A program made the position numbers and the translations under genes. Below the pieces are notes generated by a model. That model was not told the DNA's origin. It saw only the letters and a list, made by a program, of their open reading frames with translations, and ran no database searches. A stretch of 64,000 bases of DNA, taken from NCBI GenBank assembly GCA_029219585.1, contig JAQXTR010000006.1, positions 1 through 64,000 on the forward strand. Direction: 5' to 3'. The DNA comes from Clostridiales bacterium (GTDB lineage Bacteria; Bacillota; Clostridia; UBA1381). Of this stretch, positions 1 through 64,000 are shown in pieces (the stretch's first letter is position 1; every line of letters starts with the position of its first letter).

Positions 1-1420
1 ACTCCGCAGCCTCCTCAAAGCTGTACTGCTCTCTGCGCAGAGCCGGGATAATCTCAGTGCGTTTAAAGTTCTTAAAATCTTCGGTAAAGTCACCTGTCAT
101 ACTCTCCTCGCAGTCAAATCTGATACCGTATTTTCCGTCCGCGAAAGTGGGCTGAGTCGCTGAGCACAGCACTATTGTGCAACCGCATATTTTTTGCAGA
201 AAATTAACAGACAGCTTAAAAAGATTTACGCATTTTATCGGTATAGACTGAACCTCATCAATAATTATAACCGACTTAGAAAGCCTATGCATTCTTCTTA
301 CACAAGTCATCTCATCAGAAAGCAAGGTGTTTAGAAACTGAACCATTGTTGTTGCTATAACAGGACAATCCCACAAATCTGTGCGCATTTCATATTTGTG
401 CAATTCTTCATCATTATTAATTCTGCTGATAATATTGGAATGAAACTCCAAAAATAACGTTTCATCGCCTACCATAGACTTTATTATTTTTGCATTCTGT
501 TCAAGTATTGACATGAAAGGAGCAACATAAATAATTCTATCCATATTGAATTGTTTGCAATAATGAATCGCAAACCTCATTGAGGAAATGGTTTTTCCTC
601 CGCCCGTGGGAACAACCAGCCGGCATATCCCTCTCTTCTTTCCGGCAAACCCGGCACACCTGTCTGAAATACTCATACGATAAACGGCAATACGATCTGT
701 CAGTGTCCTGAACTCCGCGCTTATCTTTTCAATATTATTATACATTTCATTGCGGACAACATTCATGTCATAATCAAGTCTTATTCTCTTATTTTCCATA
801 AACTCGGCCGTATCTATTCTGTCCGCATCGACCAGCATCGACTGTAGGAGTCTTTCAAGCATACCCATGTAAAAACAGTATTTCCGTCTGTCTCTTTCGC
901 TTATTTCGAGAATTCTTTCGTGCAGACGTTCGTATTCTCTCACTGCTTTTTCAAATAAATCATCTATGTATTCTTCCGAAAAAACATTTTCTTTATTCTT
1001 TAAAATCTCCACATATCTATCTGACTTTCCGATTCTTTGCTCAAAATAATTTTCACAGTTGTCATTTACCCAATCGTGGAGTTTGTGATGAGAAATGACA
1101 ATCCGGGCAATAAGCATGGCAGTATCGTAATACTGATGCTTATCATATTTTCTTGCATACTCATTTATAAATTTTGCTCCTGCAAAACAGTGATCTATTT
1201 GCCCTCTTGCAAAATTATTAATCCCATGTATATAGCCGTTGAAATCCACAGTCAGCTTACCTAAATCATGAATCAACGCAGCGCATTTTATAATATCGGA
1301 AGCTCCTAAGGTTTCACCGAATTGACCTGCCAAAGCCATGACTCCGCTGCAATGTTCTCTTACCGACTGTTCTTCTTCGACTTCCCCATACTTATTTTTA
1401 CGTATATGAGCAGCAAACAT
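1..1420 (-). CDS. cas3: CRISPR-associated helicase/nuclease Cas3 (5' part, runs off left edge)
   Basis: About 473 N-terminal residues are visible; the gene continues beyond base 1. Cas3 unwinds and degrades target DNA recruited by a type I Cascade complex. The N-terminal HD nuclease domain shows H23, the pair H51-D52 in ALIHDLGKL, a later DHCFAGA and a SHH motif. A superfamily 2 helicase core follows, with Walker A PTGGGKT near residue 272, the DEVQ form of the DEAD box near 387, and SATQ near 420. The ATG at 1418-1420 is preceded by AAGGTGG at good spacing and by a consensus promoter. The promoter-proximal position suggests cas3 is the first gene of a cas operon lying to the left. The remaining cas genes and the array are not in the window, so the subtype cannot be assigned. 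Confidence 0.93.
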   Translation of the reverse strand, partial: MFAAHIRKNKYGEVEEEQSVREHCSGVMALAGQFGETLGASDIIKCAALIHDLGKLTVDFNGYIHGINNFARGQIDHCFAGAKFINEYARKYDKHQYYDTAMLIARIVISHHKLHDWVNDNCENYFEQRIGKSDRYVEILKNKENVFSEEYIDDLFEKAVREYERLHERILEISERDRRKYCFYMGMLERLLQSMLVDADRIDTAEFMENKRIRLDYDMNVVRNEMYNNIEKISAEFRTLTDRIAVYRMSISDRCAGFAGKKRGICRLVVPTGGGKTISSMRFAIHYCKQFNMDRIIYVAPFMSILEQNAKIIKSMVGDETLFLEFHSNIISRINNDEELHKYEMRTDLWDCPVIATTMVQFLNTLLSDEMTCVRRMHRLSKSVIIIDEVQSIPIKCVNLFKLSVNFLQKICGCTIVLCSATQPTFADGKYGIRFDCEESMTGDFTEDFKNFKRTEIIPALRREQYSFEEAAE

Positions 1421-1455
1421 CAATATTACCACCTTATTGATATATTAATGCTATT

Positions 1456-1484
1456 ATTTTATCATATTGTTATAATTTTGTCAA
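1456..1484 (-). promoter_or_regulatory. Sigma-A-type promoter of cas3
   Basis: Minus-strand TTGACA (1479-1484), 17-nt spacer, TAAAAT (1456-1461), about 36 nt before the cas3 ATG. It lies just past the tRNA-Gly terminator, so cas3 has its own transcription start. Confidence 0.75.
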
Positions 1485-1494
1485 TACATTCACA

Positions 1495-1523
1495 ATAAAA
1501 AAAGACCCGAAATATCAGGTCTT
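1495..1523 (-). terminator. Rho-independent terminator of tRNA-Gly
   Basis: On the minus strand AAGACC and GGTCTT form a 6-bp stem around a 9-10-nt loop, followed directly by a run of seven T. It lies just downstream of the tRNA 3' end. Confidence 0.75.
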
Positions 1524-1526
1524 AGA

Positions 1527-1601
1527 TGGAGCGGAAGACGAGATTCGAACTCGCGACGTTCACCTTGGCAAGGTGACGCTCTACCACTGAGCCACTCCCG
1601 C
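1527..1601 (-). tRNA. tRNA-Gly (anticodon GCC)
   Basis: A full cloverleaf is readable. The acceptor 5' strand GCGGGAG pairs with CTTCCGC (one G-U). The anticodon loop is CTTGCCAAG, with anticodon GCC. The T-loop TTCGAAT is present, the discriminator is T, and the CCA end is encoded. It is a single-gene transcription unit with its own promoter and terminator. Confidence 0.96.
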
Positions 1602-1648
1602 ATATTATATTTTTGCTGCCGTGAGCATATCCCCCAACAACAAAAACT

Positions 1649-1677
1649 ATTATAGCAGATGTTATTGCATTTGTCAA
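1649..1677 (-). promoter_or_regulatory. Promoter of tRNA-Gly
   Basis: Perfect consensus on the minus strand: TTGACA (1672-1677), 17-nt spacer, TATAAT (1649-1654), about 48 nt before the mature tRNA 5' end. Confidence 0.8.
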
Positions 1678-1739
1678 TACTTTTTTTAAAAATAATAAAA
1701 TTTTTTACGATTTTTTACGCTGAAACGAAAAGCTATATA

Positions 1740-1783
1740 GCATGCATTAAGTACTTCGTATTTTAATAATACTTAATGCATGC
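1740..1783. repeat. 14-bp perfect inverted repeat with 16-nt loop
   Basis: The arms GCATGCATTAAGTA (1740-1753) and TACTTAATGCATGC (1770-1783) are exact reverse complements. The element lies between the larE stop and the tRNA-Gly promoter. It could be the larE operon terminator, but no T-run follows on the minus strand, so a regulatory or structural role is also possible. The rest of the 1602-1830 gap shows only AT-rich sequence. Confidence 0.6.
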
Positions 1784-1830
1784 GGTTAATGCCTCTTTTC
1801 ACATACCGGAAAAAAGCGAAATACAACCTT

Positions 1831-2628
1831 TCATTTCAGCAATACTTCATTCATGCTGCCCGTGCGGTATCCGCCAAGATCCATTGACACATATGTAAAG
1901 CCGAGTGACTTGATATAATTATAAACCTTATCGGACATCTCTATCAGCTTTGAAAATTCTTCTCTTGGTATTTCAAGCCTTGCTATTTTACCGTGTATCC
2001 GTACTCTTACCTGTGAAAACCCCATGTCGATAAGCAGCTGTTCTGCTTTGTCAACCATTGCAAGCTTTTCCTTTGTTATCGTTTCACCATAGACAAATCT
2101 TGATGCCAAGCAGGCAAATGACTGCTTATTCCATGTGTCTAGACCAAGTTTTTTTGATAGCTCCCTTATTTCCGCCTTATTAAGATTGGCATATCTCAGC
2201 GGACTTTTTATATTCTGCTCCCTTACGGCAATCAGCCCCGGACGGTAATCGCCGTTATCATCGGTGTTTGAACCTTCAGCTATGTTCTCAATCCCCATAT
2301 CCTTAACCGAATTGCGCATTTTAAGAAACAGCTCTGTTTTACACAGATAACAGCGGTTTGAGGGATTCTGTGCAAAGCCTTCAATGTTAAGCTCATCCGA
2401 TTCCACTATAATATGCCTTATCCCCTCCTTTTCGCAGAAAGCTTTTGCTTCATTCAGTTCTCTTTGAGGGAACAGGCATGAACGCACTGTAACTGCTGCG
2501 GCATTGTCTCCCAACACGTCATGAGCAGCCTTAAGCAGAAGAGTGGAATCCACTCCGCCCGAAAAAGCTACCGCCACCGACTTTAAGCTCCGCAAATATT
2601 CGATTAATATCTCGTATTTAATATTCAT
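1831..2628 (-). CDS. larE: ATP-dependent sulfur transferase LarE
   Basis: 265 residues, a PP-loop enzyme that inserts sulfur into pyridinium-3,5-biscarboxylate mononucleotide during synthesis of the nickel-pincer nucleotide cofactor of lactate racemase. The PP-loop SGGVDS is at residues 23-28, and the active-site cysteine is C173 in SFACLASRFVYG. A CxxC pair (C93, C96 in NRCYLCK) is also present; as I recall, LarE proteins with these three cysteines hold a [4Fe-4S] cluster and can act catalytically rather than sacrificing their own sulfur. The ATG overlaps the stop of the upstream methyltransferase gene in an ATGA junction, so translation is coupled. No larA, larB or larC is seen nearby. Confidence 0.9.
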   Translation of the reverse strand: MNIKYEILIEYLRSLKSVAVAFSGGVDSTLLLKAAHDVLGDNAAAVTVRSCLFPQRELNEAKAFCEKEGIRHIIVESDELNIEGFAQNPSNRCYLCKTELFLKMRNSVKDMGIENIAEGSNTDDNGDYRPGLIAVREQNIKSPLRYANLNKAEIRELSKKLGLDTWNKQSFACLASRFVYGETITKEKLAMVDKAEQLLIDMGFSQVRVRIHGKIARLEIPREEFSKLIEMSDKVYNYIKSLGFTYVSMDLGGYRTGSMNEVLLK

Positions 2629-3785
2629 TTCTTGTTTCCCTTATTTTTCTTGGACGGCTTATTGCCGTAATACTGATACAGCCAGCACCGCAGCATTCCG
2701 TTATATATCTTTCTTCTGCGGTCGGCGCGCCTGCCGAACTCTTTCTCAAACCCCTCATGCGATGTAAGTATATAATACGACCATTTGTCAAGCTCCGCAA
2801 ACGCTCTGCCTATGGAATGATACAGCTTTCTGCATTCGCTGAGCTCACCCATTCTTTCGCCGTAAGGCGGATTAGTTATGATTGATCCTCCCTGACGATC
2901 TGCCATTACTTTTCTCGCATCACACTGCGATACCTTTATAAATTCTCCTACACCTGCTTTTCTTGCATTTTCCGCAGTAAGCTCAACCGCAGTTCTGTCA
3001 ATATCAGATGCGCTGATATCAAGTATTACATCACGGTGCAAATCATCTCTTGCCTCCTCCGCGGCGTCCTGAAGCATACGCGCGTCTATCTGCGGAAAAT
3101 CCTCAAAAGCAAAATGCCTCATCAGTCCCGGTGCTATATTCCGTTTGAACATCGCCGCCTCTATAGGTATTGTTCCGCTTCCGCAGAACGGATCAAGCAG
3201 AGGCTCCTCAAATTTCCAATAACTTATCATTACCATAGCCGCCGCAATAGTTTCACGCACAGGCGCAAGGTTTGACTTTACTCTGTAGCCGCGCTTATGA
3301 AGAGCAATTCCGGTTGTGTCAATCATAACGGTTACAACATCGTCTATTATTGTGAACTGTACCTGATATGTCACTCCTGTTTCGGGCATCCATTGTATTC
3401 CGTACCTCTCCCCCAGTCTTTCCGCTATTGCCTTTTTTATTGTAATCTGAGAACTTCTGTCACTTGCAAGCTTTGAGCGTGTTGTGTGTCCCTTAACCGG
3501 AAAGGCATCATTTTTATCTATGAATCTCTCCCATTCAAGCTTCTTTACTCCCTCAAACAATCCGTCCTGATCCTCAGCTTTAAACTCTCCGACCTTAATA
3601 AGAACCCTTTCGCCGCATCGCAGCCACATATTTGTCCTTATTACTGCGTCATAGTCACCTTCAAAGGTAACTCTTCCGTCCTCAACCTTATTCGTGTCGT
3701 AACCGAGACGATAAAGTTCCCTTGATACCATCGCTTCAAGTCCAAACAGCGTGGGCACTACTATTTCAAATCTTTCGTTATTCAT
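2625..3785 (-). CDS. THUMP-domain class I RNA methyltransferase (RlmL N-terminal half/YpsC-like)
   Basis: 386 residues, probable S-adenosylmethionine-dependent N2-guanine methyltransferase of 23S rRNA. An N-terminal ferredoxin-like/THUMP region (about 1-160) precedes a Rossmann methyltransferase domain with the SAM-binding motif DPFCGSGT and the catalytic motif NPPYGER, which is typical of N-methylation of bases. The C-terminus is lysine-rich. It matches the monofunctional YpsC-type proteins of Firmicutes rather than the double-domain E. coli RlmKL. Its start shares one base with the rnr stop (TGATG), and its stop overlaps larE, giving the operon rnr-rlmL-like-larE. The exact rRNA target is inferred from the family only. 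Confidence 0.88.
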   Translation of the reverse strand: MNNERFEIVVPTLFGLEAMVSRELYRLGYDTNKVEDGRVTFEGDYDAVIRTNMWLRCGERVLIKVGEFKAEDQDGLFEGVKKLEWERFIDKNDAFPVKGHTTRSKLASDRSSQITIKKAIAERLGERYGIQWMPETGVTYQVQFTIIDDVVTVMIDTTGIALHKRGYRVKSNLAPVRETIAAAMVMISYWKFEEPLLDPFCGSGTIPIEAAMFKRNIAPGLMRHFAFEDFPQIDARMLQDAAEEARDDLHRDVILDISASDIDRTAVELTAENARKAGVGEFIKVSQCDARKVMADRQGGSIITNPPYGERMGELSECRKLYHSIGRAFAELDKWSYYILTSHEGFEKEFGRRADRRRKIYNGMLRCWLYQYYGNKPSKKNKGNKK

Positions 3786-6052
3786 CAGCGCTTCCTCTTT
3801 TTCTTTGGTTTATTATACTTTCTCTTCATCCTGCGGTGCTTTCCGTGTTTCTCCTTTTTCTCATCGCTGCGTCCCATTGCCGTTCGGGAGCGCTTCTCAA
3901 TTTTTGCGAGTATATCGCGTCTTGCATCTCCTTCAAGCACAAAATCTATCCTTCGCATAAGCAAATTACTTGCCGCAACCGTAATCCTTATCATATCGCC
4001 TACCCTATATGTTCTGCCTGTATGTCTGCCGATGAGCATATGGCGATTTTCATCATACTCAAAATAGTCCCCGCTCATATTTTCACAGCGTATAAGACCT
4101 TCGCACGAGTTACCGAGCGCAGCAAACATTCCGAACGATGTCACAGACGATACGACCGCGTCAAAGGATTCGCCTATAAACCGCCGCATATATGCCGCCT
4201 TCATCATATCGTCAGCATCACGTTCAGCCTTCTCCGCAGCAATCTCCCGATCACTTGATATTATTGCCGCCTCCCTCACTCTGGGCTCAAAGTAATGCTG
4301 GCGGCTGTCGCTGAGATTGCCGGATATAAATTCCTTGAGAACTCTGTGGATCATAAGATCCGGATATCTTCTTATAGGCGATGTGAAATGGCAGTAAAAA
4401 CGTGCCGCCAGTCCGAAATGTCCGTCATTGGTGTCACGGTAACCCGCCTTCATGAGCGACTGAAGCATGACTTTTGAAATCATCATTTCCTCAGGACTGC
4501 CCTTTACCTTTTCCGCTATACCCTGCAAATCCATGGGATGAATACTTTCACTGTCTATCTTACCCTTTAATGAATATCCGAAATTCTTTATAAACTCATT
4601 AAATGCAGTCAGTTTTTCATTGCTAGGCGCATCATGGACACGATATACAAACGGCAGCTCCGCCCAGTATGCCATTTCCGCAACGGTTTCATTTGCCGCA
4701 AGCATAAAGGATTCAATAAGACGTTGTGATTTACCTCGTTCCTCTATCTCAACCTCTACCGGTTCTCCCGCATTATCGCATTTAATTTTCGCCTCAGGAA
4801 AATCAAAATCAATCGCCCCCCGTTCCTTTCTCTTTTTTGCAAGAGCATCCGACAGTCTGTCCATCTCCTCCAGCACCGGAACAATAAAAGAATACTGTTC
4901 TCTTAATTTAGTATCCCCGCCAAGAATTTTATTCACCTTGTTATAGGTCATTCTTGCACACGAGTGTATAACTGATTTTGACAGCCTGTGATTATGAATA
5001 TTTCCGTCCTTGTCTATTTCCATAAAAATCGAAAGTGTAAGGCGGTCAACATCCGGATTAAGCGAACATATACCGTTTGAAAGACGTTTTGGCAGCATTG
5101 GGATAACCTTGTTCGGGAAATATACACTCGTCGCACGCTTTAAAGCCTCCTTGTCTATCACAGACCCGTCCTTGACATAGTGGGTAACATCTGCAATGTG
5201 TACCCCCAGCATCATACGACCGCTCGGAAGAGCCTCAAGTGATACCGCGTCATCAAAATCTCTTGAATCATCACCGTCTATTGTAAATATTCTTTTATCC
5301 CTTAAATCCTCCCTGGCTTTTATCTCCTCATCGGTTACACTCTCAGGCAGGCTGTCTGCCGCTTCAAGAACCTTTTTTGAAAAGCGTTCGGGAATTTTAT
5401 TTTCCGCGATAAGTCCGTTCAGACAGCTTTCAACGCTGTCACCGCTTCCGAGAACCGCTGTTATTATTCCTACCGGCTTGCCCTTTGAGTTATACTCCTC
5501 AATTGAAACCATTACTCTGTCGCCTGCTGATGCGCCGCCTAAATCCTCTTCCCTGATGCGAATCTGTGAAAAGAACTCCCGGCGGTCCGGTGATACACGG
5601 TAATAACCGTTTTTCATACCGACAAGCACTCCGACAATATTGGTGTTACCTCTCTCTATGATCTGTTCTATATGCCCTTCCCGGTGTCCGCGGCCGTTAT
5701 CGTTATTCTCTATCCTGACAAGCACCCTGTCCCGGTCATAGGCTCCGCCCAGCTTCTCACGGGCGATAAAAATATCCTTGCCCTCTTCACCATCAATGCG
5801 CACAAAGCCAAACCCTCCTGCCGCATTACACATGAGTACACCCGCAGCTGTAAGACCTTTTTCGCTTATGACACAATATCTGCCTTTTTTCGTTTTGTAT
5901 ATTTTCCCCTCTTTTACAAGGCTATCCAATATTCCCGAAAGCTCATTGCGGTCGCTTTCCGGCACGTCAAGCACTATTGCCAGCTCATTAAATCTGAGCG
6001 GCACATAGGTGTTTGAGGAAATGTAGCTTAATATTCTTTCTTTTCTATCCAT
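3785..6052 (-). CDS. rnr: Ribonuclease R
   Basis: 755 residues, a 3'-to-5' exoribonuclease that degrades structured RNA and takes part in rRNA and tmRNA turnover. Order: N-terminal winged helix, cold-shock/OB domains, RNB catalytic domain with the acidic motif DGDDSRDFDDAVSLE near residue 260, then an S1 domain, then a strongly basic tail rich in Lys and Arg (last about 30 residues) as in other RNase R proteins. The ATG follows AGGAG at a short but workable spacing. It is the first gene of the operon with the rRNA methyltransferase and larE. RNase R pairs functionally with SmpB, encoded nearby at 8752. Confidence 0.95.
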   Translation of the reverse strand: MDRKERILSYISSNTYVPLRFNELAIVLDVPESDRNELSGILDSLVKEGKIYKTKKGRYCVISEKGLTAAGVLMCNAAGGFGFVRIDGEEGKDIFIAREKLGGAYDRDRVLVRIENNDNGRGHREGHIEQIIERGNTNIVGVLVGMKNGYYRVSPDRREFFSQIRIREEDLGGASAGDRVMVSIEEYNSKGKPVGIITAVLGSGDSVESCLNGLIAENKIPERFSKKVLEAADSLPESVTDEEIKAREDLRDKRIFTIDGDDSRDFDDAVSLEALPSGRMMLGVHIADVTHYVKDGSVIDKEALKRATSVYFPNKVIPMLPKRLSNGICSLNPDVDRLTLSIFMEIDKDGNIHNHRLSKSVIHSCARMTYNKVNKILGGDTKLREQYSFIVPVLEEMDRLSDALAKKRKERGAIDFDFPEAKIKCDNAGEPVEVEIEERGKSQRLIESFMLAANETVAEMAYWAELPFVYRVHDAPSNEKLTAFNEFIKNFGYSLKGKIDSESIHPMDLQGIAEKVKGSPEEMMISKVMLQSLMKAGYRDTNDGHFGLAARFYCHFTSPIRRYPDLMIHRVLKEFISGNLSDSRQHYFEPRVREAAIISSDREIAAEKAERDADDMMKAAYMRRFIGESFDAVVSSVTSFGMFAALGNSCEGLIRCENMSGDYFEYDENRHMLIGRHTGRTYRVGDMIRITVAASNLLMRRIDFVLEGDARRDILAKIEKRSRTAMGRSDEKKEKHGKHRRMKRKYNKPKKKRKR

Positions 6053-6102
6053 TGCTTCTCCTGTCTGTTATAAGGCATACTTAATCTTTCAGATGCTGCC
6101 GT

Positions 6103-6131
6103 AATTTAAAGGAGCACACAGACGTGCTCCT
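6103..6131 (-). terminator. Hairpin downstream of the Rrf2 gene
   Basis: An 8-bp stem (AGGAGCAC with GTGCTCCT, 6110-6131) followed on the minus strand by a weak T-rich stretch (TTTAAATT). It sits a few bases after the Rrf2 stop codon and before rnr. Confidence 0.6.
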
Positions 6132-6138
6132 CTATATT

Positions 6139-6531
6139 TTATCCGTCTATGATATCTTTAAACGTGACCGAATCAAGCTCCTCTACCAAATTATTCTGAA
6201 TAGCTGCAAGCTTTTTTTTCACTCTGCATTCCACATTATTGGCACAGATGTCTCCGCCAAGGCAAATGTTTAAGGCTATAGGCCCGTCAATCACCTCAAT
6301 TATATTTTTAAGCGTTATTTTCTCTGCCGGCCTGCAGAGAGCATAGCCGCCGTTCACACCGCGGTATGATTTCAAATACCCCGCCTGAACAAGCTTGCGC
6401 AGAATCTTAAGGGTGAATCTGTATGGAATATCATTTTTCTCAGCAATCGCTTTTGCCTCCATATGATTACTTTGCTGCGCAAGCCTTGAAACAATTCTCA
6501 GAGCATAATCTGCCTCTCTTGTTATCTTCAT
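6139..6531 (-). CDS. Rrf2-family transcriptional regulator with iron-sulfur ligands
   Basis: 130 residues. The N-terminal winged helix starts with the family signature MKITREADYALRI. The recognition region and wing (YRGVNGGYAL) follow at about 40-65. Three cysteines, C90, C96 and C102, have the CX5CX5C spacing of the [2Fe-2S] ligands of IscR, so an iron-sulfur or redox sensing role is likely. It stands as a single gene between aroK and rnr, with no isc or suf genes next to it, so the regulon is unknown. IscR, CymR and NsrR-like roles cannot be told apart here, but CymR normally lacks these cysteines. Confidence 0.88.
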   Translation of the reverse strand: MKITREADYALRIVSRLAQQSNHMEAKAIAEKNDIPYRFTLKILRKLVQAGYLKSYRGVNGGYALCRPAEKITLKNIIEVIDGPIALNICLGGDICANNVECRVKKKLAAIQNNLVEELDSVTFKDIIDG

Positions 6532-6548
6532 CCCGGACTCCTCTCATA

Positions 6549-7055
6549 TTATAAGCTTTCACATATGGCAAGTATTTCTAACGCATATGATCTTGGTGTT
6601 CTTCCGTTAATTATATGTATTTTAAAATCACAATCGGCATAAAACGGCAGCCTGTCATTGAACCGTCTTTCTATTGCCTCAATATCCTGATTCTGCAAAA
6701 GCGGTCTTACAGCTCTTGCAGCTTCAAGTCTTTCCTTTATAACGCTGAAATCCGGCGCAAGATTTATGATAACGCCGTTTTTGCGCAATGCGGTTATATT
6801 ATCTTTATTAAGTGGTACTCCTCCGCCTGTGGCAATCACACAGCCGTCCAGTGCTGCCGCCCTGCTTATTGTCCTGTATTCAATCTCCCGAAATCCCTGT
6901 TCTCCCACCTCGGCAAATATTTCATTAATCGTTTTGCCTGTTTCCTCAACTATCATATCATCTGTATCAATAAGCTTATAATTTGATGCAGCGGCAATCG
7001 CCTTTGAAATCTCAGTCTTTCCCGATGCCATAAAGCCTGTAAGTACAATATTCAT
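6549..7055 (-). CDS. aroK: Shikimate kinase
   Basis: 168 residues, the usual length. It phosphorylates shikimate at the 3-hydroxyl with ATP in the chorismate pathway. The P-loop GFMASGKT is at 7-14. DTDD near 31 gives the Mg2+/shikimate-binding Asp, GFREIE carries the shikimate-binding Arg, ATGGG is the Walker B-like glycine-rich loop, and the lid region contains RPLL. Its ATG overlaps the aroE stop by 4 nt, so the two consecutive pathway enzymes are coupled. Confidence 0.94.
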   Translation of the reverse strand: MNIVLTGFMASGKTEISKAIAAASNYKLIDTDDMIVEETGKTINEIFAEVGEQGFREIEYRTISRAAALDGCVIATGGGVPLNKDNITALRKNGVIINLAPDFSVIKERLEAARAVRPLLQNQDIEAIERRFNDRLPFYADCDFKIHIINGRTPRSYALEILAICESL

Positions 7056-7906
7056 CGCTTAAATACCTCTCTGCGGATTTGATTTGCTATACCTTCGGGC
7101 AGCTTCCTGTTCATAAACAATTCATTTGCTATGATTCCCTGATATATCAGCATGTCCAGCCCGTTAAGCGTCTTTGCACCTCTTTTGCGCGCTTCCCTAA
7201 GAAACAATGTTTCCTCCGGATTATATATCATATCAACACATGCCATGCCGCTATGTATGAAATCACAGCTTTCAATTTCATCAATACTGTCAATCGGCAG
7301 AGCGTCAAGCTGCGGCGCCATGCCCGCCGAGGTCGTATTTAAAACTATGTCAAAATCAAAGCTCTCAAGCTCGGTTTTAACTCTGAATCCGGTTGACTTG
7401 TACATTTTTTCTGACATTGCCTCACACTTTGCCTTTGTTCTGTTCACTAAAGTTATACTCTCCGGCTTTGCCTGAATTATGCGCGTAAGAGTCGGTTTTA
7501 CCACACCGCCGCAGCCCATGACAAGTATTTTCGCACCCTCGGCATTAATTCCCGCATTGACAAGAGCGCGGTAAAAGCCCTCGCCGTCTGTGTTATAGCC
7601 GCATAGTCTTCCGTTGTTATTAACTATTGTATTAACTGAACCGAGCAGCGCCGCCTGCGGCGAAATCTCATCCAGATATTCCATAACCGCAAGCTTGTGC
7701 GGAGCCGTCACGTTAATACCTCTGATTCCGAGCGCACGCATACCGCGTATCGCATCACCCACGTTCTCCGGCAGCACATGAAACGCCGTATATACATAAT
7801 CATCACCCGTAACCCGGGCAATGAAGCTATGCAGCGCAGGTGAAAAGCTGTGCCCGATCGGATGACCGATAACTCCCAGCTGCTTTGTTTTTGATGTTAT
7901 CTCCAT
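7052..7906 (-). CDS. aroE: Shikimate dehydrogenase
   Basis: 284 residues, an NADP(H)-dependent reductase turning 3-dehydroshikimate into shikimate. The N-terminal substrate domain starts with GVIGHPIGHSFSPALH, including the Ser pair that binds shikimate. The catalytic Lys is in NVTAPHKLAV, and NTDGEGF supplies the catalytic Asp. The nucleotide-binding loop is VMGCGGVVKP. It departs from the usual GAGGA pattern (the last G-A is V-V), but the fold signature is clear. It forms an operon with aroK, and the gap to the upstream CpXC gene is 12 nt. Confidence 0.94.
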   Translation of the reverse strand: MEITSKTKQLGVIGHPIGHSFSPALHSFIARVTGDDYVYTAFHVLPENVGDAIRGMRALGIRGINVTAPHKLAVMEYLDEISPQAALLGSVNTIVNNNGRLCGYNTDGEGFYRALVNAGINAEGAKILVMGCGGVVKPTLTRIIQAKPESITLVNRTKAKCEAMSEKMYKSTGFRVKTELESFDFDIVLNTTSAGMAPQLDALPIDSIDEIESCDFIHSGMACVDMIYNPEETLFLREARKRGAKTLNGLDMLIYQGIIANELFMNRKLPEGIANQIRREVFKR

Positions 7907-7918
7907 TTTACCGTCCTC

Positions 7919-8590
7919 TTAAAAATTATTATTATACCCGTTGAGCAGGCGCGTTGCATACGCTCCGTCAACTATCTCCCATTCAAAGGAATATGGCTTT
8001 ACCCCCGATTCCTTAAGGCTCTGCCAAATCGTGTTATAGGTTTCAACCGGAACCTGTGAGGTATACACCTGATTTTCTATAAAGTCATGTATCATAAACT
8101 CCATATTGCCGTTTTCGCTCTTGCCGAAGCGGCAGCTTCTCTGCTCGCTCTTATCTATATCCTGCGACAGGATCATAAGCTTTATTACCTCTATGGCCTT
8201 ATCATTAAATCCATTGTCAAAAATCAATATTTTTTCAAGCAGCGCGTTATAATCCGATACGAATCTGAGATTATACCCTTCAAGCTTTTCAAGCTCTCCC
8301 GACTCCTTTGACGCGCTTTGAACCTTCTCAAAAAGCTGCTGCTTTACCACTGCATCATCAGCGGGTGAAAATGTAATCATAAGCCGCTTATCCTCATCAT
8401 TATAAAGCATGGGATGCGGCATAAGTCCCGCCTGCGCGCAGTTTGGACAGCGGAATATATTGACTCTGCCCTCCAGAAGATCCTTTTTCAGATCCGCGCT
8501 GTCCTTAACCGTTATTGAGCTCCATACGGTCACCTCAGACATCTGAGCACATTTGGGGCATTTTACCGACTGTTTTAAATTTATACTCAT
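7919..8590 (-). CDS. CpXC-domain protein of unknown function
   Basis: 223 residues from the chosen start. The N-terminal zinc-ribbon-like region has CPKC and CPNC, the paired motif that names the CpXC family, followed by an alpha/beta region of unknown role and no membrane segment. The start is set at the ATG of MSINLKQ because AAAGGAA lies 9 nt before it. The longer reading frame begins inside the -35 box of the promoter at 8622-8650 and cannot be the true start. The distance to aroE suggests co-transcription, but no functional link is evident. Confidence 0.8.
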   Translation of the reverse strand: MSINLKQSVKCPKCAQMSEVTVWSSITVKDSADLKKDLLEGRVNIFRCPNCAQAGLMPHPMLYNDEDKRLMITFSPADDAVVKQQLFEKVQSASKESGELEKLEGYNLRFVSDYNALLEKILIFDNGFNDKAIEVIKLMILSQDIDKSEQRSCRFGKSENGNMEFMIHDFIENQVYTSQVPVETYNTIWQSLKESGVKPYSFEWEIVDGAYATRLLNGYNNNF

Positions 8591-8621
8591 ACGCTTAATT
8601 CCTTTCATGACACTTAACCTT

Positions 8622-8650
8622 ATTATACTATATTTGTTCAGATTATGCAA
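8622..8650 (-). promoter_or_regulatory. Promoter of the CpXC-aroE-aroK unit
   Basis: Minus strand: TTGCAT (8645-8650), 17-nt spacer, TATAAT (8622-8627), 31 nt before the CpXC start codon. It is divergent from the smpB promoter. Confidence 0.7.
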
Positions 8651-8679
8651 GGATTATTTTTTCTTTAAGCTTATACCCC

Positions 8680-8708
8680 TTTACTTTTGGAAATAAATAT
8701 GTTATACT
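8680..8708 (+). promoter_or_regulatory. Promoter of smpB
   Basis: Plus strand: TTTACT (8680-8685), 17-nt spacer, TATACT (8703-8708), about 43 nt before the smpB start. Confidence 0.65.
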
Positions 8709-8751
8709 TGTATCGGAAACAGAAAATATTTTTTATTACAGAGGTATGGAC

Positions 8752-9225
8752 ATGGCTGAAAAGAAAGACAATATAAAGATTATTGCGCAGAATAAAAAGG
8801 CAAGACATGAATATTTCATTCTGGAAGCCTATGAATGCGGTATAGAGCTGTTCGGCACTGAGGTTAAATCCGTACGTGAGGGCAAGGTCAATCTTGCGGA
8901 CTCATATGCCGGAATTACAAACGGTGAGGTGCTTATAAAGCAGATGAATATCAGCCCCTTTGAAAAGGGCAATATCTTTAACCGCGATCCGATGCGCGAA
9001 AGAAAGCTGCTTATGCATAAGCAGGAAATACTGAAGCTTTCTCAGAAGATAAAGGAGCAGGGACTCTCTCTCGTTCCGCTCAAGGTCTATTTAAAGGGCT
9101 CGCTTGTCAAGGTTGAGCTTGCGCTTGTGAAGGGTAAAAAACTCTATGACAAGCGTGAGGACATCGCACGACGGGATGCTAAAAGGAGCATGGACAGAGC
9201 TATAAAGAACAACGCAAGATATTGA
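8752..9225 (+). CDS. smpB: SsrA-binding protein SmpB
   Basis: 157 residues, the protein partner of tmRNA in rescuing stalled ribosomes (trans-translation). Family signatures: [13 protein letters not shown] at the N-terminus, [24 protein letters not shown] in the OB-fold barrel, and a basic C-terminal tail ([19 protein letters not shown]) that enters the mRNA channel. An upstream ATG at 8746 sits directly against the AGAGG site, whereas the ATG at 8752 has 7-nt spacing, so the latter is taken as the start. It is a plus-strand gene in a mainly minus-strand region, with its own promoter and terminator. The tmRNA gene is not in this window. Confidence 0.95.
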
Positions 9226-9239
9226 TGAATAATGTCAAT

Positions 9240-9269
9240 AAAGGGCAGCCTGTATGCGGGCTGCCCTTT
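9240..9269. terminator. Bidirectional hairpin between convergent smpB and the HD hydrolase gene
   Basis: The 11-bp perfect stem AAAGGGCAGCC/GGCTGCCCTTT has an 8-nt loop. T-rich ends occur on both strands, but the tracts are short. It lies in the 49-nt gap between two converging genes. Confidence 0.75.
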
Positions 9270-9274
9270 GCATA

Positions 9275-9811
9275 TTATGAATTTTTAAGCTTATTATACA
9301 ACATAACATATTCGCGCTCCGACTCTGACGGTGCACGAGTCGCAAAAGTTCTGTCCGAATGCATCGCTCCGCAAAATTTCAGTTCCTCGCCCATCTTCGC
9401 AAGAAACTCATGGTAGAGCATACAGTCATCTATCTCTTTGATGATGTGACACTGTTCAGGCGTTGGAAGCTGTCCGGCAAGCGCATTGTATATCTCCGTT
9501 AAAAGATTATTTTCAATTTCGTCTATTCCGTTCAGATCTACACGAACCGGACGAGGAATGTCGGAAATATATGCCTCACACGCATCATGCAGGAGGCAGA
9601 AGAGGGCCATGTAATCACCGCAGCCTCTTGACAGCGCCTCATACGCGCAGTCGATACAGTGATCCGCAACCGAATAGAACTCCTTATAATGTCCGTTTGC
9701 GCGGCACAGCAGCGACAGCGAATGTGCAACGTCCTCTATACATATATCACCATAATCAGGCTTCAGCGGATAAAAATGCCTGCCCGTAAAGGTTGTTATA
9801 TACTGCGCCAT
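9275..9811 (-). CDS. HD-domain phosphohydrolase (YfbR/5'-nucleotidase-like)
   Basis: 178 residues. The metal-binding HD signature is readable: H51 in SVADHC, H75-D76 in LLHDACEAYISDIPRP, and a late Asp in IKEIDDCM. The combination HDAxEAxxxDIPRP is common in small HD hydrolases of the YfbR type and in phage-encoded relatives that act on nucleotides. The substrate is unknown. The gene starts 8 nt after the metY stop, so it is probably co-transcribed with metY, with no evident metabolic connection. Confidence 0.78.
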   Translation of the reverse strand: MAQYITTFTGRHFYPLKPDYGDICIEDVAHSLSLLCRANGHYKEFYSVADHCIDCAYEALSRGCGDYMALFCLLHDACEAYISDIPRPVRVDLNGIDEIENNLLTEIYNALAGQLPTPEQCHIIKEIDDCMLYHEFLAKMGEELKFCGAMHSDRTFATRAPSESEREYVMLYNKLKNS

Positions 9812-9819
9812 AACTCACC

Positions 9820-11103
9820 TTATATGGCTCTGAGCGCCTGTGCAAGGTCGGCTATAAGATCCTCCTTGTCCTCCAGACCGCAGGAAATCCTTATAAGTCC
9901 TGCCGGAATCCCGGCTGCAATAAGCTGTTCCTCGCTCATCTGGCGGTGCGTTGATGTTGCCGGATTAAGGCAGCAGGTTCTCGCATCCGCAACATGGGTT
10001 TCGATCGCGGCAAGCTTTAATTCCTTCATGAATTTTTCCGCCGCTTCACGTCCTCCCTTAATCTCAAATGACACAACTCCGCAGCCGCCGTTGGGCATAT
10101 ATTTCTTCGCTATATCATAATAAGAGCTGCTTTTTAATCCGGGATAGCTAACATAATTAACCTGAGGCTGCTTTTCAAGGAACTCCGCAACCGCCAGTCC
10201 GTTCTCAACATGACGCGGCATTCTCACATGGAGTGACTCAAGTCCGAGATTTAAAATAAACGCACTCTGCGGTGACTGGATACATCCCAGATCTCTCATA
10301 AGCTGCGAAGTAGCCTTTGTTATAAACGCTCCCTCCTTACCGAATTTTTCGGCATATGTTATGCCGTGATATGACTCATCCGGTGTGCAAAGTCCCGGGA
10401 ACTTGTCTGCATGTGCCATCCAGTCAAATTTGCCCGAATCTATTATTGCACCTCCCACGGCAGCTCCGTGTCCGTCCATATATTTCGTCGTGGAATGGGT
10501 TACAATATCCGCTCCCCACTCTATCGGACGGCAGTTCACCGGTGTCGGGAAGGTGTTGTCAACAATGAGAGGAACGCCGTGAGCATGAGCCGCCTTTGCA
10601 AACTTTTCAATATCAAGAACAGTAAGCGCCGGATTCGCTATTGTTTCTCCGAATACCGCCCGAGTGTTTTCCTTAAACGCTGCGTTAAGCTCCTCTTCCG
10701 TGCAGTCCGGTGACACAAATGTCACATCAATTCCCATCTTTGCCATGGTCACTGATATAAGGTTAAACGTACCGCCGTAGATAGATGATGATGAAACAAT
10801 ATGGCTGCCCGCCTCGCATATATTAAACAGCGCAAAGAAATTTGCCGCCTGTCCCGATGAAGTGAGCATCGCCGCCGTGCCGCCCTCAAGCTCAGCAAGC
10901 TTGGCAGCAACATAGTCATTTGTCGGATTCTGCAGCCTTGAATAAAAATATCCGTTTGCCTCAAGATCAAAGAGCTTGCCCATATCCTCACTCGTGGCAT
11001 ATTTAAATGTTGTTGACTGTATTATCGGTATCTGACGCGGTTCGCCGTTACCCGGGGTGTAGCCTGCCTGCACGCATTTTGTATTGATTTTGTAGTTGTT
11101 CAT
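9820..11103 (-). CDS. metY: O-acetylhomoserine sulfhydrylase (PLP-dependent)
   Basis: 427 residues, the size of the O-acetylhomoserine aminocarboxypropyltransferase branch of the Cys/Met PLP family. It makes homocysteine from O-acetylhomoserine and sulfide. Signatures: YSRLQNPT and SSGQAA for cofactor phosphate contacts, VDNTFPTP with the Asp that pairs with the PLP pyridine nitrogen, and the Schiff-base Lys in HSTTKYMDGHG. The C-terminus carries SCGLED. No SAM riboswitch or S-box is visible in the short upstream gap. A methionine gamma-lyase function is less likely given the 427-residue length and the substrate loop. Confidence 0.9.
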   Translation of the reverse strand: MNNYKINTKCVQAGYTPGNGEPRQIPIIQSTTFKYATSEDMGKLFDLEANGYFYSRLQNPTNDYVAAKLAELEGGTAAMLTSSGQAANFFALFNICEAGSHIVSSSSIYGGTFNLISVTMAKMGIDVTFVSPDCTEEELNAAFKENTRAVFGETIANPALTVLDIEKFAKAAHAHGVPLIVDNTFPTPVNCRPIEWGADIVTHSTTKYMDGHGAAVGGAIIDSGKFDWMAHADKFPGLCTPDESYHGITYAEKFGKEGAFITKATSQLMRDLGCIQSPQSAFILNLGLESLHVRMPRHVENGLAVAEFLEKQPQVNYVSYPGLKSSSYYDIAKKYMPNGGCGVVSFEIKGGREAAEKFMKELKLAAIETHVADARTCCLNPATSTHRQMSEEQLIAAGIPAGLIRISCGLEDKEDLIADLAQALRAI

Positions 11104-11143
11104 TAATAATTCCTCCTCATATATAAATAATATTGCATAGCTC

Positions 11144-11845
11144 TTAAATATCCGTTCTCATAATACTGCCTATATCCTGCAATTCACCCTTTGCAAGTGA
11201 GACAACCTCAACACCGCAGGAGCGGCAGAAATCTGTTATACGGTCGCAATCGGGATGAGTTTTTATATCACCGTTAAAGGCAAGGATATTTTTCTCCAGC
11301 AGTCCCGATGCGCCGCCTATAAATCCCTGCATATCGTAAAGCCTTATATATCCTTGACGTATTTTAAGGACATGTATTCCGTTTTCTCTGAGCAGCCTGT
11401 ATACCCCCTCATCAGCCGTTATTGCCGATTCGTTGTTTACAACACATATACTGCACTTTGCATAACCCTGCCTTGTGTTAAGGATTTTCCTTCCCGCAGC
11501 TTCATACTCTGAAATGATTGCTTCATCCGTAAATCTTTTTCTGCATATCGCATAGCCGCCTATTCTGCATACATTATACGCAATATCATAAGGATATTTC
11601 ATCGAAAGATTTGCCGCGCCGCAAATGACCTCAACTTCCCTGAGAATGTCCCGGTAATAGCCGTATACTTCAGGCGCGCAGAAAACCTTGCCGTTAAAAG
11701 CATGAAGCTGTATGTCGGTATGTCCCTGTATCTCACGATACAGCCCGGGCAGCGGCTTTGTCAAAACCACCTCATAGCCCAGCCTATTCAGCTCCGATAC
11801 TGCCTCCGGTGATGTTCTGTAATCCGTAATTATCTGTTTTTTCAT
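11144..11845 (-). CDS. GME-fold protein of unknown function (DUF6873-like)
   Basis: 233 residues. I recognise the pattern of a family in Clostridia predicted to adopt the guanidino-modifying-enzyme (pentein) fold. Supporting segments are GYAKCSICVVNNESAITADEG, with a repeat-like counterpart GFIGGASGLLEKNILAFNG, and a late HPDC motif followed by FCRSCGVEV. These recall the repeated beta-beta-alpha-beta blades of arginine deiminase relatives. I cannot place a catalytic Cys-His-acid triad with certainty, so enzymatic activity is unproven. It is 40 nt upstream of metY and 38 nt after ligA, probably within the same transcription unit. Confidence 0.6.
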   Translation of the reverse strand: MKKQIITDYRTSPEAVSELNRLGYEVVLTKPLPGLYREIQGHTDIQLHAFNGKVFCAPEVYGYYRDILREVEVICGAANLSMKYPYDIAYNVCRIGGYAICRKRFTDEAIISEYEAAGRKILNTRQGYAKCSICVVNNESAITADEGVYRLLRENGIHVLKIRQGYIRLYDMQGFIGGASGLLEKNILAFNGDIKTHPDCDRITDFCRSCGVEVVSLAKGELQDIGSIMRTDI

Positions 11846-11883
11846 AATTATAATTATTTGTTTATATGATATATCAGCATCGG

Positions 11884-13896
<2,013 letters not shown>

Positions 13897-13958
13897 TCAG
13901 CCTTCAGATATTAATTACAAACCCGATGCCTCCACTCCCGGAACAGCGGGGAAATGTA

Positions 13959-14210
13959 TTATTTACGTACAACCGTCTTTTCAATAAAATTCAGTCTGTC
14001 ATTTACCATCTGAGTCATTGCAACAGCTATTTCCGTATTTCTCCGCATCCACTCAAAGTTCATCCGATCATACCTGTCAGCATTTATCTTATCTTCAAAG
14101 GTGTTCATCTTGCCTTCAAGGGCATTCATATGAGCCTTCATCTGACCAACGTCAGACTTGACACTCCGCAATTCAACGAGTATCAGGTCCAGCTTTTCAT
14201 CCGTTGCCAT
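13959..14210 (-). CDS. Small coiled-coil protein of unknown function
   Basis: 83 residues, without a signal peptide or membrane segment. Residues 5-45 show heptad-like spacing of hydrophobic residues (LDLILVELRSVKSDVGQM, then NALEGKMNTFEDKI), typical of a coiled coil. The rest is charged and helical with an WMRR motif. AAGGAG lies 9 nt before the ATG, so it is likely translated. I do not recognise the family. Similar short coiled-coil proteins occur in clostridial chromosomes and phages. It lies between yunB and ligA with gaps of about 90-115 nt on each side that show no clear feature. Confidence 0.6.
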   Translation of the reverse strand: MATDEKLDLILVELRSVKSDVGQMKAHMNALEGKMNTFEDKINADRYDRMNFEWMRRNTEIAVAMTQMVNDRLNFIEKTVVRK

Positions 14211-14326
14211 CAGTTCTCACTCCTTAAAAATTTTATTTAATAATAATATTATATCATATACAGAATAAAAATACAAGTTATAATCTGAATGTTTTTTCTT
14301 GTCATTATTTTTTCAAACAGGAGAAA

Positions 14327-14968
14327 TTATTCCGCGGCTGCACCACTTCCGCTGTAGTAACGCGGCACCTCGCCCGCTATCACTGTCTCGGCTATCGGAA
14401 CGGATGTTTCGATGCGCTCTCTTTCATTCATCATATAGCCCCTGTACTGCATATCAACCGTCACTGTGAGATAAAGCTTATGACGCACCTGATTTATTCC
14501 CGCATCCTCAAAGCTTTCATCAAGCTCTCCGTTCACAACACTTATAGGTATTATTTGTACCGGCAGAACAGGCCCCACAGATGAAAGCAGAGAATACCCG
14601 GAAAGACTGCCCAGAGGTATATATACCTTTGCGGGATAATCATTGTTAAGTGTATTCTGAATATCAATCATCAGCGCTGACTTAACTTTGTTGATCTGCG
14701 CAGTATCAGCTTCAATTGCCGTTATACGCTCACTGCTGTCAGATATTATTTTAAAAAAGCCTTCAAACTCACCTTTTTCCAGTTCTGCTATTACGCATTT
14801 GTTTACAAGGTCGGTAAATGCAGTATTTGAATAATTTGAACACTGCGCAACAAAAACCGGCTCGGCGCGCTTTAACAGACGATGCGCGCAAAATATTATA
14901 AAAATGAAACACAGCACAGGAATCAATATGCGCCATGTGCTGTGTTTTCTTTTCATTCCCAATCTCAT
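14327..14968 (-). CDS. yunB: Sporulation protein YunB
   Basis: 213 residues with one N-terminal membrane anchor (about 13-30) and an extracytoplasmic domain. The segment SNYSNTAFTDLVNKCV and the later IPLGSLSGYSLLSSVGP and VRHKLYLTVTVDMQ match the YunB family, a SigmaE-controlled sporulation protein in Bacillus whose biochemical role is not established. The ATG is supported by GGGGTG 7 nt upstream. An in-frame ATG four codons later is also possible. Its presence agrees with spoIIID and sigH elsewhere in the window in pointing to a spore former. I could not find a convincing SigmaE promoter before it. Confidence 0.85.
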   Translation of the reverse strand: MRLGMKRKHSTWRILIPVLCFIFIIFCAHRLLKRAEPVFVAQCSNYSNTAFTDLVNKCVIAELEKGEFEGFFKIISDSSERITAIEADTAQINKVKSALMIDIQNTLNNDYPAKVYIPLGSLSGYSLLSSVGPVLPVQIIPISVVNGELDESFEDAGINQVRHKLYLTVTVDMQYRGYMMNERERIETSVPIAETVIAGEVPRYYSGSGAAAE

Positions 14969-15035
14969 ATGACATCACCCCGCCGATATAATAATCTATA
15001 TTATTCGAACGTGATGATTTATGTGATGACTATAA

Positions 15036-16790
15036 TTAAAGAGCCTTTGTCTCTACCTCGTTTACAATAAGCTTTATAAACTCGTCAATCGGCATACTGC
15101 CAAGGTCACCCTTCTTGCGCGAACGCACAGAAACAGTGCCGTTCTCGATATCCGTATCACCTATAACCACCATATAAGGAACCTTTTCAAGCTGCGCCTC
15201 ACGGAGTTTGAAGCCCAGCTTCTCTGAGCGGTCATCAACCTCATTTCTTAACACTCCCGCAGCCTCAAGCTTTTTCTTTACATCGTAGGTATAGTCAAGA
15301 TGGCGGTCTGCAATCGGAAGGAATTTAACCTGTACCGGAGCCAGCCATACAGGGAATGCGCCCGCATACTTCTCAATAAGAAGTGCAAGCGTTCTCTCAT
15401 AGCAGCCGATTGAGGTTCTGTGAATAATATACGGATTCTTCTTCTTACCGTCACGGTCAACATACTCCATACCGAACTGCTCTGCAAGCATCTGGTCGAT
15501 CTGGATGGTGATAAGAGTATCCTCCTTGCCGTGTACATTCTTAATCTGGATATCAAGCTTAGGACCGTAGAAAGCCGCCTCGCCGATACCGATTTTGTAG
15601 TCGAGACCAAGGTCGTCTAAAATAACCTTCATCTTGCCCTGAGCCTCATCCCACTGCTCCTCGGTTCCGATATACTTCTCTCTGTTGTCCGGATCCCACT
15701 GCGAGAATCGATATGTTACATCCTCAAGAAGTCCGAGAGTCTTAAGCATATACGTTGTAAGCTCCAGACAGCCGCGGAACTCGTCCTCAAGCTGCTCCGG
15801 CGTACACATCAAGTGTCCCTCGGATATCGTGAACTGCCTTACACGGATAAGTCCGTGCATCTCACCCGATGCCTCGTTACGGAACAGAGTTGAAGTTTCG
15901 TTCAGTCGCATCGGAAGATCTCTGTATGAACGTCCTCTGTTAAGGAATGCCTGATACTGGAACGGGCAGGTCATCGGACGGAGTGCGAATACCTCCTTGT
16001 CCTTTTCTTCGTCGCCCAATATAAACATACCATCCTTATAATGCCCCCAGTGACCCGAAATCTTATAAAGATCACTCTTTGCCATAAGCGGTGTCTTTGT
16101 GAGCTGCCAGCCGCGTTTCTGCTCCTCGTCCTCAACCCATCTCTGGAGAAGCTGGATTATTCTTGCGCCCTTCGGCAGCATTATCGGAAGTCCCTGACCG
16201 ATATAATCAACTGTTGTGAACAGCTCAAGCTCACGGCCAAGCTTGTTGTGGTCGCGCTTTTTAGCCTCTTCAAGCTGCTCAAGATGTTCTGCAAGCTCAT
16301 CCTTTGTCTTAAATGCAGTACCGTATACTCGCGTGAGCATCTTATTGTGCTCGTCACCTCTCCAGTATGCGCCCGTTGCCGATAAGAGCTTGAACGCCTT
16401 TACCTTTGATGTGTAACGCACATGCGGACCTGCACAGAGATCCGTAAATTCTCCCTGCTTATAGAACGAGATAGGCTCCCCCTCCGGAAGCTCGTTTATA
16501 AGCTCCTGCTTATACGGCTCATCCTTCATAAGCTCAAGCGCCTCATCTCTGGGAAGCTCAAAACGCTCAATTTTGAGATTTTCCTTAACTATTTTCTTCA
16601 TTTCCTTTTCGAGATTATCAAGGTCTTCACGTGAGAACGGTGTCCGGATATCAAAGTCATAATAGAAGCCTGTGTCAATCGGAGGTCCTATTGTGAGCTT
16701 TGCCTCGGGGAATAATCTCTTTACTGCCTGTGCGAGAATGTGTGATGCTGAGTGTCTCAGCGTTTGAAGTTCATCCATTTCAACTGCCAT
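15036..16790 (-). CDS. thrS: Threonyl-tRNA synthetase lacking the TGS domain
   Basis: 584 residues, about 55 fewer than the usual 640. The protein begins directly in the editing domain (LRHSASHILAQA at 11-22, then CAGPH), so the N-terminal TGS domain is absent. Editing HxxxH and CxxxH motifs are intact. The class II catalytic core follows, with zinc-ligand Cys in MTCPFQ, the FRNE motif 2 (TSTLFRNEASGEMHGLIRVR) and the motif 3 segment IGCYERTLALLIEKYAGAFP. A C-terminal anticodon-binding domain ends the protein. SD AAAGGAATG precedes the ATG. Expression is controlled by the T-box leader at 16835-17103. Confidence 0.97.
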   Translation of the reverse strand: MAVEMDELQTLRHSASHILAQAVKRLFPEAKLTIGPPIDTGFYYDFDIRTPFSREDLDNLEKEMKKIVKENLKIERFELPRDEALELMKDEPYKQELINELPEGEPISFYKQGEFTDLCAGPHVRYTSKVKAFKLLSATGAYWRGDEHNKMLTRVYGTAFKTKDELAEHLEQLEEAKKRDHNKLGRELELFTTVDYIGQGLPIMLPKGARIIQLLQRWVEDEEQKRGWQLTKTPLMAKSDLYKISGHWGHYKDGMFILGDEEKDKEVFALRPMTCPFQYQAFLNRGRSYRDLPMRLNETSTLFRNEASGEMHGLIRVRQFTISEGHLMCTPEQLEDEFRGCLELTTYMLKTLGLLEDVTYRFSQWDPDNREKYIGTEEQWDEAQGKMKVILDDLGLDYKIGIGEAAFYGPKLDIQIKNVHGKEDTLITIQIDQMLAEQFGMEYVDRDGKKKNPYIIHRTSIGCYERTLALLIEKYAGAFPVWLAPVQVKFLPIADRHLDYTYDVKKKLEAAGVLRNEVDDRSEKLGFKLREAQLEKVPYMVVIGDTDIENGTVSVRSRKKGDLGSMPIDEFIKLIVNEVETKAL

Positions 16791-16834
16791 GTTACTTCAT
16801 TCCTTTCTTTTTCTGAGTGTTGTCTGCTTAAAGC

Positions 16835-16874
16835 AAAAAACTCCCAAGCAGACAAATTTAATCTGCTCAGGAGT
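16835..16874 (-). terminator. Regulatory terminator of the thrS T-box
   Basis: A 13-position stem (ACTCCTGAGCAGA with TCTGCTTGGGAGT, one imperfect pair) and a 9-nt loop, followed by TTTTTT on the minus strand. It is the alternative to the T-box antiterminator. Confidence 0.88.
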
Positions 16875-17103
16875 GCATAAATCAATAATAAACGGTTCCA
16901 TCCTGATTGCATCCGTAAGGAGGCCACTCAATTTATCATTAACGCAGATTCACGGTGGTTTTACTGAGACTTTCGTCCGTTCCTCCACTGCTCCAAAGTG
17001 GTGTTCACTCCACGCCCTCCGCAGGAATACTTACAGCCGCGATATTCCCTCTCTTACCGGATTTATGCCGGAGCTACTGTCTTTTTCATAGCATTTAATT
17101 GTT
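16835..17103 (-). promoter_or_regulatory. T-box riboswitch leader of thrS
   Basis: This untranslated leader senses uncharged tRNA-Thr. It contains a Stem I region and a proposed specifier codon ACC (17000-17002) in the context GAACACCAC. The conserved T-box GGATGGAACC lies at 16894-16903, and its UGGA bulge would pair with a tRNA 3' end UCCA. A strong terminator follows at 16835-16874. The start of transcription is inferred as about 7 nt after the -10 box. Specifier placement is inference; the T-box sequence and terminator are directly visible. Confidence 0.88.
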
Positions 17104-17109
17104 ATCATT

Positions 17110-17138
17110 ATTATAACATCAGCATTTTATTTTGTCAA
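17110..17138 (-). promoter_or_regulatory. Promoter of the thrS leader
   Basis: Perfect consensus on the minus strand: TTGACA (17133-17138), 17-nt spacer, TATAAT (17110-17115). It begins only 12 nt after the stop codon of the divPAP2 gene. Confidence 0.85.
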
Positions 17139-17149
17139 GTATAAATTTT

Positions 17150-17599
17150 TTATACATATCGTATTATTGCAATGATAAGACCGAGAATTGCCCCCGCAAA
17201 CACCTCCATCGGCGTGTGTCCCAAAAGCTCCTTCAGCTTCTTTCCCGTCTCTGAAATATCGTCCTTGCCTACCCGCTCAACAATCCTGTTGAGAATCGCA
17301 GCCTGCTGCCCGGCACTTCTTCGCACACCGGATGCGTCATACATTACGACAATGGAAAATGCCGCCGCTACCGCGAACGCAACACTGTCGAATCCGCAAG
17401 CGAATCCTGTCGCCGCCGCAAGCGACACGGTAAACGAGGAATGCGAGCTGGGCATCCCGCCCGATCCGGTCAGCCTCGTAAAATCCAGACGCTTGTCTAT
17501 TATAAATACAATTATTACCTTCAGTATCTGTGCCGCCAGCCATGATATTACCGCGGTCTGTAATATATCATTTTGCGACAGCTGTAAAAAATAGTCCAT
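17150..17599 (-). CDS. Divergent PAP2-family membrane protein (YuiD-like, DUF212)
   Basis: 149 residues with four predicted membrane segments. The conserved core GSGGMPSSHSSFTVSL with a later DASGVRRSAGQQA and a C-terminal LLGHTPMEVFAGAILG matches the divergent PAP2 family. The SSHS and GHTP motifs resemble the catalytic histidine motifs of lipid phosphatases, so a role on undecaprenyl or other lipid phosphates is possible. Its position after ispA is consistent with polyprenyl lipid metabolism. Function is not established. Confidence 0.88.
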   Translation of the reverse strand: MDYFLQLSQNDILQTAVISWLAAQILKVIIVFIIDKRLDFTRLTGSGGMPSSHSSFTVSLAAATGFACGFDSVAFAVAAAFSIVVMYDASGVRRSAGQQAAILNRIVERVGKDDISETGKKLKELLGHTPMEVFAGAILGLIIAIIRYV

Positions 17600-17614
17600 C
17601 GAACTCCGCCTTTA

Positions 17615-18499
17615 TTAGTTATTTCTGTTTACAAGGTAATCTGTAAGCTCTGTAAGGAATTGTGCCTTTTCACCGAATATTTTCAAAGCATCCTTCGCCT
17701 TCTCGGAATACTCCTTAACAAGCTGTTCAGACCTTTCAAGACCTGATATTGTTACGTATGTATTTTTCTCCATTACCTCATCAGAACCGATCGGTTTCCC
17801 AAGTACCTCCTCGTTCCCCACAACATCAAGAATATCATCTCTTATCTGAAATGCAACGCCGAGATTTTTTGCAAACATATCGACAGCCTCAAGCTGTTCT
17901 TTATCAGCTCCCGCCATAATTCCGCCGATAACACACGCAGAACGTATAATAGCGCCGGTTTTTAACAGATGAATATACTGCAGATCCGAAAGTGCGATTT
18001 TTCTGCCCTCCGCAGCTATATCAACCACCTGTCCGCCTATCATGCCCTCTGTTCCGCTTGACTCTGCAAGCACCGAGAGCGCTTTTATTGCCCTTGCCGG
18101 ATTTGCATAGTTTGCCGACGAGGCAACCTCAAATGCCTTATTAAGCAGCGCATCACCCGCAAGGATCGCAATATCCTCACCGAACTTTATATGATTTGTC
18201 GGCATACCGCGTCGCAGAGCATCGTTATCCATCGCCGGAAGGTCGTCATGTATGAGTGAATATGTGTGTATCATCTCCATAGCGCACGCAAACGGCTTTA
18301 CATCCTCCCACTCTCCGCCGCACATTACCGCAGCTTCAAGCATAAGAATCGGCCTTAAGCGTTTTCCCCCGGCAAAAAGACTATAGCGCATTGCACGATA
18401 TATAACAGCCTGCGGATTCTCCTTTTCCGGGAGATATTCTTCAAGCGCGGTGTTTATCATATTTATTCTGTGCTTTAATCCGGCTTTTAATTCACTCAT
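17615..18499 (-). CDS. ispA: Polyprenyl synthetase (farnesyl diphosphate synthase type)
   Basis: 294 residues, the size of bacterial FPP synthases. It condenses IPP with allylic diphosphates. The first Asp-rich motif is DDLPAMD (after SLIHDDLPAMDNDALRRG), and the second is DDILD (QIRDDILDVVGNEEVLGKP). GGKRLRP at the N-terminus binds diphosphate. The residue pattern before the first motif fits a short-chain (C15) product. Its start overlaps the xseB stop by 4 nt (ATGA), the conserved clostridial order nusB-tsaD-like-xseA-xseB-ispA. Confidence 0.93.
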   Translation of the reverse strand: MSELKAGLKHRINMINTALEEYLPEKENPQAVIYRAMRYSLFAGGKRLRPILMLEAAVMCGGEWEDVKPFACAMEMIHTYSLIHDDLPAMDNDALRRGMPTNHIKFGEDIAILAGDALLNKAFEVASSANYANPARAIKALSVLAESSGTEGMIGGQVVDIAAEGRKIALSDLQYIHLLKTGAIIRSACVIGGIMAGADKEQLEAVDMFAKNLGVAFQIRDDILDVVGNEEVLGKPIGSDEVMEKNTYVTISGLERSEQLVKEYSEKAKDALKIFGEKAQFLTELTDYLVNRNN

Positions 18500-18726
18500 T
18501 CCTCAACGCCTCCGAAATCCTCCTCTGTCATTTCGCCTTCCGCGTCTGCCGTAAGGATCTTCACCCTTCTTTCAGCCTCATCCAGCTTTTTCTGACAGCT
18601 CTTAGCCAGTTTTATTCCCTTCTCAAACAGCTTGAGTGAATCATCAAGCGATATATCGCCCGTCTCAAGCTGTGCTACTACCTCTTCAAGCTCCGCCATG
18701 GAAGCCTCAAACGTTTTGGTTGCCAT
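18496..18726 (-). CDS. xseB: Exodeoxyribonuclease VII small subunit
   Basis: 76 residues from the ATG of MATKTFE. This is the helical partner of XseA in the single-strand-specific exonuclease. The family core FEASMAELEEVVAQLETGDI with SLDDSLKLFEKGIKLAKSC is fully present. An upstream ATG at 18735 lies immediately against the AAGGGG site, so the ATG at 18726, about 9 nt away, is preferred. It is 15 nt downstream of xseA. Confidence 0.94.
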   Translation of the reverse strand: MATKTFEASMAELEEVVAQLETGDISLDDSLKLFEKGIKLAKSCQKKLDEAERRVKILTADAEGEMTEEDFGGVEE

Positions 18727-18741
18727 ACTGATCATTCCCCT

Positions 18742-19929
18742 TTATTTTACTATGCAGTCCACGTCTCCGTCACGCAGCTTTAATATAAACTCATCACCCT
18801 GAGCAAAATCCTCTGTTCTGCGCAGAACCGTTCCGTCCTCCCTGACAGGAATTGAATACCCTCTTGTAAGCGTTTTTAACGGGCTCAGCGCATCAAGCTT
18901 TCCTACGAGTGCTCCGAGCTTTCCGGTACCGTTACTCAGCTTCAGCTTATATGAATTTTCCATTTTGTGTGTGCGCATATCAAGCTTCTGTCTCAGTTCG
19001 TTTATCCTGTCCTGCGGATCTCGCGGCTTTAAACGCTTTAACCTCTGTTCGTTATATTCAATTCTGCTTTGTATTGAGGCATACGTTCTGGTTCTGTATA
19101 TGCTGATAAGCCTTGAAAGCTCCAACGCCGACGGCACGCTCACCTCCGCCGCTGCCGATGGTGTAGGTGCCCTCAGATCGGCAACAAAATCCGCAATTGT
19201 AAAATCAGTCTCATGACCTACCGCGGAAATAACCGGAATCTGTGAGGCAAAAACCGCCCTTGCAACACATTCCTCATTAAATGCCCACAGATCCTCAATG
19301 CTTCCTCCGCCTCTGCCGACTATCAGCGTGTCAACGGATTTTGTTTTATTGAAATACTCTATTGCCTTAACCACGCTTTCCTTTGCTCCAACCCCCTGAA
19401 CAAGCGCCGGATATATTATAATTTCCGCAAGCGGAAAGCGACGTGTGGCGACATTTATTATATCACGTACCGCCGCTCCCGTCGGAGCAGTTACAACACC
19501 TATTTTTTTGGGGAATCTCGGTATCGGCTTTTTAAAGCGTTGGTCAAACAGTCCCTCGGCTTCGAGCTGTTTTTTCAGCCGTTCGTATTCCTGATAAAGC
19601 GCTCCGACACCGTCCGGAAGCATTTCCTCTATATAAAGCTGGTATGCGCCTCCCGCCTCGTAAACGGATATACGTCCCCTTGCAATCACCTTCATACCGT
19701 CTTTGGGCTCAAAGGCAAGCGTATTTGCTGCCGAACGGAACATAACAGCCTTAAGAACACTGCTTTCATCCTTTAAGGTCAGATAAATATGTCCGGATGA
19801 ATGACGCTTGTAATTGGAAATTTCACCCTTTACCCACAAATTATTAAGAACAGCTTTACTGTCCAGCAGTCTTTTTATATAATTATTTACACGCGAAACG
19901 GTACCTATTACCTGCTGTGCTTCATCCAT
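18742..19929 (-). CDS. xseA: Exodeoxyribonuclease VII large subunit
   Basis: 395 residues. It has an N-terminal OB domain (VKGEISNYKRHSSGHIYLTLKD), then the catalytic domain with VVTAPTGAAVRDI, RGGGSIEDLWAFN and SAVGHETDFTIADFVADLRAPTPSAAAE, all ExoVII signatures. A coiled-coil region that binds XseB follows. Slightly shorter than E. coli XseA (456), mainly in the C-terminal coiled coil, as in many Firmicutes. The ATG shares one base with the stop of the tsaD-like gene (TAATG). Confidence 0.95.
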   Translation of the reverse strand: MDEAQQVIGTVSRVNNYIKRLLDSKAVLNNLWVKGEISNYKRHSSGHIYLTLKDESSVLKAVMFRSAANTLAFEPKDGMKVIARGRISVYEAGGAYQLYIEEMLPDGVGALYQEYERLKKQLEAEGLFDQRFKKPIPRFPKKIGVVTAPTGAAVRDIINVATRRFPLAEIIIYPALVQGVGAKESVVKAIEYFNKTKSVDTLIVGRGGGSIEDLWAFNEECVARAVFASQIPVISAVGHETDFTIADFVADLRAPTPSAAAEVSVPSALELSRLISIYRTRTYASIQSRIEYNEQRLKRLKPRDPQDRINELRQKLDMRTHKMENSYKLKLSNGTGKLGALVGKLDALSPLKTLTRGYSIPVREDGTVLRRTEDFAQGDEFILKLRDGDVDCIVK

Positions 19930-20861
19930 TATATACTATCCCTTTCCTTTGCCATTGCCGCAAGTATCGCAATTCCCACCGCATTATCCGAAGACAGCTC
20001 CTTTGAGGCAAAATATACCTCCGCCTTCAGCTGTTCCGAAATAATTCCGCGGATTATGCTGTTTGACGCCACACCACCGGCAATAAGAACCTTATTGATT
20101 CCGGTATCCGTCACTGCATTTCCTATAGCCTTTACAAGAACATCGCCGATATAACGCAGCACAGTCCTTGCGGTCACCGGTTCGGCACCTTCCACGCTCC
20201 GTATAAGCTTTGTTTCAACACCTGAAAAATTAATATATGCATCTTTAACGGAAAACGGAAGTCTTTCGGTTTTATCGGTTCTGAGTGCAAGAGACTCAAG
20301 CTCCCTGCCGCACGGAAATTTCAGTCCCATTTTAACACCTATGCGGTCAATGAGCTGCCCTGCGCTTATATCGAGAGTTCCCCCGATTATTTCGTTTCTG
20401 AAATTATACCCGTCATATTCCGATAGCAGTATTTCGGTTGTACCTCCCGAAATATGCACCGATATAAACGGCCGATCTAACCAATCACGCATACCTGAGG
20501 AATATATTCCCGCCATAATATGTCCGTCCTGATGCGAAAACTCATAGAGCTTTACTCCCACCGCCGCTGCAGCAACCTCAGCATACCCATGTCCTACAGT
20601 GAACACAGGCATATAAGAGCCTTCAACAGACCTCGGTCTTGTGCTTACGCCTACAGCATCTATTTCGCCCTGAAACCTACGCAGCTTTTCCCCAAGCATC
20701 ACCGGAAGCTCACGGTTATGAACAAACACACCCTCACTCTGACGTATTCCCCGGCTTCCCGCCTTAACATCAAGAATTTTCCGGCTCATTTCATAATCTG
20801 AGCCGTTATATACCGCACAGGAGGTTGTGTAATTGCTTGTGTCTATACCAAGAGTAAGCAT
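19929..20861 (-). CDS. TsaD/Kae1-like ASKHA-fold paralogue
   Basis: 310 residues from the chosen ATG (MLTLGIDTSNYTTS). It shares the fold of TsaD, the tRNA N6-threonylcarbamoyladenosine enzyme: N-terminal LGIDTSNYTTS, metal ligands H110 and H114 in SHQDGHIMAG, ISGGTTE for nucleotide binding, and SSDNAVGIA with the third metal ligand. The usual TxGPGLxGxLxVG segment is replaced by STRPRSVEGSYMPVFTVG. Its position between nusB and xseA fits the clostridial TsaD-like paralogue rather than TsaD itself. The start follows the nusB stop by 1 nt; the longer reading frame overlaps nusB and is not used. The substrate is unknown. Confidence 0.82.
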   Translation of the reverse strand: MLTLGIDTSNYTTSCAVYNGSDYEMSRKILDVKAGSRGIRQSEGVFVHNRELPVMLGEKLRRFQGEIDAVGVSTRPRSVEGSYMPVFTVGHGYAEVAAAAVGVKLYEFSHQDGHIMAGIYSSGMRDWLDRPFISVHISGGTTEILLSEYDGYNFRNEIIGGTLDISAGQLIDRIGVKMGLKFPCGRELESLALRTDKTERLPFSVKDAYINFSGVETKLIRSVEGAEPVTARTVLRYIGDVLVKAIGNAVTDTGINKVLIAGGVASNSIIRGIISEQLKAEVYFASKELSSDNAVGIAILAAMAKERDSI

Positions 20862-20862
20862 C

Positions 20863-21279
20863 TTACTGTTCAAGCTCACGCATAACACCGCCGAGAACAC
20901 CGTTAATAAAGCTCGGCTCCTTCTCATCGCAATACTTCTTCGCCAAATTTATCGCTTCATTTATCGCAACCTTTGCCGGAACATCATCACAATACTTCAT
21001 CTCGTAAATTGCAATCTTCAATATCGTTCTGGATGCCTTTGAAAGACGCCTGAAGCTCCATCCGCCCTTAAGGTGGGCATTTATAATATCTATTATCTCA
21101 TCTTCATGCTCAAGAATACCATTTGTGACCTCTGTAATATATCCTATATTCTGCTCACACTCCGGCAGCTCATCCAGCATATAACCGCGTACCTCATCCA
21201 TATTTTCTCTGTGATTAGCAAACTGAAAAACCTGTGTAAACAGTGCTTCTCTGGCTTCGCTTCTTGTCTGTTTTCTCAT
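20863..21279 (-). CDS. nusB: Transcription antitermination protein NusB
   Basis: 138 residues, all-helical RNA-binding protein that joins NusE (S10) at boxA of rRNA operons. Family signatures: REALFTQVFQ near the N-terminus, GGWSFRRLSKASRTILKIAIYEMKY, VAINEAINLAKKYCDEKEPSFINGVLG. The start is the ATG of MRKQTRSEAR because AAAGGA lies 9 nt before it; the longer frame would start with TTG inside that region. It is the first gene of the nusB-tsaD-like-xseA-xseB-ispA-divPAP2 operon. Confidence 0.94.
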   Translation of the reverse strand: MRKQTRSEAREALFTQVFQFANHRENMDEVRGYMLDELPECEQNIGYITEVTNGILEHEDEIIDIINAHLKGGWSFRRLSKASRTILKIAIYEMKYCDDVPAKVAINEAINLAKKYCDEKEPSFINGVLGGVMRELEQ

Positions 21280-21310
21280 TTTCGAAATTCCTTTCAACAG
21301 ATTTTATTAT

Positions 21311-21339
21311 ATTCTACCATATATATATTTAAAAATCAA
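21311..21339 (-). promoter_or_regulatory. Promoter of the nusB operon
   Basis: Minus strand: TTGATT (21334-21339), 17-nt spacer, TAGAAT (21311-21316), about 32 nt before nusB. Less close to consensus than most others here. Confidence 0.55.
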
Positions 21340-21408
21340 GGTCAAATAAAAACTTTTCCTCAAATACATATTTTTAGAATTTTTTTAATTGCTTTGTTAT
21401 ATACCTTT

Positions 21409-21439
21409 AAAAAAGCACCGCGCCGTATGACGCAGTGCT
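21409..21439 (-). terminator. Terminator of the gdpP-ftsH-DUF1858 operon
   Basis: The stem AGCACTGCG/CGCGGTGCT (one G-U) with an 8-nt loop is followed by TTTTTT on the minus strand. It begins 13 nt after the DUF1858 stop codon. Confidence 0.88.
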
Positions 21440-21451
21440 CTGAATTTGGGA

Positions 21452-21661
21452 TTATTTCTCGTTCTTTGCGAGGAAGTCATTGATTTCCTTAACGAGAGGC
21501 TCACATTCCATGCCGTGAACCTGACATGCCTCCTCGATTGACTCGCCCTGCGATGCCGGGCAGCCCACGCAGTGCATTCCCGCGTTCATGAGAATATCGG
21601 CAACATTCATGTCAAGCATGAGAGCCTCACCTATAAGTGTATCCTTTGTAACCTGTGCCAT
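21452..21661 (-). CDS. DUF1858 small redox-disulfide-type protein
   Basis: 69 residues. It matches the short DUF1858 / hybrid-cluster-protein-associated domain, with the pattern TLIGEALMLDMNVADILMNAGMHCVGCPAS. The CVGC motif at C31-C34 is the conserved CxxC thought to be a redox or metal site. Such proteins are common in anaerobes and are thought to link to iron-sulfur or nitrosative-stress proteins; the function is not established. It is 17 nt after ftsH, the last gene of that operon. Confidence 0.83.
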   Translation of the reverse strand: MAQVTKDTLIGEALMLDMNVADILMNAGMHCVGCPASQGESIEEACQVHGMECEPLVKEINDFLAKNEK

Positions 21662-21678
21662 TATATTTCACCACCTTC

Positions 21679-23463
21679 CTATGCTGTAAAGCATTCTTCA
21701 AACTCCTCACCGGAGATTGTCTCCTTTTCAAGCAAGAGCTCTGCAACCCTTGTGAGCTGCCGGCTGTGCTCTCTTATAATCTTCTCAGTCGCTTCATACT
21801 GAGCCTTGAGGATTTTCTTTACCTCCTCATCTATTGACGCTGCGGTCCGCTCGGAATACTGCTTTGAGTGACCGTAATCTCTGCCTAAGAACACCTCGCC
21901 GCCGTCATCATATGATACCGGACCTATCTCATCGCTCATGCCGTATTTTACGACCATGTTTCTTGCAAGCGCCGTTGCACGCTGTATATCATTTGACGCA
22001 CCTGTTGTTATGTCATCAAACATAATCTCTTCGGCGGCCCGTCCGCCAAGCAGTCCTATTATATTGTTAAGCATCTCGCTACGGGAGTTATACATCTTAT
22101 TGTCCTCCTCGGGCTGATACATTGTAAATCCGCCCGCCATACCTCGCGGTATGATAGAAATGGCAGATACACGGTGCTGTTCACGCTCAACCGCGCGCGA
22201 TGCGATCGCATGGCCCGCCTCATGGTATGCAGTGAGCTTTTTCTCCTTTTCTGTGAGTACCCTTGACCTCTTTTCCGCACCCATGCTGACCTTAAGATTC
22301 GCCTCTTCTATGTCGCTGTCTGTAATTTCCTCATGCCCCTGCTTTGCGGCTATAATAGCCGACTCATTCATAAGGTTTGCCAAATCAGCGCCTGAATATC
22401 CTGTTGTCAGCTTTGCAATTTTTCTCAGATCCACATTCCGGGCAAGCGGCTTGCTCTTTGAATGAACACGCAGTATTTCCTCTCTGCCGTTTACGTCAGG
22501 ATAGTCAACAACAATCTGGCGGTCAAAACGGCCGGGACGCAAAAGTGCCTTGTCCAGTATGTCGGGTCTGTTTGTTGCAGCGATTATGATCACTCCGTCA
22601 TTATCCGCAAATCCGTCCATCTCCACCAGGAGCTGATTAAGCGTCTGCTCTCTTTCGTCATGACCTCCGCCCATGCCTGCGCCGCGCTTACGGCCCACTG
22701 CGTCAATTTCATCAATAAACACAATACACGGCTTACTCCTCTTTGCCTGCTCAAACATATCCCGTACACGTGATGCGCCGACACCTACATAAAGCTCAAC
22801 AAAGTCCGAACCGCTTATTGAGAAGAACGGTACGTTTGCTTCACCCGCAATCGCCTTTGCAAGCAGAGTTTTACCGTTACCCGGAGAGCCTACCAGAAGA
22901 ATCCCTCGCGGAATTTTTGCTCCTAGCTTTGTATATTTAATCGGATCGCGGAGAAAGTCAACTATTTCCTCAAGCTCCGCCTTTTCCTCCTTTGCTCCCG
23001 CAACATCCTCAAAGGTAACCTTGCCTCTTTCCATCATAAGCTTAGCACGGCTCTTTGTAAAGCCGCCTCCGTTACCTCGCTTGACAAGCATTACAATAAG
23101 GATGAGAATGAGTATACCCGAAAATATAATATCAATCGAGCCTACAATTGAAAACCTCTGCTGCTTTGAGGAAACACTAAGCATTCCTCTTGCCATCTGA
23201 TCCTCAATATCATCGCCCGCATCCGCATACAGCACGTCAAGCGACGGAATCTTTACCATACGCTCCACACCGTCTATATCCGCGATCACGAATTTATCCG
23301 ATATAACAAGCTTATCTACCTGTTCATTTTTTATAGACGAAATCAAGTCCGAATAGAGTACCTCCGGCTGACTGCTCGTATTCCTCGAAAGAAACGAATA
23401 AGAAAGATACGCGATAAGCAATACAATAATCCAAACTCCGAAATCTCTTAAAACCTTTCGCAA
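21679..23463 (-). CDS. ftsH: ATP-dependent zinc metalloprotease FtsH
   Basis: 594 residues from a TTG start. AGGAGG lies 7 nt before the TTG at 23461-23463, far better than any upstream ATG. The membrane-bound AAA+ protease removes misassembled membrane proteins and some regulators. There are two membrane segments (about 9-27 and 110-130) around a small external domain. The AAA module has Walker A GSPGNGKT, Walker [10 protein letters not shown] and the [21 protein letters not shown]. The zinc-protease motif is HEAGH, with the third ligand region further on. The Walker A sequence differs from the usual GPPGTGKT at two positions. It lies in the tilS-ftsH order seen across Firmicutes. Confidence 0.95.
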
Positions 23464-23519
23464 GCTGCCACCTCCTAATAAATGATACCTTTTTATTTTA
23501 TCACATTTTTCAGATAAAT

Positions 23520-24851
23520 TCAATACTCAAGTTTTATTTTTATACCGTTTTTATGAAATTTAAACCTGTCGTCACGTCTGTAGCCTGCAATCCAGGCAAT
23601 TTCTTCGTCAAATGTCACAATTCCGACGCTTCCCCGTTTATCCTTAGGGATTTTTTCATTTATCATAAAATCCTGAACTTTTTTCATCCCCTTCATTCCC
23701 ATCGGCATAAATCTGTCTCCCGTTCTCCTGCTGCGTATACATATTCTGCAATTTTCCTTCGGCAGTCCGAAATACTCCCATCCGTCCTTTCTTCGCTCCT
23801 CTGCTTTTTCAACACGCACCGAGCATCCCATTTCGGGTATATATACACTCCCGCCTATATTAAGGGTATAGTCAAAGCCCTCCGCATCCTCGTGCTCTCT
23901 CCTCAGATAAAGCTTTCCATACTCCACCGCCGCATATACTCCCCTTGCAATATCGGTGCGTGAGCCTGTCCTGCCGCGTTCCGCAAGCCTGAGTACGGCA
24001 AAAACAACGGCAGACGGAACATCTTCACTGCCGCATATATTGTCTATCATTCTTCTTATGACTCTGGACGATACAGCCGGATGAAGCCCTGAAAGACGGG
24101 CTGTATCAACACATAAATCTTTTACCAGCATACTGAATGCCTTATCCGCCTCACCATCCAGGAAATCGGCATCAGATGAAAGTACCGCAGCATTTTTCGT
24201 AACAGTATCTACAAAGGACGGATTAATACATCTTTCCATCTCCGGCAGTATAATATGCCTTATCTTATTTCTTGTGTATACGGTTTCGAGATTTGTTTCA
24301 TCCGTAACGTAATCAATATTATTTTCACGACAGTAGCGTTCTGTTTCCTCCCGCGACACATCAAGCAGCGGACGGATGATTCTATCCCTCCTGTACGGAA
24401 TGCCGCACAGTCCCCTGATTCCGCTGCCGCGTATAAAATTCATCAGTATTGTTTCGGCATTATCATTCTTATGATGCGCCGTTGCGGTGTATTCTATGCC
24501 ATGATTGTCCATGAGCTGCGCAAAAAAGCCGTAGCGAACCTCACGCCCGGCCAGCTCCTCGCTTATTTTTCGTTTCTCCGCTTCCTCACGCACTGATGCA
24601 TGCAGGCAGAAAAATTCAATTCCCAGACTGCGGGCAAGATCGGAGGAGAATTTCTCATCACGTGCCGCCGTTTCGCCCCGAAGTCCGTGATTGACATGCG
24701 CGGCGCAGACCTTAAATCCGTATTTTTTCGAAAGTACACATAAAGCATGGGCAAGCGCCGCACTGTCCGCCCCGCCGCTCAGTCCCACAAGTACAGATTT
24801 GAACGGCAGCATATTTTGCTCCAGCATTGTTTTTTCTACCGACTTTATCAT
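23520..24851 (-). CDS. tilS: tRNA(Ile)-lysidine synthase
   Basis: 443 residues. It converts C34 of the CAU-anticodon tRNA-Ile to lysidine with ATP and lysine, changing decoding to AUA. The PP-loop is SGGADSAALA at 25-34. AAHVNHGLRGE, ATAHHKNDNAETILMN and the IRPLLDVSREETERYC block are all family signatures. The C-terminal domain (KVQDFMINEKIPKDKR) is complete. It sits between dnaB and ftsH. No hpt gene separates it from ftsH as in Bacillus. Confidence 0.95.
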   Translation of the reverse strand: MIKSVEKTMLEQNMLPFKSVLVGLSGGADSAALAHALCVLSKKYGFKVCAAHVNHGLRGETAARDEKFSSDLARSLGIEFFCLHASVREEAEKRKISEELAGREVRYGFFAQLMDNHGIEYTATAHHKNDNAETILMNFIRGSGIRGLCGIPYRRDRIIRPLLDVSREETERYCRENNIDYVTDETNLETVYTRNKIRHIILPEMERCINPSFVDTVTKNAAVLSSDADFLDGEADKAFSMLVKDLCVDTARLSGLHPAVSSRVIRRMIDNICGSEDVPSAVVFAVLRLAERGRTGSRTDIARGVYAAVEYGKLYLRREHEDAEGFDYTLNIGGSVYIPEMGCSVRVEKAEERRKDGWEYFGLPKENCRICIRSRRTGDRFMPMGMKGMKKVQDFMINEKIPKDKRGSVGIVTFDEEIAWIAGYRRDDRFKFHKNGIKIKLEY

Positions 24852-24897
24852 AGTTCCTCCGTTACTTTATCAAAAAATAAGGGCTGAGGGAAGTATC

Positions 24898-26319
24898 CTA
24901 CCCCTCCTCAGTCCTGTACTCAATATTCTGAAATTTTGTAAATTCGCCCTTAAAGCCGAGCGGAAAGGTATCCGTTTCACCGTTACGGTTCTTGGCTATT
25001 ATACACTCAGCAAGATTCTTTTCCTCAGGATCCTTACTGTAATAATAGTTTCTGAACAGGAACATAACCATGTCGGCATCCTGCTCAATCGCTCCCGATT
25101 CACGCAAATCCGACAGTATCGGACGTTTTCCCTTTTGAGTTTCACTTTCTCTTTTAAGCTGCGAAAGTGCAATAACCGGAATATCAAGCTCCTTTGCGAG
25201 AACCTTAAGAGATCTGGATATTTCCGAAATCTCCTGCTGACGGTTATCCGCTCTGCCGCTGCCCTGCATAAGCTGCAGATAGTCGATTATAACCATTTGC
25301 AAATCCTTGGTCTGCTTTAATCTCCTGCACTTTGCGCGTATCTGCGACACCGTAATTGATGCCGTATCATCAATATACAGCGGTGCCTTGGCTATTGTAT
25401 CGGCCACATCGCATATCTTTTCCCAGTCGTCTATCTCCATTGTACCGTTACGGATTTTTCCGTTATTCACAAGCGCCTGTGAGCAGAGAATTCTGTTTAC
25501 AATCTGCTCCTTAGGCATTTCCAGGTTGAAGATAGCAACCGTCTTACCGGCATGAATGCTCATATACTCTGCAATATTAACCGCAAAGGTGGACTTACCC
25601 ATACCCGGTCTTCCGGCAATTATGATAAGCTCACCGCCGTGAAAGCCGCCGCATCGCTTATTCAGCTCGTGAAAGCCCGTATCAAGGCCTGTTATACCAC
25701 CGTCATTACCCGCATTTTTAGCAATTGTTTCATAACTCGTCTGAAGTATCTCACTGATATGCACAAGGTCGTTCGACTGTCTTGACGCTGACACGTCAAA
25801 AATAAGCTGCTCTGAACGCTCCAAAAGCACAGCCAAAGGATCCTCCTCACTGTATGCCATTTTCGTAATTGAAGACGCGCTCTCTATAAGCTGACGCACA
25901 ACAGCCTTTCCTTTTATAATCTCGGAGTAATACTTTACATGCTGAGTTGTAGGCACGCTTGACGAAAGATTTTTAAGATAGTCAATTCCTCCTACCGCCT
26001 CCAGCTTTCCGTTTACCTTCAGCTGCTCTGATACCGTTACAAAGTCAATATCCTTATTATCATTGAACAAATCCATGATTGCGCTGAATATGAATTTATT
26101 CGCTGTGAAATAAAAATCCGATGGCTTTAATATCTCCGCCGCATCACTCAGACTTGACGAGTCACTCAGTGCACTGCCCAGAACCGCCTGTTCAGCCTCC
26201 ATATTAAAGGGCAAATCCCGTTCTGCGACCAGCCCTGAATTCAGAGCGTCAACAGTCATCCCTCTGCCCCGCGGCTCCTGCTCATACCCATCATAGTTTT
26301 CGTTAAACTCTTCCATCAC
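24898..26319 (-). CDS. dnaB: Replicative DNA helicase DnaB
   Basis: 473 residues, the hexameric 5'-to-3' replication-fork helicase. N-terminal domain signature [16 protein letters not shown] is at about 36-51. The RecA-like domain has Walker [10 protein letters not shown], Walker [11 protein letters not shown] and the loop [32 protein letters not shown]. The C-terminal arginine-finger region IIAKNRNG is present. No intein. The start overlaps the rplI stop by 4 nt, and rplI-dnaB is a conserved pair. Confidence 0.97.
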
Positions 26320-26762
26320 TGCTTAACAACTTCAACCTTCAGCTCGCCTGTTACGCCCGAATACAGCTTAACCTTTACATTTGCAGTACCGAGAACCTTC
26401 AGTCCGTCCGGCAGGACAAACTTTTTCTTATCCAGCTTTATGTGATGCTGTTCTGTAAGCGCATCTGCAATATCCTTTGATGTAACCGAGCCGAACAGCT
26501 TGCCGTTATCGCCCGCCTTCGCTTTAATGACAACCTTGATTTCCTCAAATTTTGCCGCGATTCTCTCAGCCTCCTCGGTTTCCGTCTTAACCTTATACGC
26601 AAGCGACTCCTGCTTACCCTTAAGTACATTTATATTTTCCTTTGTAGCTTCCTGTGCAAGCCCCTTCGGAAAAAGAAAGTTTCTGGCATAGCCGTCTGAC
26701 ACCTTAACCATCTGACCCTTTTTGCCCTGACCCTTTACATCCTGAGTTAAAATAACCTGCAT
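26316..26762 (-). CDS. rplI: 50S ribosomal protein bL9
   Basis: 148 residues, the normal length. The N-terminal rRNA-binding domain begins [17 protein letters not shown] and includes [14 protein letters not shown], the family signature. A long connecting helix (about 42-75) and the C-terminal domain ([16 protein letters not shown]) follow. It lies 15 nt after gdpP and overlaps dnaB, the standard clostridial order. Confidence 0.97.
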
Positions 26763-26777
26763 TTTACTTCTCTCCTT

Positions 26778-28790
26778 TTATTCTTTTATATCCGCAAGAT
26801 ACGCCCTTACTGCCGCACCCGCTCTTTTCACACCTTCGTCAACATCAATGCCCTTTATATAAGCACCCGAAACCGTAGCGTGTCCGCCGCCGCCGAGCTT
26901 CTCCATAATGAGCTGAACATTTACCGTGCCTACAGATCTTGCACTGAAGCCGCATCCTCCCTCAGACGGATAGACAACCACCGATGCCGTCACGTTGTCG
27001 AGATTAAGAACCTCATCCGCAGCCTGTGAAGCAACCATTCGTATATTATTATGTATCCTGTAGGTTTTTCCCAACGCAATATTCCCGGCTATCATAACCG
27101 ATGAATTTACAATTTCGGACTTCAGCGTATAATCCTCCTTCGTGGTGCAGAACATTCTGCGTACCGCAACTGTATCAAGTCCCATTTTTCTGAGATATGA
27201 AGCTGCCTCAAAGGTTCTTACGCCTGTTTTCAGCATAAAATTCTTCGTATCCATGATGATACCGGTATAAAGACACTGCGCCTCCTTCTTTGTTATGGAG
27301 CTGCCGATTCCCATATATTCTATAAGCTCCGTAACCATTTCACAGGTTGAGGAGGCATACGGCTCATGATAAATGAGCGAGCACGGGCTGATAAACTCAG
27401 TTGATCTTCTGTGATGGTCAATAAGAACCACCTTACTCACCTTTTCAAGGAGCTTGCTGCACGGCAGCATGGAAGGACGGTGCGTATCAAGCACAACAAG
27501 CAGCGTATCCTTTGTTACCTCTTCAAGTATATCATTTTCGTCCATAAACATACCGTTATATTCAGGCTCCGACTTAAGCATATTATACATATTATCAATT
27601 GCCGGAGCGGAATGCTCATGTACGATAAACGGTGTTTTTCCGAGGCTTCTTACCGCTCTCTGAAGTCCTACCGCAGCACCGAAGCAGTCAAAATCAGCGG
27701 CGGTATGTCCCATAAAAATAACATTATCACTCCCGGCGATAAAATCACGCAGAGCAGATGCGACCGCCCTTGCCTTAACTCGTGAGCTGCGTTCATATTC
27801 GCCGTTGTTACCGCCGTAGAATTTGAACTGTGTGTCGTCCTTTATGCATACCTGACCGCCGCCCCTTCCCAGAGCCAGATCCAAAGCATGTCTTGCGCTT
27901 GTCTCATTATCCGCAATATTAGCGCCTGTGCCTATGCCTATACTTACCGAAAGCGGAAACTTTGCCTCCCGGGCAATCAGTCCGACATTCTCAACTATTG
28001 AAAAGTTAGTGTTTATATACTTATCCAGATATTGATGCTCAAACGCCATAAAGTATCTGTCTCTGTCGGTCTTTTTAAGCACGGCATTCGCACTCTTTGC
28101 CCACGCTGCAACCGCAGAACGTATTTTGCCGGATGCTGCCTCAACGAGATCATCGTCTGATTTCTGTGCAAATTCATCGTAATTATCGACATTAATAAGC
28201 GCAATGTCCACACGCTCGTTGCGGTAATGTTCCTCAATCTGCTTTATATGCGTAACATCAACAAGGTAAAAGAACACCGAATAATGATCACCCAGCTTAT
28301 TAGCACCCATTCTGTCCTTAATCATATTCCAGTGCACGGAATAAGTATGATCACCCATAACCGTCTCAAAGGTTTTTCCGCCCGGATATTTCAACACATC
28401 TGACCATTTAAGCTTAGGAATGCAATCATCAAGCACCTCATAAGGCAGCTTATGATCACCGAAGATCCCTGCAAATCTTTCATTATACCAGCGTATTGTT
28501 CCGTCGATGCTGCATATAGCCATAGGCATGGGAACGCTTATAATTGCATTTTCTGAAATACCGCTGCTGTCCTGAAGAATTTTATGAATGTACTTTGCTA
28601 TTGTCTCCCTGCGTTTCTTTCCGAGAATAACCACAGCGGAAATAACAGCAATACCTGCTGCTCCCTGTATCCCGGCAAGAACATAATTCTTCTCTATACA
28701 GAGAAGACCCGCACATAATATCAGCATAAGCGATGCCGCAACCGCGGCAACTATATACTTGCGCATAACATGTGAATATGCTTTTTTCAT
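26778..28790 (-). CDS. gdpP: Cyclic-di-AMP phosphodiesterase GdpP
   Basis: 670 residues, membrane-bound enzyme hydrolysing c-di-AMP to pApA, thereby affecting potassium and cell-wall homeostasis. Two N-terminal membrane helices (about 10-32 and 38-56) are followed by a PAS domain, a degenerate GGDEF domain (about 190-325), and the DHH-DHHA1 phosphodiesterase. Catalytic motifs visible: GHTAADFDCFGAA, VLDTHRP, LIDHHRRS and the C-terminal GGGGHATVSGA. The GGDEF region lacks the active GGDEF sequence, as is usual. First long gene of the gdpP-rplI-dnaB unit. Potassium transporters trkA/trkH, possible c-di-AMP targets, are also in the window. Confidence 0.95.
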   Translation of the reverse strand: MKKAYSHVMRKYIVAAVAASLMLILCAGLLCIEKNYVLAGIQGAAGIAVISAVVILGKKRRETIAKYIHKILQDSSGISENAIISVPMPMAICSIDGTIRWYNERFAGIFGDHKLPYEVLDDCIPKLKWSDVLKYPGGKTFETVMGDHTYSVHWNMIKDRMGANKLGDHYSVFFYLVDVTHIKQIEEHYRNERVDIALINVDNYDEFAQKSDDDLVEAASGKIRSAVAAWAKSANAVLKKTDRDRYFMAFEHQYLDKYINTNFSIVENVGLIAREAKFPLSVSIGIGTGANIADNETSARHALDLALGRGGGQVCIKDDTQFKFYGGNNGEYERSSRVKARAVASALRDFIAGSDNVIFMGHTAADFDCFGAAVGLQRAVRSLGKTPFIVHEHSAPAIDNMYNMLKSEPEYNGMFMDENDILEEVTKDTLLVVLDTHRPSMLPCSKLLEKVSKVVLIDHHRRSTEFISPCSLIYHEPYASSTCEMVTELIEYMGIGSSITKKEAQCLYTGIIMDTKNFMLKTGVRTFEAASYLRKMGLDTVAVRRMFCTTKEDYTLKSEIVNSSVMIAGNIALGKTYRIHNNIRMVASQAADEVLNLDNVTASVVVYPSEGGCGFSARSVGTVNVQLIMEKLGGGGHATVSGAYIKGIDVDEGVKRAGAAVRAYLADIKE

Positions 28791-28824
28791 AGTACCCTCC
28801 GTAAGTGAGCCTATCCTTCGTGCT

Positions 28825-29130
28825 TTACGCTCTTTGTCTTATGTATTTCTTAAGCTCGGACATATCATTATATTCATTTTCGAGTGAATGCCCGTTTTCC
28901 TCGGCGATCGAAAGCAGCTCACAGACCCTTGCGTCCAATGTCCCGAAGGTTATTCCGAGATGTCTTGCCAATATGTAATCCATAGCGACTATTGTTGAAA
29001 TTGAGCTTTCAACAGGTCCGTAATCGGCAAGCTCGTCATAATCCGCAAGTGTCCTGTAAAGATTGGCAACCTCAGATAAAATATCGCTTTTAATTTCCTC
29101 AATTGCCTTGAGATTGTTGGAAATATTCAT
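28825..29130 (-). CDS. MazG-like family protein
   Basis: 101 helical residues. The pattern IEEIKSDILSEVANLY, then a central AMDYILARHLGI, then ENGHSLENEYNDMSELKKYI resembles the short MazG-like family of Firmicutes, related to nucleotide pyrophosphohydrolases. The EXXE metal-binding repeats of true MazG are poorly preserved, so enzymatic activity is doubtful. It has its own promoter, separated from the mazF gene by a terminator, and is followed 34 nt later by gdpP. Its 5' leader can fold a stem around the Shine-Dalgarno site. Confidence 0.65.
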   Translation of the reverse strand: MNISNNLKAIEEIKSDILSEVANLYRTLADYDELADYGPVESSISTIVAMDYILARHLGITFGTLDARVCELLSIAEENGHSLENEYNDMSELKKYIRQRA

Positions 29131-29161
29131 GTGTATCCTCCTTTGATTTTTTCAGATACAC
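29131..29161 (-). promoter_or_regulatory. Hairpin holding the Shine-Dalgarno site of the mazG-like gene
   Basis: GTGTATC and GATACAC (29131-29137 and 29155-29161) form a 7-bp perfect stem; the AAAGGAG site lies in the loop, directly before the ATG. This could modulate translation initiation; a stem this short may also be chance. Confidence 0.45.
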
Positions 29162-29170
29162 CCCTAAGCT

Positions 29171-29199
29171 ATTTTAACACACAAATTATTCAATGTCAA
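29171..29199 (-). promoter_or_regulatory. Promoter of the mazG-like-gdpP-rplI-dnaB operon
   Basis: Minus strand: TTGACA (29194-29199), 17-nt spacer, TAAAAT (29171-29176), about 40 nt before the mazG-like start. Confidence 0.78.
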
Positions 29200-29228
29200 T
29201 ATTCACATGAATATTTTACACGTTTTTC

Positions 29229-29266
29229 AAAAAAAGACACAGCCGCGCAAATGCAGCTGTGCCGTC
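29229..29266 (-). terminator. Terminator after mazF
   Basis: The stem GCACAGC/GCTGTGT and adjoining GAC/GTC pairs are followed by TTTTTTT on the minus strand, 24 nt after the mazF stop. Confidence 0.85.
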
Positions 29267-29289
29267 TTATCTTTGGTATATGTAAACCG

Positions 29290-29640
29290 TTATACAAGCT
29301 GTAAGCCGAAGCTGATGAATAATGCGCTGTTCACACGCGTCATCATTCCGCTGCTGAGCCTGCCGATTTTTTCTCTGAGTCTGCGTTTATCAATCGTTCT
29401 TATCTGCTCCAGTAATACTACCGAATCCTTATTCAGTCCGTACAGATTCGCCGAAAGCTCAATATGCGTGGGCATCTTTGCCTTATTTATCCGGCTGGTT
29501 ATTGCCGCCGCGATCACTGTCGGGCTGTACTTGTTCCCCACATCGTTCTGAACTATCAGTACGGGGCGTATCCCGCCCTGCTCACTGCCGACAACGGGAC
29601 TTAGATCAGCATAAAAAATGTCTCCTCGTTTTACTGTCAC
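29290..29640 (-). CDS. ndoA: MazF/NdoA-type endoribonuclease toxin
   Basis: 116 residues, a sequence-specific mRNA interferase. The conserved N-terminus [20 protein letters not shown]-like pattern is present (here starting [11 protein letters not shown]), as are RPVLIVQND with the catalytic Arg, the catalytic-Thr region AAAITSRI, and [13 protein letters not shown]. The start is GTG at 29640, overlapping the antitoxin stop as GTGA, so toxin translation depends on the antitoxin gene. It follows alr, as in Bacillus subtilis alr-ndoAI-ndoA. Cutting specificity is probably UACAU-like from relatives, but this is inference. Confidence 0.93.
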
Positions 29641-29801
29641 TCTTCTTCACACTCCGTCAAATTTTGCTCGCATACCCGCAATGACTCATTGCAGGCTGTC
29701 TGACTGTTTTCCGCCTCTTCAAGATTGATTTCGGACATTTCAAGATAGCCCTTCATAAGCTCTCTTTCAATCTCCTCATAATTCTTGCAGGTGTGTGACA
29801 A
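29637..29801 (-). CDS. Short MazE/EndoAI-like antitoxin lacking the DNA-binding domain
   Basis: 54 codons from a TTG at 29799-29801 with AAAGGAG 9 nt upstream. The segment [18 protein letters not shown] resembles the toxin-binding C-terminal part of EndoAI (pattern GYMEMAxINL). The ribbon-helix-helix domain that normally precedes it is absent; the alr stop lies just 24 nt before the start, so there is no room for it. The tail has C37, C44 and C51 at exact heptad spacing, plus C5. The 4-nt overlap with mazF and the position after alr support the antitoxin role. A repressor function is unlikely without the DNA-binding part. Confidence 0.75.
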
Positions 29802-29825
29802 AGCCCCCAGCTCCTTTCGATATAA

Positions 29826-30986
29826 TTACAGCAGATAATCAACTATGCCGACAACCTCACCGCTCTGCATATATACTCTCGGTATTCTTCGGCTCACCAT
29901 ACATGTAACCTCATAATTAATAGTACCGAGCCATGCGGCAATATCGTCCACAGTAACTGCTCCGTCTCCGAAAATCAGTGCTTCGTCACCTCTGTTTATA
30001 TTATTAACAGAGGTAACGTCAATCATACACTGATCCATGCAAATTCTGCCCGCAATTGCAAACATCTGATTATTAACGGCAATTTTAGCATTTTTTGCAA
30101 GCAGTCTTGAATATCCGTCTGCGTAACCGATAGGAACTGTGGCAAGTTTTGCCGTTCCATCGGCTATGTATTCCTTGCCGTAGCTTACACCTCTGCCCGG
30201 CTCAATTTCCTTAACATATGTTATATATGACTTTAAAGACATAACGTATTTCAGATCAAGTCTTGTCTTGTCAACCTCATCAGACGGATACATACCGTAC
30301 AGAATGATGCCGGGACGAACCATGTCAAGATGATATTCAGGGTACATCATAATCCCCGCACTGTTGCATATATGCCTTATTCTGATGTTAACACCTGCAT
30401 TCTTCAGCGCAGAGTCGATATTCATAAACCGCTTGAACTGCAGGCGTGTATAGCTGCCGTCATATTCATCTGAGGTTGAAAAATGTGAAAACATTCCTTC
30501 CGTATCTATCATCGGCAGCTCGGAAATTCTCTTTATTGTATCAATAATTACGCTGTTATCTCCGTCCGTCACGACAAAGCCTATTCTTGACATTCCCGTA
30601 TCAAGCTTAATATGGATTCTGACTGTTTTATTCAGCCTGATTGCAGCGTCCGACAAAGCCTTTGCAAGTTCATAGGTATAAACGCTCGGAATAATGTCGT
30701 TTGCAACAAGCTCCTCCGCTTCCTCCTCCATGCTTGAGCCTAAAATCATGACCGGCACCTCGGGAAATGCGCGCTTAAGCTCAATAGCCTCATCAAGCGT
30801 TGCCACTGCAAGACGGTCGGCGCCGTTTTCAAGAAGTGTCTTTGCACACATAACCGCACCGTGACCGTACGCATCTGCCTTTACCACCGCCATAATCATA
30901 GCGTCCGAATCAGTTATTCTGCGTATTCCGCGCATGTTATACGCCAGAGCATCAAGATCTATCTCTGCCCGTGTTCGTTTCTCCAT
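29826..30986 (-). CDS. alr: Alanine racemase
   Basis: 386 residues, PLP enzyme making D-alanine for peptidoglycan. The PLP-binding Lys is in VVKADAYGHGA at about 36-46. The catalytic Tyr is in GRGVSYGKEY, and CMDQCMIDVT and RICMDQ form the second conserved block. The ATG at 30984-30986 is about 10 nt after AGAGG; an in-frame TTG two codons earlier is too close. It follows the nnr gene by about 35 nt and precedes the antitoxin-toxin pair. Confidence 0.94.
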   Translation of the reverse strand: MEKRTRAEIDLDALAYNMRGIRRITDSDAMIMAVVKADAYGHGAVMCAKTLLENGADRLAVATLDEAIELKRAFPEVPVMILGSSMEEEAEELVANDIIPSVYTYELAKALSDAAIRLNKTVRIHIKLDTGMSRIGFVVTDGDNSVIIDTIKRISELPMIDTEGMFSHFSTSDEYDGSYTRLQFKRFMNIDSALKNAGVNIRIRHICNSAGIMMYPEYHLDMVRPGIILYGMYPSDEVDKTRLDLKYVMSLKSYITYVKEIEPGRGVSYGKEYIADGTAKLATVPIGYADGYSRLLAKNAKIAVNNQMFAIAGRICMDQCMIDVTSVNNINRGDEALIFGDGAVTVDDIAAWLGTINYEVTCMVSRRIPRVYMQSGEVVGIVDYLL

Positions 30987-31021
30987 TACCAAAATACCTC
31001 TTTAATATATCATAAATTTAT

Positions 31022-32566
31022 TCATTTGTCCGATTTTAATATTTCACAAAAAGCCTCCGGCAGACATTCCAGAACATTTGCAGCGCTCATGGATTCCTGC
31101 CCGTATTTTGCAGCGGCAATATCTCCTGCGAGACCGTGGATATAGGCAGCCGCAGCCGCAGCCTCGGCGCAGCCTGCACCTCTTGCCGCAAGCGCAGCAA
31201 TAATTCCGGCAAGCACATCACCGCTTCCTCCTGATGCAAGACCGGGATTACCCGTTATATTAATATATTGCGTAAGCGACCGATCTGTTACAACAGTATG
31301 ATGTCCTTTTAAAAGCAGAACAGCTCCGTTCTCCTCGGCAAACTCGCGCGATACCTGAATTCTGTTTTCTTCAATATACGAAACATCAAGCCCTGTAAGA
31401 CGTGACATTTCCATTGCGTGGGGAGTAAATATCAAATCGCAGGCACATTCCGAAAGCAGCGTTTTATTCTTTGCCACCGCATTTATTGCATCGGCATCAA
31501 CGATAACCGGAACACGGCTTCCTTTCAGAACAGCACGCACCACCTCTGCAGCATCCGTTGATCTGCCCAGTCCCGGACCTATAAGCACCGCTCCCGCCCG
31601 ATCAAGCTGCGGAAGTATATGCGTAACGGCCGAATATGCAATATGGCCGTCCGTATCATCAACCGGCAGCGTCATAACCTCGGTGGTCTTGACCTCAAGA
31701 GCTTCGCTGATTGTTTCGCAGCATACGAGTGTTATAAGACCTGCGCCCGATTTCAGTGCAGCCTCCGATGCCATATACGCCGCACCGCTCATACCCAAAG
31801 AACCTGCAATTATCAGCAGCCTGCCGTAATCGCCCTTCTGTGAATTATTCCTCCGCGGCGGGATCGTATTTCTGACAAATTCAGCATCTGTTACATTTAT
31901 CTGCAAATTCTGGGATTCAATCGCAATATTCGGCATGGAAATCATATCCGCGACAATCTCTCCCGTACAGTCCGCTGCCGGATACATAAACATACCTATC
32001 TTATATCCTGCAAAGGTTACTGTCTTATCCGCATTTATGCAAACACCGCAGATTTCTCCGCTGTCGCTGTTTATGCCGCTGGGCACATCCACGGAAAGAA
32101 TATATTTTGCATTCTCGTTTATCAGACGTATAATATCATACGCTATCCCGCGCACCACACCGCTTATTCCGGTGCCGAAAATGGCATCTACTACAATATC
32201 AAAGGAGCGTATAACATATTCAAATCCGTCCGTATCGGCAATGGTATCAATGGGGATTCCCATTCCCGTCACAATATCATAGTTGATTTTCGCATCACCC
32301 TTGTAAGCATTTCCGCTCACAAGAAAAATATTGACCGCAACACCCATATTGTAAAGATGCCGGGCTATAGCAAGCCCGTCACCGCCGTTATTGCCCTTTC
32401 CGCAGAAAACGGCAACTGATTTTCCCGACAGTTCAAAGCACCTCTGCAGCTCATTCACGCATGCAAGTGCCGCGTTTTCCATAAGGATTATACCCGGAAC
32501 AAATCCAAGCTCCGTCGCAGCGCGGTCGACCGCACGCATTTCCTCAGCATAACACGCCTTGTACAT
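31022..32566 (-). CDS. nnr: Bifunctional NAD(P)H-hydrate epimerase / ADP-dependent dehydratase
   Basis: 514 residues. It repairs hydrated NADH and NADPH. The N-terminal epimerase (YjeF_N) has GKGNNGGDGLAIARHL, VDAIFGTGISG and SVDVPSGINSDSG. The C-terminal ribokinase-like dehydratase has KGDYGRLLIIAGSLGMSGAAY, LIGPGLGRS, VIVDADAINA, TPHAMEMSRL and the NPGLASGGSGDVLAGIIA catalytic block with its Asp. Fused form is standard in bacteria. The upstream gene may also lie in the same unit (22-nt gap to the DUF6106 gene). Confidence 0.95.
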   Translation of the reverse strand: MYKACYAEEMRAVDRAATELGFVPGIILMENAALACVNELQRCFELSGKSVAVFCGKGNNGGDGLAIARHLYNMGVAVNIFLVSGNAYKGDAKINYDIVTGMGIPIDTIADTDGFEYVIRSFDIVVDAIFGTGISGVVRGIAYDIIRLINENAKYILSVDVPSGINSDSGEICGVCINADKTVTFAGYKIGMFMYPAADCTGEIVADMISMPNIAIESQNLQINVTDAEFVRNTIPPRRNNSQKGDYGRLLIIAGSLGMSGAAYMASEAALKSGAGLITLVCCETISEALEVKTTEVMTLPVDDTDGHIAYSAVTHILPQLDRAGAVLIGPGLGRSTDAAEVVRAVLKGSRVPVIVDADAINAVAKNKTLLSECACDLIFTPHAMEMSRLTGLDVSYIEENRIQVSREFAEENGAVLLLKGHHTVVTDRSLTQYINITGNPGLASGGSGDVLAGIIAALAARGAGCAEAAAAAAYIHGLAGDIAAAKYGQESMSAANVLECLPEAFCEILKSDK

Positions 32567-32587
32567 ACAGCTCCCCCCAAAGACTGA

Positions 32588-33172
32588 TCAATCGTTAATA
32601 TATCTTTTGATACACTTCGGATTATATCTCCAAAGTCCTTCCGCCATCTTATTGGTAAGCTGGCAAAGGACAATTTTTCTGGTTTCATCGACACGGCAGT
32701 CAATAAAATATGTAAAGCTCATTTTGCTGTTTGCGCTGTAGTCGAGAATCTTTACACCCTCGGGAGGGTTTTTGTAGACGCTGTTGCAGGAATCATCATC
32801 AATTCTGCCCATACAGGATGCGTTTTTCACATCTATCGTTATAAGATGCTTTCTTCCCCGCTTTGACATGACCTTGTCTATGTCCAGCTCACTGTTTGTG
32901 ACTATATACTCGTACTCAACATTGCGTGAATTAATAATACGATAAACGCCGTACCATACAGCCGCAACAAGCAGCAAGCCTATACTGAATGTCATTGAGG
33001 ACATATTCCGCATCTGGTCCGAGGACATAGCAGCCATTGACAAACCGAACATAAGCATCAGCAGAACCACCGTCAGAACAACACCTGCCAAAACAACCAG
33101 AACGATTATCGCCTTATCCTTTGCATCCTTCTTGCGCGGAACAAGATTCTCCAAAAAAATATCATTCATCAT
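32588..33172 (-). CDS. Membrane protein of unknown function (DUF6106-like)
   Basis: 194 residues. Two N-terminal membrane segments (about 21-44 and 60-79) are followed by a soluble beta-rich domain with NVEYEYIVTNSELDIDKV and SKRGRKHLITIDVKNA. This layout resembles membrane-anchored PH-like domains and matches a conserved clostridial family I recall as DUF6106. No catalytic motif is visible. It lies between rdgB and nnr with short gaps, so it is likely part of a proA-rdgB-DUF6106-nnr-alr transcription unit. Confidence 0.65.
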   Translation of the reverse strand: MMNDIFLENLVPRKKDAKDKAIIVLVVLAGVVLTVVLLMLMFGLSMAAMSSDQMRNMSSMTFSIGLLLVAAVWYGVYRIINSRNVEYEYIVTNSELDIDKVMSKRGRKHLITIDVKNASCMGRIDDDSCNSVYKNPPEGVKILDYSANSKMSFTYFIDCRVDETRKIVLCQLTNKMAEGLWRYNPKCIKRYIND

Positions 33173-33205
33173 ATCATTTATCCTCTCTTCATTTTAAAAT
33201 TTTAA

Positions 33206-33799
33206 TTATTTATCACCGACAACCTGCTTCAGTTCGCCATATAGCGCCTTCAGCGCACGCCCTCTGTGAGATACACTGTTTTTCTCGTCATCATCTGCCT
33301 GAGCAAATGTTTTGCCCAGCTCCGGACAGTAGAATACGGGATCATATCCGAAGCCGTTTTCACCCTCCGGCTTGTCAATAATTCTGCCGTTCACCTCGCC
33401 CTTGGTGACAATTTCTCTGCCGTCGGGGAATATAAATGCCATTGATGTAACAAATTTAGCCCTTCTGTTTTTCTCGTCCTTCATCTCTCCGAGCAGTTTT
33501 TCAATCTTCTGTGCATCTGAAGCTCCCTCACCGGCATAACGTGCGCTGTATACTCCCGGACGCCCGTCAAGTGCCTCAACACACAGTCCGGAATCATCCG
33601 CCATAACACAGTCATCACACAGCATGGCAACCGCTCTTGCTTTAAGGAGCGCATTGCGCTCAAAGGTTCTGCCCGTTTCCTCAACATCTACGTCGATTCC
33701 TGCCTCATGCTGCGAGACCACCTCAAATCCAAGAGGTTCAAAAATCTTTTTTATTTCTCTTACTTTATTGACATTATTTGTCGCTGCCACAATTCTCAT
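33206..33799 (-). CDS. rdgB: XTP/dITP diphosphatase
   Basis: 197 residues, house-cleaning Ham1/RdgB pyrophosphatase that removes inosine and xanthosine triphosphates. Signatures: VAATNNVNKVREIKKI with substrate-binding T-N-x-x-K, ADDSGLCVEALDGRPGVYSARYAG with the catalytic acidic residues, and ENGFGYDPVFY. The C-terminal SHRGRALKAL completes it. It lies 4 nt after proA. Confidence 0.96.
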   Translation of the reverse strand: MRIVAATNNVNKVREIKKIFEPLGFEVVSQHEAGIDVDVEETGRTFERNALLKARAVAMLCDDCVMADDSGLCVEALDGRPGVYSARYAGEGASDAQKIEKLLGEMKDEKNRRAKFVTSMAFIFPDGREIVTKGEVNGRIIDKPEGENGFGYDPVFYCPELGKTFAQADDDEKNSVSHRGRALKALYGELKQVVGDK

Positions 33800-33803
33800 T
33801 TTA

Positions 33804-35054
33804 TTATCCTCTTATCTGACCGTTTCCGTAAACAATATATTTTATTGATGTAAGCGCTTCAAGCCCCATAGGTCCTCTTGCGTGCATCTTCTGTGTGCTT
33901 ATTCCGATTTCCGCGCCGAAGCCGAACTCAAAGCCGTCTGTAAAGCGCGTGGAAGCATTAACATACACTGCCGCAGCATCAACCTCATTAAGGAATTTCT
34001 GTGCTTTTTCATAGCTGCTTGTCACTATTGCCTCAGAATGCTTCGTATTGTATTTATTGATATGCGCTATCGCCTCATCAATACCGTCGACAAGCTTAAC
34101 CGCCAATATATAATCATTATATTCTGTATAATAATCATCCTCCGAAGCAGCCGCAACACCGTCGGAGTATATAGCTCTTGATGCTTCATCCGCGCGAATC
34201 TCAACGCCCGCCTCTCTCAAAGCATTAAATATTACGGGAACAAATTCATTTGCAGCCGACTTGTCAATCAGAAGCGTTTCTGCCGCATTGCATACAGACG
34301 GCCTCTGTACCTTTGCATTCATAACAATCTTCTCAGCCATACCCGGATCCGCGTCACCGTCCACGTACACATGACAGTTGCCCGCCGCAGTTTCAACAAC
34401 CGGAACCGTTGCATTATCAACAACACTCTTTATAAGTCCCTTTCCTCCGCGCGGAATAAGCATATCTATGTAGCCGTTCATCTTCATGAGCTGCGTCGCA
34501 GTTTCGCGTGAGGTATCCTCAATTATATTCAGAGTTCCCTCCGGGATTCCGGCACCGTATGCCGCATCCTGCATAATCCTCATTATAGCGGTATTTGAAG
34601 CAATCGCCTCTTTTCCGCCGCGGAGAATGCTCGCATTTGAGGTTTTAAGGCACAGCACAGCAGCATCAACCGTAACATTCGGACGCGCTTCATATATAAT
34701 CCCTATAACGCCCATAGGAACACGTTTTCTGCCGATCTGTAATCCGTTCGGGCGTGTCCACATACCTGTAACCTCGCCGATAGGATCAGCCAGCGCCTTA
34801 ACCTGAAGAACACCGTCAGCAATATTCTTAATACGCTCCTTTGTAAGAGTAAGCCTGTCTATCATAGCCCTGCGTATACCGTTAGCCTCAGCATTTTCAA
34901 GATCAAGCCTGTTTGCGGCGAGAATCTCATCGCTGCGTTCGTTAAGCGCCGCAGCTATCGCCTCAAGGGCATTGTTCTTAACCTCCGTTGAAACACTCAC
35001 CAGCCGCTGCGCAGCAGCCTTAGCTGAGGCGCATTTTTCCAGCAGTTCGCTCAT
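33804..35054 (-). CDS. proA: Gamma-glutamyl phosphate reductase
   Basis: 416 residues, NADPH-dependent second step of proline synthesis. The catalytic Cys is in NAKVQRPSVCNAAETLL. IYEARPNVTVDAAVLCLKTSN and the C-terminal ARGPMGLEALTSIKY are family signatures. proB, usually adjacent, is not in this window, so it must be elsewhere or replaced. It is preceded by its own promoter and is the first gene of the unit leading to rdgB. Confidence 0.96.
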   Translation of the reverse strand: MSELLEKCASAKAAAQRLVSVSTEVKNNALEAIAAALNERSDEILAANRLDLENAEANGIRRAMIDRLTLTKERIKNIADGVLQVKALADPIGEVTGMWTRPNGLQIGRKRVPMGVIGIIYEARPNVTVDAAVLCLKTSNASILRGGKEAIASNTAIMRIMQDAAYGAGIPEGTLNIIEDTSRETATQLMKMNGYIDMLIPRGGKGLIKSVVDNATVPVVETAAGNCHVYVDGDADPGMAEKIVMNAKVQRPSVCNAAETLLIDKSAANEFVPVIFNALREAGVEIRADEASRAIYSDGVAAASEDDYYTEYNDYILAVKLVDGIDEAIAHINKYNTKHSEAIVTSSYEKAQKFLNEVDAAAVYVNASTRFTDGFEFGFGAEIGISTQKMHARGPMGLEALTSIKYIVYGNGQIRG

Positions 35055-35085
35055 ATCATCACATCCAGTTTAATAAATTAACAGT

Positions 35086-35114
35086 ATTATACCACAACCG
35101 AATATAAAAAGCAA
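35086..35114 (-). promoter_or_regulatory. Promoter of proA-rdgB
   Basis: Minus strand: TTGCTT (35109-35114), 17-nt spacer, TATAAT (35086-35091), 31 nt before the proA start. Confidence 0.65.
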
Positions 35115-35141
35115 TAGAATTTATTAAATTTCGTCATGGGC

Positions 35142-35170
35142 TTGATTTTATAACATTTTTATTGTATAAT
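35142..35170 (+). promoter_or_regulatory. Promoter of the dUTPase gene
   Basis: Plus strand: TTGATT (35142-35147), 17-nt spacer, TATAAT (35165-35170), about 41 nt before the start codon. It is divergent from the proA promoter. Confidence 0.72.
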
Positions 35171-35211
35171 TATTGTAGTAATTTCAGAATAATCCAAGGA
35201 GAATTTAATGA

Positions 35212-35715
35212 ATGAAAAGAATAGCAAAATTTGAAAAGGTCAGCTTTGAACAGTTCAGACCGGCATGTGAGGAAGCGTTTCCGGGCAGCGATCCCGCCGC
35301 GATATATAATGAGATAAAGCTCCCACGCCGCGCGACAAAGGGCTCTGCAGGCTATGACTTCTTTACGCCGGAGGCATTTGCCTTAAAGCCGGGCGAAACC
35401 ATAAAAATCCCGACAGGAATCCGCGTTCGGATGGAGCCGGAATGGGTGCTGAAGCTGTATCCCAGAAGCGGTCTCGGCTTCAAATACCGTTTGCAGATGA
35501 ATAACACGGTAGGTATAATTGACAGTGATTATTACTACAGCACCAATGAAGGACATATTTTCTGCAAAATAACAAATGACAGCAACGAAAGCAAGTCTGT
35601 CACACTAAACCGCGGCGACGGCTTCTGCCAGGGGATCTTTATAGAATACGGCATAACGCTTGATGATGATGCCGATGGCATACGTGACGGAGGCTTCGGT
35701 TCTACAAGCTGTTAA
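35212..35715 (+). CDS. dut: dUTP diphosphatase (trimeric dUTPase)
   Basis: 167 residues. It hydrolyses dUTP to dUMP and PPi. Motif 1 region SAGYDFFTPEAF, motif 2 LYPRSGLGFKY with the catalytic Ser/Arg, and motif 3 NTVGIIDSDYYYSTNEG with the catalytic Asp are all visible. Motif 4 is RGDGFCQGIFI, and motif 5 at the C-terminus is DGGFGSTSC (RxGGFGST type). There is an N-terminal extension of about 35 residues relative to the shortest dUTPases. AAGGAG lies about 10 nt before the ATG. It is a single gene transcribed on the plus strand and ended by the long hairpin at 35833. Confidence 0.93.
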   Translation: MKRIAKFEKVSFEQFRPACEEAFPGSDPAAIYNEIKLPRRATKGSAGYDFFTPEAFALKPGETIKIPTGIRVRMEPEWVLKLYPRSGLGFKYRLQMNNTVGIIDSDYYYSTNEGHIFCKITNDSNESKSVTLNRGDGFCQGIFIEYGITLDDDADGIRDGGFGSTSC

Positions 35716-35832
35716 TTTAATACAGCTTGAAGGCCCGAACAGTTATTTTTGTCCGTCTTTAAAAACATTATTTACCATTTCTGAGGTACTGAACATCCCT
35801 GTAAAAAAATTAGTTGATATAGACGATTGAAT

Positions 35833-35890
35833 ATAAAACAGGAGGACGTACCAAAACTCGGTTGAGTTTTGGTACGTCCTCCTGTTTTAT
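35833..35890. terminator. Bidirectional 27-bp perfect hairpin
   Basis: Arms 35833-35859 and 35864-35890 are exact reverse complements with a 4-nt loop (GGTT). TTTTAT ends lie on both strands, so it can terminate both dut and the converging corA. The stem is much longer than any other terminator here and touches the corA stop codon. The remaining sequence after dut (35716-35832) shows no gene. Confidence 0.85.
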
Positions 35891-36810
35891 TAATCAAACC
35901 ATTTCTTCCATTTAAAGAAAATTATTTCTCCCACAACAACAAGCACACTGAACGCTATAACACCTATATATCCGTACGGCGAATGAAGCTCCGGCATATG
36001 CTCAAAGTTCATACCGTACCAGCCCGCAATAAGAGTAAGAGGCATGAATATGGTTGTTACGACCGTAAGTATACGCATTGTCTTGTTCTGCTCAATATCA
36101 ATCTGTGACTGATACATTTCACGAAGCTGCACGGTATACTCTCGAAGCATCTTTGTATTGTCATAAAGACGGTCAGCGCGGTTTGCTACTACTCTTAAAA
36201 GTCTTATATCCTCGGCGTTAAAAAGTCCGTTTTTATTCTCACTCATCATCTGAAGCGCCTCGGTCATCTGCTGGTAATATGAGTTCAGCGTCATTATTTC
36301 ACGCCTGTACCGCAGCATATCCGTATGAAAATCATCAACAGTATGCTCCAGAAGCTCCTCCTCAACATCTACAAGCATATCCTCATAGCGCTGAAGATAC
36401 AAAACATCGTCATTAATCAGAAACTCAATAATCTCAATAAAGAACCGTGCCTCAAGAGTAGTATCATATGCTTTTATTTCCGGCAGACGCGCCGCAATTT
36501 TCTGCAGTCTCTTTGTATCGTCAATAAATATAACATGCCTCTTGTGAATATAAAAGCCGAAACCGAACTCCTTTTCAAGAAGATCCTGCTTATCAGGTAC
36601 AAGTATTGTTCCGATCGTACAGCTACGCAGAATTTCAACCTTTGAATACTGAATATGCTCCATGGAGTCCATAAGCAGCTCATGGTGATAATTACCCTTA
36701 TATTTCTCGTCAAATTCGCCGAGCGTCATAATCTCAACAAGTATTTCGCTGCTTTCAATCTGAGATTCATCAAAGATTGGAATCAGCTTTCTGTTCAGCT
36801 TATACTTCAT
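35890..36810 (-). CDS. corA: CorA-family Mg2+/divalent-metal transporter
   Basis: 306 residues from the second ATG, which has AAAGGA about 8 nt upstream; the first ATG is almost against that site. A large cytoplasmic N-terminal domain with long helices (to about 245) precedes two C-terminal membrane helices. The pore signature GMN occurs in YGMNFEHMPEL, and the C-terminus is basic (FKWKKW). It forms pentameric channels driven by membrane potential. Metal preference (Mg2+, Co2+ or Ni2+) cannot be read from sequence. Confidence 0.92.
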   Translation of the reverse strand: MKYKLNRKLIPIFDESQIESSEILVEIMTLGEFDEKYKGNYHHELLMDSMEHIQYSKVEILRSCTIGTILVPDKQDLLEKEFGFGFYIHKRHVIFIDDTKRLQKIAARLPEIKAYDTTLEARFFIEIIEFLINDDVLYLQRYEDMLVDVEEELLEHTVDDFHTDMLRYRREIMTLNSYYQQMTEALQMMSENKNGLFNAEDIRLLRVVANRADRLYDNTKMLREYTVQLREMYQSQIDIEQNKTMRILTVVTTIFMPLTLIAGWYGMNFEHMPELHSPYGYIGVIAFSVLVVVGEIIFFKWKKWFD

Positions 36811-36835
36811 AGGCATCTTCCTTTCATTGGAGTTA

Positions 36836-36865
36836 TTAAAAAGCCGTCAAAAAATCTGACGGCAA
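36836..36865 (-). terminator. Terminator after the zinc-ribbon gene
   Basis: The stem GCCGTCA/TGACGGC with a short loop is followed by TTTTTA on the minus strand. It lies 8 nt after the zinc-ribbon stop and before the corA start. Confidence 0.85.
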
Positions 36866-36872
36866 AATTAAT

Positions 36873-37154
36873 TTATTTTCCGTTGATTTTTCGGTAGCAT
36901 TCGCTGCAGAAAACAGGACGGTCATGCTTTGGCTCAAACGGTATGGATTCAACCTCTCCGCACTTTGAGCAGACTATCTCATACAGCACTCGCTTTATTT
37001 TCTTTGCGCTGCTGTGTCTGCGGAGGCTTCTGCATCCCCTGCATCTCACCGGCTCGCTGTCAAGACCGTGATCTGCATAAAATTCCTGCTCACCTGCCGT
37101 AAAAACAAATTCTTTTCCGCATTCTCTGCATATTATTATTTTGTCGGTATACAT
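36873..37154 (-). CDS. Small double zinc-ribbon protein
   Basis: 93 residues with four CxxC pairs: CREC near 9-12, CRGC near 38-41, CSKC near 62-65 and CSEC near 83-86, plus FVFTAGEQEFYADHGL between the first two. The first half matches the clostridial zf-Tbcl-type domain, and the second a CxxC-x17-CxxC ribbon. It probably binds two zinc ions and may bind nucleic acid; the role is unknown. It is 37 nt after sigH and may be co-transcribed with it. Confidence 0.82.
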   Translation of the reverse strand: MYTDKIIICRECGKEFVFTAGEQEFYADHGLDSEPVRCRGCRSLRRHSSAKKIKRVLYEIVCSKCGEVESIPFEPKHDRPVFCSECYRKINGK

Positions 37155-37191
37155 TAACTTTTTCCTTTCAAAATGCCGCTTATTTTTATGA

Positions 37192-37800
37192 TTAATGCTG
37201 CACTACATTCTCAAGCTTTTTCTTGATTCTCTGCATCGCATTATCAACCGCCTTAACATCCTTTCGCAGCTCCCCTGCCGTTTCCCTGTATGTCTTTCCG
37301 TTAAGGTGGCACAGCAAAACCTTCATTTCCATAGGTGAGAGCATATTATTGATTATACCCTCAAGACCGGAAATATTTTCCCGCTCTATAAGTATCTTTT
37401 CCGGATTCTCACCTCTGCCGCTGTCAATAACCTCATTCAAAGCGATCCCCTGTTCCTCGTCATATCCGCTGTTGCTCAGTGATATATATGAATTGAGAGG
37501 CGTGTGCTTCTGTCTTGAAGCCTTTTTGACCGCTGAAATTATGCGTCGCTCTATACATACTCCGGCGAACACCTTAAACAGCGGAAATTTATCCTTATCA
37601 AAATCCACAACCGCCTTGTACAGGCCTATAAGTCCCTCCTGTACGATGTCATCATCATCGCCTCCCGCAAGATAATACGGCTGCGACTTTTTATGCACCA
37701 GCGGCTTGTAGCGCATCAGTATCGCCTCAAGCGCATCCTCATCCCCCGCCTGCGCCATAGCTACAAGCTCATCATCCGATATTTTATCAAATTCTGCCAT
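37192..37800 (-). CDS. sigH: RNA polymerase sigma factor SigH (Spo0H type)
   Basis: 202 residues, sigma-70 family, alternative factor for the transition to stationary phase and early sporulation. Region 2 is at about 10-85 (DELVAMAQAGDEDALEAILMRY, DIVQEGLIGLYKAVVDFD), with the -10 recognition helix CIERRIISAVKKASR. Region 4 (MEMKVLLCHLNGKTYRETAGEL) ends the protein. The length and the KASRQKHTPLNSYISL segment fit SigH rather than ECF factors. A 1-nt gap separates it from the upstream DUF6472 gene, and no 16S rRNA methyltransferase gene lies next to it. Confidence 0.93.
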   Translation of the reverse strand: MAEFDKISDDELVAMAQAGDEDALEAILMRYKPLVHKKSQPYYLAGGDDDDIVQEGLIGLYKAVVDFDKDKFPLFKVFAGVCIERRIISAVKKASRQKHTPLNSYISLSNSGYDEEQGIALNEVIDSGRGENPEKILIERENISGLEGIINNMLSPMEMKVLLCHLNGKTYRETAGELRKDVKAVDNAMQRIKKKLENVVQH

Positions 37801-37801
37801 A

Positions 37802-37978
37802 TCAGTTCTGCTTTCTGACTATAGTATAATCATCGCCGAATCTGAAATAAGGACATACCCGTCTTTTATTTGAAAACAAAGAATATGCCTCATCCTCGTC
37901 CATATCCACCGAGCACGTAAAGCAGTCATATTCTTCATCATACGTGTAATTCATACACATATCACAATCATTTTTCAC
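37802..37978 (-). CDS. Small Cys-rich protein (DUF6472-like)
   Basis: 58 residues from a GTG start. AGAGGAG lies 8 nt before GTG at 37976-37978, while the longer ATG frame would place its start upstream of that site. Four cysteines in CDMC, CFTC and CPYF-type context (CDMCMNYTYDEEYDCFTCSVD, then VCPYFRFGDDYTIVRKQ) match a clostridial family I recall as DUF6472. It could bind zinc or another metal. Its pairing with sigH suggests a link to stationary-phase regulation, not proven. Confidence 0.72.
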   Translation of the reverse strand: MKNDCDMCMNYTYDEEYDCFTCSVDMDEDEAYSLFSNKRRVCPYFRFGDDYTIVRKQN

Positions 37979-38011
37979 AAAGACCGCTCCTCTCATTCAA
38001 ATCCATTATAT

Positions 38012-38040
38012 ATTTTATCCGAATTCTGAAACTTTGTCAA
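38012..38040 (-). promoter_or_regulatory. Promoter of the DUF6472-sigH unit
   Basis: Minus strand: TTGACA (38035-38040), 17-nt spacer, TAAAAT (38012-38017), 33 nt before the GTG start. Confidence 0.78.
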
Positions 38041-38047
38041 GTCAAAC

Positions 38048-38077
38048 GTAATATTCCCCCGAAAATTTTCATATATT
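38048..38077 (+). promoter_or_regulatory. SigmaE-like promoter of spoIIID
   Basis: GTAATATT (38048-38055), 14-nt spacer, CATATATT (38070-38077) agree with the SigmaE consensus (KMATATT, 14-15 nt, CATACANT). Bacillus spoIIID is known to be transcribed by SigmaE. Confidence 0.65.
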
Positions 38078-38144
38078 GTACAGAAAAACGGGGCAAAATC
38101 AAAAAAAATCATTTATATTTTCTGTCCCGGAATTGGGGGTAGTG

Positions 38145-38408
38145 ATGAAAGATTATATTGAAGAAAGGGTGCTGGATATTGCACAATACATCATAGATAA
38201 CGAAACGACAGTACGCGCCGCAGCAAAGGTCTTTAATGTAAGCAAATCCACAGTCCACAAGGATGTGCACGAAAGACTGTTCGAGATAAACAGAGAGCTT
38301 TACCGCAAATGCCGCGAAATTTTAGAAAAGAACAAAGCGGAACGACATATCCGCGGCGGTATGGCAACAAGAGAAAAGTATCTGCGCCGTCATGCGTCAG
38401 CGCATTGA
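38145..38408 (+). CDS. spoIIID: Sporulation transcriptional regulator SpoIIID
   Basis: 87 residues, mother-cell DNA-binding regulator acting between SigmaE and SigmaK. The family core is intact: MKDYIEERVLDIAQYIIDNE, then the helix-turn-helix TTVRAAAKVFNVSKSTVHKDV, then a basic C-terminal extension (HIRGGMATREKYLRR) that adds DNA contacts. The ATG of MKDYIEE has GGGGGT 5 nt upstream; the longer frame starts in the promoter and is rejected. It is preceded by a SigmaE-like promoter. Confidence 0.95.
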   Translation: MKDYIEERVLDIAQYIIDNETTVRAAAKVFNVSKSTVHKDVHERLFEINRELYRKCREILEKNKAERHIRGGMATREKYLRRHASAH

Positions 38409-38459
38409 TTGCGGATAATATGTTAACAGCAATCTTACCTTCTATTTACACAATCAGGG

Positions 38460-38488
38460 TTGCATTTCATACAAATTTGTGCTATAAT
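38460..38488 (+). promoter_or_regulatory. Promoter of the small alarmone synthetase gene
   Basis: Plus strand: TTGCAT (38460-38465), 17-nt spacer, TATAAT (38483-38488), 23 nt before the ATG. Confidence 0.7.
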
Positions 38489-38511
38489 ACGGTCTGAAAG
38501 GTTGTGTAATT

Positions 38512-39129
38512 ATGCTGATAGAAACTATGAGTGATCATGATATGCGTCTTGCGATGCTGCCGTATGCCGGTGCGCTCAAGGTTGTTAATATGTATGCCGA
38601 AACAATTATGGAGGAGCTGTTTGCCAACAAGCGCTCAAATCCTGTTGAGCATATTAAATCAAGACTTAAGCGTCCCAGCTCCATTGCGCGCAAGCTTGAA
38701 AAAAAGGGCTATGAACCGACAATGGAAAATGCTTTGAAATACATTGATGATATTGCCGGTGTAAGAATTGTATGCCTTTTCCCTAAGGATATTTATAAAA
38801 TAGCTGAGGTTATACAAAACTTCAGCAACATACGTGTATGCCGTGTAAAGGATTATATAAAGGTTCCCAAAAAAAACGGATACAGGAGCTATCATATGCA
38901 TATCGAAGTACCTATAAGACTTCTTGACCACGAGGAATGGGTAAAGGTGGAAATACAGCTCCGAACTGTAGCTATGGACTCCTGGGCAAGCATGGAGCAT
39001 AAAATCCGATACAAACAGCGCAAGGATATACCCGACACCGTAAGCTGCCGTCTGCTTGAATGTGCTCAGCTCACAGCTGAGCTTGATGAAAGCATGCAGC
39101 AGCTTAATGAGGAAATTGAAAGAATATAG
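38512..39129 (+). CDS. Small alarmone synthetase ((p)ppGpp synthetase, RelQ/YjbM-like)
   Basis: 205 residues with a single RelA/SpoT synthetase domain and no hydrolase, TGS or ACT parts. Motifs: IARKLEKKGYEPT for ATP contacts, YIDDIAGVRIVCLF with the catalytic Asp, KVPKKNGYRSYHMHIEV for GTP binding, and VEIQLRTVAMDSWASMEHKIRYK with the catalytic Glu and Gln. It would transfer pyrophosphate from ATP to GDP or GTP. RelQ and RelP subclasses cannot be separated confidently by eye. It is a single gene with its own promoter. Confidence 0.92.
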   Translation: MLIETMSDHDMRLAMLPYAGALKVVNMYAETIMEELFANKRSNPVEHIKSRLKRPSSIARKLEKKGYEPTMENALKYIDDIAGVRIVCLFPKDIYKIAEVIQNFSNIRVCRVKDYIKVPKKNGYRSYHMHIEVPIRLLDHEEWVKVEIQLRTVAMDSWASMEHKIRYKQRKDIPDTVSCRLLECAQLTAELDESMQQLNEEIERI

Positions 39130-39213
39130 TAACCTTAACACAATGCGATATAATTATGAAACGTGTAAAAATAACCTTTTACAGTCAGGATTAACAGATG
39201 TATACTGATTTTC

Positions 39214-39240
39214 TATTAGTATTTATACTAATATACTTTT
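39214..39240 (+). terminator. Possible terminator of the alarmone synthetase gene
   Basis: The 8-bp AT-rich stem TATTAGTA/TACTAATA with loop TTTA is followed by TACTTTTT on the plus strand. It overlaps the pflA stop codon on the other strand, and the AT-rich stem is weak. Confidence 0.4.
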
Positions 39241-39942
39241 TGCGTTCTCAATCCGCTCCTCCGAAGGCGGCTTTATTCCGTCAAGTGAATATTCCAATCC
39301 GAGGGCTTCCCACTTATGCACTCCAAGAGTGTGATACGGAAGCACCTCCACTCTTTCAACATTTTCGAGAGTGCTGATGAACTCATGCGTCCTCATGAGA
39401 TATTCATCGTTATCGCTCCACTCCGGAACAAGGACGTGCCTTATCCATATGGGCTTTTTAATATCCGACAAATACCTGAGCATGTCAAGAATATTGTCGT
39501 TCGGTCTGCCGGTAAGCTCAATATGCTTTTGCGGATCAATATGCTTAATGTCAACAAGAAGCAAATCCGTATATTTCATAAGCTCCTCAAATTTTGAAAA
39601 GAACGGCTGCTCACGGGTGAACGGTGCACCGCTTGTGTCGATACAGGTATTAACACCCTCCTCCTTAAACCGCTTAAACAGGTCAATGAGGAAATCAAGC
39701 TGCATCAGCGGCTCACCGCCGCTGACTGTAACTCCGCCGTCACTGCCCCAGTATGCACGGCAGCGCAGCGCTTTTTTTACAAGCTGCTCTGTCTCTGTCC
39801 TCTCGCCGTCCGCCATATTCCATGTGTCGGGATTATGGCAGAATCGGCATCGCATCGGACAGCCGGAAAGAAATATAATGAAGCGGACACCCGGTCCGTC
39901 AACCGAGCCGAAGCTCTCCGTTGAATGAATATACCCTTCCAT
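39223..39942 (-). CDS. pflA: Pyruvate formate-lyase activating enzyme
   Basis: 239 residues, radical-SAM enzyme that makes the glycyl radical on PFL. The CxxxCxxC cluster motif is CPMRCRFC at about 30-37. VTVSGGEPLMQ is the glycine-rich SAM-binding motif, and DTSGAPF and the LLVDIKHID segment complete it. It begins 1 nt after the pflB stop, so the two genes form an operon on the minus strand. It is about as long as the second activase at 44735 but clearly different in sequence. Confidence 0.95.
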   Translation of the reverse strand: MEGYIHSTESFGSVDGPGVRFIIFLSGCPMRCRFCHNPDTWNMADGERTETEQLVKKALRCRAYWGSDGGVTVSGGEPLMQLDFLIDLFKRFKEEGVNTCIDTSGAPFTREQPFFSKFEELMKYTDLLLVDIKHIDPQKHIELTGRPNDNILDMLRYLSDIKKPIWIRHVLVPEWSDNDEYLMRTHEFISTLENVERVEVLPYHTLGVHKWEALGLEYSLDGIKPPSEERIENAKSILV

Positions 39943-39943
39943 A

Positions 39944-42184
39944 TTACATTGATTTGTGGCAGGTTCTTGATATTACATCAAGCTGCTGCTCTCTTGTGAG
40001 GTCGATAAATTTAACGGCATAGCCCGATACGCGGATCGTGAAATTCGCATACTCCTCTTTTTCCGGATGCTCCATAGCGTCAATAAGCTTTTCTGTTCCG
40101 AATACATTTACATTGAGGTGATGAGCACCCTGGGCAAAATATCCGTCAAGCACTGATACAAGATTCTTTGTTCTCTGGGCGGTGTCATGACCGAGAGCAT
40201 CGGGAGAGATCGTCTGTGTATTTGAAATACCGTCAAGAGCATACTCATAAGGAAGCTTTGCAACCGAGTTGAGCGATGCGATAAGACCGTTTTTCTCCGC
40301 ACCGTATGACGGATTCGCACCCGGTGAAAGCGGCTCGCCCGCCTGTCTGCCGTCCGGCAGTGTTCCCGTCGCCTTTCCGTATACGACATTTGATGTTATT
40401 GTAAGTATCGATGTCGTAGGCTCGGAATTACGATATGTGTGATAATGCTTAAGCTTTTCCATAAAGGTCTTTAACAGCCATACAGCTATATCGTCCGCCC
40501 TGTCATCATCATTGCCGTATCTGGGGAAGTCTCCCTCCACCTCAAAGTCTGTGCAGATTCCGTCCTCATCGCGTATAGCCTTAACCTTGGCATACTTTAT
40601 TGCCGAAAGCGAATCGACAACATGAGAGAAGCCTGCTATACCTGTAGCGAAGGTTCTTCTTACATCCGTATCGATAAGCGCCATTTCCGCAGCCTCATAA
40701 TAATACTTGTCATGCATATAATGAATAAGGTTAAGTGTGTTTACATATACGCCAACAAGCCATTCCATCATAGCGTCGTACTTCTCAATTACCTCGTCAT
40801 AGTCAAGATATTCCGATGTCACAGGCTTGTATGCAGGGCCAACCTGGGTGCGCGTTTTTGCGTCAATACCGCCGTTTAACGCGTAAAGCAGACACTTTGC
40901 GAGGTTTGCTCTCGCACCGAAGAACTGCATCTCCTTACCGGTCTGTGTAGCTGATACGCAGCAGCAGATCGAATAATCATCTCCCCATACCGGCCGCATA
41001 ACATCATCATTCTCATACTGAATTGACGAGGTTATAACCGAAATTTCCGCCGCATAGCTCTTGAAGTTTTCCGGAAGTCTCTTTGTATAAAGAACGGTCA
41101 GATTAGGCTCAGGTGACGGCCCCATATTCTCCAGTGTATGAAGGAAACGGAAGTCGGTTTTTGTAACCATGTGTCTGCCGTCCTGACCTATACCCGCCAC
41201 TTCAAGCGTCGCCCATACCGGATCGCCGGAGAAGAGCTGGTTATATGAATCCGGTCTTGCAAACTTAACCATTCTCAGCTTCATAACGAAGTGGTCAATA
41301 AGCTCCTGCGCCTCCTTCTCGGTAAGAACGCCGTTTTCTATATCTCTGTTAATATATATATCAAGGAAGGTTGAAACTCTGCCGACCGACATTGCAGCAC
41401 CGTTCTGAGTCTTGATTGCGGCAAGATAACCGAAATAGAGCCACTGCACAGCCTCTTTCGCATTTGTCGCCGGAGCGGAAATATCATAGCCGTATGATTC
41501 CGCCATCCTCTTCATATCCGCAAGAGCTTTGTACTGCATCTGAATTTCTTCTCTCAAACGTATAACATCATCAGTCATAGTGCCTGAGCCGCAGTTGTCA
41601 TGATCCTTCGCCTTCTGCTCCATAAGAAAATCTATACCGTAGAGCGCAACACGTCTGTAATCTCCGACAATTCTACCTCTGCCGTATGTATCGGGAAGAC
41701 CGGTAATAATCTTATTCTTTCTTACAGCACGCATTTCAGGCGTGTACGCATCGAAAACGCCCTGGTTGTGCGTTTTATGATAATCGTTGAATATCTTGTG
41801 CATAAGCGGATCGGGAGTATAGCCGTAGTTTTCAAGCGCTCCTTCCGCCATCTTTATACCGCCGAACGGCATAAACGCACGCTTTAACGGTTTATCTGTC
41901 TGGAGTCCCACTATCTTTTCAAGCTCCTTGTCAAGATAACCCGGAGCATGTGATGTGATTGACGATACAATATCGGTATCCATATCAAGAACGCCGCCCT
42001 TGGCTCTGGCCTCCTTAAAGAGCGCCTGAAGCTCGTCCCACAGCTTATCTGTAGCCTCCGTAGGGCCCTCGAGGAATGATTTATCACCCTCATACTGCGT
42101 GTAATTATTCTGAATAAAGTCTCTTACGTTTATTTCATCCTTCCATAAACGTCCTTTAAACCCCTGCCATGCATTTGTGTTCAT
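39944..42184 (-). CDS. pflB: Pyruvate formate-lyase (formate C-acetyltransferase), intact
   Basis: 746 residues, full length. It cleaves pyruvate with CoA to acetyl-CoA and formate during anaerobic fermentation. The catalytic pair is C408-C409 (in [10 protein letters not shown]; three consecutive Cys occur here). The glycyl radical site is G721 in [32 protein letters not shown] is the substrate-binding PFL region. The radical makes it oxygen-sensitive. It has a strong promoter and sits divergently to the split PFL operon at 42436, of which it is the intact paralogue. Confidence 0.97.
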
Positions 42185-42259
42185 GAGCTTTGTACCTCCT
42201 AAGTTTAAAAGATTGTATATAATCTTTGCATTTTTATAACCTTTGTTTATCTATCTGTA

Positions 42260-42288
42260 ATTATAACATACTCTACAAAATAAGTCAA
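42260..42288 (-). promoter_or_regulatory. Promoter of pflB-pflA
   Basis: Minus strand: TTGACT (42283-42288), 17-nt spacer, TATAAT (42260-42265). A leader of about 70 nt lies before the pflB ATG, with AGGAGG 11-12 nt before the start. Confidence 0.8.
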
Positions 42289-42370
42289 CTTTTTAAAATT
42301 GGCAATTTAAACAAAATATAAAAACATTGATTTCCTCTATTTAACTCAATTAGATAAAAACACATGTATA

Positions 42371-42386
42371 ACACAATATATTGTGT
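42371..42386. promoter_or_regulatory. 16-bp perfect palindrome before the split PFL operon
   Basis: ACACAATATATTGTGT is its own reverse complement. It lies 49 nt before the start of the split pflB gene and overlaps a possible -10 box (TAAAAT at 42386-42391), as an operator for a Rex- or CRP/FNR-type dimeric regulator might. The remaining divergent region 42185-42435 is AT-rich, with no gene. Confidence 0.6.
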
Positions 42387-42435
42387 AAAATACTAATTAA
42401 AAAAGTGATAACACACAAATAATTGGAGGCAAAAA

Positions 42436-44508
42436 ATGGGTAAAGGACTTACGGGGGCATGGGCAGGCTTCCGCGGCGGAAGCTGGTGCCGCGGGCGTAT
42501 TGATGTACGGGATTTCATACAAAATAATTATATACCCTATACCGGGGACAAGAGTTTTCTTGAAGAACCTACCGAGGCTACAAAACAGCTGTGGAGGACC
42601 ATAACGGAGCTTTCAGAAAAGGAACGTGCGGCGGGTGGGGTTCTTGACATGGATACCGACACCGTTTCCGGCATCACCTCTCACGAGGCAGGATATATAA
42701 ACAGAGAGCTTGAAAAAATTGTCGGGTTACAGACCGACAAGCCCTTTAAGCGCGCGCTGCAGCCCTACGGCGGCATACGGATGGCAGAGACAGCCTGCCG
42801 CTCCTACGGTTATGAGGTAAGCGAAAAAGTTGATGAAATATTTACAAAATTCCGCAAAACCCATAATCAGGGAGTATTTGACGCGTACACTCCGGAAATG
42901 AAGCTTGCAAGGAAATCAGCGATAATAACCGGTCTGCCCGATGCCTACGGCAGAGGCAGAATTATAGGCGATTACCGTCGGGTAGCGCTTTACGGGATAG
43001 ACGCGCTTATTGCCGACAAGAGAAGGCAGAAGGAGCTTGTCGCCGCAGAAATGACGGAGGATAAAATACGTCTGCGTGAGGAGCTTGAGGAACAGATTAA
43101 GGCTCTTGGTGAAATAGCGGAGCTTGGACGGATTTACGGATTTGACATCACCGGACCCGCCGCAAGTGCAAAAGAGGCGGTTCAATGGCTGTATTTCGGA
43201 TTTCTGGCCGCTATTAAGCAGCAGAACGGAGCTGCAATGAGCCTTGGGCGAACCTCCACCTTTCTTGACATATATATTGAGCGTGATCTGCAAAACGGTG
43301 TGATCACAGAGATGGAGGCGCAGGAGCTGATTGACCACTTTATAATGAAGCTGCGCATCGTAAAATTTGCCAGGACACCGGAATATAACGCTCTGTTCTC
43401 CGGTGACCCCACATGGGTTACGGAATCCGTCGGCGGCATGGGCATTGACGGCAGACCGCTTGTAAGCAAAACCTCATTCCGTTATCTTCACACGCTTAAT
43501 AATCTCGGTCCCGCGCCTGAGCCTAATCTCACGGTACTCTGGTCATCACGGATGCCGGAGGGCTTTAAGGCATTCTGCGCCGAAATGTCAATAAAAACCT
43601 CGGCAATACAGTATGAAAATGACGACATTATGCGCGCTGCTCACGGCGATGATTATGCTATAGCATGCTGCGTGTCGTCAATGGCTGTCGGAAAGGAAAT
43701 GCAGTTTTTCGGAGCGCGCGCCAATCTGGCAAAATGCCTGCTCTATGCTATCAACGGAGGTACAGACGAAGTGCTCAAAATACAAGTCGGACCTGAATAT
43801 GGCCGATGCAGCGGAGAATATCTGGATTATGACGAGGTAATGAGAAAATATGACGCGATGCTTGAATGGCTTGCCGGACTGTATGTGAACACGCTCAATA
43901 TAATCCATTACATGCATGACAAATATTGCTACGAAAGCGCCCAGATGGCTCTGCACGACAGAGATGTAAAACGCTATTTTGCAACCGGTATTGCCGGACT
44001 GTCTGTTGTAGCGGATTCACTGAGTGCAATAAAATATGCAAGGGTAAAGCCTGTGCGTGATGACAGCGGCATAGCGGTTGATTATATAACCGAGGGAGAT
44101 TTCCCGAAATACGGAAACAACGATGACCGGGTTGATACAATAGCAGCAGAGCTTGTCAGCTCGTTTATGGACAAAATAAGAAAGCACCACACCTACCGCG
44201 GCGGGATACCCACAATGTCAATACTCACCATAACATCAAATGTGGTCTACGGTAAAAAGACCGGAAATACACCGGACGGACGCAAGGCCGGAGAACCGCT
44301 TGCCCCCGGTGCCAACCCGATGCATGGAAGAGACAGCAGCGGAGCGGCATCATCTCTTGCTTCTGTTGCAAAGCTGCCGTTTGCCGATGCAGAGGACGGA
44401 ATATCAAACACATTTTCAATAATCCCTGCCGCACTTGGCAAGGACTCGAGAATTTTTGTCGGAGAACCCGATCTTGACGAATTAATGAAAGGAAGTAAAG
44501 CATTATGA
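42436..44508 (+). CDS. Pyruvate formate-lyase, catalytic subunit of a split enzyme
   Basis: 690 residues. It aligns with intact PFL from its N-terminus ([26 protein letters not shown]) through the catalytic Cys pair C411-C412 (AIACCVSS), the [22 protein letters not shown] region, and [25 protein letters not shown]. Homology ends at AALGKD, followed by a unique 20-residue acidic tail ([20 protein letters not shown]). It has no glycyl-radical loop; that is encoded by the next gene, which overlaps by 4 nt (ATGA). The ATG has GGAGG about 7 nt upstream. The split falls exactly at the junction to the radical domain, so assembly of both chains is expected to restore PFL. Confidence 0.93.
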
Positions 44509-44738
44509 CACAGCAGGAAGAAAATCTCATCAGCCTCCTTGACGGATATATGGAAAAGGGCGGCCATCATCTTAATATAAATGTTTTTAACCGTGAAACA
44601 CTGCTTGACGCTCAGAAGCATCCGGAAAAATACCCTCAGCTTACCGTGCGCGTATCCGGCTATGCCGTGAACTTTTCAAAGCTTACCAAGGAGCAGCAGG
44701 ATGACGTAATCAGCAGAACCTTCCACGAAAAGACATGA
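44505..44738 (+). CDS. Glycyl-radical subunit of the split PFL (GrcA/YfiD-like)
   Basis: 77 residues. It starts [20 protein letters not shown], aligning with the intact PflB from [16 protein letters not shown] onward, and ends ISRTFHEK. The radical glycine is G52 in [11 protein letters not shown]. The layout resembles E. coli YfiD (GrcA), a spare radical domain, but here it stands in an operon with a PFL that lacks this domain. The ATG overlaps the upstream stop, and AAAGGA sits about 11 nt before it. This frame is closed by TAA at 44496-44498, so it cannot be read as a simple fusion. The stop overlaps pflA2 by 4 nt. Confidence 0.93.
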
Positions 44739-45469
44739 CAGGGCGCATACACTCCCTCGAATCCTTCGGCACGGTGGACGGTCCGGGGATACGATTTGTG
44801 GTATTCTTTCAGGGCTGTCCGATGCGCTGTCTTTACTGTCACAATCCTGACAGCTGGGATCCGAAGGGCGGCAGTGAAATGACTGCGGAGGAAATACTGC
44901 AGCAGGCGGACAGTGTGAGGGAATTTCTGAAAAACGGCGGAATAACCGCAACCGGAGGAGAGCCGCTGATGCAGCTTGAATTTCTGACCGAGCTTTTTCG
45001 CAGAGCAGCGGAGGAATACGGTTTTCACACCTGCCTTGACACATCGGGAGTCACCTTCTGCGAGAAGAATAAGAAAAAATTTGATGAGCTGATGAAATAC
45101 ACAAAGCTTGTTATGCTTGATATAAAGCATATTGATCCCGCTCTTCATAAAAAGCTCACATCACAAAAGCAGGACAATATTATAGCCTTTGCGCGCTATC
45201 TTTCCGACAACGGCATTCCGGTATGGATACGTCATGTGCTTGTTCCCGGCATAACTCAGAACGATGAACATCTTTATAAGCTTGGACAGTTCATAGGTAC
45301 TCTCAGGAACGTAAAGGCTATTGACGTTCTCCCCTATCATAATATGGGAAAGCCAAAATACGAGAAGCTCGGCATAGAATATCCGCTCAAAAACACAAGA
45401 ATCCCATCCGAGGACGAAGCGGTTCACGCACGCCGCGTCATCCTGGACGGGATGAAAACCGGCCTATAA
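44735..45469 (+). CDS. Second PFL activating enzyme, paired with the split PFL
   Basis: 244 residues, radical-SAM activase. The N-terminus is [22 protein letters not shown]; the cluster motif is CPMRCLYC at about 30-37 (C-x3-C-x2-C). ATGGEPLMQ is the glycine-rich SAM-binding motif, with DTSGV and MLDIKHID as in the other PflA. Overlap with the radical-subunit gene (ATGA) makes a coupled three-gene operon. It presumably installs the radical on G52 of the small subunit; that is inference. A 21-nt gap separates its stop from the converging adenine-deaminase-like gene. Confidence 0.94.
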
Positions 45470-45489
45470 AATAATTTTATCCAACATTC

Positions 45490-47034
45490 TTATGTATGAT
45501 AAAACGACATCAAAGACCGGAACGGCTCAAGCTCTCTGCTTACACCCAGGCTGTACGCCGCCTCTTTAAGACTGCTATATTCCCTGTTGACTATATCCGC
45601 AGGTCTGTCAGTCATAAGTCCCGCGATTTCAAGCTCAAGCAGCGCAGAGGCTTTTCCGCCCGATGCAACGCATATCCCGCCCTTGCAGCCAAGCGCGTTC
45701 AGCGCAGCTGCCATATCCTCGTCATTATCACCGGCAATAATAATTTTATGAGGATCAGGGAAACAGGAGGATGCGACAGCGCCGTTTGTGATACCATAGC
45801 CTGTAATGCAGAAAAAGCTTCTTCCCTCACCGCTTCGGTCGGCAATACAGACCTTGGTACACTTAACCGTCCCGTCCGAGACATTCCTTGCCTCGGATGG
45901 GCGGGAGGGACACAGATCTACAGCGGAAATCTCATCATATACCTCACGTTCAAAGAAGTCCGGCTCAGCTCTGCCTGTGCGGATGGTATCGGACAAGCCC
46001 GATGAGTCTGTAGGTTCGGATGAAAACAGAGCTTTTCCGTCCTGTGCGGCCTTAACTCCGTTTTTGAAAACCTGCTCAACATTAAAGTCAACGAGACTGC
46101 TTACGATAATAATATCCGCCTTGTATCCCGGAGCAATTGCGCCTACCTTATCAAGACCGTAGCATCGGGCTGCGCAGAAGGATGCCACAGCAGCCGCTAC
46201 AATCGGCTGAACACCCAGCTCCACAGCTGTTTTTACCATATAATCAAGTGTGCCGCTGCTAAGAATATCACCTATAAAACGATCATCCGTGCAAAAGGTA
46301 AAGCTGCGGAAATTAAGATTATTCACCGCAAAAATAAGTCTGTTAAGGTCCTTTGAAAAGGTTCCCTCACGGATAGCAACATAAAGTCCTCTGCTGATTT
46401 TTTCGAGCATTTCATGTACATCACGGCATTTATGGTCAATTGTAACTCCGGAGCAAACGTATGCGTCAAGCTTCTTGCCGAAAACTCCCGGCATATGACA
46501 GTCCACATTTCTTGCCTGTATTATATGCCTTAATTTTTCATCGGCGTTGACTATGCCCTCAGGCTCGGTCCGTCCGCTGATGCCTATACAGCTGCCGCCC
46601 GGCTTCGTATCACCGCCGTCAAACAATTCATCGCAATCAATCGGGAGTATTGTTTTAATATCAAGCGGCAGCCCCTCAGCCGCTTTTTCCATGTATCTGA
46701 CGCCACTTCCGCCGCACACCCCGGCAATCGACACCGGATTGGAAATCACGGTGGTAACTCCGTGCGGAACGACAGCTTCCGCATAACGGCGCGGTGAAAC
46801 CATTGACGCTTCTATACTTACATACGAATCGATAAAGCCGGGCAGAATATATTTTCCCGAAGCATCAATTGTATTTGCGCAGTCATAGTCGCCGACCCCG
46901 CATATTCTTCCTCCGCGTACCAGTACATCACGCTGAAGAAATCTTCCCGAAAATATATCGGCAACATAACCGTTCTTGATGACAAAATCGGCAGGCTCCT
47001 GTTCCATAACAGTTTTAATGAGTGTCTTAATCAT
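45490..47034 (-). CDS. Adenine deaminase homologue with degenerate metal site
   Basis: 514 residues with the full amidohydrolase layout: N-terminal beta-sandwich (DFVIKNGYVADIFSG), TIM barrel, and C-terminal Ade domain (IIIAGDNDEDMAAALNAL, GGICVASGGKASALLELEIAGLMTD). The first metal-binding HxH of amidohydrolases, normally in GFIDxHxHIE, is Y71-V-S73 (GFIDSYVSIEASM). The usual DPHE is NPVS (99-102). The later His in DCHMPG, IDHK and the Asp in CTDDR remain. Loss of the two N-terminal His ligands makes canonical adenine deamination unlikely, though a one-metal or different reaction is possible. It lies 19 nt after trkH. Confidence 0.85.
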   Translation of the reverse strand: MIKTLIKTVMEQEPADFVIKNGYVADIFSGRFLQRDVLVRGGRICGVGDYDCANTIDASGKYILPGFIDSYVSIEASMVSPRRYAEAVVPHGVTTVISNPVSIAGVCGGSGVRYMEKAAEGLPLDIKTILPIDCDELFDGGDTKPGGSCIGISGRTEPEGIVNADEKLRHIIQARNVDCHMPGVFGKKLDAYVCSGVTIDHKCRDVHEMLEKISRGLYVAIREGTFSKDLNRLIFAVNNLNFRSFTFCTDDRFIGDILSSGTLDYMVKTAVELGVQPIVAAAVASFCAARCYGLDKVGAIAPGYKADIIIVSSLVDFNVEQVFKNGVKAAQDGKALFSSEPTDSSGLSDTIRTGRAEPDFFEREVYDEISAVDLCPSRPSEARNVSDGTVKCTKVCIADRSGEGRSFFCITGYGITNGAVASSCFPDPHKIIIAGDNDEDMAAALNALGCKGGICVASGGKASALLELEIAGLMTDRPADIVNREYSSLKEAAYSLGVSRELEPFRSLMSFYHT

Positions 47035-47053
47035 TGCAGTATATCCTTTCTTG

Positions 47054-48541
47054 TTATCTGTATATACGTATCCCCCTGTTCGGGCAGAATATGCTCCTCC
47101 AGAACTCCGGTGTAATAAGTATCAGCATGGGATAAAGCTCCAGACGTCCCGCAAGCATATCAAATATCATAACATATTTCGAAAAGTACGTGAATGCCGA
47201 AAAGCTTTCGGTAGGTCCTGCCATGCTCATGCCCGGACCTATATTATTGATCGTTGCCGCGACCGCGGTAAAGGTCGTGGTGAAATCAAAATTATCAATT
47301 GACACGAGCAGCACTGATACTACAAAAGTAAAAATGTATGCCATGATAAACACGTTCGTTGAACGTATTGTTTCATGGGCAATCGGCTTGTGCTCATTCT
47401 TTATAAGAACAACCCTCTGAGGGTGGAAAAACAGCGTCATTTCCTTTTTCACGGTTTTAAACAGAATTGAAACTCTCGACACCTTTATGCCGCCTCCCGT
47501 GCTGCCTGCGCACGCACCGACAAACATCAGCGCCACAAGAATTAAATTTGCAGTCTGCGGCCACAGATTATCGTAGTCAATAGTTGAAAATCCCGTTGTT
47601 GTCATAATTGAGGTAACCTGAAAAAATGTGTGTCTGAGCTTTTCGGCAAAGCTCATATCCGCCAGACACCCTCTGCTTATAACCGAAAGCATGATAAATA
47701 CGCAGGCGGCAATTATTATAAGAACATAGTTTCTTATTTCCTCATAGGAAAAAGCTGCCTTAAAGCTTCTGCGTATAAGCAGGAAATAAAAACCGAAGTT
47801 CATCCCGAAAAGCATCATAAAGACGGCTACAATCCATTGTATCGCTGCGGAGTATCCCGCCATACTGTCTGACTTTATACCGAATCCGCCTGTACCCGCC
47901 GTTCCTGCTGCCGTTGTTACAGCATCAAATATCGGCATTCCCGCGTATACGAGAAACGCAAATTCAAGAACTGTAAGTGCAAAATAAATGGCATACAAAA
48001 CAAACGCTGTATGACGCACCTTCGGCAAAAGCTTATCCACCGACGGTCCGGGACTTTCCGCCTTCATTATATGCATATGCGAGCCGCCCGTCATAGGAAT
48101 AAGCGCAAGCAAAAATACCAGCACTCCCATTCCGCCCAGCCAGTGAGTAAAGCTGCGCCAGAACAGAGATGCACGAGAAAGGGATTCAATATCATCAAGT
48201 ATGCTTGCTCCGGTTGTTGTAAAGCCCGACACAGTTTCAAACAAAGCGTCGGTGAAATTGGGGATGTCACCGTTTATTACAAACGGGAGACATCCGAAAA
48301 CGCTGAGCATAATCCATGACAGCGACGTAACCGCAAAGCCCTCCCGCGCAAAAAAATTCATATTCTTCGGCTTTTTTATCACGATCAGAGTGCCTAGCAG
48401 TATACATATGAGCGCAACACCAAGGAACGGTACGCCCTGAGGCTCATTGTATATTACGGATACGGCAAAAGGAAGCAGCATAAATGCTCCCTCAATATTC
48501 AGTATCCATCCGAGTATGTATAATACCGACCTGAAATTCAC
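47054..48541 (-). CDS. trkH: Trk/Ktr potassium uptake membrane subunit
   Basis: 495 residues, TrkH-type with about ten membrane helices. The four pore-loop (selectivity-filter-like) segments are recognisable: FETVSGFTTTGAS, AGTAGTGGFGIKSDS, TSIMTTTGFSTIDYD and NNIGPGM. In each, a central Gly lines the K+ path. It takes up K+ together with the cytoplasmic regulator TrkA, encoded 24 nt upstream in the same operon. GdpP in this window degrades c-di-AMP, a known regulator of such K+ systems in Firmicutes; a link here is inference. Confidence 0.94.
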   Translation of the reverse strand: MNFRSVLYILGWILNIEGAFMLLPFAVSVIYNEPQGVPFLGVALICILLGTLIVIKKPKNMNFFAREGFAVTSLSWIMLSVFGCLPFVINGDIPNFTDALFETVSGFTTTGASILDDIESLSRASLFWRSFTHWLGGMGVLVFLLALIPMTGGSHMHIMKAESPGPSVDKLLPKVRHTAFVLYAIYFALTVLEFAFLVYAGMPIFDAVTTAAGTAGTGGFGIKSDSMAGYSAAIQWIVAVFMMLFGMNFGFYFLLIRRSFKAAFSYEEIRNYVLIIIAACVFIMLSVISRGCLADMSFAEKLRHTFFQVTSIMTTTGFSTIDYDNLWPQTANLILVALMFVGACAGSTGGGIKVSRVSILFKTVKKEMTLFFHPQRVVLIKNEHKPIAHETIRSTNVFIMAYIFTFVVSVLLVSIDNFDFTTTFTAVAATINNIGPGMSMAGPTESFSAFTYFSKYVMIFDMLAGRLELYPMLILITPEFWRSIFCPNRGIRIYR

Positions 48542-48565
48542 AGTCCAAAACGTCCTTTCCTTGCT

Positions 48566-49969
48566 TTATGCGAGAATATCGCGGATATTGTCAAAACCGG
48601 AATGGGTTGTGACAATAATTACTGAATCTCCGCGTTTAATACAGTCCGTACCGCTGGGTATAAATGATTTGCCGCCACGGATAACCGAGGCTATAAGCAG
48701 ATTGTTCTTAAGACTGAGATCTCTGAGCGGAACATTGGTGTATTCCGCATCCGACTCTATTTTAAATTCTATTGCCTCAACTCTGTCGTCAAACAATCGG
48801 TAAATCGTTTCGATATTGCTTCCGATCGAATTTTTCTTTGCTCTGACATAGGTTCTTATCGTTTCCGCGGTCACGTAACGCGGATACACAATACTGCCCA
48901 GCTCCAGGGCGTTTACCACACCCGAAAAGTTTATGTGATTGATCTTCGTAATGACCTTGACATCCGGATTTGCACGGAGCGCATACAGGGAAAGCAGGAT
49001 ATTTTCTTCATCAATTCCCGTAAGCGGTATAACTGCGCCGATTTGCTCTATTCCCTCCTGAAGAAGAAGTGATTCGTCCGTTCCGTCGCCGTTCACTATC
49101 ACAACATTTGGCGGGAGCAGCTCACTCAACTCCTGACATCGGGAAAGGCTCATCTCAATAATCTTAACCGATATTCCCGATCCGCACAGATACTTTGCCA
49201 AATGATAGGATGTCTTTCCGCCTCCTATTATTATCGCAGAGCTTACCCTGCGGCTGCTCATTTTTATTTTCCTGAAAAACTTATAGGCATTACGCGGCGG
49301 AGCGATGATTGACACAACATCCCCTGACATAAGCCTGAACTGACCGTTGGGAATTATAACCTCATTCCCGCGTTCGACAACACATACAAGAACGTCAAAA
49401 CCGTCCCCGCCCTGAAAATCCGTAAGCTGCATACCGTTAAGACAGCTCGCTGCCGGAATTTTAAAGCGGATCATGTCCACAGAGCCTCTTGCAAACGCAT
49501 TCACCGACAAAGCATAAGGGAAATGCATTATTCTGTTGATTTCCTTAGCCGCTTCAAGCTCCGGGTTGAGTATCATAGTAATACCAAGCTTATCGCGCAG
49601 ATAGCTCAGCTCATCCGTATAGTCCGGGTTTCGTACACGCGCTATTGAAGCACAGTTACCTACCTTCTTCGCAAGGGTACAGCAGAGAAGATTCAGCTCG
49701 TCCGAATCCGTAACAGCTATAATGAGATCGGCATTTTCAATTCCCGCCTCAATAAGCGTACCATAGCTTGATCCGTTTCCCGTAATTCCCATAACATCAT
49801 ACATCGTGCTGAGACGATTCACACGATCAGCATTTTTATCTACTATTGTAACATTATTTCCCTCAGCAGTGAGCTTGTCTGCGAGAGTAGCACCGATTTT
49901 ACCGGCTCCTACAATAATTATCCGCAGTGACTTTTCACTTTTGGGTATCAGTTTATGAAATATGGCCAT
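48566..49969 (-). CDS. trkA: Trk potassium regulatory subunit TrkA
   Basis: 467 residues made of two RCK halves. Each half starts with a Rossmann NAD-binding motif: IIVGAGKIGATLADKL near 19 and IIIGGGKTSYHLAKYL near 240. VTIVDKNADRVNRL and VKIIEMSLSRCQEL are the acidic strand-end motifs that bind the ribose. TrkA_C domains follow each. It gates the TrkH channel through NAD(H) or ATP. The start has AAGGAGG 8-9 nt upstream. It is the first gene of trkA-trkH-adenine deaminase-like. Confidence 0.95.
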   Translation of the reverse strand: MAIFHKLIPKSEKSLRIIIVGAGKIGATLADKLTAEGNNVTIVDKNADRVNRLSTMYDVMGITGNGSSYGTLIEAGIENADLIIAVTDSDELNLLCCTLAKKVGNCASIARVRNPDYTDELSYLRDKLGITMILNPELEAAKEINRIMHFPYALSVNAFARGSVDMIRFKIPAASCLNGMQLTDFQGGDGFDVLVCVVERGNEVIIPNGQFRLMSGDVVSIIAPPRNAYKFFRKIKMSSRRVSSAIIIGGGKTSYHLAKYLCGSGISVKIIEMSLSRCQELSELLPPNVVIVNGDGTDESLLLQEGIEQIGAVIPLTGIDEENILLSLYALRANPDVKVITKINHINFSGVVNALELGSIVYPRYVTAETIRTYVRAKKNSIGSNIETIYRLFDDRVEAIEFKIESDAEYTNVPLRDLSLKNNLLIASVIRGGKSFIPSGTDCIKRGDSVIIVTTHSGFDNIRDILA

Positions 49970-49990
49970 TGCAATGCCCTCCTTAAAGAC

Positions 49991-50019
49991 ATTGTATCAT
50001 ATTCAAGAAGAAATTTCAA
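49991..50019 (-). promoter_or_regulatory. Promoter of trkA
   Basis: Minus strand: TTGAAA (50014-50019), 17-nt spacer, TACAAT (49991-49996), 22 nt before the trkA start. Confidence 0.65.
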
Positions 50020-50025
50020 TAGTTT

Positions 50026-50550
50026 TCAGACGATACTCTCTTCATCCTTAACAAGAAAACCGATTCTGTCGAGTTCACTGCGCACCTTGTCGAGCACTGT
50101 GTCATTTTCGGCGGCTATTGTATGGTAATGGTATTCATTTGTAACATTTTTAAGCGGGCTGGAGCGTCCGTTTTGCAGAGTGTTTATATATTCGGTAACA
50201 TCGCGGCGTGTTCGTATATCAAGCTCTGCCTCAATTTTTCCGTATATCTTGTGCCACACAAAAACATCCTTAACAATTCCGCCCGCATCTACTATCGTCT
50301 GAAGCTCCTGCTGAATTTCGTCATCTCTGTGGACTACCTTAAAAACACGTTCCGGCATAGGGATACGATGGAGTATATAGCCCTTTGTCGTTGCTATTAT
50401 GTCATTCCCCTGCGCTTTTAGCGCGGCAATATCTTTCACTATAATCTGACGGCTTACGCCGAACTCCCGTGAAAGCATTCCGCCGGAAACCGGTGATGAG
50501 CTTTTTGAAATTCTTTCAAGGATTGCTTCTGCTCTTTCACCTGCGCTCAT
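50026..50550 (-). CDS. niaR: NAD-biosynthesis repressor NiaR (YrxA)
   Basis: 174 residues from the ATG of MSAGERAEAIL, which has GGGGAG 6 nt upstream; the longer frame runs into nadC and is not used. The N-terminal winged helix (GGMLSREFGVSRQIIVKDIAALKAQG) is followed by the 3H domain, with three conserved histidine sites in VVHRDDE, WHKIYG and YHYHTI, the metal/niacin-binding ligands. It is a niacin-responsive repressor of NAD synthesis genes. A near-palindromic site upstream of nadB fits its operator. nadB-nadC-niaR is a known Firmicutes arrangement. Confidence 0.93.
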   Translation of the reverse strand: MSAGERAEAILERISKSSSPVSGGMLSREFGVSRQIIVKDIAALKAQGNDIIATTKGYILHRIPMPERVFKVVHRDDEIQQELQTIVDAGGIVKDVFVWHKIYGKIEAELDIRTRRDVTEYINTLQNGRSSPLKNVTNEYHYHTIAAENDTVLDKVRSELDRIGFLVKDEESIV

Positions 50551-50563
50551 GTTCAGCTCCCCT

Positions 50564-51418
50564 TCAGTCAATCGGCCGGAGGTTCTTAAGAGACAGGTCA
50601 AGAATCGGGGCACTGTGAGTAAGCGCACCGCTTGAGATGTAGTCAACCCCCAGATCAACAAGCGCCGCAACCTTTTCCTTTGTAACATTCCCGCTGCACT
50701 CTGTTTCGGCTCTGCCGTCTATAACGGCTATTGCCTCCTTCATTTCCTCATGCGTCATATTATCAAGCATTATAATATCCGCGCCCGCCTCTACAGCCTC
50801 GCGTACCATATCAATATTTTCTGCTTCAACTTCAATCTTTCTCACAAACGGCGCATATTCCTTCGCCATTCTGACCGCATCTGTCACGCTGCCCGCCGCG
50901 CCTATATGGTTATCCTTCAAAAGAATACCGTCGGAAAGGTTATAACGGTGGTTAGAGCCTCCGCCCGCCCTTACGGCATACTTTTCAAATATTCTCATGT
51001 TCGGAGTCGTTTTTCTTGTATCCAGCAGCTTTATTTTTGAGCCTTCAAGCAGCTTTGCCGTTTCATGCGTATAGGTAGCTATTCCTGACATACGCTGCAG
51101 ATAGTTCAGCGCAGTTCTTTCTCCCGACAGCAGAACGCGTATATCTCCTATCACTGCTCCCAGTCTCTGCCCGTTAAATACTTCCTCACCGTCCTTAACG
51201 TCTATTTCAAATTCCGTCGACGGATCAAGAAGCGTAAACACCCTCTTAAATACCTCTATGCCCGCAAGAACGCCGTCCTGCTTTGCAATGAGTTCAACAG
51301 CACCCTTTCTGTATTCGCGCATAACTGCGTTTGTCGTAACGTCCTCGCTTGATATGTCCTCTTTCAATGCGCCGAGTATCAGTTCATCGGCATTCATCAT
51401 CATTGTAATCTCATTCAT
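50564..51418 (-). CDS. nadC: Nicotinate-nucleotide pyrophosphorylase (quinolinate phosphoribosyltransferase)
   Basis: 284 residues, the typical length. It converts quinolinate and PRPP to nicotinate mononucleotide, CO2 and PPi. Signatures: ERTALNYLQRMSGIAT, LLDTRKTTPNMRIFEKYAVRAGGGSNHRYNL, LLKDNHIGAAG, VEVEAENIDM-like barrel strands and the C-terminal SSGALTHSAPILDLSL. The start overlaps the nadB stop by 8 nt, and niaR follows after 13 nt. Confidence 0.96.
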   Translation of the reverse strand: MNEITMMMNADELILGALKEDISSEDVTTNAVMREYRKGAVELIAKQDGVLAGIEVFKRVFTLLDPSTEFEIDVKDGEEVFNGQRLGAVIGDIRVLLSGERTALNYLQRMSGIATYTHETAKLLEGSKIKLLDTRKTTPNMRIFEKYAVRAGGGSNHRYNLSDGILLKDNHIGAAGSVTDAVRMAKEYAPFVRKIEVEAENIDMVREAVEAGADIIMLDNMTHEEMKEAIAVIDGRAETECSGNVTKEKVAALVDLGVDYISSGALTHSAPILDLSLKNLRPID

Positions 51419-52691
51419 TTTCTTTCTGTTTCCTTTCTATAGCATCTCTTACAGTTTTCACATAGTCCTTATCGCAGCCGCAATAGCTCATAATATCAAT
51501 TTCAGGTATTAAAGTCTCACAGTCGTCGTATTCCTCCGCTATTCTGAGCGCGGCTCTTTTTGCAAACACAAGGCTTTCAAGCAATGAGTTGCTTGCGAGC
51601 CGGTTTTTGCCGTGGACTCCGTTGCACGCTGTTTCACCTACTGCGTAGAGGTTGTCCATTGTGGTCTTTGAGTATTTATCAACCTTTATTCCGCCCATAA
51701 AATAGTGCTGAGCCGGAACTACCGGAATACACTCCTTAGTTACATCATAGCCCTCTTCAAGGCATCGCTTATATATATTCGGAAAATGATCAAGGATGGT
51801 TTCCTTGGGTATTGGCGCCATTGAAAGCCATACATACGGTTTGTTATCCTTTTCCATCTGTCTCCATATTGCCTTTGAAACGACATCCCTCGGCTGCAGT
51901 TCATCGGTAAAGCGCTGCATATCGGCATTGAGCAGATGCGCACCCTCACCGCGTACCGATTCAGAAATAAGAAAGCGCCTGCCCTTCCTGCTTGAGTACA
52001 GCGTTGTGGGATGAATCTGAACATAGCCTATATTTTCAAGCTCAATGCCGTGCTTCATGGCTATGGCAATCGAGTCGGCGGTAAGATGCGGATAGTTTGT
52101 GCTGTTGTGATACAGACCGCCTATTCCACCGGTTGCAAGCACCGTAAATTTCGCGTCAATTTCCACCATTGTACCATCGTTATACTGCGCCGCAATGCCT
52201 ACGCAGCGTCCGTTCTTCTCAATTATATCCACCATTCTGAGCTGCTCAATGATTTTGATATTGCTTCTTTCGCGCACTCTTGCAAGCAGCTTTGAGGTTA
52301 TTTCTTTGCCCGTTATATCCTCATGGTAGCATATCCTCGGTGAGGAATGAGCACCTTCCTTGGTAAATTTAAGTGTTCCGTCCTCATTTCTTGCAAAATC
52401 CACGCCGTAGTCCAGTAGATCACCTATGACCTCCTGAGAGGAACGGAGCATTATATCCACCGACTCCTTTTTGTTCTCATAATGTCCGGCGCGCATAGTA
52501 TCCTCAAAATACGGCTCGTAGTCTGCTTCATCACGCAGCATACAGATACCCCCCTGTGCGAGGAAGGAATCGTTTTCGTCAGCCGCCGCCTTTGTTATAA
52601 GGAGAATATCCTTGTCCGCCGACAGGTTTAAGGCGCAGTAAAGCCCCGAAACGCCCGTTCCGACAATGACAATGTCTGCTGTTATTTTCAT
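51411..52691 (-). CDS. nadB: L-aspartate oxidase
   Basis: 426 residues, FAD enzyme oxidising aspartate to iminoaspartate. The FAD-binding motif is VIVGTGVSGLYCALNL near the N-terminus. Catalytic and FAD contacts lie in DSFLAQGGICML, ATGGIGGLYHNSTNYPHLTADSIAIA, IHPTTLY and the C-terminal NGVHGKNRLASNSLLESLVFAKRAA. It is about 100 residues shorter than E. coli NadB, lacking much of the C-terminal helical domain, as in some other clostridia. nadA, the next enzyme in the pathway, is not next to it. Confidence 0.94.
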   Translation of the reverse strand: MKITADIVIVGTGVSGLYCALNLSADKDILLITKAAADENDSFLAQGGICMLRDEADYEPYFEDTMRAGHYENKKESVDIMLRSSQEVIGDLLDYGVDFARNEDGTLKFTKEGAHSSPRICYHEDITGKEITSKLLARVRERSNIKIIEQLRMVDIIEKNGRCVGIAAQYNDGTMVEIDAKFTVLATGGIGGLYHNSTNYPHLTADSIAIAMKHGIELENIGYVQIHPTTLYSSRKGRRFLISESVRGEGAHLLNADMQRFTDELQPRDVVSKAIWRQMEKDNKPYVWLSMAPIPKETILDHFPNIYKRCLEEGYDVTKECIPVVPAQHYFMGGIKVDKYSKTTMDNLYAVGETACNGVHGKNRLASNSLLESLVFAKRAALRIAEEYDDCETLIPEIDIMSYCGCDKDYVKTVRDAIERKQKENE

Positions 52692-52730
52692 TCATATCAC
52701 CTATTCTTTTATATTATTAAGGTTAACAGC

Positions 52731-52759
52731 ATTATACAACAAATGTTTACAGCTGTCAA
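52731..52759 (-). promoter_or_regulatory. Promoter of the nadB-nadC-niaR operon
   Basis: Perfect consensus on the minus strand: TTGACA (52754-52759), 17-nt spacer, TATAAT (52731-52736). The -35 box is inside the palindromic operator at 52741-52776. Confidence 0.87.
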
Positions 52760-52776
52760 TACAGGTGTAAACATTT
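52741..52776. promoter_or_regulatory. Candidate NiaR operator
   Basis: A 36-bp palindrome: 16-bp arms 52741-52756 and 52761-52776 differ at one position and flank CAAT. The core repeats ACAGCTGT and ACAGGTGT with flanking TTTAC/GTAAA resemble NiaR boxes as I recall them. Its overlap with the -35 and spacer fits repression of nadBC by NiaR plus niacin. Confidence 0.8.
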
Positions 52777-52870
52777 TGGAGGCTTTGTGTGTTTTCAGCA
52801 AAAAACGTGTTTGATGTTTGTTGATTTTGAGTGCCGGGGCGGCAATCACTTCCGCAGTCAGCCTGCCGCT

Positions 52871-55330
52871 TTATTTTTCTATTATCACTACGTTCCCCCG
52901 CACATCACAGCTCACACCGCTAAGCGCCGCAAATTCCTCAGCTGCGGTATATGCGGTATCATTTATAAGCCTAATATTGCTTATAACAAACTGCGCATTG
53001 TCATCCGAAGCTATTACGCTTCCGTCTGAGTCGTTCCATTCGACAGAATATCCCATAAGCTCCGAAACGGCTCTTACCGGCATATACGGCAAATCATCAA
53101 TGAGCAGAAGCGGAGCCTCCGCCGCTATATATCTTCCGTTATACTTTAATACCGCAGTATCGTGCAGCTCCGGCAGCTCCCTTGCCTCATCTCCGTTGGC
53201 GATTACCATATTATCCCTTATTTCAAAGGTTCTTACCTTATTATTGAACATAACATACTTCCAGTTGAGCGCATCCTTTGACAGGTACAGTGTTCTTCCG
53301 TCGGCGCAGTAATACCACTCTCCGTATGAATCAACATATTCCGGTCTGAACCCCTTATATTCCGTCTCGTCAAAATTTATACCGTCCTCAGACAGATAGA
53401 TTTTTCCGTTTTGTGTCAAAGCGGAAAACTGTCCGTAATTCCAGCACGGCAGATCAAGCCCGGTCATATCCCACCATTGAAATTCAGTTGTCGAGCGGAA
53501 TACGGAATTTGCCATTTTCACATAATAAACTCCGTTTGCGCAGGCAAAGCCCTGAGGATATGAACCGAAGGTCTGCTTTCTTATAAGATTGAAATTCTCA
53601 TCAAGCAAATACATATCACGGTAGGTATATTTTATATTCTCATACCAGCCCGCGTCATACAAGGCCGGCCTTAGCGCATAACCGCTGCCGGTCCATTTAA
53701 GCTCATACTGATTAAGATTTCCTGCAATCCCGTTCATGACCGTCCGCGGCAGCTGAACCGTTCTCCAACTCTCGCGGTCATCACTCAGATTCAATACTCC
53801 GCCTCTCCAGCTATAATATTCTCTGCCGTCAAAATATCTGTCCTTCTCTATTCCGCCGCGCTCCGTTTCATAGGTTTCAACAAGCGACGGATAGTCCGCC
53901 AGATACAAAGTGTTGCGGATTCCTCCCGGATAGTTAGGCGTAAGAATAACGCATATCGTGTATTCGGAAACCGTCTGCGCCGGGATCGGAAGGCAAGTCA
54001 TATCATCTGAGCGGCGCACATCACTCGTCCCCTTGCTCAGAACATAATCATTTACCACGTTCCCCTCACTGTCCTTAACGTATACAAGATTGTTTGATGA
54101 CGTTGCCGGCTTATATACAAGATAACGTTTTCTGTTTCCGTTATTTGTTATTTTAACATTATAGTTGTATATTACGCCGTAGTTGGCAAGATTGCAGGCA
54201 TATTCCACGGTGTCGGATTCGTTCATCTCACGGTTCGGAATATATCTGCTGCGGCTCACACCGTATCCCTTATCATATACCGATGTATCAATATGTCTCA
54301 CGTCAAATCGGTAGTAATCATCTCTTTCATCCTCCGGCACGGACGAGCCGTAAAGATACTTCTTGTTCGGATCATAATACTCAAATGCCAGCATATCCGA
54401 TTCCGCACACAATTCGTACGACCACTCATCCGCCCTCGGATTTAGATGTGTGTACCAGTCCGTAATCGTGCTGCCCTCCGGCTTATAATAATTGTAAACC
54501 GTTACCGGTAATTTCCCCGCGGCATCGGAATCGCTTATTGTATACGACAAATCGGCGCTGACTGAATTTAAACCGTCGGATATACCCTTATACTGCATAT
54601 CCCGCACATACGTTCCGAATGCAGCATTAGGGTTAAAACCCTTCCTGTCGCCCGGGGTGCCGACAGTGCGCAGAGCGGCTACGTTAACGTCGCACACTCC
54701 TTTGTCAATCGTAAAATCCGTCATTATATTTACCGAACGCGCAAGCGGTATTTCACGGTAATTATCAATAAACTGTGAAAGCCATACAGTCTCCCCTGCC
54801 TTCACGGTAAATGTCACCGGCTCAAAGCCGCCCGGCTCATACACATTGCCTGAATTAAGCTGCTTTATAGGCATCCCAAGATACGATGCCCAGCATCCAA
54901 AGCAGCCCCATTCATCCTCCACGGCATATTGTGTGCCGTTGAGAAAAATGTTATGCTGCTGCGGCACCTCAAACCCCAGTCTTTCAATCGTTATCTGCGA
55001 ATCCTCTTCTGCTCTGAACTGAACATCAACCTCAATATCAAAACCCGGTCTGCCCGTTGGCTTATTGTCGTTATCCAGATCAGTCTGATTCATAAATGAA
55101 ATAAAAGCAGCATATCTGTCTGCCGTAAGTCCCTCATTATTCATCAGATACTTTGAATTTTCAACGCTTTTATCCGCCAGATCCGTGCTTCTTATCCTCT
55201 CATGATTATTGCAGTATATATATTTTCCGCCCTTATCCTGTGTAAAAATAAGCTCTGCCGGCTCTGCCGCATACGCATTTATGCCGATTAATAAAACGGC
55301 TGCCGCAAAAGCAGCGATCCTGTAAGTCAT
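52871..55330 (-). CDS. Large secreted protein with C-terminal stalk domain
   Basis: 819 residues. A signal peptide spans about 1-21 (hydrophobic core AAFAAAVLLIGINAYA). The long body is rich in Tyr, Trp and Asn, with motifs like YLSEDGINF and LYLSKDALNWKYV reminiscent of repeat or beta-propeller-type folds; no enzyme signature is recognised. Residues about 735-819 match a copper-amine-oxidase N-terminal-like stalk domain (LLIDDLPYMPVRAVSELMGYSVEWNDSD). It is probably exported and attached or retained at the cell surface. It is the last gene of the operon DUF4364 to amidase to TraX. Possible role in sugar or wall binding is speculation. Confidence 0.75.
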   Translation of the reverse strand: MTYRIAAFAAAVLLIGINAYAAEPAELIFTQDKGGKYIYCNNHERIRSTDLADKSVENSKYLMNNEGLTADRYAAFISFMNQTDLDNDNKPTGRPGFDIEVDVQFRAEEDSQITIERLGFEVPQQHNIFLNGTQYAVEDEWGCFGCWASYLGMPIKQLNSGNVYEPGGFEPVTFTVKAGETVWLSQFIDNYREIPLARSVNIMTDFTIDKGVCDVNVAALRTVGTPGDRKGFNPNAAFGTYVRDMQYKGISDGLNSVSADLSYTISDSDAAGKLPVTVYNYYKPEGSTITDWYTHLNPRADEWSYELCAESDMLAFEYYDPNKKYLYGSSVPEDERDDYYRFDVRHIDTSVYDKGYGVSRSRYIPNREMNESDTVEYACNLANYGVIYNYNVKITNNGNRKRYLVYKPATSSNNLVYVKDSEGNVVNDYVLSKGTSDVRRSDDMTCLPIPAQTVSEYTICVILTPNYPGGIRNTLYLADYPSLVETYETERGGIEKDRYFDGREYYSWRGGVLNLSDDRESWRTVQLPRTVMNGIAGNLNQYELKWTGSGYALRPALYDAGWYENIKYTYRDMYLLDENFNLIRKQTFGSYPQGFACANGVYYVKMANSVFRSTTEFQWWDMTGLDLPCWNYGQFSALTQNGKIYLSEDGINFDETEYKGFRPEYVDSYGEWYYCADGRTLYLSKDALNWKYVMFNNKVRTFEIRDNMVIANGDEARELPELHDTAVLKYNGRYIAAEAPLLLIDDLPYMPVRAVSELMGYSVEWNDSDGSVIASDDNAQFVISNIRLINDTAYTAAEEFAALSGVSCDVRGNVVIIEK

Positions 55331-55345
55331 ATTTACCTCCGTAAT

Positions 55346-56104
55346 TTAAAATACCGTAAACTCTATGGCTGCAAGCAGAAGGAGATGCGCCGGATAGAAC
55401 ACATAAAATCCCAATCTCGGAGCACAGCCCTTCTCTCCGTTATACATATAAAGAACGGGTATAGCCAGAAATCCGCCAAGCTGCATAATTGCGTTTAATA
55501 TAGTATTTACATGAATGACTCCCGTTTCGGCAAAGGCGGGGAATATCGGATACACATATGTCAGAAATCTCAGTATAACAATACCGCCTGCCGCCGTCAT
55601 CTGCGCATATCTGTTTCCCCTGAGCATACCGAAGGAAACAACCCACAGCAGGCAGAAATATTTCCAATCGCTGCACCTTGTTATATAAATTGCGCCGGCG
55701 CAGGCAATCAGCTTGATAAGCAGCTTCACATTTTCCGCCTTTAGGACCGTAAGCAGACAAAGACCCGTAAACAGAGTAAAAATAACATTTCTGTTCATTG
55801 CACAGCCTGTTATAAAATGATACAGCGAATCCGGCATTCCTTTTGCACCTATTTCAAACAAATAAAACGGAAGCTGAGAGATTGCCGCAAAAACACCCAT
55901 TCTTATTATATATTTATATACATTGCTCGTCTTATAATACCCCTCTGCAACGAAAAATGACATTATTACAATAGTCATTCTGCCGAACAGATGACATATA
56001 AAATATGCCGGGTAGTAATTTATGAAAACGGCCGCATGATCCAGTACCATTGCAATAATTGCAATGTACTGGATTGCGGACTTATTAAGACCCGATTTAA
56101 TCAT
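55346..56104 (-). CDS. TraX-family integral membrane protein
   Basis: 252 residues with about seven or eight membrane helices. The start KSAIQYIAIIAMVLDHAAVFI and FGRMTIVIMSFFVAEGYYKTSNVYKYI match the TraX family, named after F-pilin acetylase; chromosomal members in Firmicutes have unknown targets and no conjugation genes are nearby. The operon with an amidase suggests a cell-envelope role, for example acylation. Its start overlaps the amidase stop by 4 nt. Confidence 0.85.
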   Translation of the reverse strand: MIKSGLNKSAIQYIAIIAMVLDHAAVFINYYPAYFICHLFGRMTIVIMSFFVAEGYYKTSNVYKYIIRMGVFAAISQLPFYLFEIGAKGMPDSLYHFITGCAMNRNVIFTLFTGLCLLTVLKAENVKLLIKLIACAGAIYITRCSDWKYFCLLWVVSFGMLRGNRYAQMTAAGGIVILRFLTYVYPIFPAFAETGVIHVNTILNAIMQLGGFLAIPVLYMYNGEKGCAPRLGFYVFYPAHLLLLAAIEFTVF

Positions 56105-57633
56105 TTACTCTTTATAAAATCATCAACACCCTCAGCAATCGCTTTTCCTATCAAATCACTTTCATTTTGCAGGATTGAGAGATCGGAGGAGCTGTCAAAG
56201 AAGCCTATTTCCATATATCCCGCAGGAACGGGGCATTTATTGAACAATATCAGATAGCCCTCGCCGCCGATTGAACCGCCGCCGCATACGCTCATTGATG
56301 TTTCGGAGGTGATTCGTGAATTTATAAGACTTCCCAGTCTGTTGCACTGCGAAGCATAATCGGACTGTATCCATTTCTGCGTATAACCGCCCGATGCTTC
56401 TATGTACGCGCTGCCTCTTCCGCCGCCTGCGTTTGAATGAAGACAGATATAACATGCCGCATCCGGTGAGGCGCTGAGATTATTATTGGGATAGCAATAG
56501 GAAACACGCTTTGAGAATGACGGATTTTCATTTGATGTGCTGCTGTTTGCATCTCTGGTCATACGTACCGTATATCCCATCTGCTCAAGATATTTTTTTG
56601 CCGCCTGAGCGTTGTGCAGATTTATATCAGGCTCTGTGGATCTGTCTCCGTTGCCTATCGGATACCAGCATTCCTTATCGGCATGACAGCCCGAGCCCTG
56701 ACATTCCTGATCGGCGGTGCCGTTTTTCCAGTGTCTCCATTCACCCCATGAACCGCCGTTCTGCGAATAGCCTTCCGCGCGCTTCTCATCAGACGACATA
56801 AGCCCCGAGGATTTTCCGTGACCGGGGTCGAGAACAATTACGGTTCCTCCGGCTGCCGCCGTTCCGCTCTGATTCGTCCCGCCGTTCATGGACAGCTCTG
56901 CAGTCTGCCCTTCTTCCTCCTCCGGCATATCTGTCGCAGGAGCAGTGCTTTCCTCGCTGTAGTCACCGAATATATAATGAATTTCCTTCCCGTCCTTTGT
57001 CTGAGCATCTTTCTTGGTGCCGAACTGCTCAAGAATCTGTGACGGAATAAGCTTATATTTAACTTTTTTCCCCACAGCATTTGTACTTTCAACCTCATAA
57101 CATGAAAAACGCACCTCATTTGCCGTCAGCTCAATATTCGTCTTTTTTGCGTTTTTTTCGGTAAGCCCACACACAAAATCTGTTGAAGTTCCGCTGTGCA
57201 CTTCTGAATTATCCTCCAGTCTGAGCTTAGAGCCGTCAGGAGACTGTACAAAGTCAAACGAAAACAACTTCAGATCTGCGTCTGTAAAATAGACCTCGCT
57301 GCTGTCTCCGATGGTATATGCGGGGATATAATCACCGTTAATTTTCACTTTTGCGTCGTAATGCTGTATCTGTCCGGCTTTAACATTCGCTGAAGTGTCA
57401 TTTTCTTTTTCCGTGTTTCCGGTACATCTTGTTATGCCGAACACAACCGCACCCAAAACAACAATACCCGCTAAAATACCGAATACGAGCCTTATTCTTT
57501 TCGCTCTTTGCCTCGCCTCTCTCTCCTTCATCCGGCGTATTCTGTCGTTATTTTGTCTGCGCCTGTACGCATCATCCGCCCTAAGATCATCATTCATTCT
57601 TTCAAGCCAATCACTTTTCTGTTCATTGTTCAT
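56101..57633 (-). CDS. Membrane-anchored N-acetylmuramoyl-L-alanine amidase
   Basis: 510 residues from the ATG of MNNEQKSDW, 8 nt after GGAGGG. A basic cytoplasmic region (1-47) leads to one membrane helix (about 49-68). A linker domain of about 190 residues follows, then Amidase_3 (about 264-510) hydrolysing the muramoyl-alanine bond. Zinc ligands H272 (VLDPGHG), E334 (TEPDINL) and H399 (CLHSNAGG) are intact, and EIGFFDS holds the catalytic Glu. Between the first two ligands is a Trp- and Cys-bearing insertion of roughly 50 residues (C311, C316, C322), much longer than in typical amidases. A signal peptide is absent; the helix is the anchor. Confidence 0.9.
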   Translation of the reverse strand: MNNEQKSDWLERMNDDLRADDAYRRRQNNDRIRRMKEREARQRAKRIRLVFGILAGIVVLGAVVFGITRCTGNTEKENDTSANVKAGQIQHYDAKVKINGDYIPAYTIGDSSEVYFTDADLKLFSFDFVQSPDGSKLRLEDNSEVHSGTSTDFVCGLTEKNAKKTNIELTANEVRFSCYEVESTNAVGKKVKYKLIPSQILEQFGTKKDAQTKDGKEIHYIFGDYSEESTAPATDMPEEEEGQTAELSMNGGTNQSGTAAAGGTVIVLDPGHGKSSGLMSSDEKRAEGYSQNGGSWGEWRHWKNGTADQECQGSGCHADKECWYPIGNGDRSTEPDINLHNAQAAKKYLEQMGYTVRMTRDANSSTSNENPSFSKRVSYCYPNNNLSASPDAACYICLHSNAGGGRGSAYIEASGGYTQKWIQSDYASQCNRLGSLINSRITSETSMSVCGGGSIGGEGYLILFNKCPVPAGYMEIGFFDSSSDLSILQNESDLIGKAIAEGVDDFIKSK

Positions 57634-57850
57634 TTGCAGCACCCTCCGTTTCATCCGAATCGGTTGTAATGTACATCCCTTCATTTATTCCGACATTGCC
57701 TTCCTCCTGCTCCTCAAGCTCTGCCGTACTGTCAACACCGTCAAGGCTTCGGTTGACAATATCATTGTTGCGGTATATATACACCGCCTCACCGATAATT
57801 ATCAGCGACAGCACTGCAATAATAGCCCACTTAATACGTTGCTTAATCAT
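57623..57850 (-). CDS. Small membrane protein of unknown function
   Basis: 75 residues from the ATG of MIKQRIKWAIIAVL, with AAGGAG 7 nt upstream; a longer frame is discarded because it overlaps the DUF4364 gene. One membrane helix (about 6-24) is followed by an acidic extracytoplasmic tail (TAELEEQEEGNVGI, DSDETEGAA). It overlaps the DUF4364 stop by 8 nt and the amidase start by 11 nt, so it is tightly coupled to the amidase and may be its partner. No family recognised. Confidence 0.65.
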   Translation of the reverse strand: MIKQRIKWAIIAVLSLIIIGEAVYIYRNNDIVNRSLDGVDSTAELEEQEEGNVGINEGMYITTDSDETEGAANEQ

Positions 57851-58406
57851 CCCTGCTCTCCTTCTTATTAAACATCTCAAGTATGCCGGCATATATATCG
57901 GCAGAATTTGCCTTAAAGCTTTCGGCAATTCTTTCCGCTTCACTGCGATCTCCGGCATACAGAGTAAGCGACATCATAATCATTCTGTCATCATTATACA
58001 GCCTGCATTCGGCATTGAACTCCTTTTCGTTAATAGGCTCAATAGATGCCTGAACAGCTTCCCTGCGTCTTTTGTCCAGATAGAACTCCTTAAGGGAGCT
58101 GTCAATAGGCTCGCGCACTATCAGAGGGATATGCCTGTAGAAAAAGTCTATTACATACTTTCCCTTCTGAGTAACGTCGTAAATGGAAAGAATATCATTT
58201 ATTCTTGTCACTGAAACGTGTCCGGTCTGGATAAGATTATCCAATCCCAGCTGTAAATCCGTAAAGCTGATTTCACAGTTTTCCTGTATCACGCTCAGCA
58301 GCGCCGCATACGGCAGCGGCTCATCGGAATGATTAAGCGTGTATAATATAATAAACTGAATCATCAGCTCGTCTTCAATTTCCTTATCATAAAGCATTCT
58401 GCTCAA
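57843..58406 (-). CDS. DUF4364-family protein
   Basis: 187 residues from a TTG start (58404-58406) with AAGGAGG 8 nt upstream; the ATG three codons later is 17 nt from that site. The N-terminal half looks like a winged helix (MIQFIILYTLNHSDEPLPYAALLSVIQENCEISFTDL) with DNLIQTGHVSV, the pattern of the DUF4364 family found in Clostridia and suspected to be transcriptional regulators. The C-terminal part has an alpha/beta region. First gene of the envelope operon that ends with the secreted stalk-domain protein. Confidence 0.8.
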   Translation of the reverse strand: MSRMLYDKEIEDELMIQFIILYTLNHSDEPLPYAALLSVIQENCEISFTDLQLGLDNLIQTGHVSVTRINDILSIYDVTQKGKYVIDFFYRHIPLIVREPIDSSLKEFYLDKRRREAVQASIEPINEKEFNAECRLYNDDRMIMMSLTLYAGDRSEAERIAESFKANSADIYAGILEMFNKKESRDD

Positions 58407-58426
58407 AGAGTATTCCTCCTTACAAA

Positions 58427-58442
58427 CAGATAAAATTATCTG
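58427..58442. promoter_or_regulatory. 16-bp palindrome in the leader of the DUF4364 operon
   Basis: CAGATAAAATTATCTG is a perfect palindrome between a TATAAT box (about 58468-58473 on the minus strand, without a clear -35) and the Shine-Dalgarno site. It could be an operator, perhaps for the DUF4364 protein itself, or a chance AT-rich palindrome. Confidence 0.4.
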
Positions 58443-58573
58443 CATATAGTATACTTTTCTATTATAACATACTTTTATTGAAATTGGTATAGCTTTTAAA
58501 AAAAATTTATAAAAATTTACTATATGTTTTTTATTAATAATATGATACAATGGTTATGTTGAAAGGAGAGCTT

Positions 58574-59089
58574 ATGGAATCATTTAATTTTAATGAAAGC
58601 TGTTTTTTTACCGGTCACAGAATGATTGCAAATAATGAAATACCGGATATTATGCATATGACGGAGAAGCTCTGTATAAAGCTGATTGAGGAATACGGAG
58701 TAAAGCATTTCATAAGCGGCGCTGCTATGGGCTATGATATGCTCGCCGCAAATATTGTACTGAATTTAAAAAAACAATACCCACTCATCATGCTGCACCT
58801 CTATCTTCCCTGCCGCAACCAGTCACAGCAGTGGAAGCCGGCATATAAGGCGGAGTGGGATAAGCTTATAAAGCTGGCTGATGAGAAAAAATATATCTAT
58901 GACGGAAATTATGTTGATGGCTGTATGCAGCTTAGGAATACAGAAATGGTAAATGACGCATATTACGGTATAGCCTTCTGTAAACGCAATACGGGAGGAA
59001 CGTATGACACCATAAAAAAAGCCGTTCAAAACAAACGGTTTATCTGTATTCTGCCTTCACAGCAAACCTTCGGCGTTATGACTGCATAA
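58574..59089 (+). CDS. SLOG-domain protein (DUF1273/YpsA-like)
   Basis: 171 residues from the ATG of MESFNFNES, with AAAGGAGAG upstream; the earlier in-frame ATG codons lack a site. The family features are SCFFTGHRMI at the N-terminus, HFISGAAMGYDMLAANIVL, and HLYLPCRNQSQQW, with a C-terminal RNTGGTYDTIKKAV. SLOG proteins bind nucleotides or ADP-ribose-like ligands; YpsA in Bacillus affects cell division, but no function can be assigned here. It is a lone plus-strand gene ended by a strong terminator. Confidence 0.85.
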   Translation: MESFNFNESCFFTGHRMIANNEIPDIMHMTEKLCIKLIEEYGVKHFISGAAMGYDMLAANIVLNLKKQYPLIMLHLYLPCRNQSQQWKPAYKAEWDKLIKLADEKKYIYDGNYVDGCMQLRNTEMVNDAYYGIAFCKRNTGGTYDTIKKAVQNKRFICILPSQQTFGVMTA

Positions 59090-59126
59090 AAAAAGTACCG
59101 CTTTTCATAAAAACGGTACTTTTTTA
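59089..59126. terminator. Bidirectional terminator between SLOG and oadA-like genes
   Basis: The 12-bp stem AAAAAAGTACCG/CGGTACTTTTTT has a 13-nt loop; A/T runs on both sides give T-tracts on both strands, serving two converging genes. Confidence 0.88.
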
Positions 59127-59133
59127 TTATCTG

Positions 59134-60567
59134 TCAGACAGGATATACCTTGTTATCTCTGTCAACCAATGTATTGTCAACATTATCAAGCTCTGCCTCA
59201 CGATACTTGAAGAAGTCCTCTGCCTGCTTGGGGAACAGAGCATAGGAAAGCACATCCTCAGGCTGTCTGATATACTGAGCGCATTCCTTTCTCAGCTTAT
59301 CAAGCTGAGGCTCAATGAGGTCAGCGGGACGGCATGTGATTCTCTTTTCATCGCCGATAACCTTCTTGACAATCTCCGGTGAAATATCGCCCGGGCACTT
59401 ACCGTACTCACCGCGGACAATTCCCTTAACCTCTTTGGTTACGTTCTTATATCTCTCGCCTAATATTACATTGAATACTGCCTGTGTACCCACGATCTGT
59501 GAGGACGGAGTTACAAGCGGAGGATAACCGAGGTCTGCCCTTACGCGCGGAACCTCCTCAAGAACCTCATCATACTTGTCCTCAGCGTTCATCTGCTTGA
59601 GCTGTGATACGAGGTTTGAAAGCATGCCTCCCGGCACCTGATACTTAAGAGTATTAACATTAACACCCATAACCTTGGTGTTCATCAGACCGCTTTCAAT
59701 GTACTTCTCACGCAGCGGATTGAAATAATCTCTTATCTCAATAAGCTTGTTCAGATCATAACCCGTATCATACGGAGTACCCTGCAGAGCAGCAACCATA
59801 GGCTCGGTTGCAGGCTGTGATGTACCCATAGCGAGAGGTGACATAGCGCAGTCGATTACGTCCACACCCGCCTCAATCGCCTTGAGGTATACCATTGAAG
59901 CCTCTCCTGAGGTATAATGCGTATGCAGCTGAACAGGTATGTTCACCGCTTCCTTCATCTTCTTTACAAGGTCATATGTTACATACGGTCTCAAAAGCCC
60001 CGCCATATCCTTGATACAGATTGAATCCGCGCCCATTCCCTCAAGCTGCTTTGCAAGCTCTACGAACTTTTCGTTTGTATGGAATTCCGAGGTTGTGTAG
60101 CAGACTGTCGCCTGAACATGACCTCGTCCCTCCTTTGCGCAGTATTCCTTTGTCGCATTGATCGCACATTCGAGGTTGCGCACATCATTCAATGCGTCAA
60201 AAATTCTTAAAATATCAATACCGTTTGCAATTGATGCCTGTACAAAGTACTCAACAACGTCATCCGCATAATGACTGTAGCCCAGAATGTTCTGACCTCT
60301 GAAAAGCATCTGCAGCGGAGTTTTCTTAGCCTTGTCCTTAATCTTACGCAGTCTCTCCCACGGATCCTCTTTGAGGAATCTCAGACATGAGTCGAACGTA
60401 GCGCCGCCCCATGCTTCGAGTGAATGATAGCCTATATCGTCAAGCTTCTCAATAATCGGAAGCATTTCCGCTGTCGTCATACGGGTAGCGATAAGGCTCT
60501 GATGAGCGTCACGGAGGACTGTCTCGGTAATACCTACCGGCTTAGGCTGTATTATATTTTTTGCCAT
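59134..60567 (-). CDS. oadA: Oxaloacetate decarboxylase alpha/transcarboxylase 5S-type subunit
   Basis: 477 residues. Carboxyltransferase TIM barrel with ETVLRDAHQSLIATRM, EAWGGATFDSCLRFLKEDPWERL and KDMAGLLRP holding the carbamylated-Lys region, then HTHYTSG with metal-binding His. The C-terminal PYC/OADA domain (PGGMLSNL, TPSSQIVGTQAVFNV) is present, but no biotin domain. The biotin carrier is the separate gene at 61883. It transfers CO2 from oxaloacetate to biotin, or acts as the pyruvate/oxaloacetate half of a transcarboxylase. Last gene of the five-gene operon. Pyruvate carboxylase B-like function is an alternative. Confidence 0.93.
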   Translation of the reverse strand: MAKNIIQPKPVGITETVLRDAHQSLIATRMTTAEMLPIIEKLDDIGYHSLEAWGGATFDSCLRFLKEDPWERLRKIKDKAKKTPLQMLFRGQNILGYSHYADDVVEYFVQASIANGIDILRIFDALNDVRNLECAINATKEYCAKEGRGHVQATVCYTTSEFHTNEKFVELAKQLEGMGADSICIKDMAGLLRPYVTYDLVKKMKEAVNIPVQLHTHYTSGEASMVYLKAIEAGVDVIDCAMSPLAMGTSQPATEPMVAALQGTPYDTGYDLNKLIEIRDYFNPLREKYIESGLMNTKVMGVNVNTLKYQVPGGMLSNLVSQLKQMNAEDKYDEVLEEVPRVRADLGYPPLVTPSSQIVGTQAVFNVILGERYKNVTKEVKGIVRGEYGKCPGDISPEIVKKVIGDEKRITCRPADLIEPQLDKLRKECAQYIRQPEDVLSYALFPKQAEDFFKYREAELDNVDNTLVDRDNKVYPV

Positions 60568-60595
60568 TTTATTTCACTCCTTATTTTACTGTTAA

Positions 60596-61840
60596 TTAAA
60601 GTCCGTTGAACATTGAGAGGAACACACCGGCAGCAACCGCTGAACCGATAACTCCCGCAACATTCGGGCCCATAGCGTGCATGAGCAGGAAGTTTGACGG
60701 ATTCTCCTTCTGTCCGACCGTCTGTGATACACGCGCCGCCATCGGAACAGCACTTACGCCTGCCGAACCTATGAGCGGATTAACTTTGCCCTTTGTCAAT
60801 ACATACATAATATCGCCCAGAACAAGACCGCCGCAGGTTGAGAATATGAATGCAACAAGTCCCAGAAGGACAATACCTAAGGTTGACGGTGTAAGGAAGC
60901 TTGAGGCTGTCGCCGTAGCTCCCACAGTAACTCCGAGGAATATTGTTACAATGTTCATAAGCTCGTTCTGAGCTGTCCTTGCGAGTCTGTCACACACTCC
61001 CGATTCCTTGAAGAGGTTACCAAGCATAAGACATCCTACAAGCGATACCGCATCAGGGATGATAAATGCTACAACAAGAGTAACAACTATCGGGAATATT
61101 ATCTTCTCTGTTTTTGAAACAGGTCTGAGCTGATCCATTACAACGCATCTTGCCTTCTTCGTTGTAAGAAGCTTCATAAACGGCGGCTGTATTATAGGAA
61201 TAAGAGCCATATATGAATATGCCGCTACCGCAATCGCCGGAAGGAGCTGCGGAGCAAGTGATTTTGTAACGTAAATCGCCGTAGGGCCGTCCGCACCGCC
61301 TATAATACCGATCGAAGCAGCCTCTTTAACGCCCCATGCTATGCTCGGAACGAGTGCGCTGATCACCAATGCGCCGATAAATGTAAAGAACACGCCGAAC
61401 TGTGCCGCCGCACCGAGAAGAATACTCTTCGGATTTGCAATCAGCGGGCCAAAGTCGGTCATACATCCTATACCGATAAAGATGAGCGGCGGATATATAC
61501 CCAGCTTAACTCCGAGATAGAGAAGGTCGAGAAGACCGCCCTCCCGTACTATCATTCCGACATCAAGAGAATGTCCGTCAATCATATAGCTTGTATCGGT
61601 GAACCACTCCGTGTGCATCATAATCGCGCTTGAATCACGCAGCACCGGAAGGTTTGTAAGCATCATACCGAATGCAATAGGCAAAAGGAGCAGAGGCTCA
61701 TATTTCTTTACAATTGCAAGATACAAAAGCACACAGGCAACGGCGAGCATTATAAGGGTTTTAACAGCATCAAGTCCGCCGTCCTGAAAAAGAGCGGCAG
61801 CGCCTGTATTGCTTAAAAAGCTAGCAAAACTTTCTAACAC
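60596..61840 (-). CDS. mmdB: Na+-translocating decarboxylase beta subunit
   Basis: 414 residues, membrane-bound sodium pump of biotin-dependent decarboxylases (OadB/MmdB/GcdB family) that decarboxylates carboxybiotin and exports Na+. Conserved segments: IGIGCMTDFGPLIANP, GIIGGADGPTAIYVTK with the Asp essential for Na+ and proton transfer, and the C-terminal NPLIGSAGVSAVPMAARV and MHAMGPNVAGVIGSAVAAG. About nine to eleven membrane helices. It lies between the biotin-carrier and oadA genes. Confidence 0.95.
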   Translation of the reverse strand: MLESFASFLSNTGAAALFQDGGLDAVKTLIMLAVACVLLYLAIVKKYEPLLLLPIAFGMMLTNLPVLRDSSAIMMHTEWFTDTSYMIDGHSLDVGMIVREGGLLDLLYLGVKLGIYPPLIFIGIGCMTDFGPLIANPKSILLGAAAQFGVFFTFIGALVISALVPSIAWGVKEAASIGIIGGADGPTAIYVTKSLAPQLLPAIAVAAYSYMALIPIIQPPFMKLLTTKKARCVVMDQLRPVSKTEKIIFPIVVTLVVAFIIPDAVSLVGCLMLGNLFKESGVCDRLARTAQNELMNIVTIFLGVTVGATATASSFLTPSTLGIVLLGLVAFIFSTCGGLVLGDIMYVLTKGKVNPLIGSAGVSAVPMAARVSQTVGQKENPSNFLLMHAMGPNVAGVIGSAVAAGVFLSMFNGL

Positions 61841-61882
61841 TTTTTGTCACCACTTTCTATTAAATTTTGTCTGCCGTATGTA

Positions 61883-62260
61883 TCAGTTTACCGAAACCAA
61901 TACATCGCCTGTGTTCACGCTGTCGCCTGCCGCTGCGTTTATGCTTGCAACGACACCGTCAACGCCGGCAAAGATTTCGTTCTCCATCTTCATAGCCTCA
62001 AGAACAGCTACGAGCGTGCCCGACTCTACCTTGTCGCCTACGTTAACCTTAATCGATACTACAGTACCCGGCATAGGCGCGGTAATCTTATTAGCGCCCA
62101 TTGTGCCTGACGGCTTCGGGGAAGCCTTCGGTGCGGCAGCGGGTGCAGCCTTAGGTGCGGCAACAGGAGCAGCCACCGGAGCAGCTGTAGGTACACCGCC
62201 TACTTCTTCAACGTCAACCTCATAGGTTTTTCCGTTAACTGTGATATTAAACTTTCTCAT
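61883..62260 (-). CDS. mmdC: Biotin carrier protein subunit
   Basis: 125 residues. N-terminal part RKFNITVNGKTYEVDVEE is followed by an Ala/Pro-rich flexible linker (about 27-58) and a biotinyl domain. The biotinylated Lys is in LEAMKMENEI, and PMPGTVVSIKVNVGDKVESG is the domain start. It shuttles carboxyl groups between the carboxyltransferase subunits and the beta pump. As a free-standing carrier, it could serve both mmdA and oadA. Confidence 0.95.
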   Translation of the reverse strand: MRKFNITVNGKTYEVDVEEVGGVPTAAPVAAPVAAPKAAPAAAPKASPKPSGTMGANKITAPMPGTVVSIKVNVGDKVESGTLVAVLEAMKMENEIFAGVDGVVASINAAAGDSVNTGDVLVSVN

Positions 62261-62281
62261 AGTTTATGTCTTCCTTTCTGA

Positions 62282-62671
62282 TTATAATCTGTTTCCGATA
62301 GTTTCTCTGAGTCCCGCGCGGTTCCATGCCGGACGATTATCGGATATACGTCTGTATGACTTAATCTTCAAATTATATGTTGATGTATTGAGGCTTGCGG
62401 CAACAGCTGCAGTGAGGATTGCGATAAGCTCTTCCTCATCCTCCTCAGCCGGTTCTTCAACAACAGGCGCTGCTGCTTCAGCCGGGACGGACACCTCCGT
62501 TTTCTTGGGCTTCTTATTAAAAATCAGTCCGAAAACATACAGCACACACATAAGTATTAAAAGCACACCGAATACGATGCTAAGACCTATAACAATAGTC
62601 TCGCCGCCCATCGACATCGCCTGAGACAGTGTCACGCCCTCTCCTGAAATTAATTCCGGATCTATATTCAT
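62282..62671 (-). CDS. mmdD: OadG-family small membrane subunit
   Basis: 129 residues. One N-terminal membrane helix (about 24-47: TIVIGLSIVFGVLLILMCVLYVF) is typical of the OadG/MmdD subunit that holds the complex together. A Pro/Ala/Glu-rich linker follows, and the C-terminal region ends in a segment common in these subunits (ILTAAVAASLNTSTYNLKIKSYRRI). It lies between mmdA and the biotin carrier. Confidence 0.88.
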   Translation of the reverse strand: MNIDPELISGEGVTLSQAMSMGGETIVIGLSIVFGVLLILMCVLYVFGLIFNKKPKKTEVSVPAEAAAPVVEEPAEEDEEELIAILTAAVAASLNTSTYNLKIKSYRRISDNRPAWNRAGLRETIGNRL

Positions 62672-62699
62672 AATTTATATCTCCTTTCTGAAACAGTGC

Positions 62700-64000
62700 T
62701 TATACGGGGAGATTTCCGTGCTTCTTTGCCGGTCTTGAAGCCCGCTTTGACTGCAGCATTTCAAGCGCTGCTATAATTCTCGGTCTTGTTGAATCCGGCT
62801 CAATCACATCGTCAACATAACCGCGCGCTGCGGCAACAAACGGTGTGGCAAACTTATTTCTGTATTCCTGAACCTTATCTGCTCTTGCGGCAATCGGGTC
62901 ATCGCTCTGCGCAATATCATTCTTAAAGATGATGTTTGCCGCGCCCTCAGCACCCATAACCGCGATTTCAGCAGTCGGCCATGCCATAACGACATCTGTA
63001 TCAAGATGCTTTGAGCTCATAGCTATGTACGCTCCGCCGTACGCCTTTCTTGTGATAATGTTGATCTTCGGAACAGTTGCCTCGGCATATGCATAAAGCA
63101 GCTTTGCGCCGTGGCGGATTATGCCGCCCTGCTCCTGATCAACACCCGGGAAGTAGCCCGGTGTATCTGTCAAGGTTATAATAGGAATATTGAAGCTGTC
63201 GCAGGTTCTTATAAAGCGCGCAGCCTTATCTGAGGCATTAATATCAAGCGAGCCAGCCTTGAACTTAGGCTGGTTTGCAACGATACCGACGCTGCTGCCG
63301 TTCATTCTTGCATAACCCGTTACAATATTCTGAGCAAAATCCTTTGCAACCTCTGTAAATTCACCGTTATCAACTATTTCCGCAATTACTTCCTTGACAT
63401 CGTAAGCGGCATTTGTATTGTCCGGCACGATGGTCGTAAGCTTTTCCGACAGTCTGTTGATATCGTCTGTGGGCTCAACATACGGAGCCTCCTCAAGGTT
63501 ATTTGACGGCAGGTAGCTGAGAAGCTTCTTTACCTGCGCAAGACATTCCTCGTCAGAAGGCGCGGTAAAATGACACACACCCGATGTTGAGGCGTGTATT
63601 CTGCTGCCGCCCAGATCCTCCGCCGATACCTCCTCGCCCGTTACGGACTGGATTACCTGCGGACCTGTTATAAACATCTTCGATGTTTTGTCCACCATAA
63701 ATATAAAGTCTGTGATTGCAGGTGAATAAACCGCGCCGCCTGCGCACGGTCCCATAATAACACTGAGCTGCGGAATAACGCCGCTGTTTACAGTGTTGCG
63801 GTAGAATATCTCGCCGAAGCCCGAAAGAGCATCAATGCCCTCCTGGATTCTCGCGCCGCCCGAATCGTTCATACCGATAATCGGAGCGCCCATCTTAGCC
63901 GCCATATCCATTACCTTGCAAATCTTCTTTGCGTGCATTTCACCGAGTGAGCCGCCGATTACAGTGAAGTCCTGAGAATAAACGTATACAAGACGCCCGT
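62700..64000 (-). CDS. mmdA: Acyl-CoA carboxyltransferase, MmdA type (5' end beyond the window)
   Basis: At least 433 residues are visible, open to base 64000; the normal length is about 510. Carboxyltransferase of the methylmalonyl-CoA decarboxylase/propionyl-CoA carboxylase (12S) group: [55 protein letters not shown], then the second half with [40 protein letters not shown] and [15 protein letters not shown]-terminal [11 protein letters not shown] is standard. Being first in the operon with mmdD, C, B and oadA suggests a shared biotin carrier. Substrate is methylmalonyl-CoA by homology; glutaconyl-CoA is less likely. Confidence 0.94.

Follow-up and report, generated by a model that had tools for sequence, protein, structure and literature searches.

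A catalytically degenerate adenine deaminase orthologue in a Clostridiales genome that also encodes adenine phosphoribosyltransferase

Adenine phosphoribosyltransferase (Apt) converts adenine directly to AMP, and adenine deaminase (Ade) converts it to hypoxanthine, which is then converted to IMP by Hpt. Because they use adenine by different routes, Apt and Ade are alternatives to each other. The Ade homologue YerA has six metal ligands, His87, His89, Glu179, His210, His231 and Asp283, with Glu179 bridging (PMC12133300). The E. coli N-acetylglucosamine-6-phosphate deacetylase NagA is active with one metal and contains QxN in place of HxH (PMC6016474), so that loss of HxH alone should not be called fatal. 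Pseudo-dihydroorotases, including pDHO of P. aeruginosa and the fungal pDHO domain, are inactive amidohydrolases that serve ATCase assembly, and the fungal domain is described as being without zinc ligands and substrate residues (PMC7053772). A search of the open literature found no relevant papers on an adenine deaminase pseudoenzyme.

The stretch of DNA analysed here (the window, 64,000 nucleotides) contains an ade-like ORF that starts with ATG and runs in one uninterrupted frame for 514 aa; the original prediction, which was made from the sequence alone, also described the frame as intact. Its product matches PF13382 (95 bits) and PF01979 (80 bits), and contains the amidohydrolase TIM barrel and the Ade C-terminal domain, the last portion of which is truncated. 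Its score against the Ade equivalog TIGR01178 is 316 bits, under the curated cut-off of 472.5, and the best solved relative is 3nqb, the adenine deaminase of Agrobacterium (Atu4426, E 5e-60). The features of the locus are as follows.

45490..47034, minus strand: ade-like gene, 514 aa, catalytically degenerate adenine deaminase (PF13382, PF01979, TIGR01178 and 3nqb matches)
46816..46824, minus strand: Y71-V72-S73 where the beta-1 HxH metal ligands are expected (alignment and DNA)
46729..46740, minus strand: N99-P-V-S102 where DPHE is expected (alignment and DNA)
46639..46641, minus strand: position at which an active-site loop is deleted (relatives have SCVPATPFEHSG; 8+1 residues gone; alignment)
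46573..46575, minus strand: G154 where the bridging Glu ligand is expected, Glu179 in YerA numbering (alignment and DNA; roles from PMC12133300)
46495..46497, minus strand: H180, beta-5 metal ligand, retained, in CHMP instead of GHAP (alignment)
46432..46434, minus strand: H201, beta-6 metal ligand, retained, in DHK instead of DHE (alignment)
46285..46287, minus strand: D250, beta-8 ligand and general base, retained in CTDDR (alignment)
45490..45510, minus strand: 3' end, truncated, without the conserved C-terminal tail of Ade (20 bp between the stop and the end of the convergent pflA)
47044..47049, minus strand: Shine-Dalgarno-like AAAGGA, 9 nt 5' of the ATG
47054..48541, minus strand: trkH, same direction, upstream of the ade-like gene
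48566..49969, minus strand: trkA

The original prediction reported YVS in place of HxH and NPVS in place of DPHE, with the later ligands retained. Both replacements were read in the DNA (TAT GTA AGT for Y71-V-S73, AAT CCG GTG TCG for N99-P-V-S102), and H180, H201 and D250 are indeed present. Several of the altered motif codons are at least two base changes from the ancestral codon, and one read error therefore cannot account for them. The loss of N-terminal metal ligands is real, but its extent was understated: the bridging-Glu motif GIGEMM has become GISGRT, with G154 at the Glu position, the active-site loop is deleted, G179 and E202 are changed to Cys and Lys, and the C-domain motif HDSHN has become PDPHK. 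Three of the six ligands are thus lost (the HxH pair and the bridging Glu), and the beta-5 His, beta-6 His and beta-8 Asp remain. Without HxH and the bridging Glu, the alpha metal would have no site and the beta metal would be left with only two His, so that no binuclear hydroxide would be available to attack C6 of adenine, and the protein would be a pseudoenzyme. Judged from the lost ligands, the loss of deaminase activity is well supported.

The AlphaFold model of the window protein (pLDDT 84, pTM 0.87; canonical control 91, 0.91) predicts with confidence that an Ade-like fold is kept, and a Foldseek search with this predicted model gave 3nqb as the best PDB match (TM 0.84–0.87). The window protein shares with Ade/AdeC (TIGR01178; 3nqb) the domain order, the fold, 29% structure-based identity and the three retained ligands, but is without the HxH, bridging Glu, DPHE, loop and C-terminal tail, and scores below the family cut-off. 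Divergence is unevenly distributed along the protein (chi-square 37, 12 df, higher than in any simulation) and highest at residues 121–160 and 361–440. The weakest regions of the model fall in these two stretches, and include the low-confidence pocket loops 139–147 and 377–380.

A one-metal or otherwise altered enzyme could in principle be assembled from H180, H201 and D250 together with a new carboxylate, for example E158 or E160 in GRTEPE, and act on another substrate. Retention of three ligands is consistent with this, and mononuclear NagA, which like the window protein has HxH replaced, is an active precedent (PMC6016474); the window protein differs from NagA, however, in having Gly at the Glu position as well. 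The substrate loop, DPHE and HDSHN are lost too, and the pocket loops lie in the most divergent stretches. To our knowledge, the mononuclear amidohydrolase forms keep either Glu or HxH, whereas both are gone here, and we consider such an enzyme very improbable.

The description of the protein as full length in the original prediction was roughly right, but Ades of the same genus are 546–560 aa, compared with 514 aa here. The SCVPATPFEHSG loop is 9 aa shorter than in relatives, and the conserved tail LPLPVIPEIRITDSGLFDV (about 25–30 aa; consensus LPLPVIPxxxxTDxGLFDV in relatives) is absent, the window protein stopping ahead of it. No frameshifted remnant of the tail was found in three frames from the 3' end of the ade-like gene up to the neighbouring gene. 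In the order trkA-trkH-ade, 19 bp separate the trkH stop from the ade-like gene, the stop of which is 20 bp from the end of the convergent pflA. Most genomes of the genus that carry Ade have the gene immediately ahead of a beta-galactosidase gene followed by a CYTH-domain gene (ade-bgal-CYTH), and in relatives without Ade the next gene after trkA-trkH is this bgal (trkA-trkH-bgal-CYTH) or CYTH. These three adjacencies would fit a single ancestral order, trkA-trkH-ade-bgal-CYTH, with vertical descent and clean loss of ade in the relatives. In the window genome, CYTH is on a different contig and no close bgal was found, and the break that removed them is therefore also the probable cause of the 3' truncation of ade.

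Motifs were compared in an alignment of 40 relatives, leaving out L040, a spurious reading frame. HxH, DPHE, the beta-4 Glu, GHAP, DHE and TDD are present essentially everywhere in this panel, and the same columns in the window protein read YVS, NPVS, Gly, CHMP, DHK and TDD. HxH and Glu are kept by every other Ade inspected, covering the family, distant relatives and low-scoring sequences in 392 genomes of the class, where twenty low-scoring or odd ones were read (20/20 with HxH and Glu). The score of 316 bits is the lowest for any full-length Ade-like ORF in the 392 genomes; the 31 remaining Ades of the order all reach at least 413 bits against TIGR01178 (30 above the cut-off, one partial). 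No other Ade without HxH was found in the family, the order or the 392 class genomes, and no relatives of the window protein were found on viral contigs. The original prediction suggested checking whether YxS and NPVS are conserved as a clade, and they are not: a single sequence carries them, and all homologues have a normal HxH in the same column, an outcome named there as speaking against the prediction. With normal HxH in all homologues, no family-wide change of function is shown, and because the altered residues occur in one genome only, their conservation cannot be demonstrated. On the question of another intact Ade in the window genome, none was found (assembly 92% complete).

A chimeric or error-ridden sequence of the metagenome-assembled genome was also considered. 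The assembly consists of 99 contigs with 2.5% contamination, and one contig (C44) looks foreign. However, the changes span the whole gene without a frameshift, nadB, trkA and trkH on the same contig are normally diverged, and the flanking gene order matches that of the genus, leaving an artefact highly improbable.

In the Ade tree, the window protein nests within the clade of the genus with support of 100/100, beside the Ade of genome G043. The window protein has accumulated 1.11 changes per site on its end branch, compared with 0.099 for this sister (about 11x faster), and the genome is not fast overall (NadB branch 0.17, Der 0.021). The NadB and Der trees group the window genome with Ade-less species and not with G043, in conflict with the Ade tree, and the five species closest by Der have no ade at all. 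A clade formed by the six other Ades of the genus is disfavoured in an AU test (P 0.02). The conflict between the Ade tree and the species tree may reflect a long branch or a transfer. The nesting in the genus clade and the shared chromosomal neighbourhood (trkH-ade-bgal order) identify the ade-like gene, at the level of sequence, as an orthologue of the adenine deaminase of the genus.

Because synonymous sites are saturated, pairwise dN/dS was set aside, and a branch-wise codon model and a stop-codon simulation were used instead. Omega on the window branch was 0.18–0.24 (background 0.10), a branch average over saturated synonymous sites, and omega = 1 was rejected by 28.7 or 13.8 lnL units under two tree topologies. 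No stops were seen, whereas neutral divergence to the same level predicts 3.3–6.7 (P 0–0.035), and each of the three internal indels is a multiple of three. Always-hydrophobic positions were still hydrophobic at 83 of 91 sites (neutral 76, sd 3), and replaced residues were more conservative than the neutral expectation. The marks of a neutral pseudogene, stops or frameshifts and an omega near 1, were thus not seen, with only the 3' truncation present. Among conserved sites, changes more than 5 residues from a ligand were more conservative than neutral (P about 0.001) and those within 5 residues resembled neutral changes (P about 0.3), although the direct contrast was not significant (Mann-Whitney P 0.30) and the split was chosen after the data had been seen.

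Other measures point towards relaxation. Only 52 of 74 invariant columns are kept in the window protein, whereas two canonical Ades on long branches, L029 and L039, keep 79/85 and 81/85, corresponding to a loss of 30% against 2–7% in functional Ades, long-branch ones included. Retention of the ancestral residue is nearly independent of site conservation (0.70 at invariant and 0.56 at the most variable sites), a flat profile that looks like relaxed selection. The gene could thus be in ordinary decay, an Apt-redundant copy caught before its first stop that has lost active-site residues and tail by chance or rearrangement, with deletion to follow. In addition to the loss of invariant columns and the flat profile, the nearest species have lost ade, and the tail was cut, probably in the rearrangement through which bgal was lost and CYTH relocated. 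Set against this are the absence of the 3–7 stops expected, the rejection of omega = 1, the in-frame indels and the conservative substitutions. Simple neutral decay is disfavoured, and we regard ordinary decay as plausible, at less than even weight; the two may also be combined, with a long time under constraint and a short free phase after it. The reading in the original prediction of a changed function rather than decay holds in so far as frame and fold are more constrained than neutral decay predicts, but is weakened by its dependence on one sequence, the invariant-column loss, the loss of the gene in sister species and the probable cut at the 3' end.

A likely cause of the loss, left out of the original prediction, is the presence of Apt in the same genome. 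Among 16 genomes of the genus, apt was found above the family cut-off only in the window genome. In the family (70 genomes), 31 contain an intact Ade, 8 contain Apt and none contains both (Fisher P 0.0065); after correction for phylogeny the exclusion is not significant (0 of 4–5 independent pairs in the same direction, 2–3 opposite), in a test that is without power because there are only 4–5 independent gains. The four Ade-less genomes of one genus (g7) are exactly its four Apt genomes, and within the family Apt occurs together with an Ade-derived gene only in the window genome. The five Ade-less sister species are also without Apt, and the loss of Ade there therefore needs another cause.

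The apt gene sits between secF and der, a site at which nothing is present in G043, G047 and G041. Contamination as the source of the apt contig was ruled out by its 4-mer profile, which correlates with that of the window contig at r 0.973 (C44: 0.768), and by the SecF tree, the contig with the odd SecF being C44. With its foreign 4-mer profile and an additional secDF belonging to the G036/G034 lineage, C44 (L121) is a probable contaminant of the assembly. Beside apt, also between secF and der, is a 554-aa ORF without a Pfam match (L103:6811-8472, contig C29 of the window genome, G000), apparently part of the same insertion.

We consider it somewhat probable that the window gene encodes a redundant, catalytically dead Ade with a weakly constrained fold, following acquisition of Apt on its own lineage. 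The cell would have gained a direct route from adenine to AMP, making the route through hypoxanthine to IMP probably redundant, and the Ade orthologue would then have lost its deaminase activity; the order of these events and the causal role of Apt are what we infer. Selection would have weakened, with substitutions outside the active site still compatible with the fold. Given the open reading frame behind trkA-trkH and the ribosome-binding site, the protein is most likely still made and folded, and would be catalytically dead. This dead Ade is possibly repurposed, or on its way out.

The nearest known analogue appears to be the pseudo-dihydroorotases, with which the window protein would share an amidohydrolase fold and a lost activity, the latter predicted for the window protein. 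Pseudo-dihydroorotases are conserved families with a known partner, whereas the window protein is Ade-derived, confined to a single lineage and has no known partner. Recruitment of the dead Ade to a non-catalytic role in purine binding or assembly, for example for the trkA-trkH potassium transporter or for Apt-based salvage, is unlikely; such a protein would be, as far as we know, the first pseudoenzyme derived from an adenine deaminase.

The gene may offer a snapshot of enzyme displacement by the unrelated Apt, in which the catalytic site has gone and the fold and frame persist. It gives a way of studying for how long an enzyme remains after its activity is lost and whether it acquires another role. 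Automatic annotation may label the protein adenine deaminase, although deamination of adenine by it in the cell is improbable.

Elsewhere in the class, two kinds of Ade paralogue were observed. One group, 67–81% identical, comprises L187, L201, L202, L203 and L205 (G327, G229, G385, G250 and G150), from other families. These contain DGNAP for DGHAP, replacing the beta-5 metal His with Asn, and AL(T/A)P for SCVP, and sit about 7–8 kb from an intact Ade in these contigs. Like the window protein they have an altered metal ligand, but unlike it they keep HxH and Glu, form a conserved group and have an intact Ade nearby, making them a better candidate than the window gene for a neofunctionalised Ade clade. 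The other kind, L198 and L199 (G295 and G430), lies about 126 bp from an intact Ade, and has Cys for the beta-5 His, GLDE for DPHE and PDDNN for HDSHN.

Beside the ade-like gene is a split pyruvate formate-lyase (PFL) on the plus strand (42436-44508, 44505-44738 and 44735-45469). The 690-aa PFL (42436-44508) does not include the glycyl-radical end; the RVSGYAV glycyl-radical motif is on a 77-aa ORF of its own (GrcA/YfiD-like). The pfl, radical-domain and pflA ORFs are joined through two ATGA stop-start overlaps, an arrangement more suggestive of translational coupling than of a frameshift. Adjoining the split PFL is a complete one (39944-42184, minus strand).
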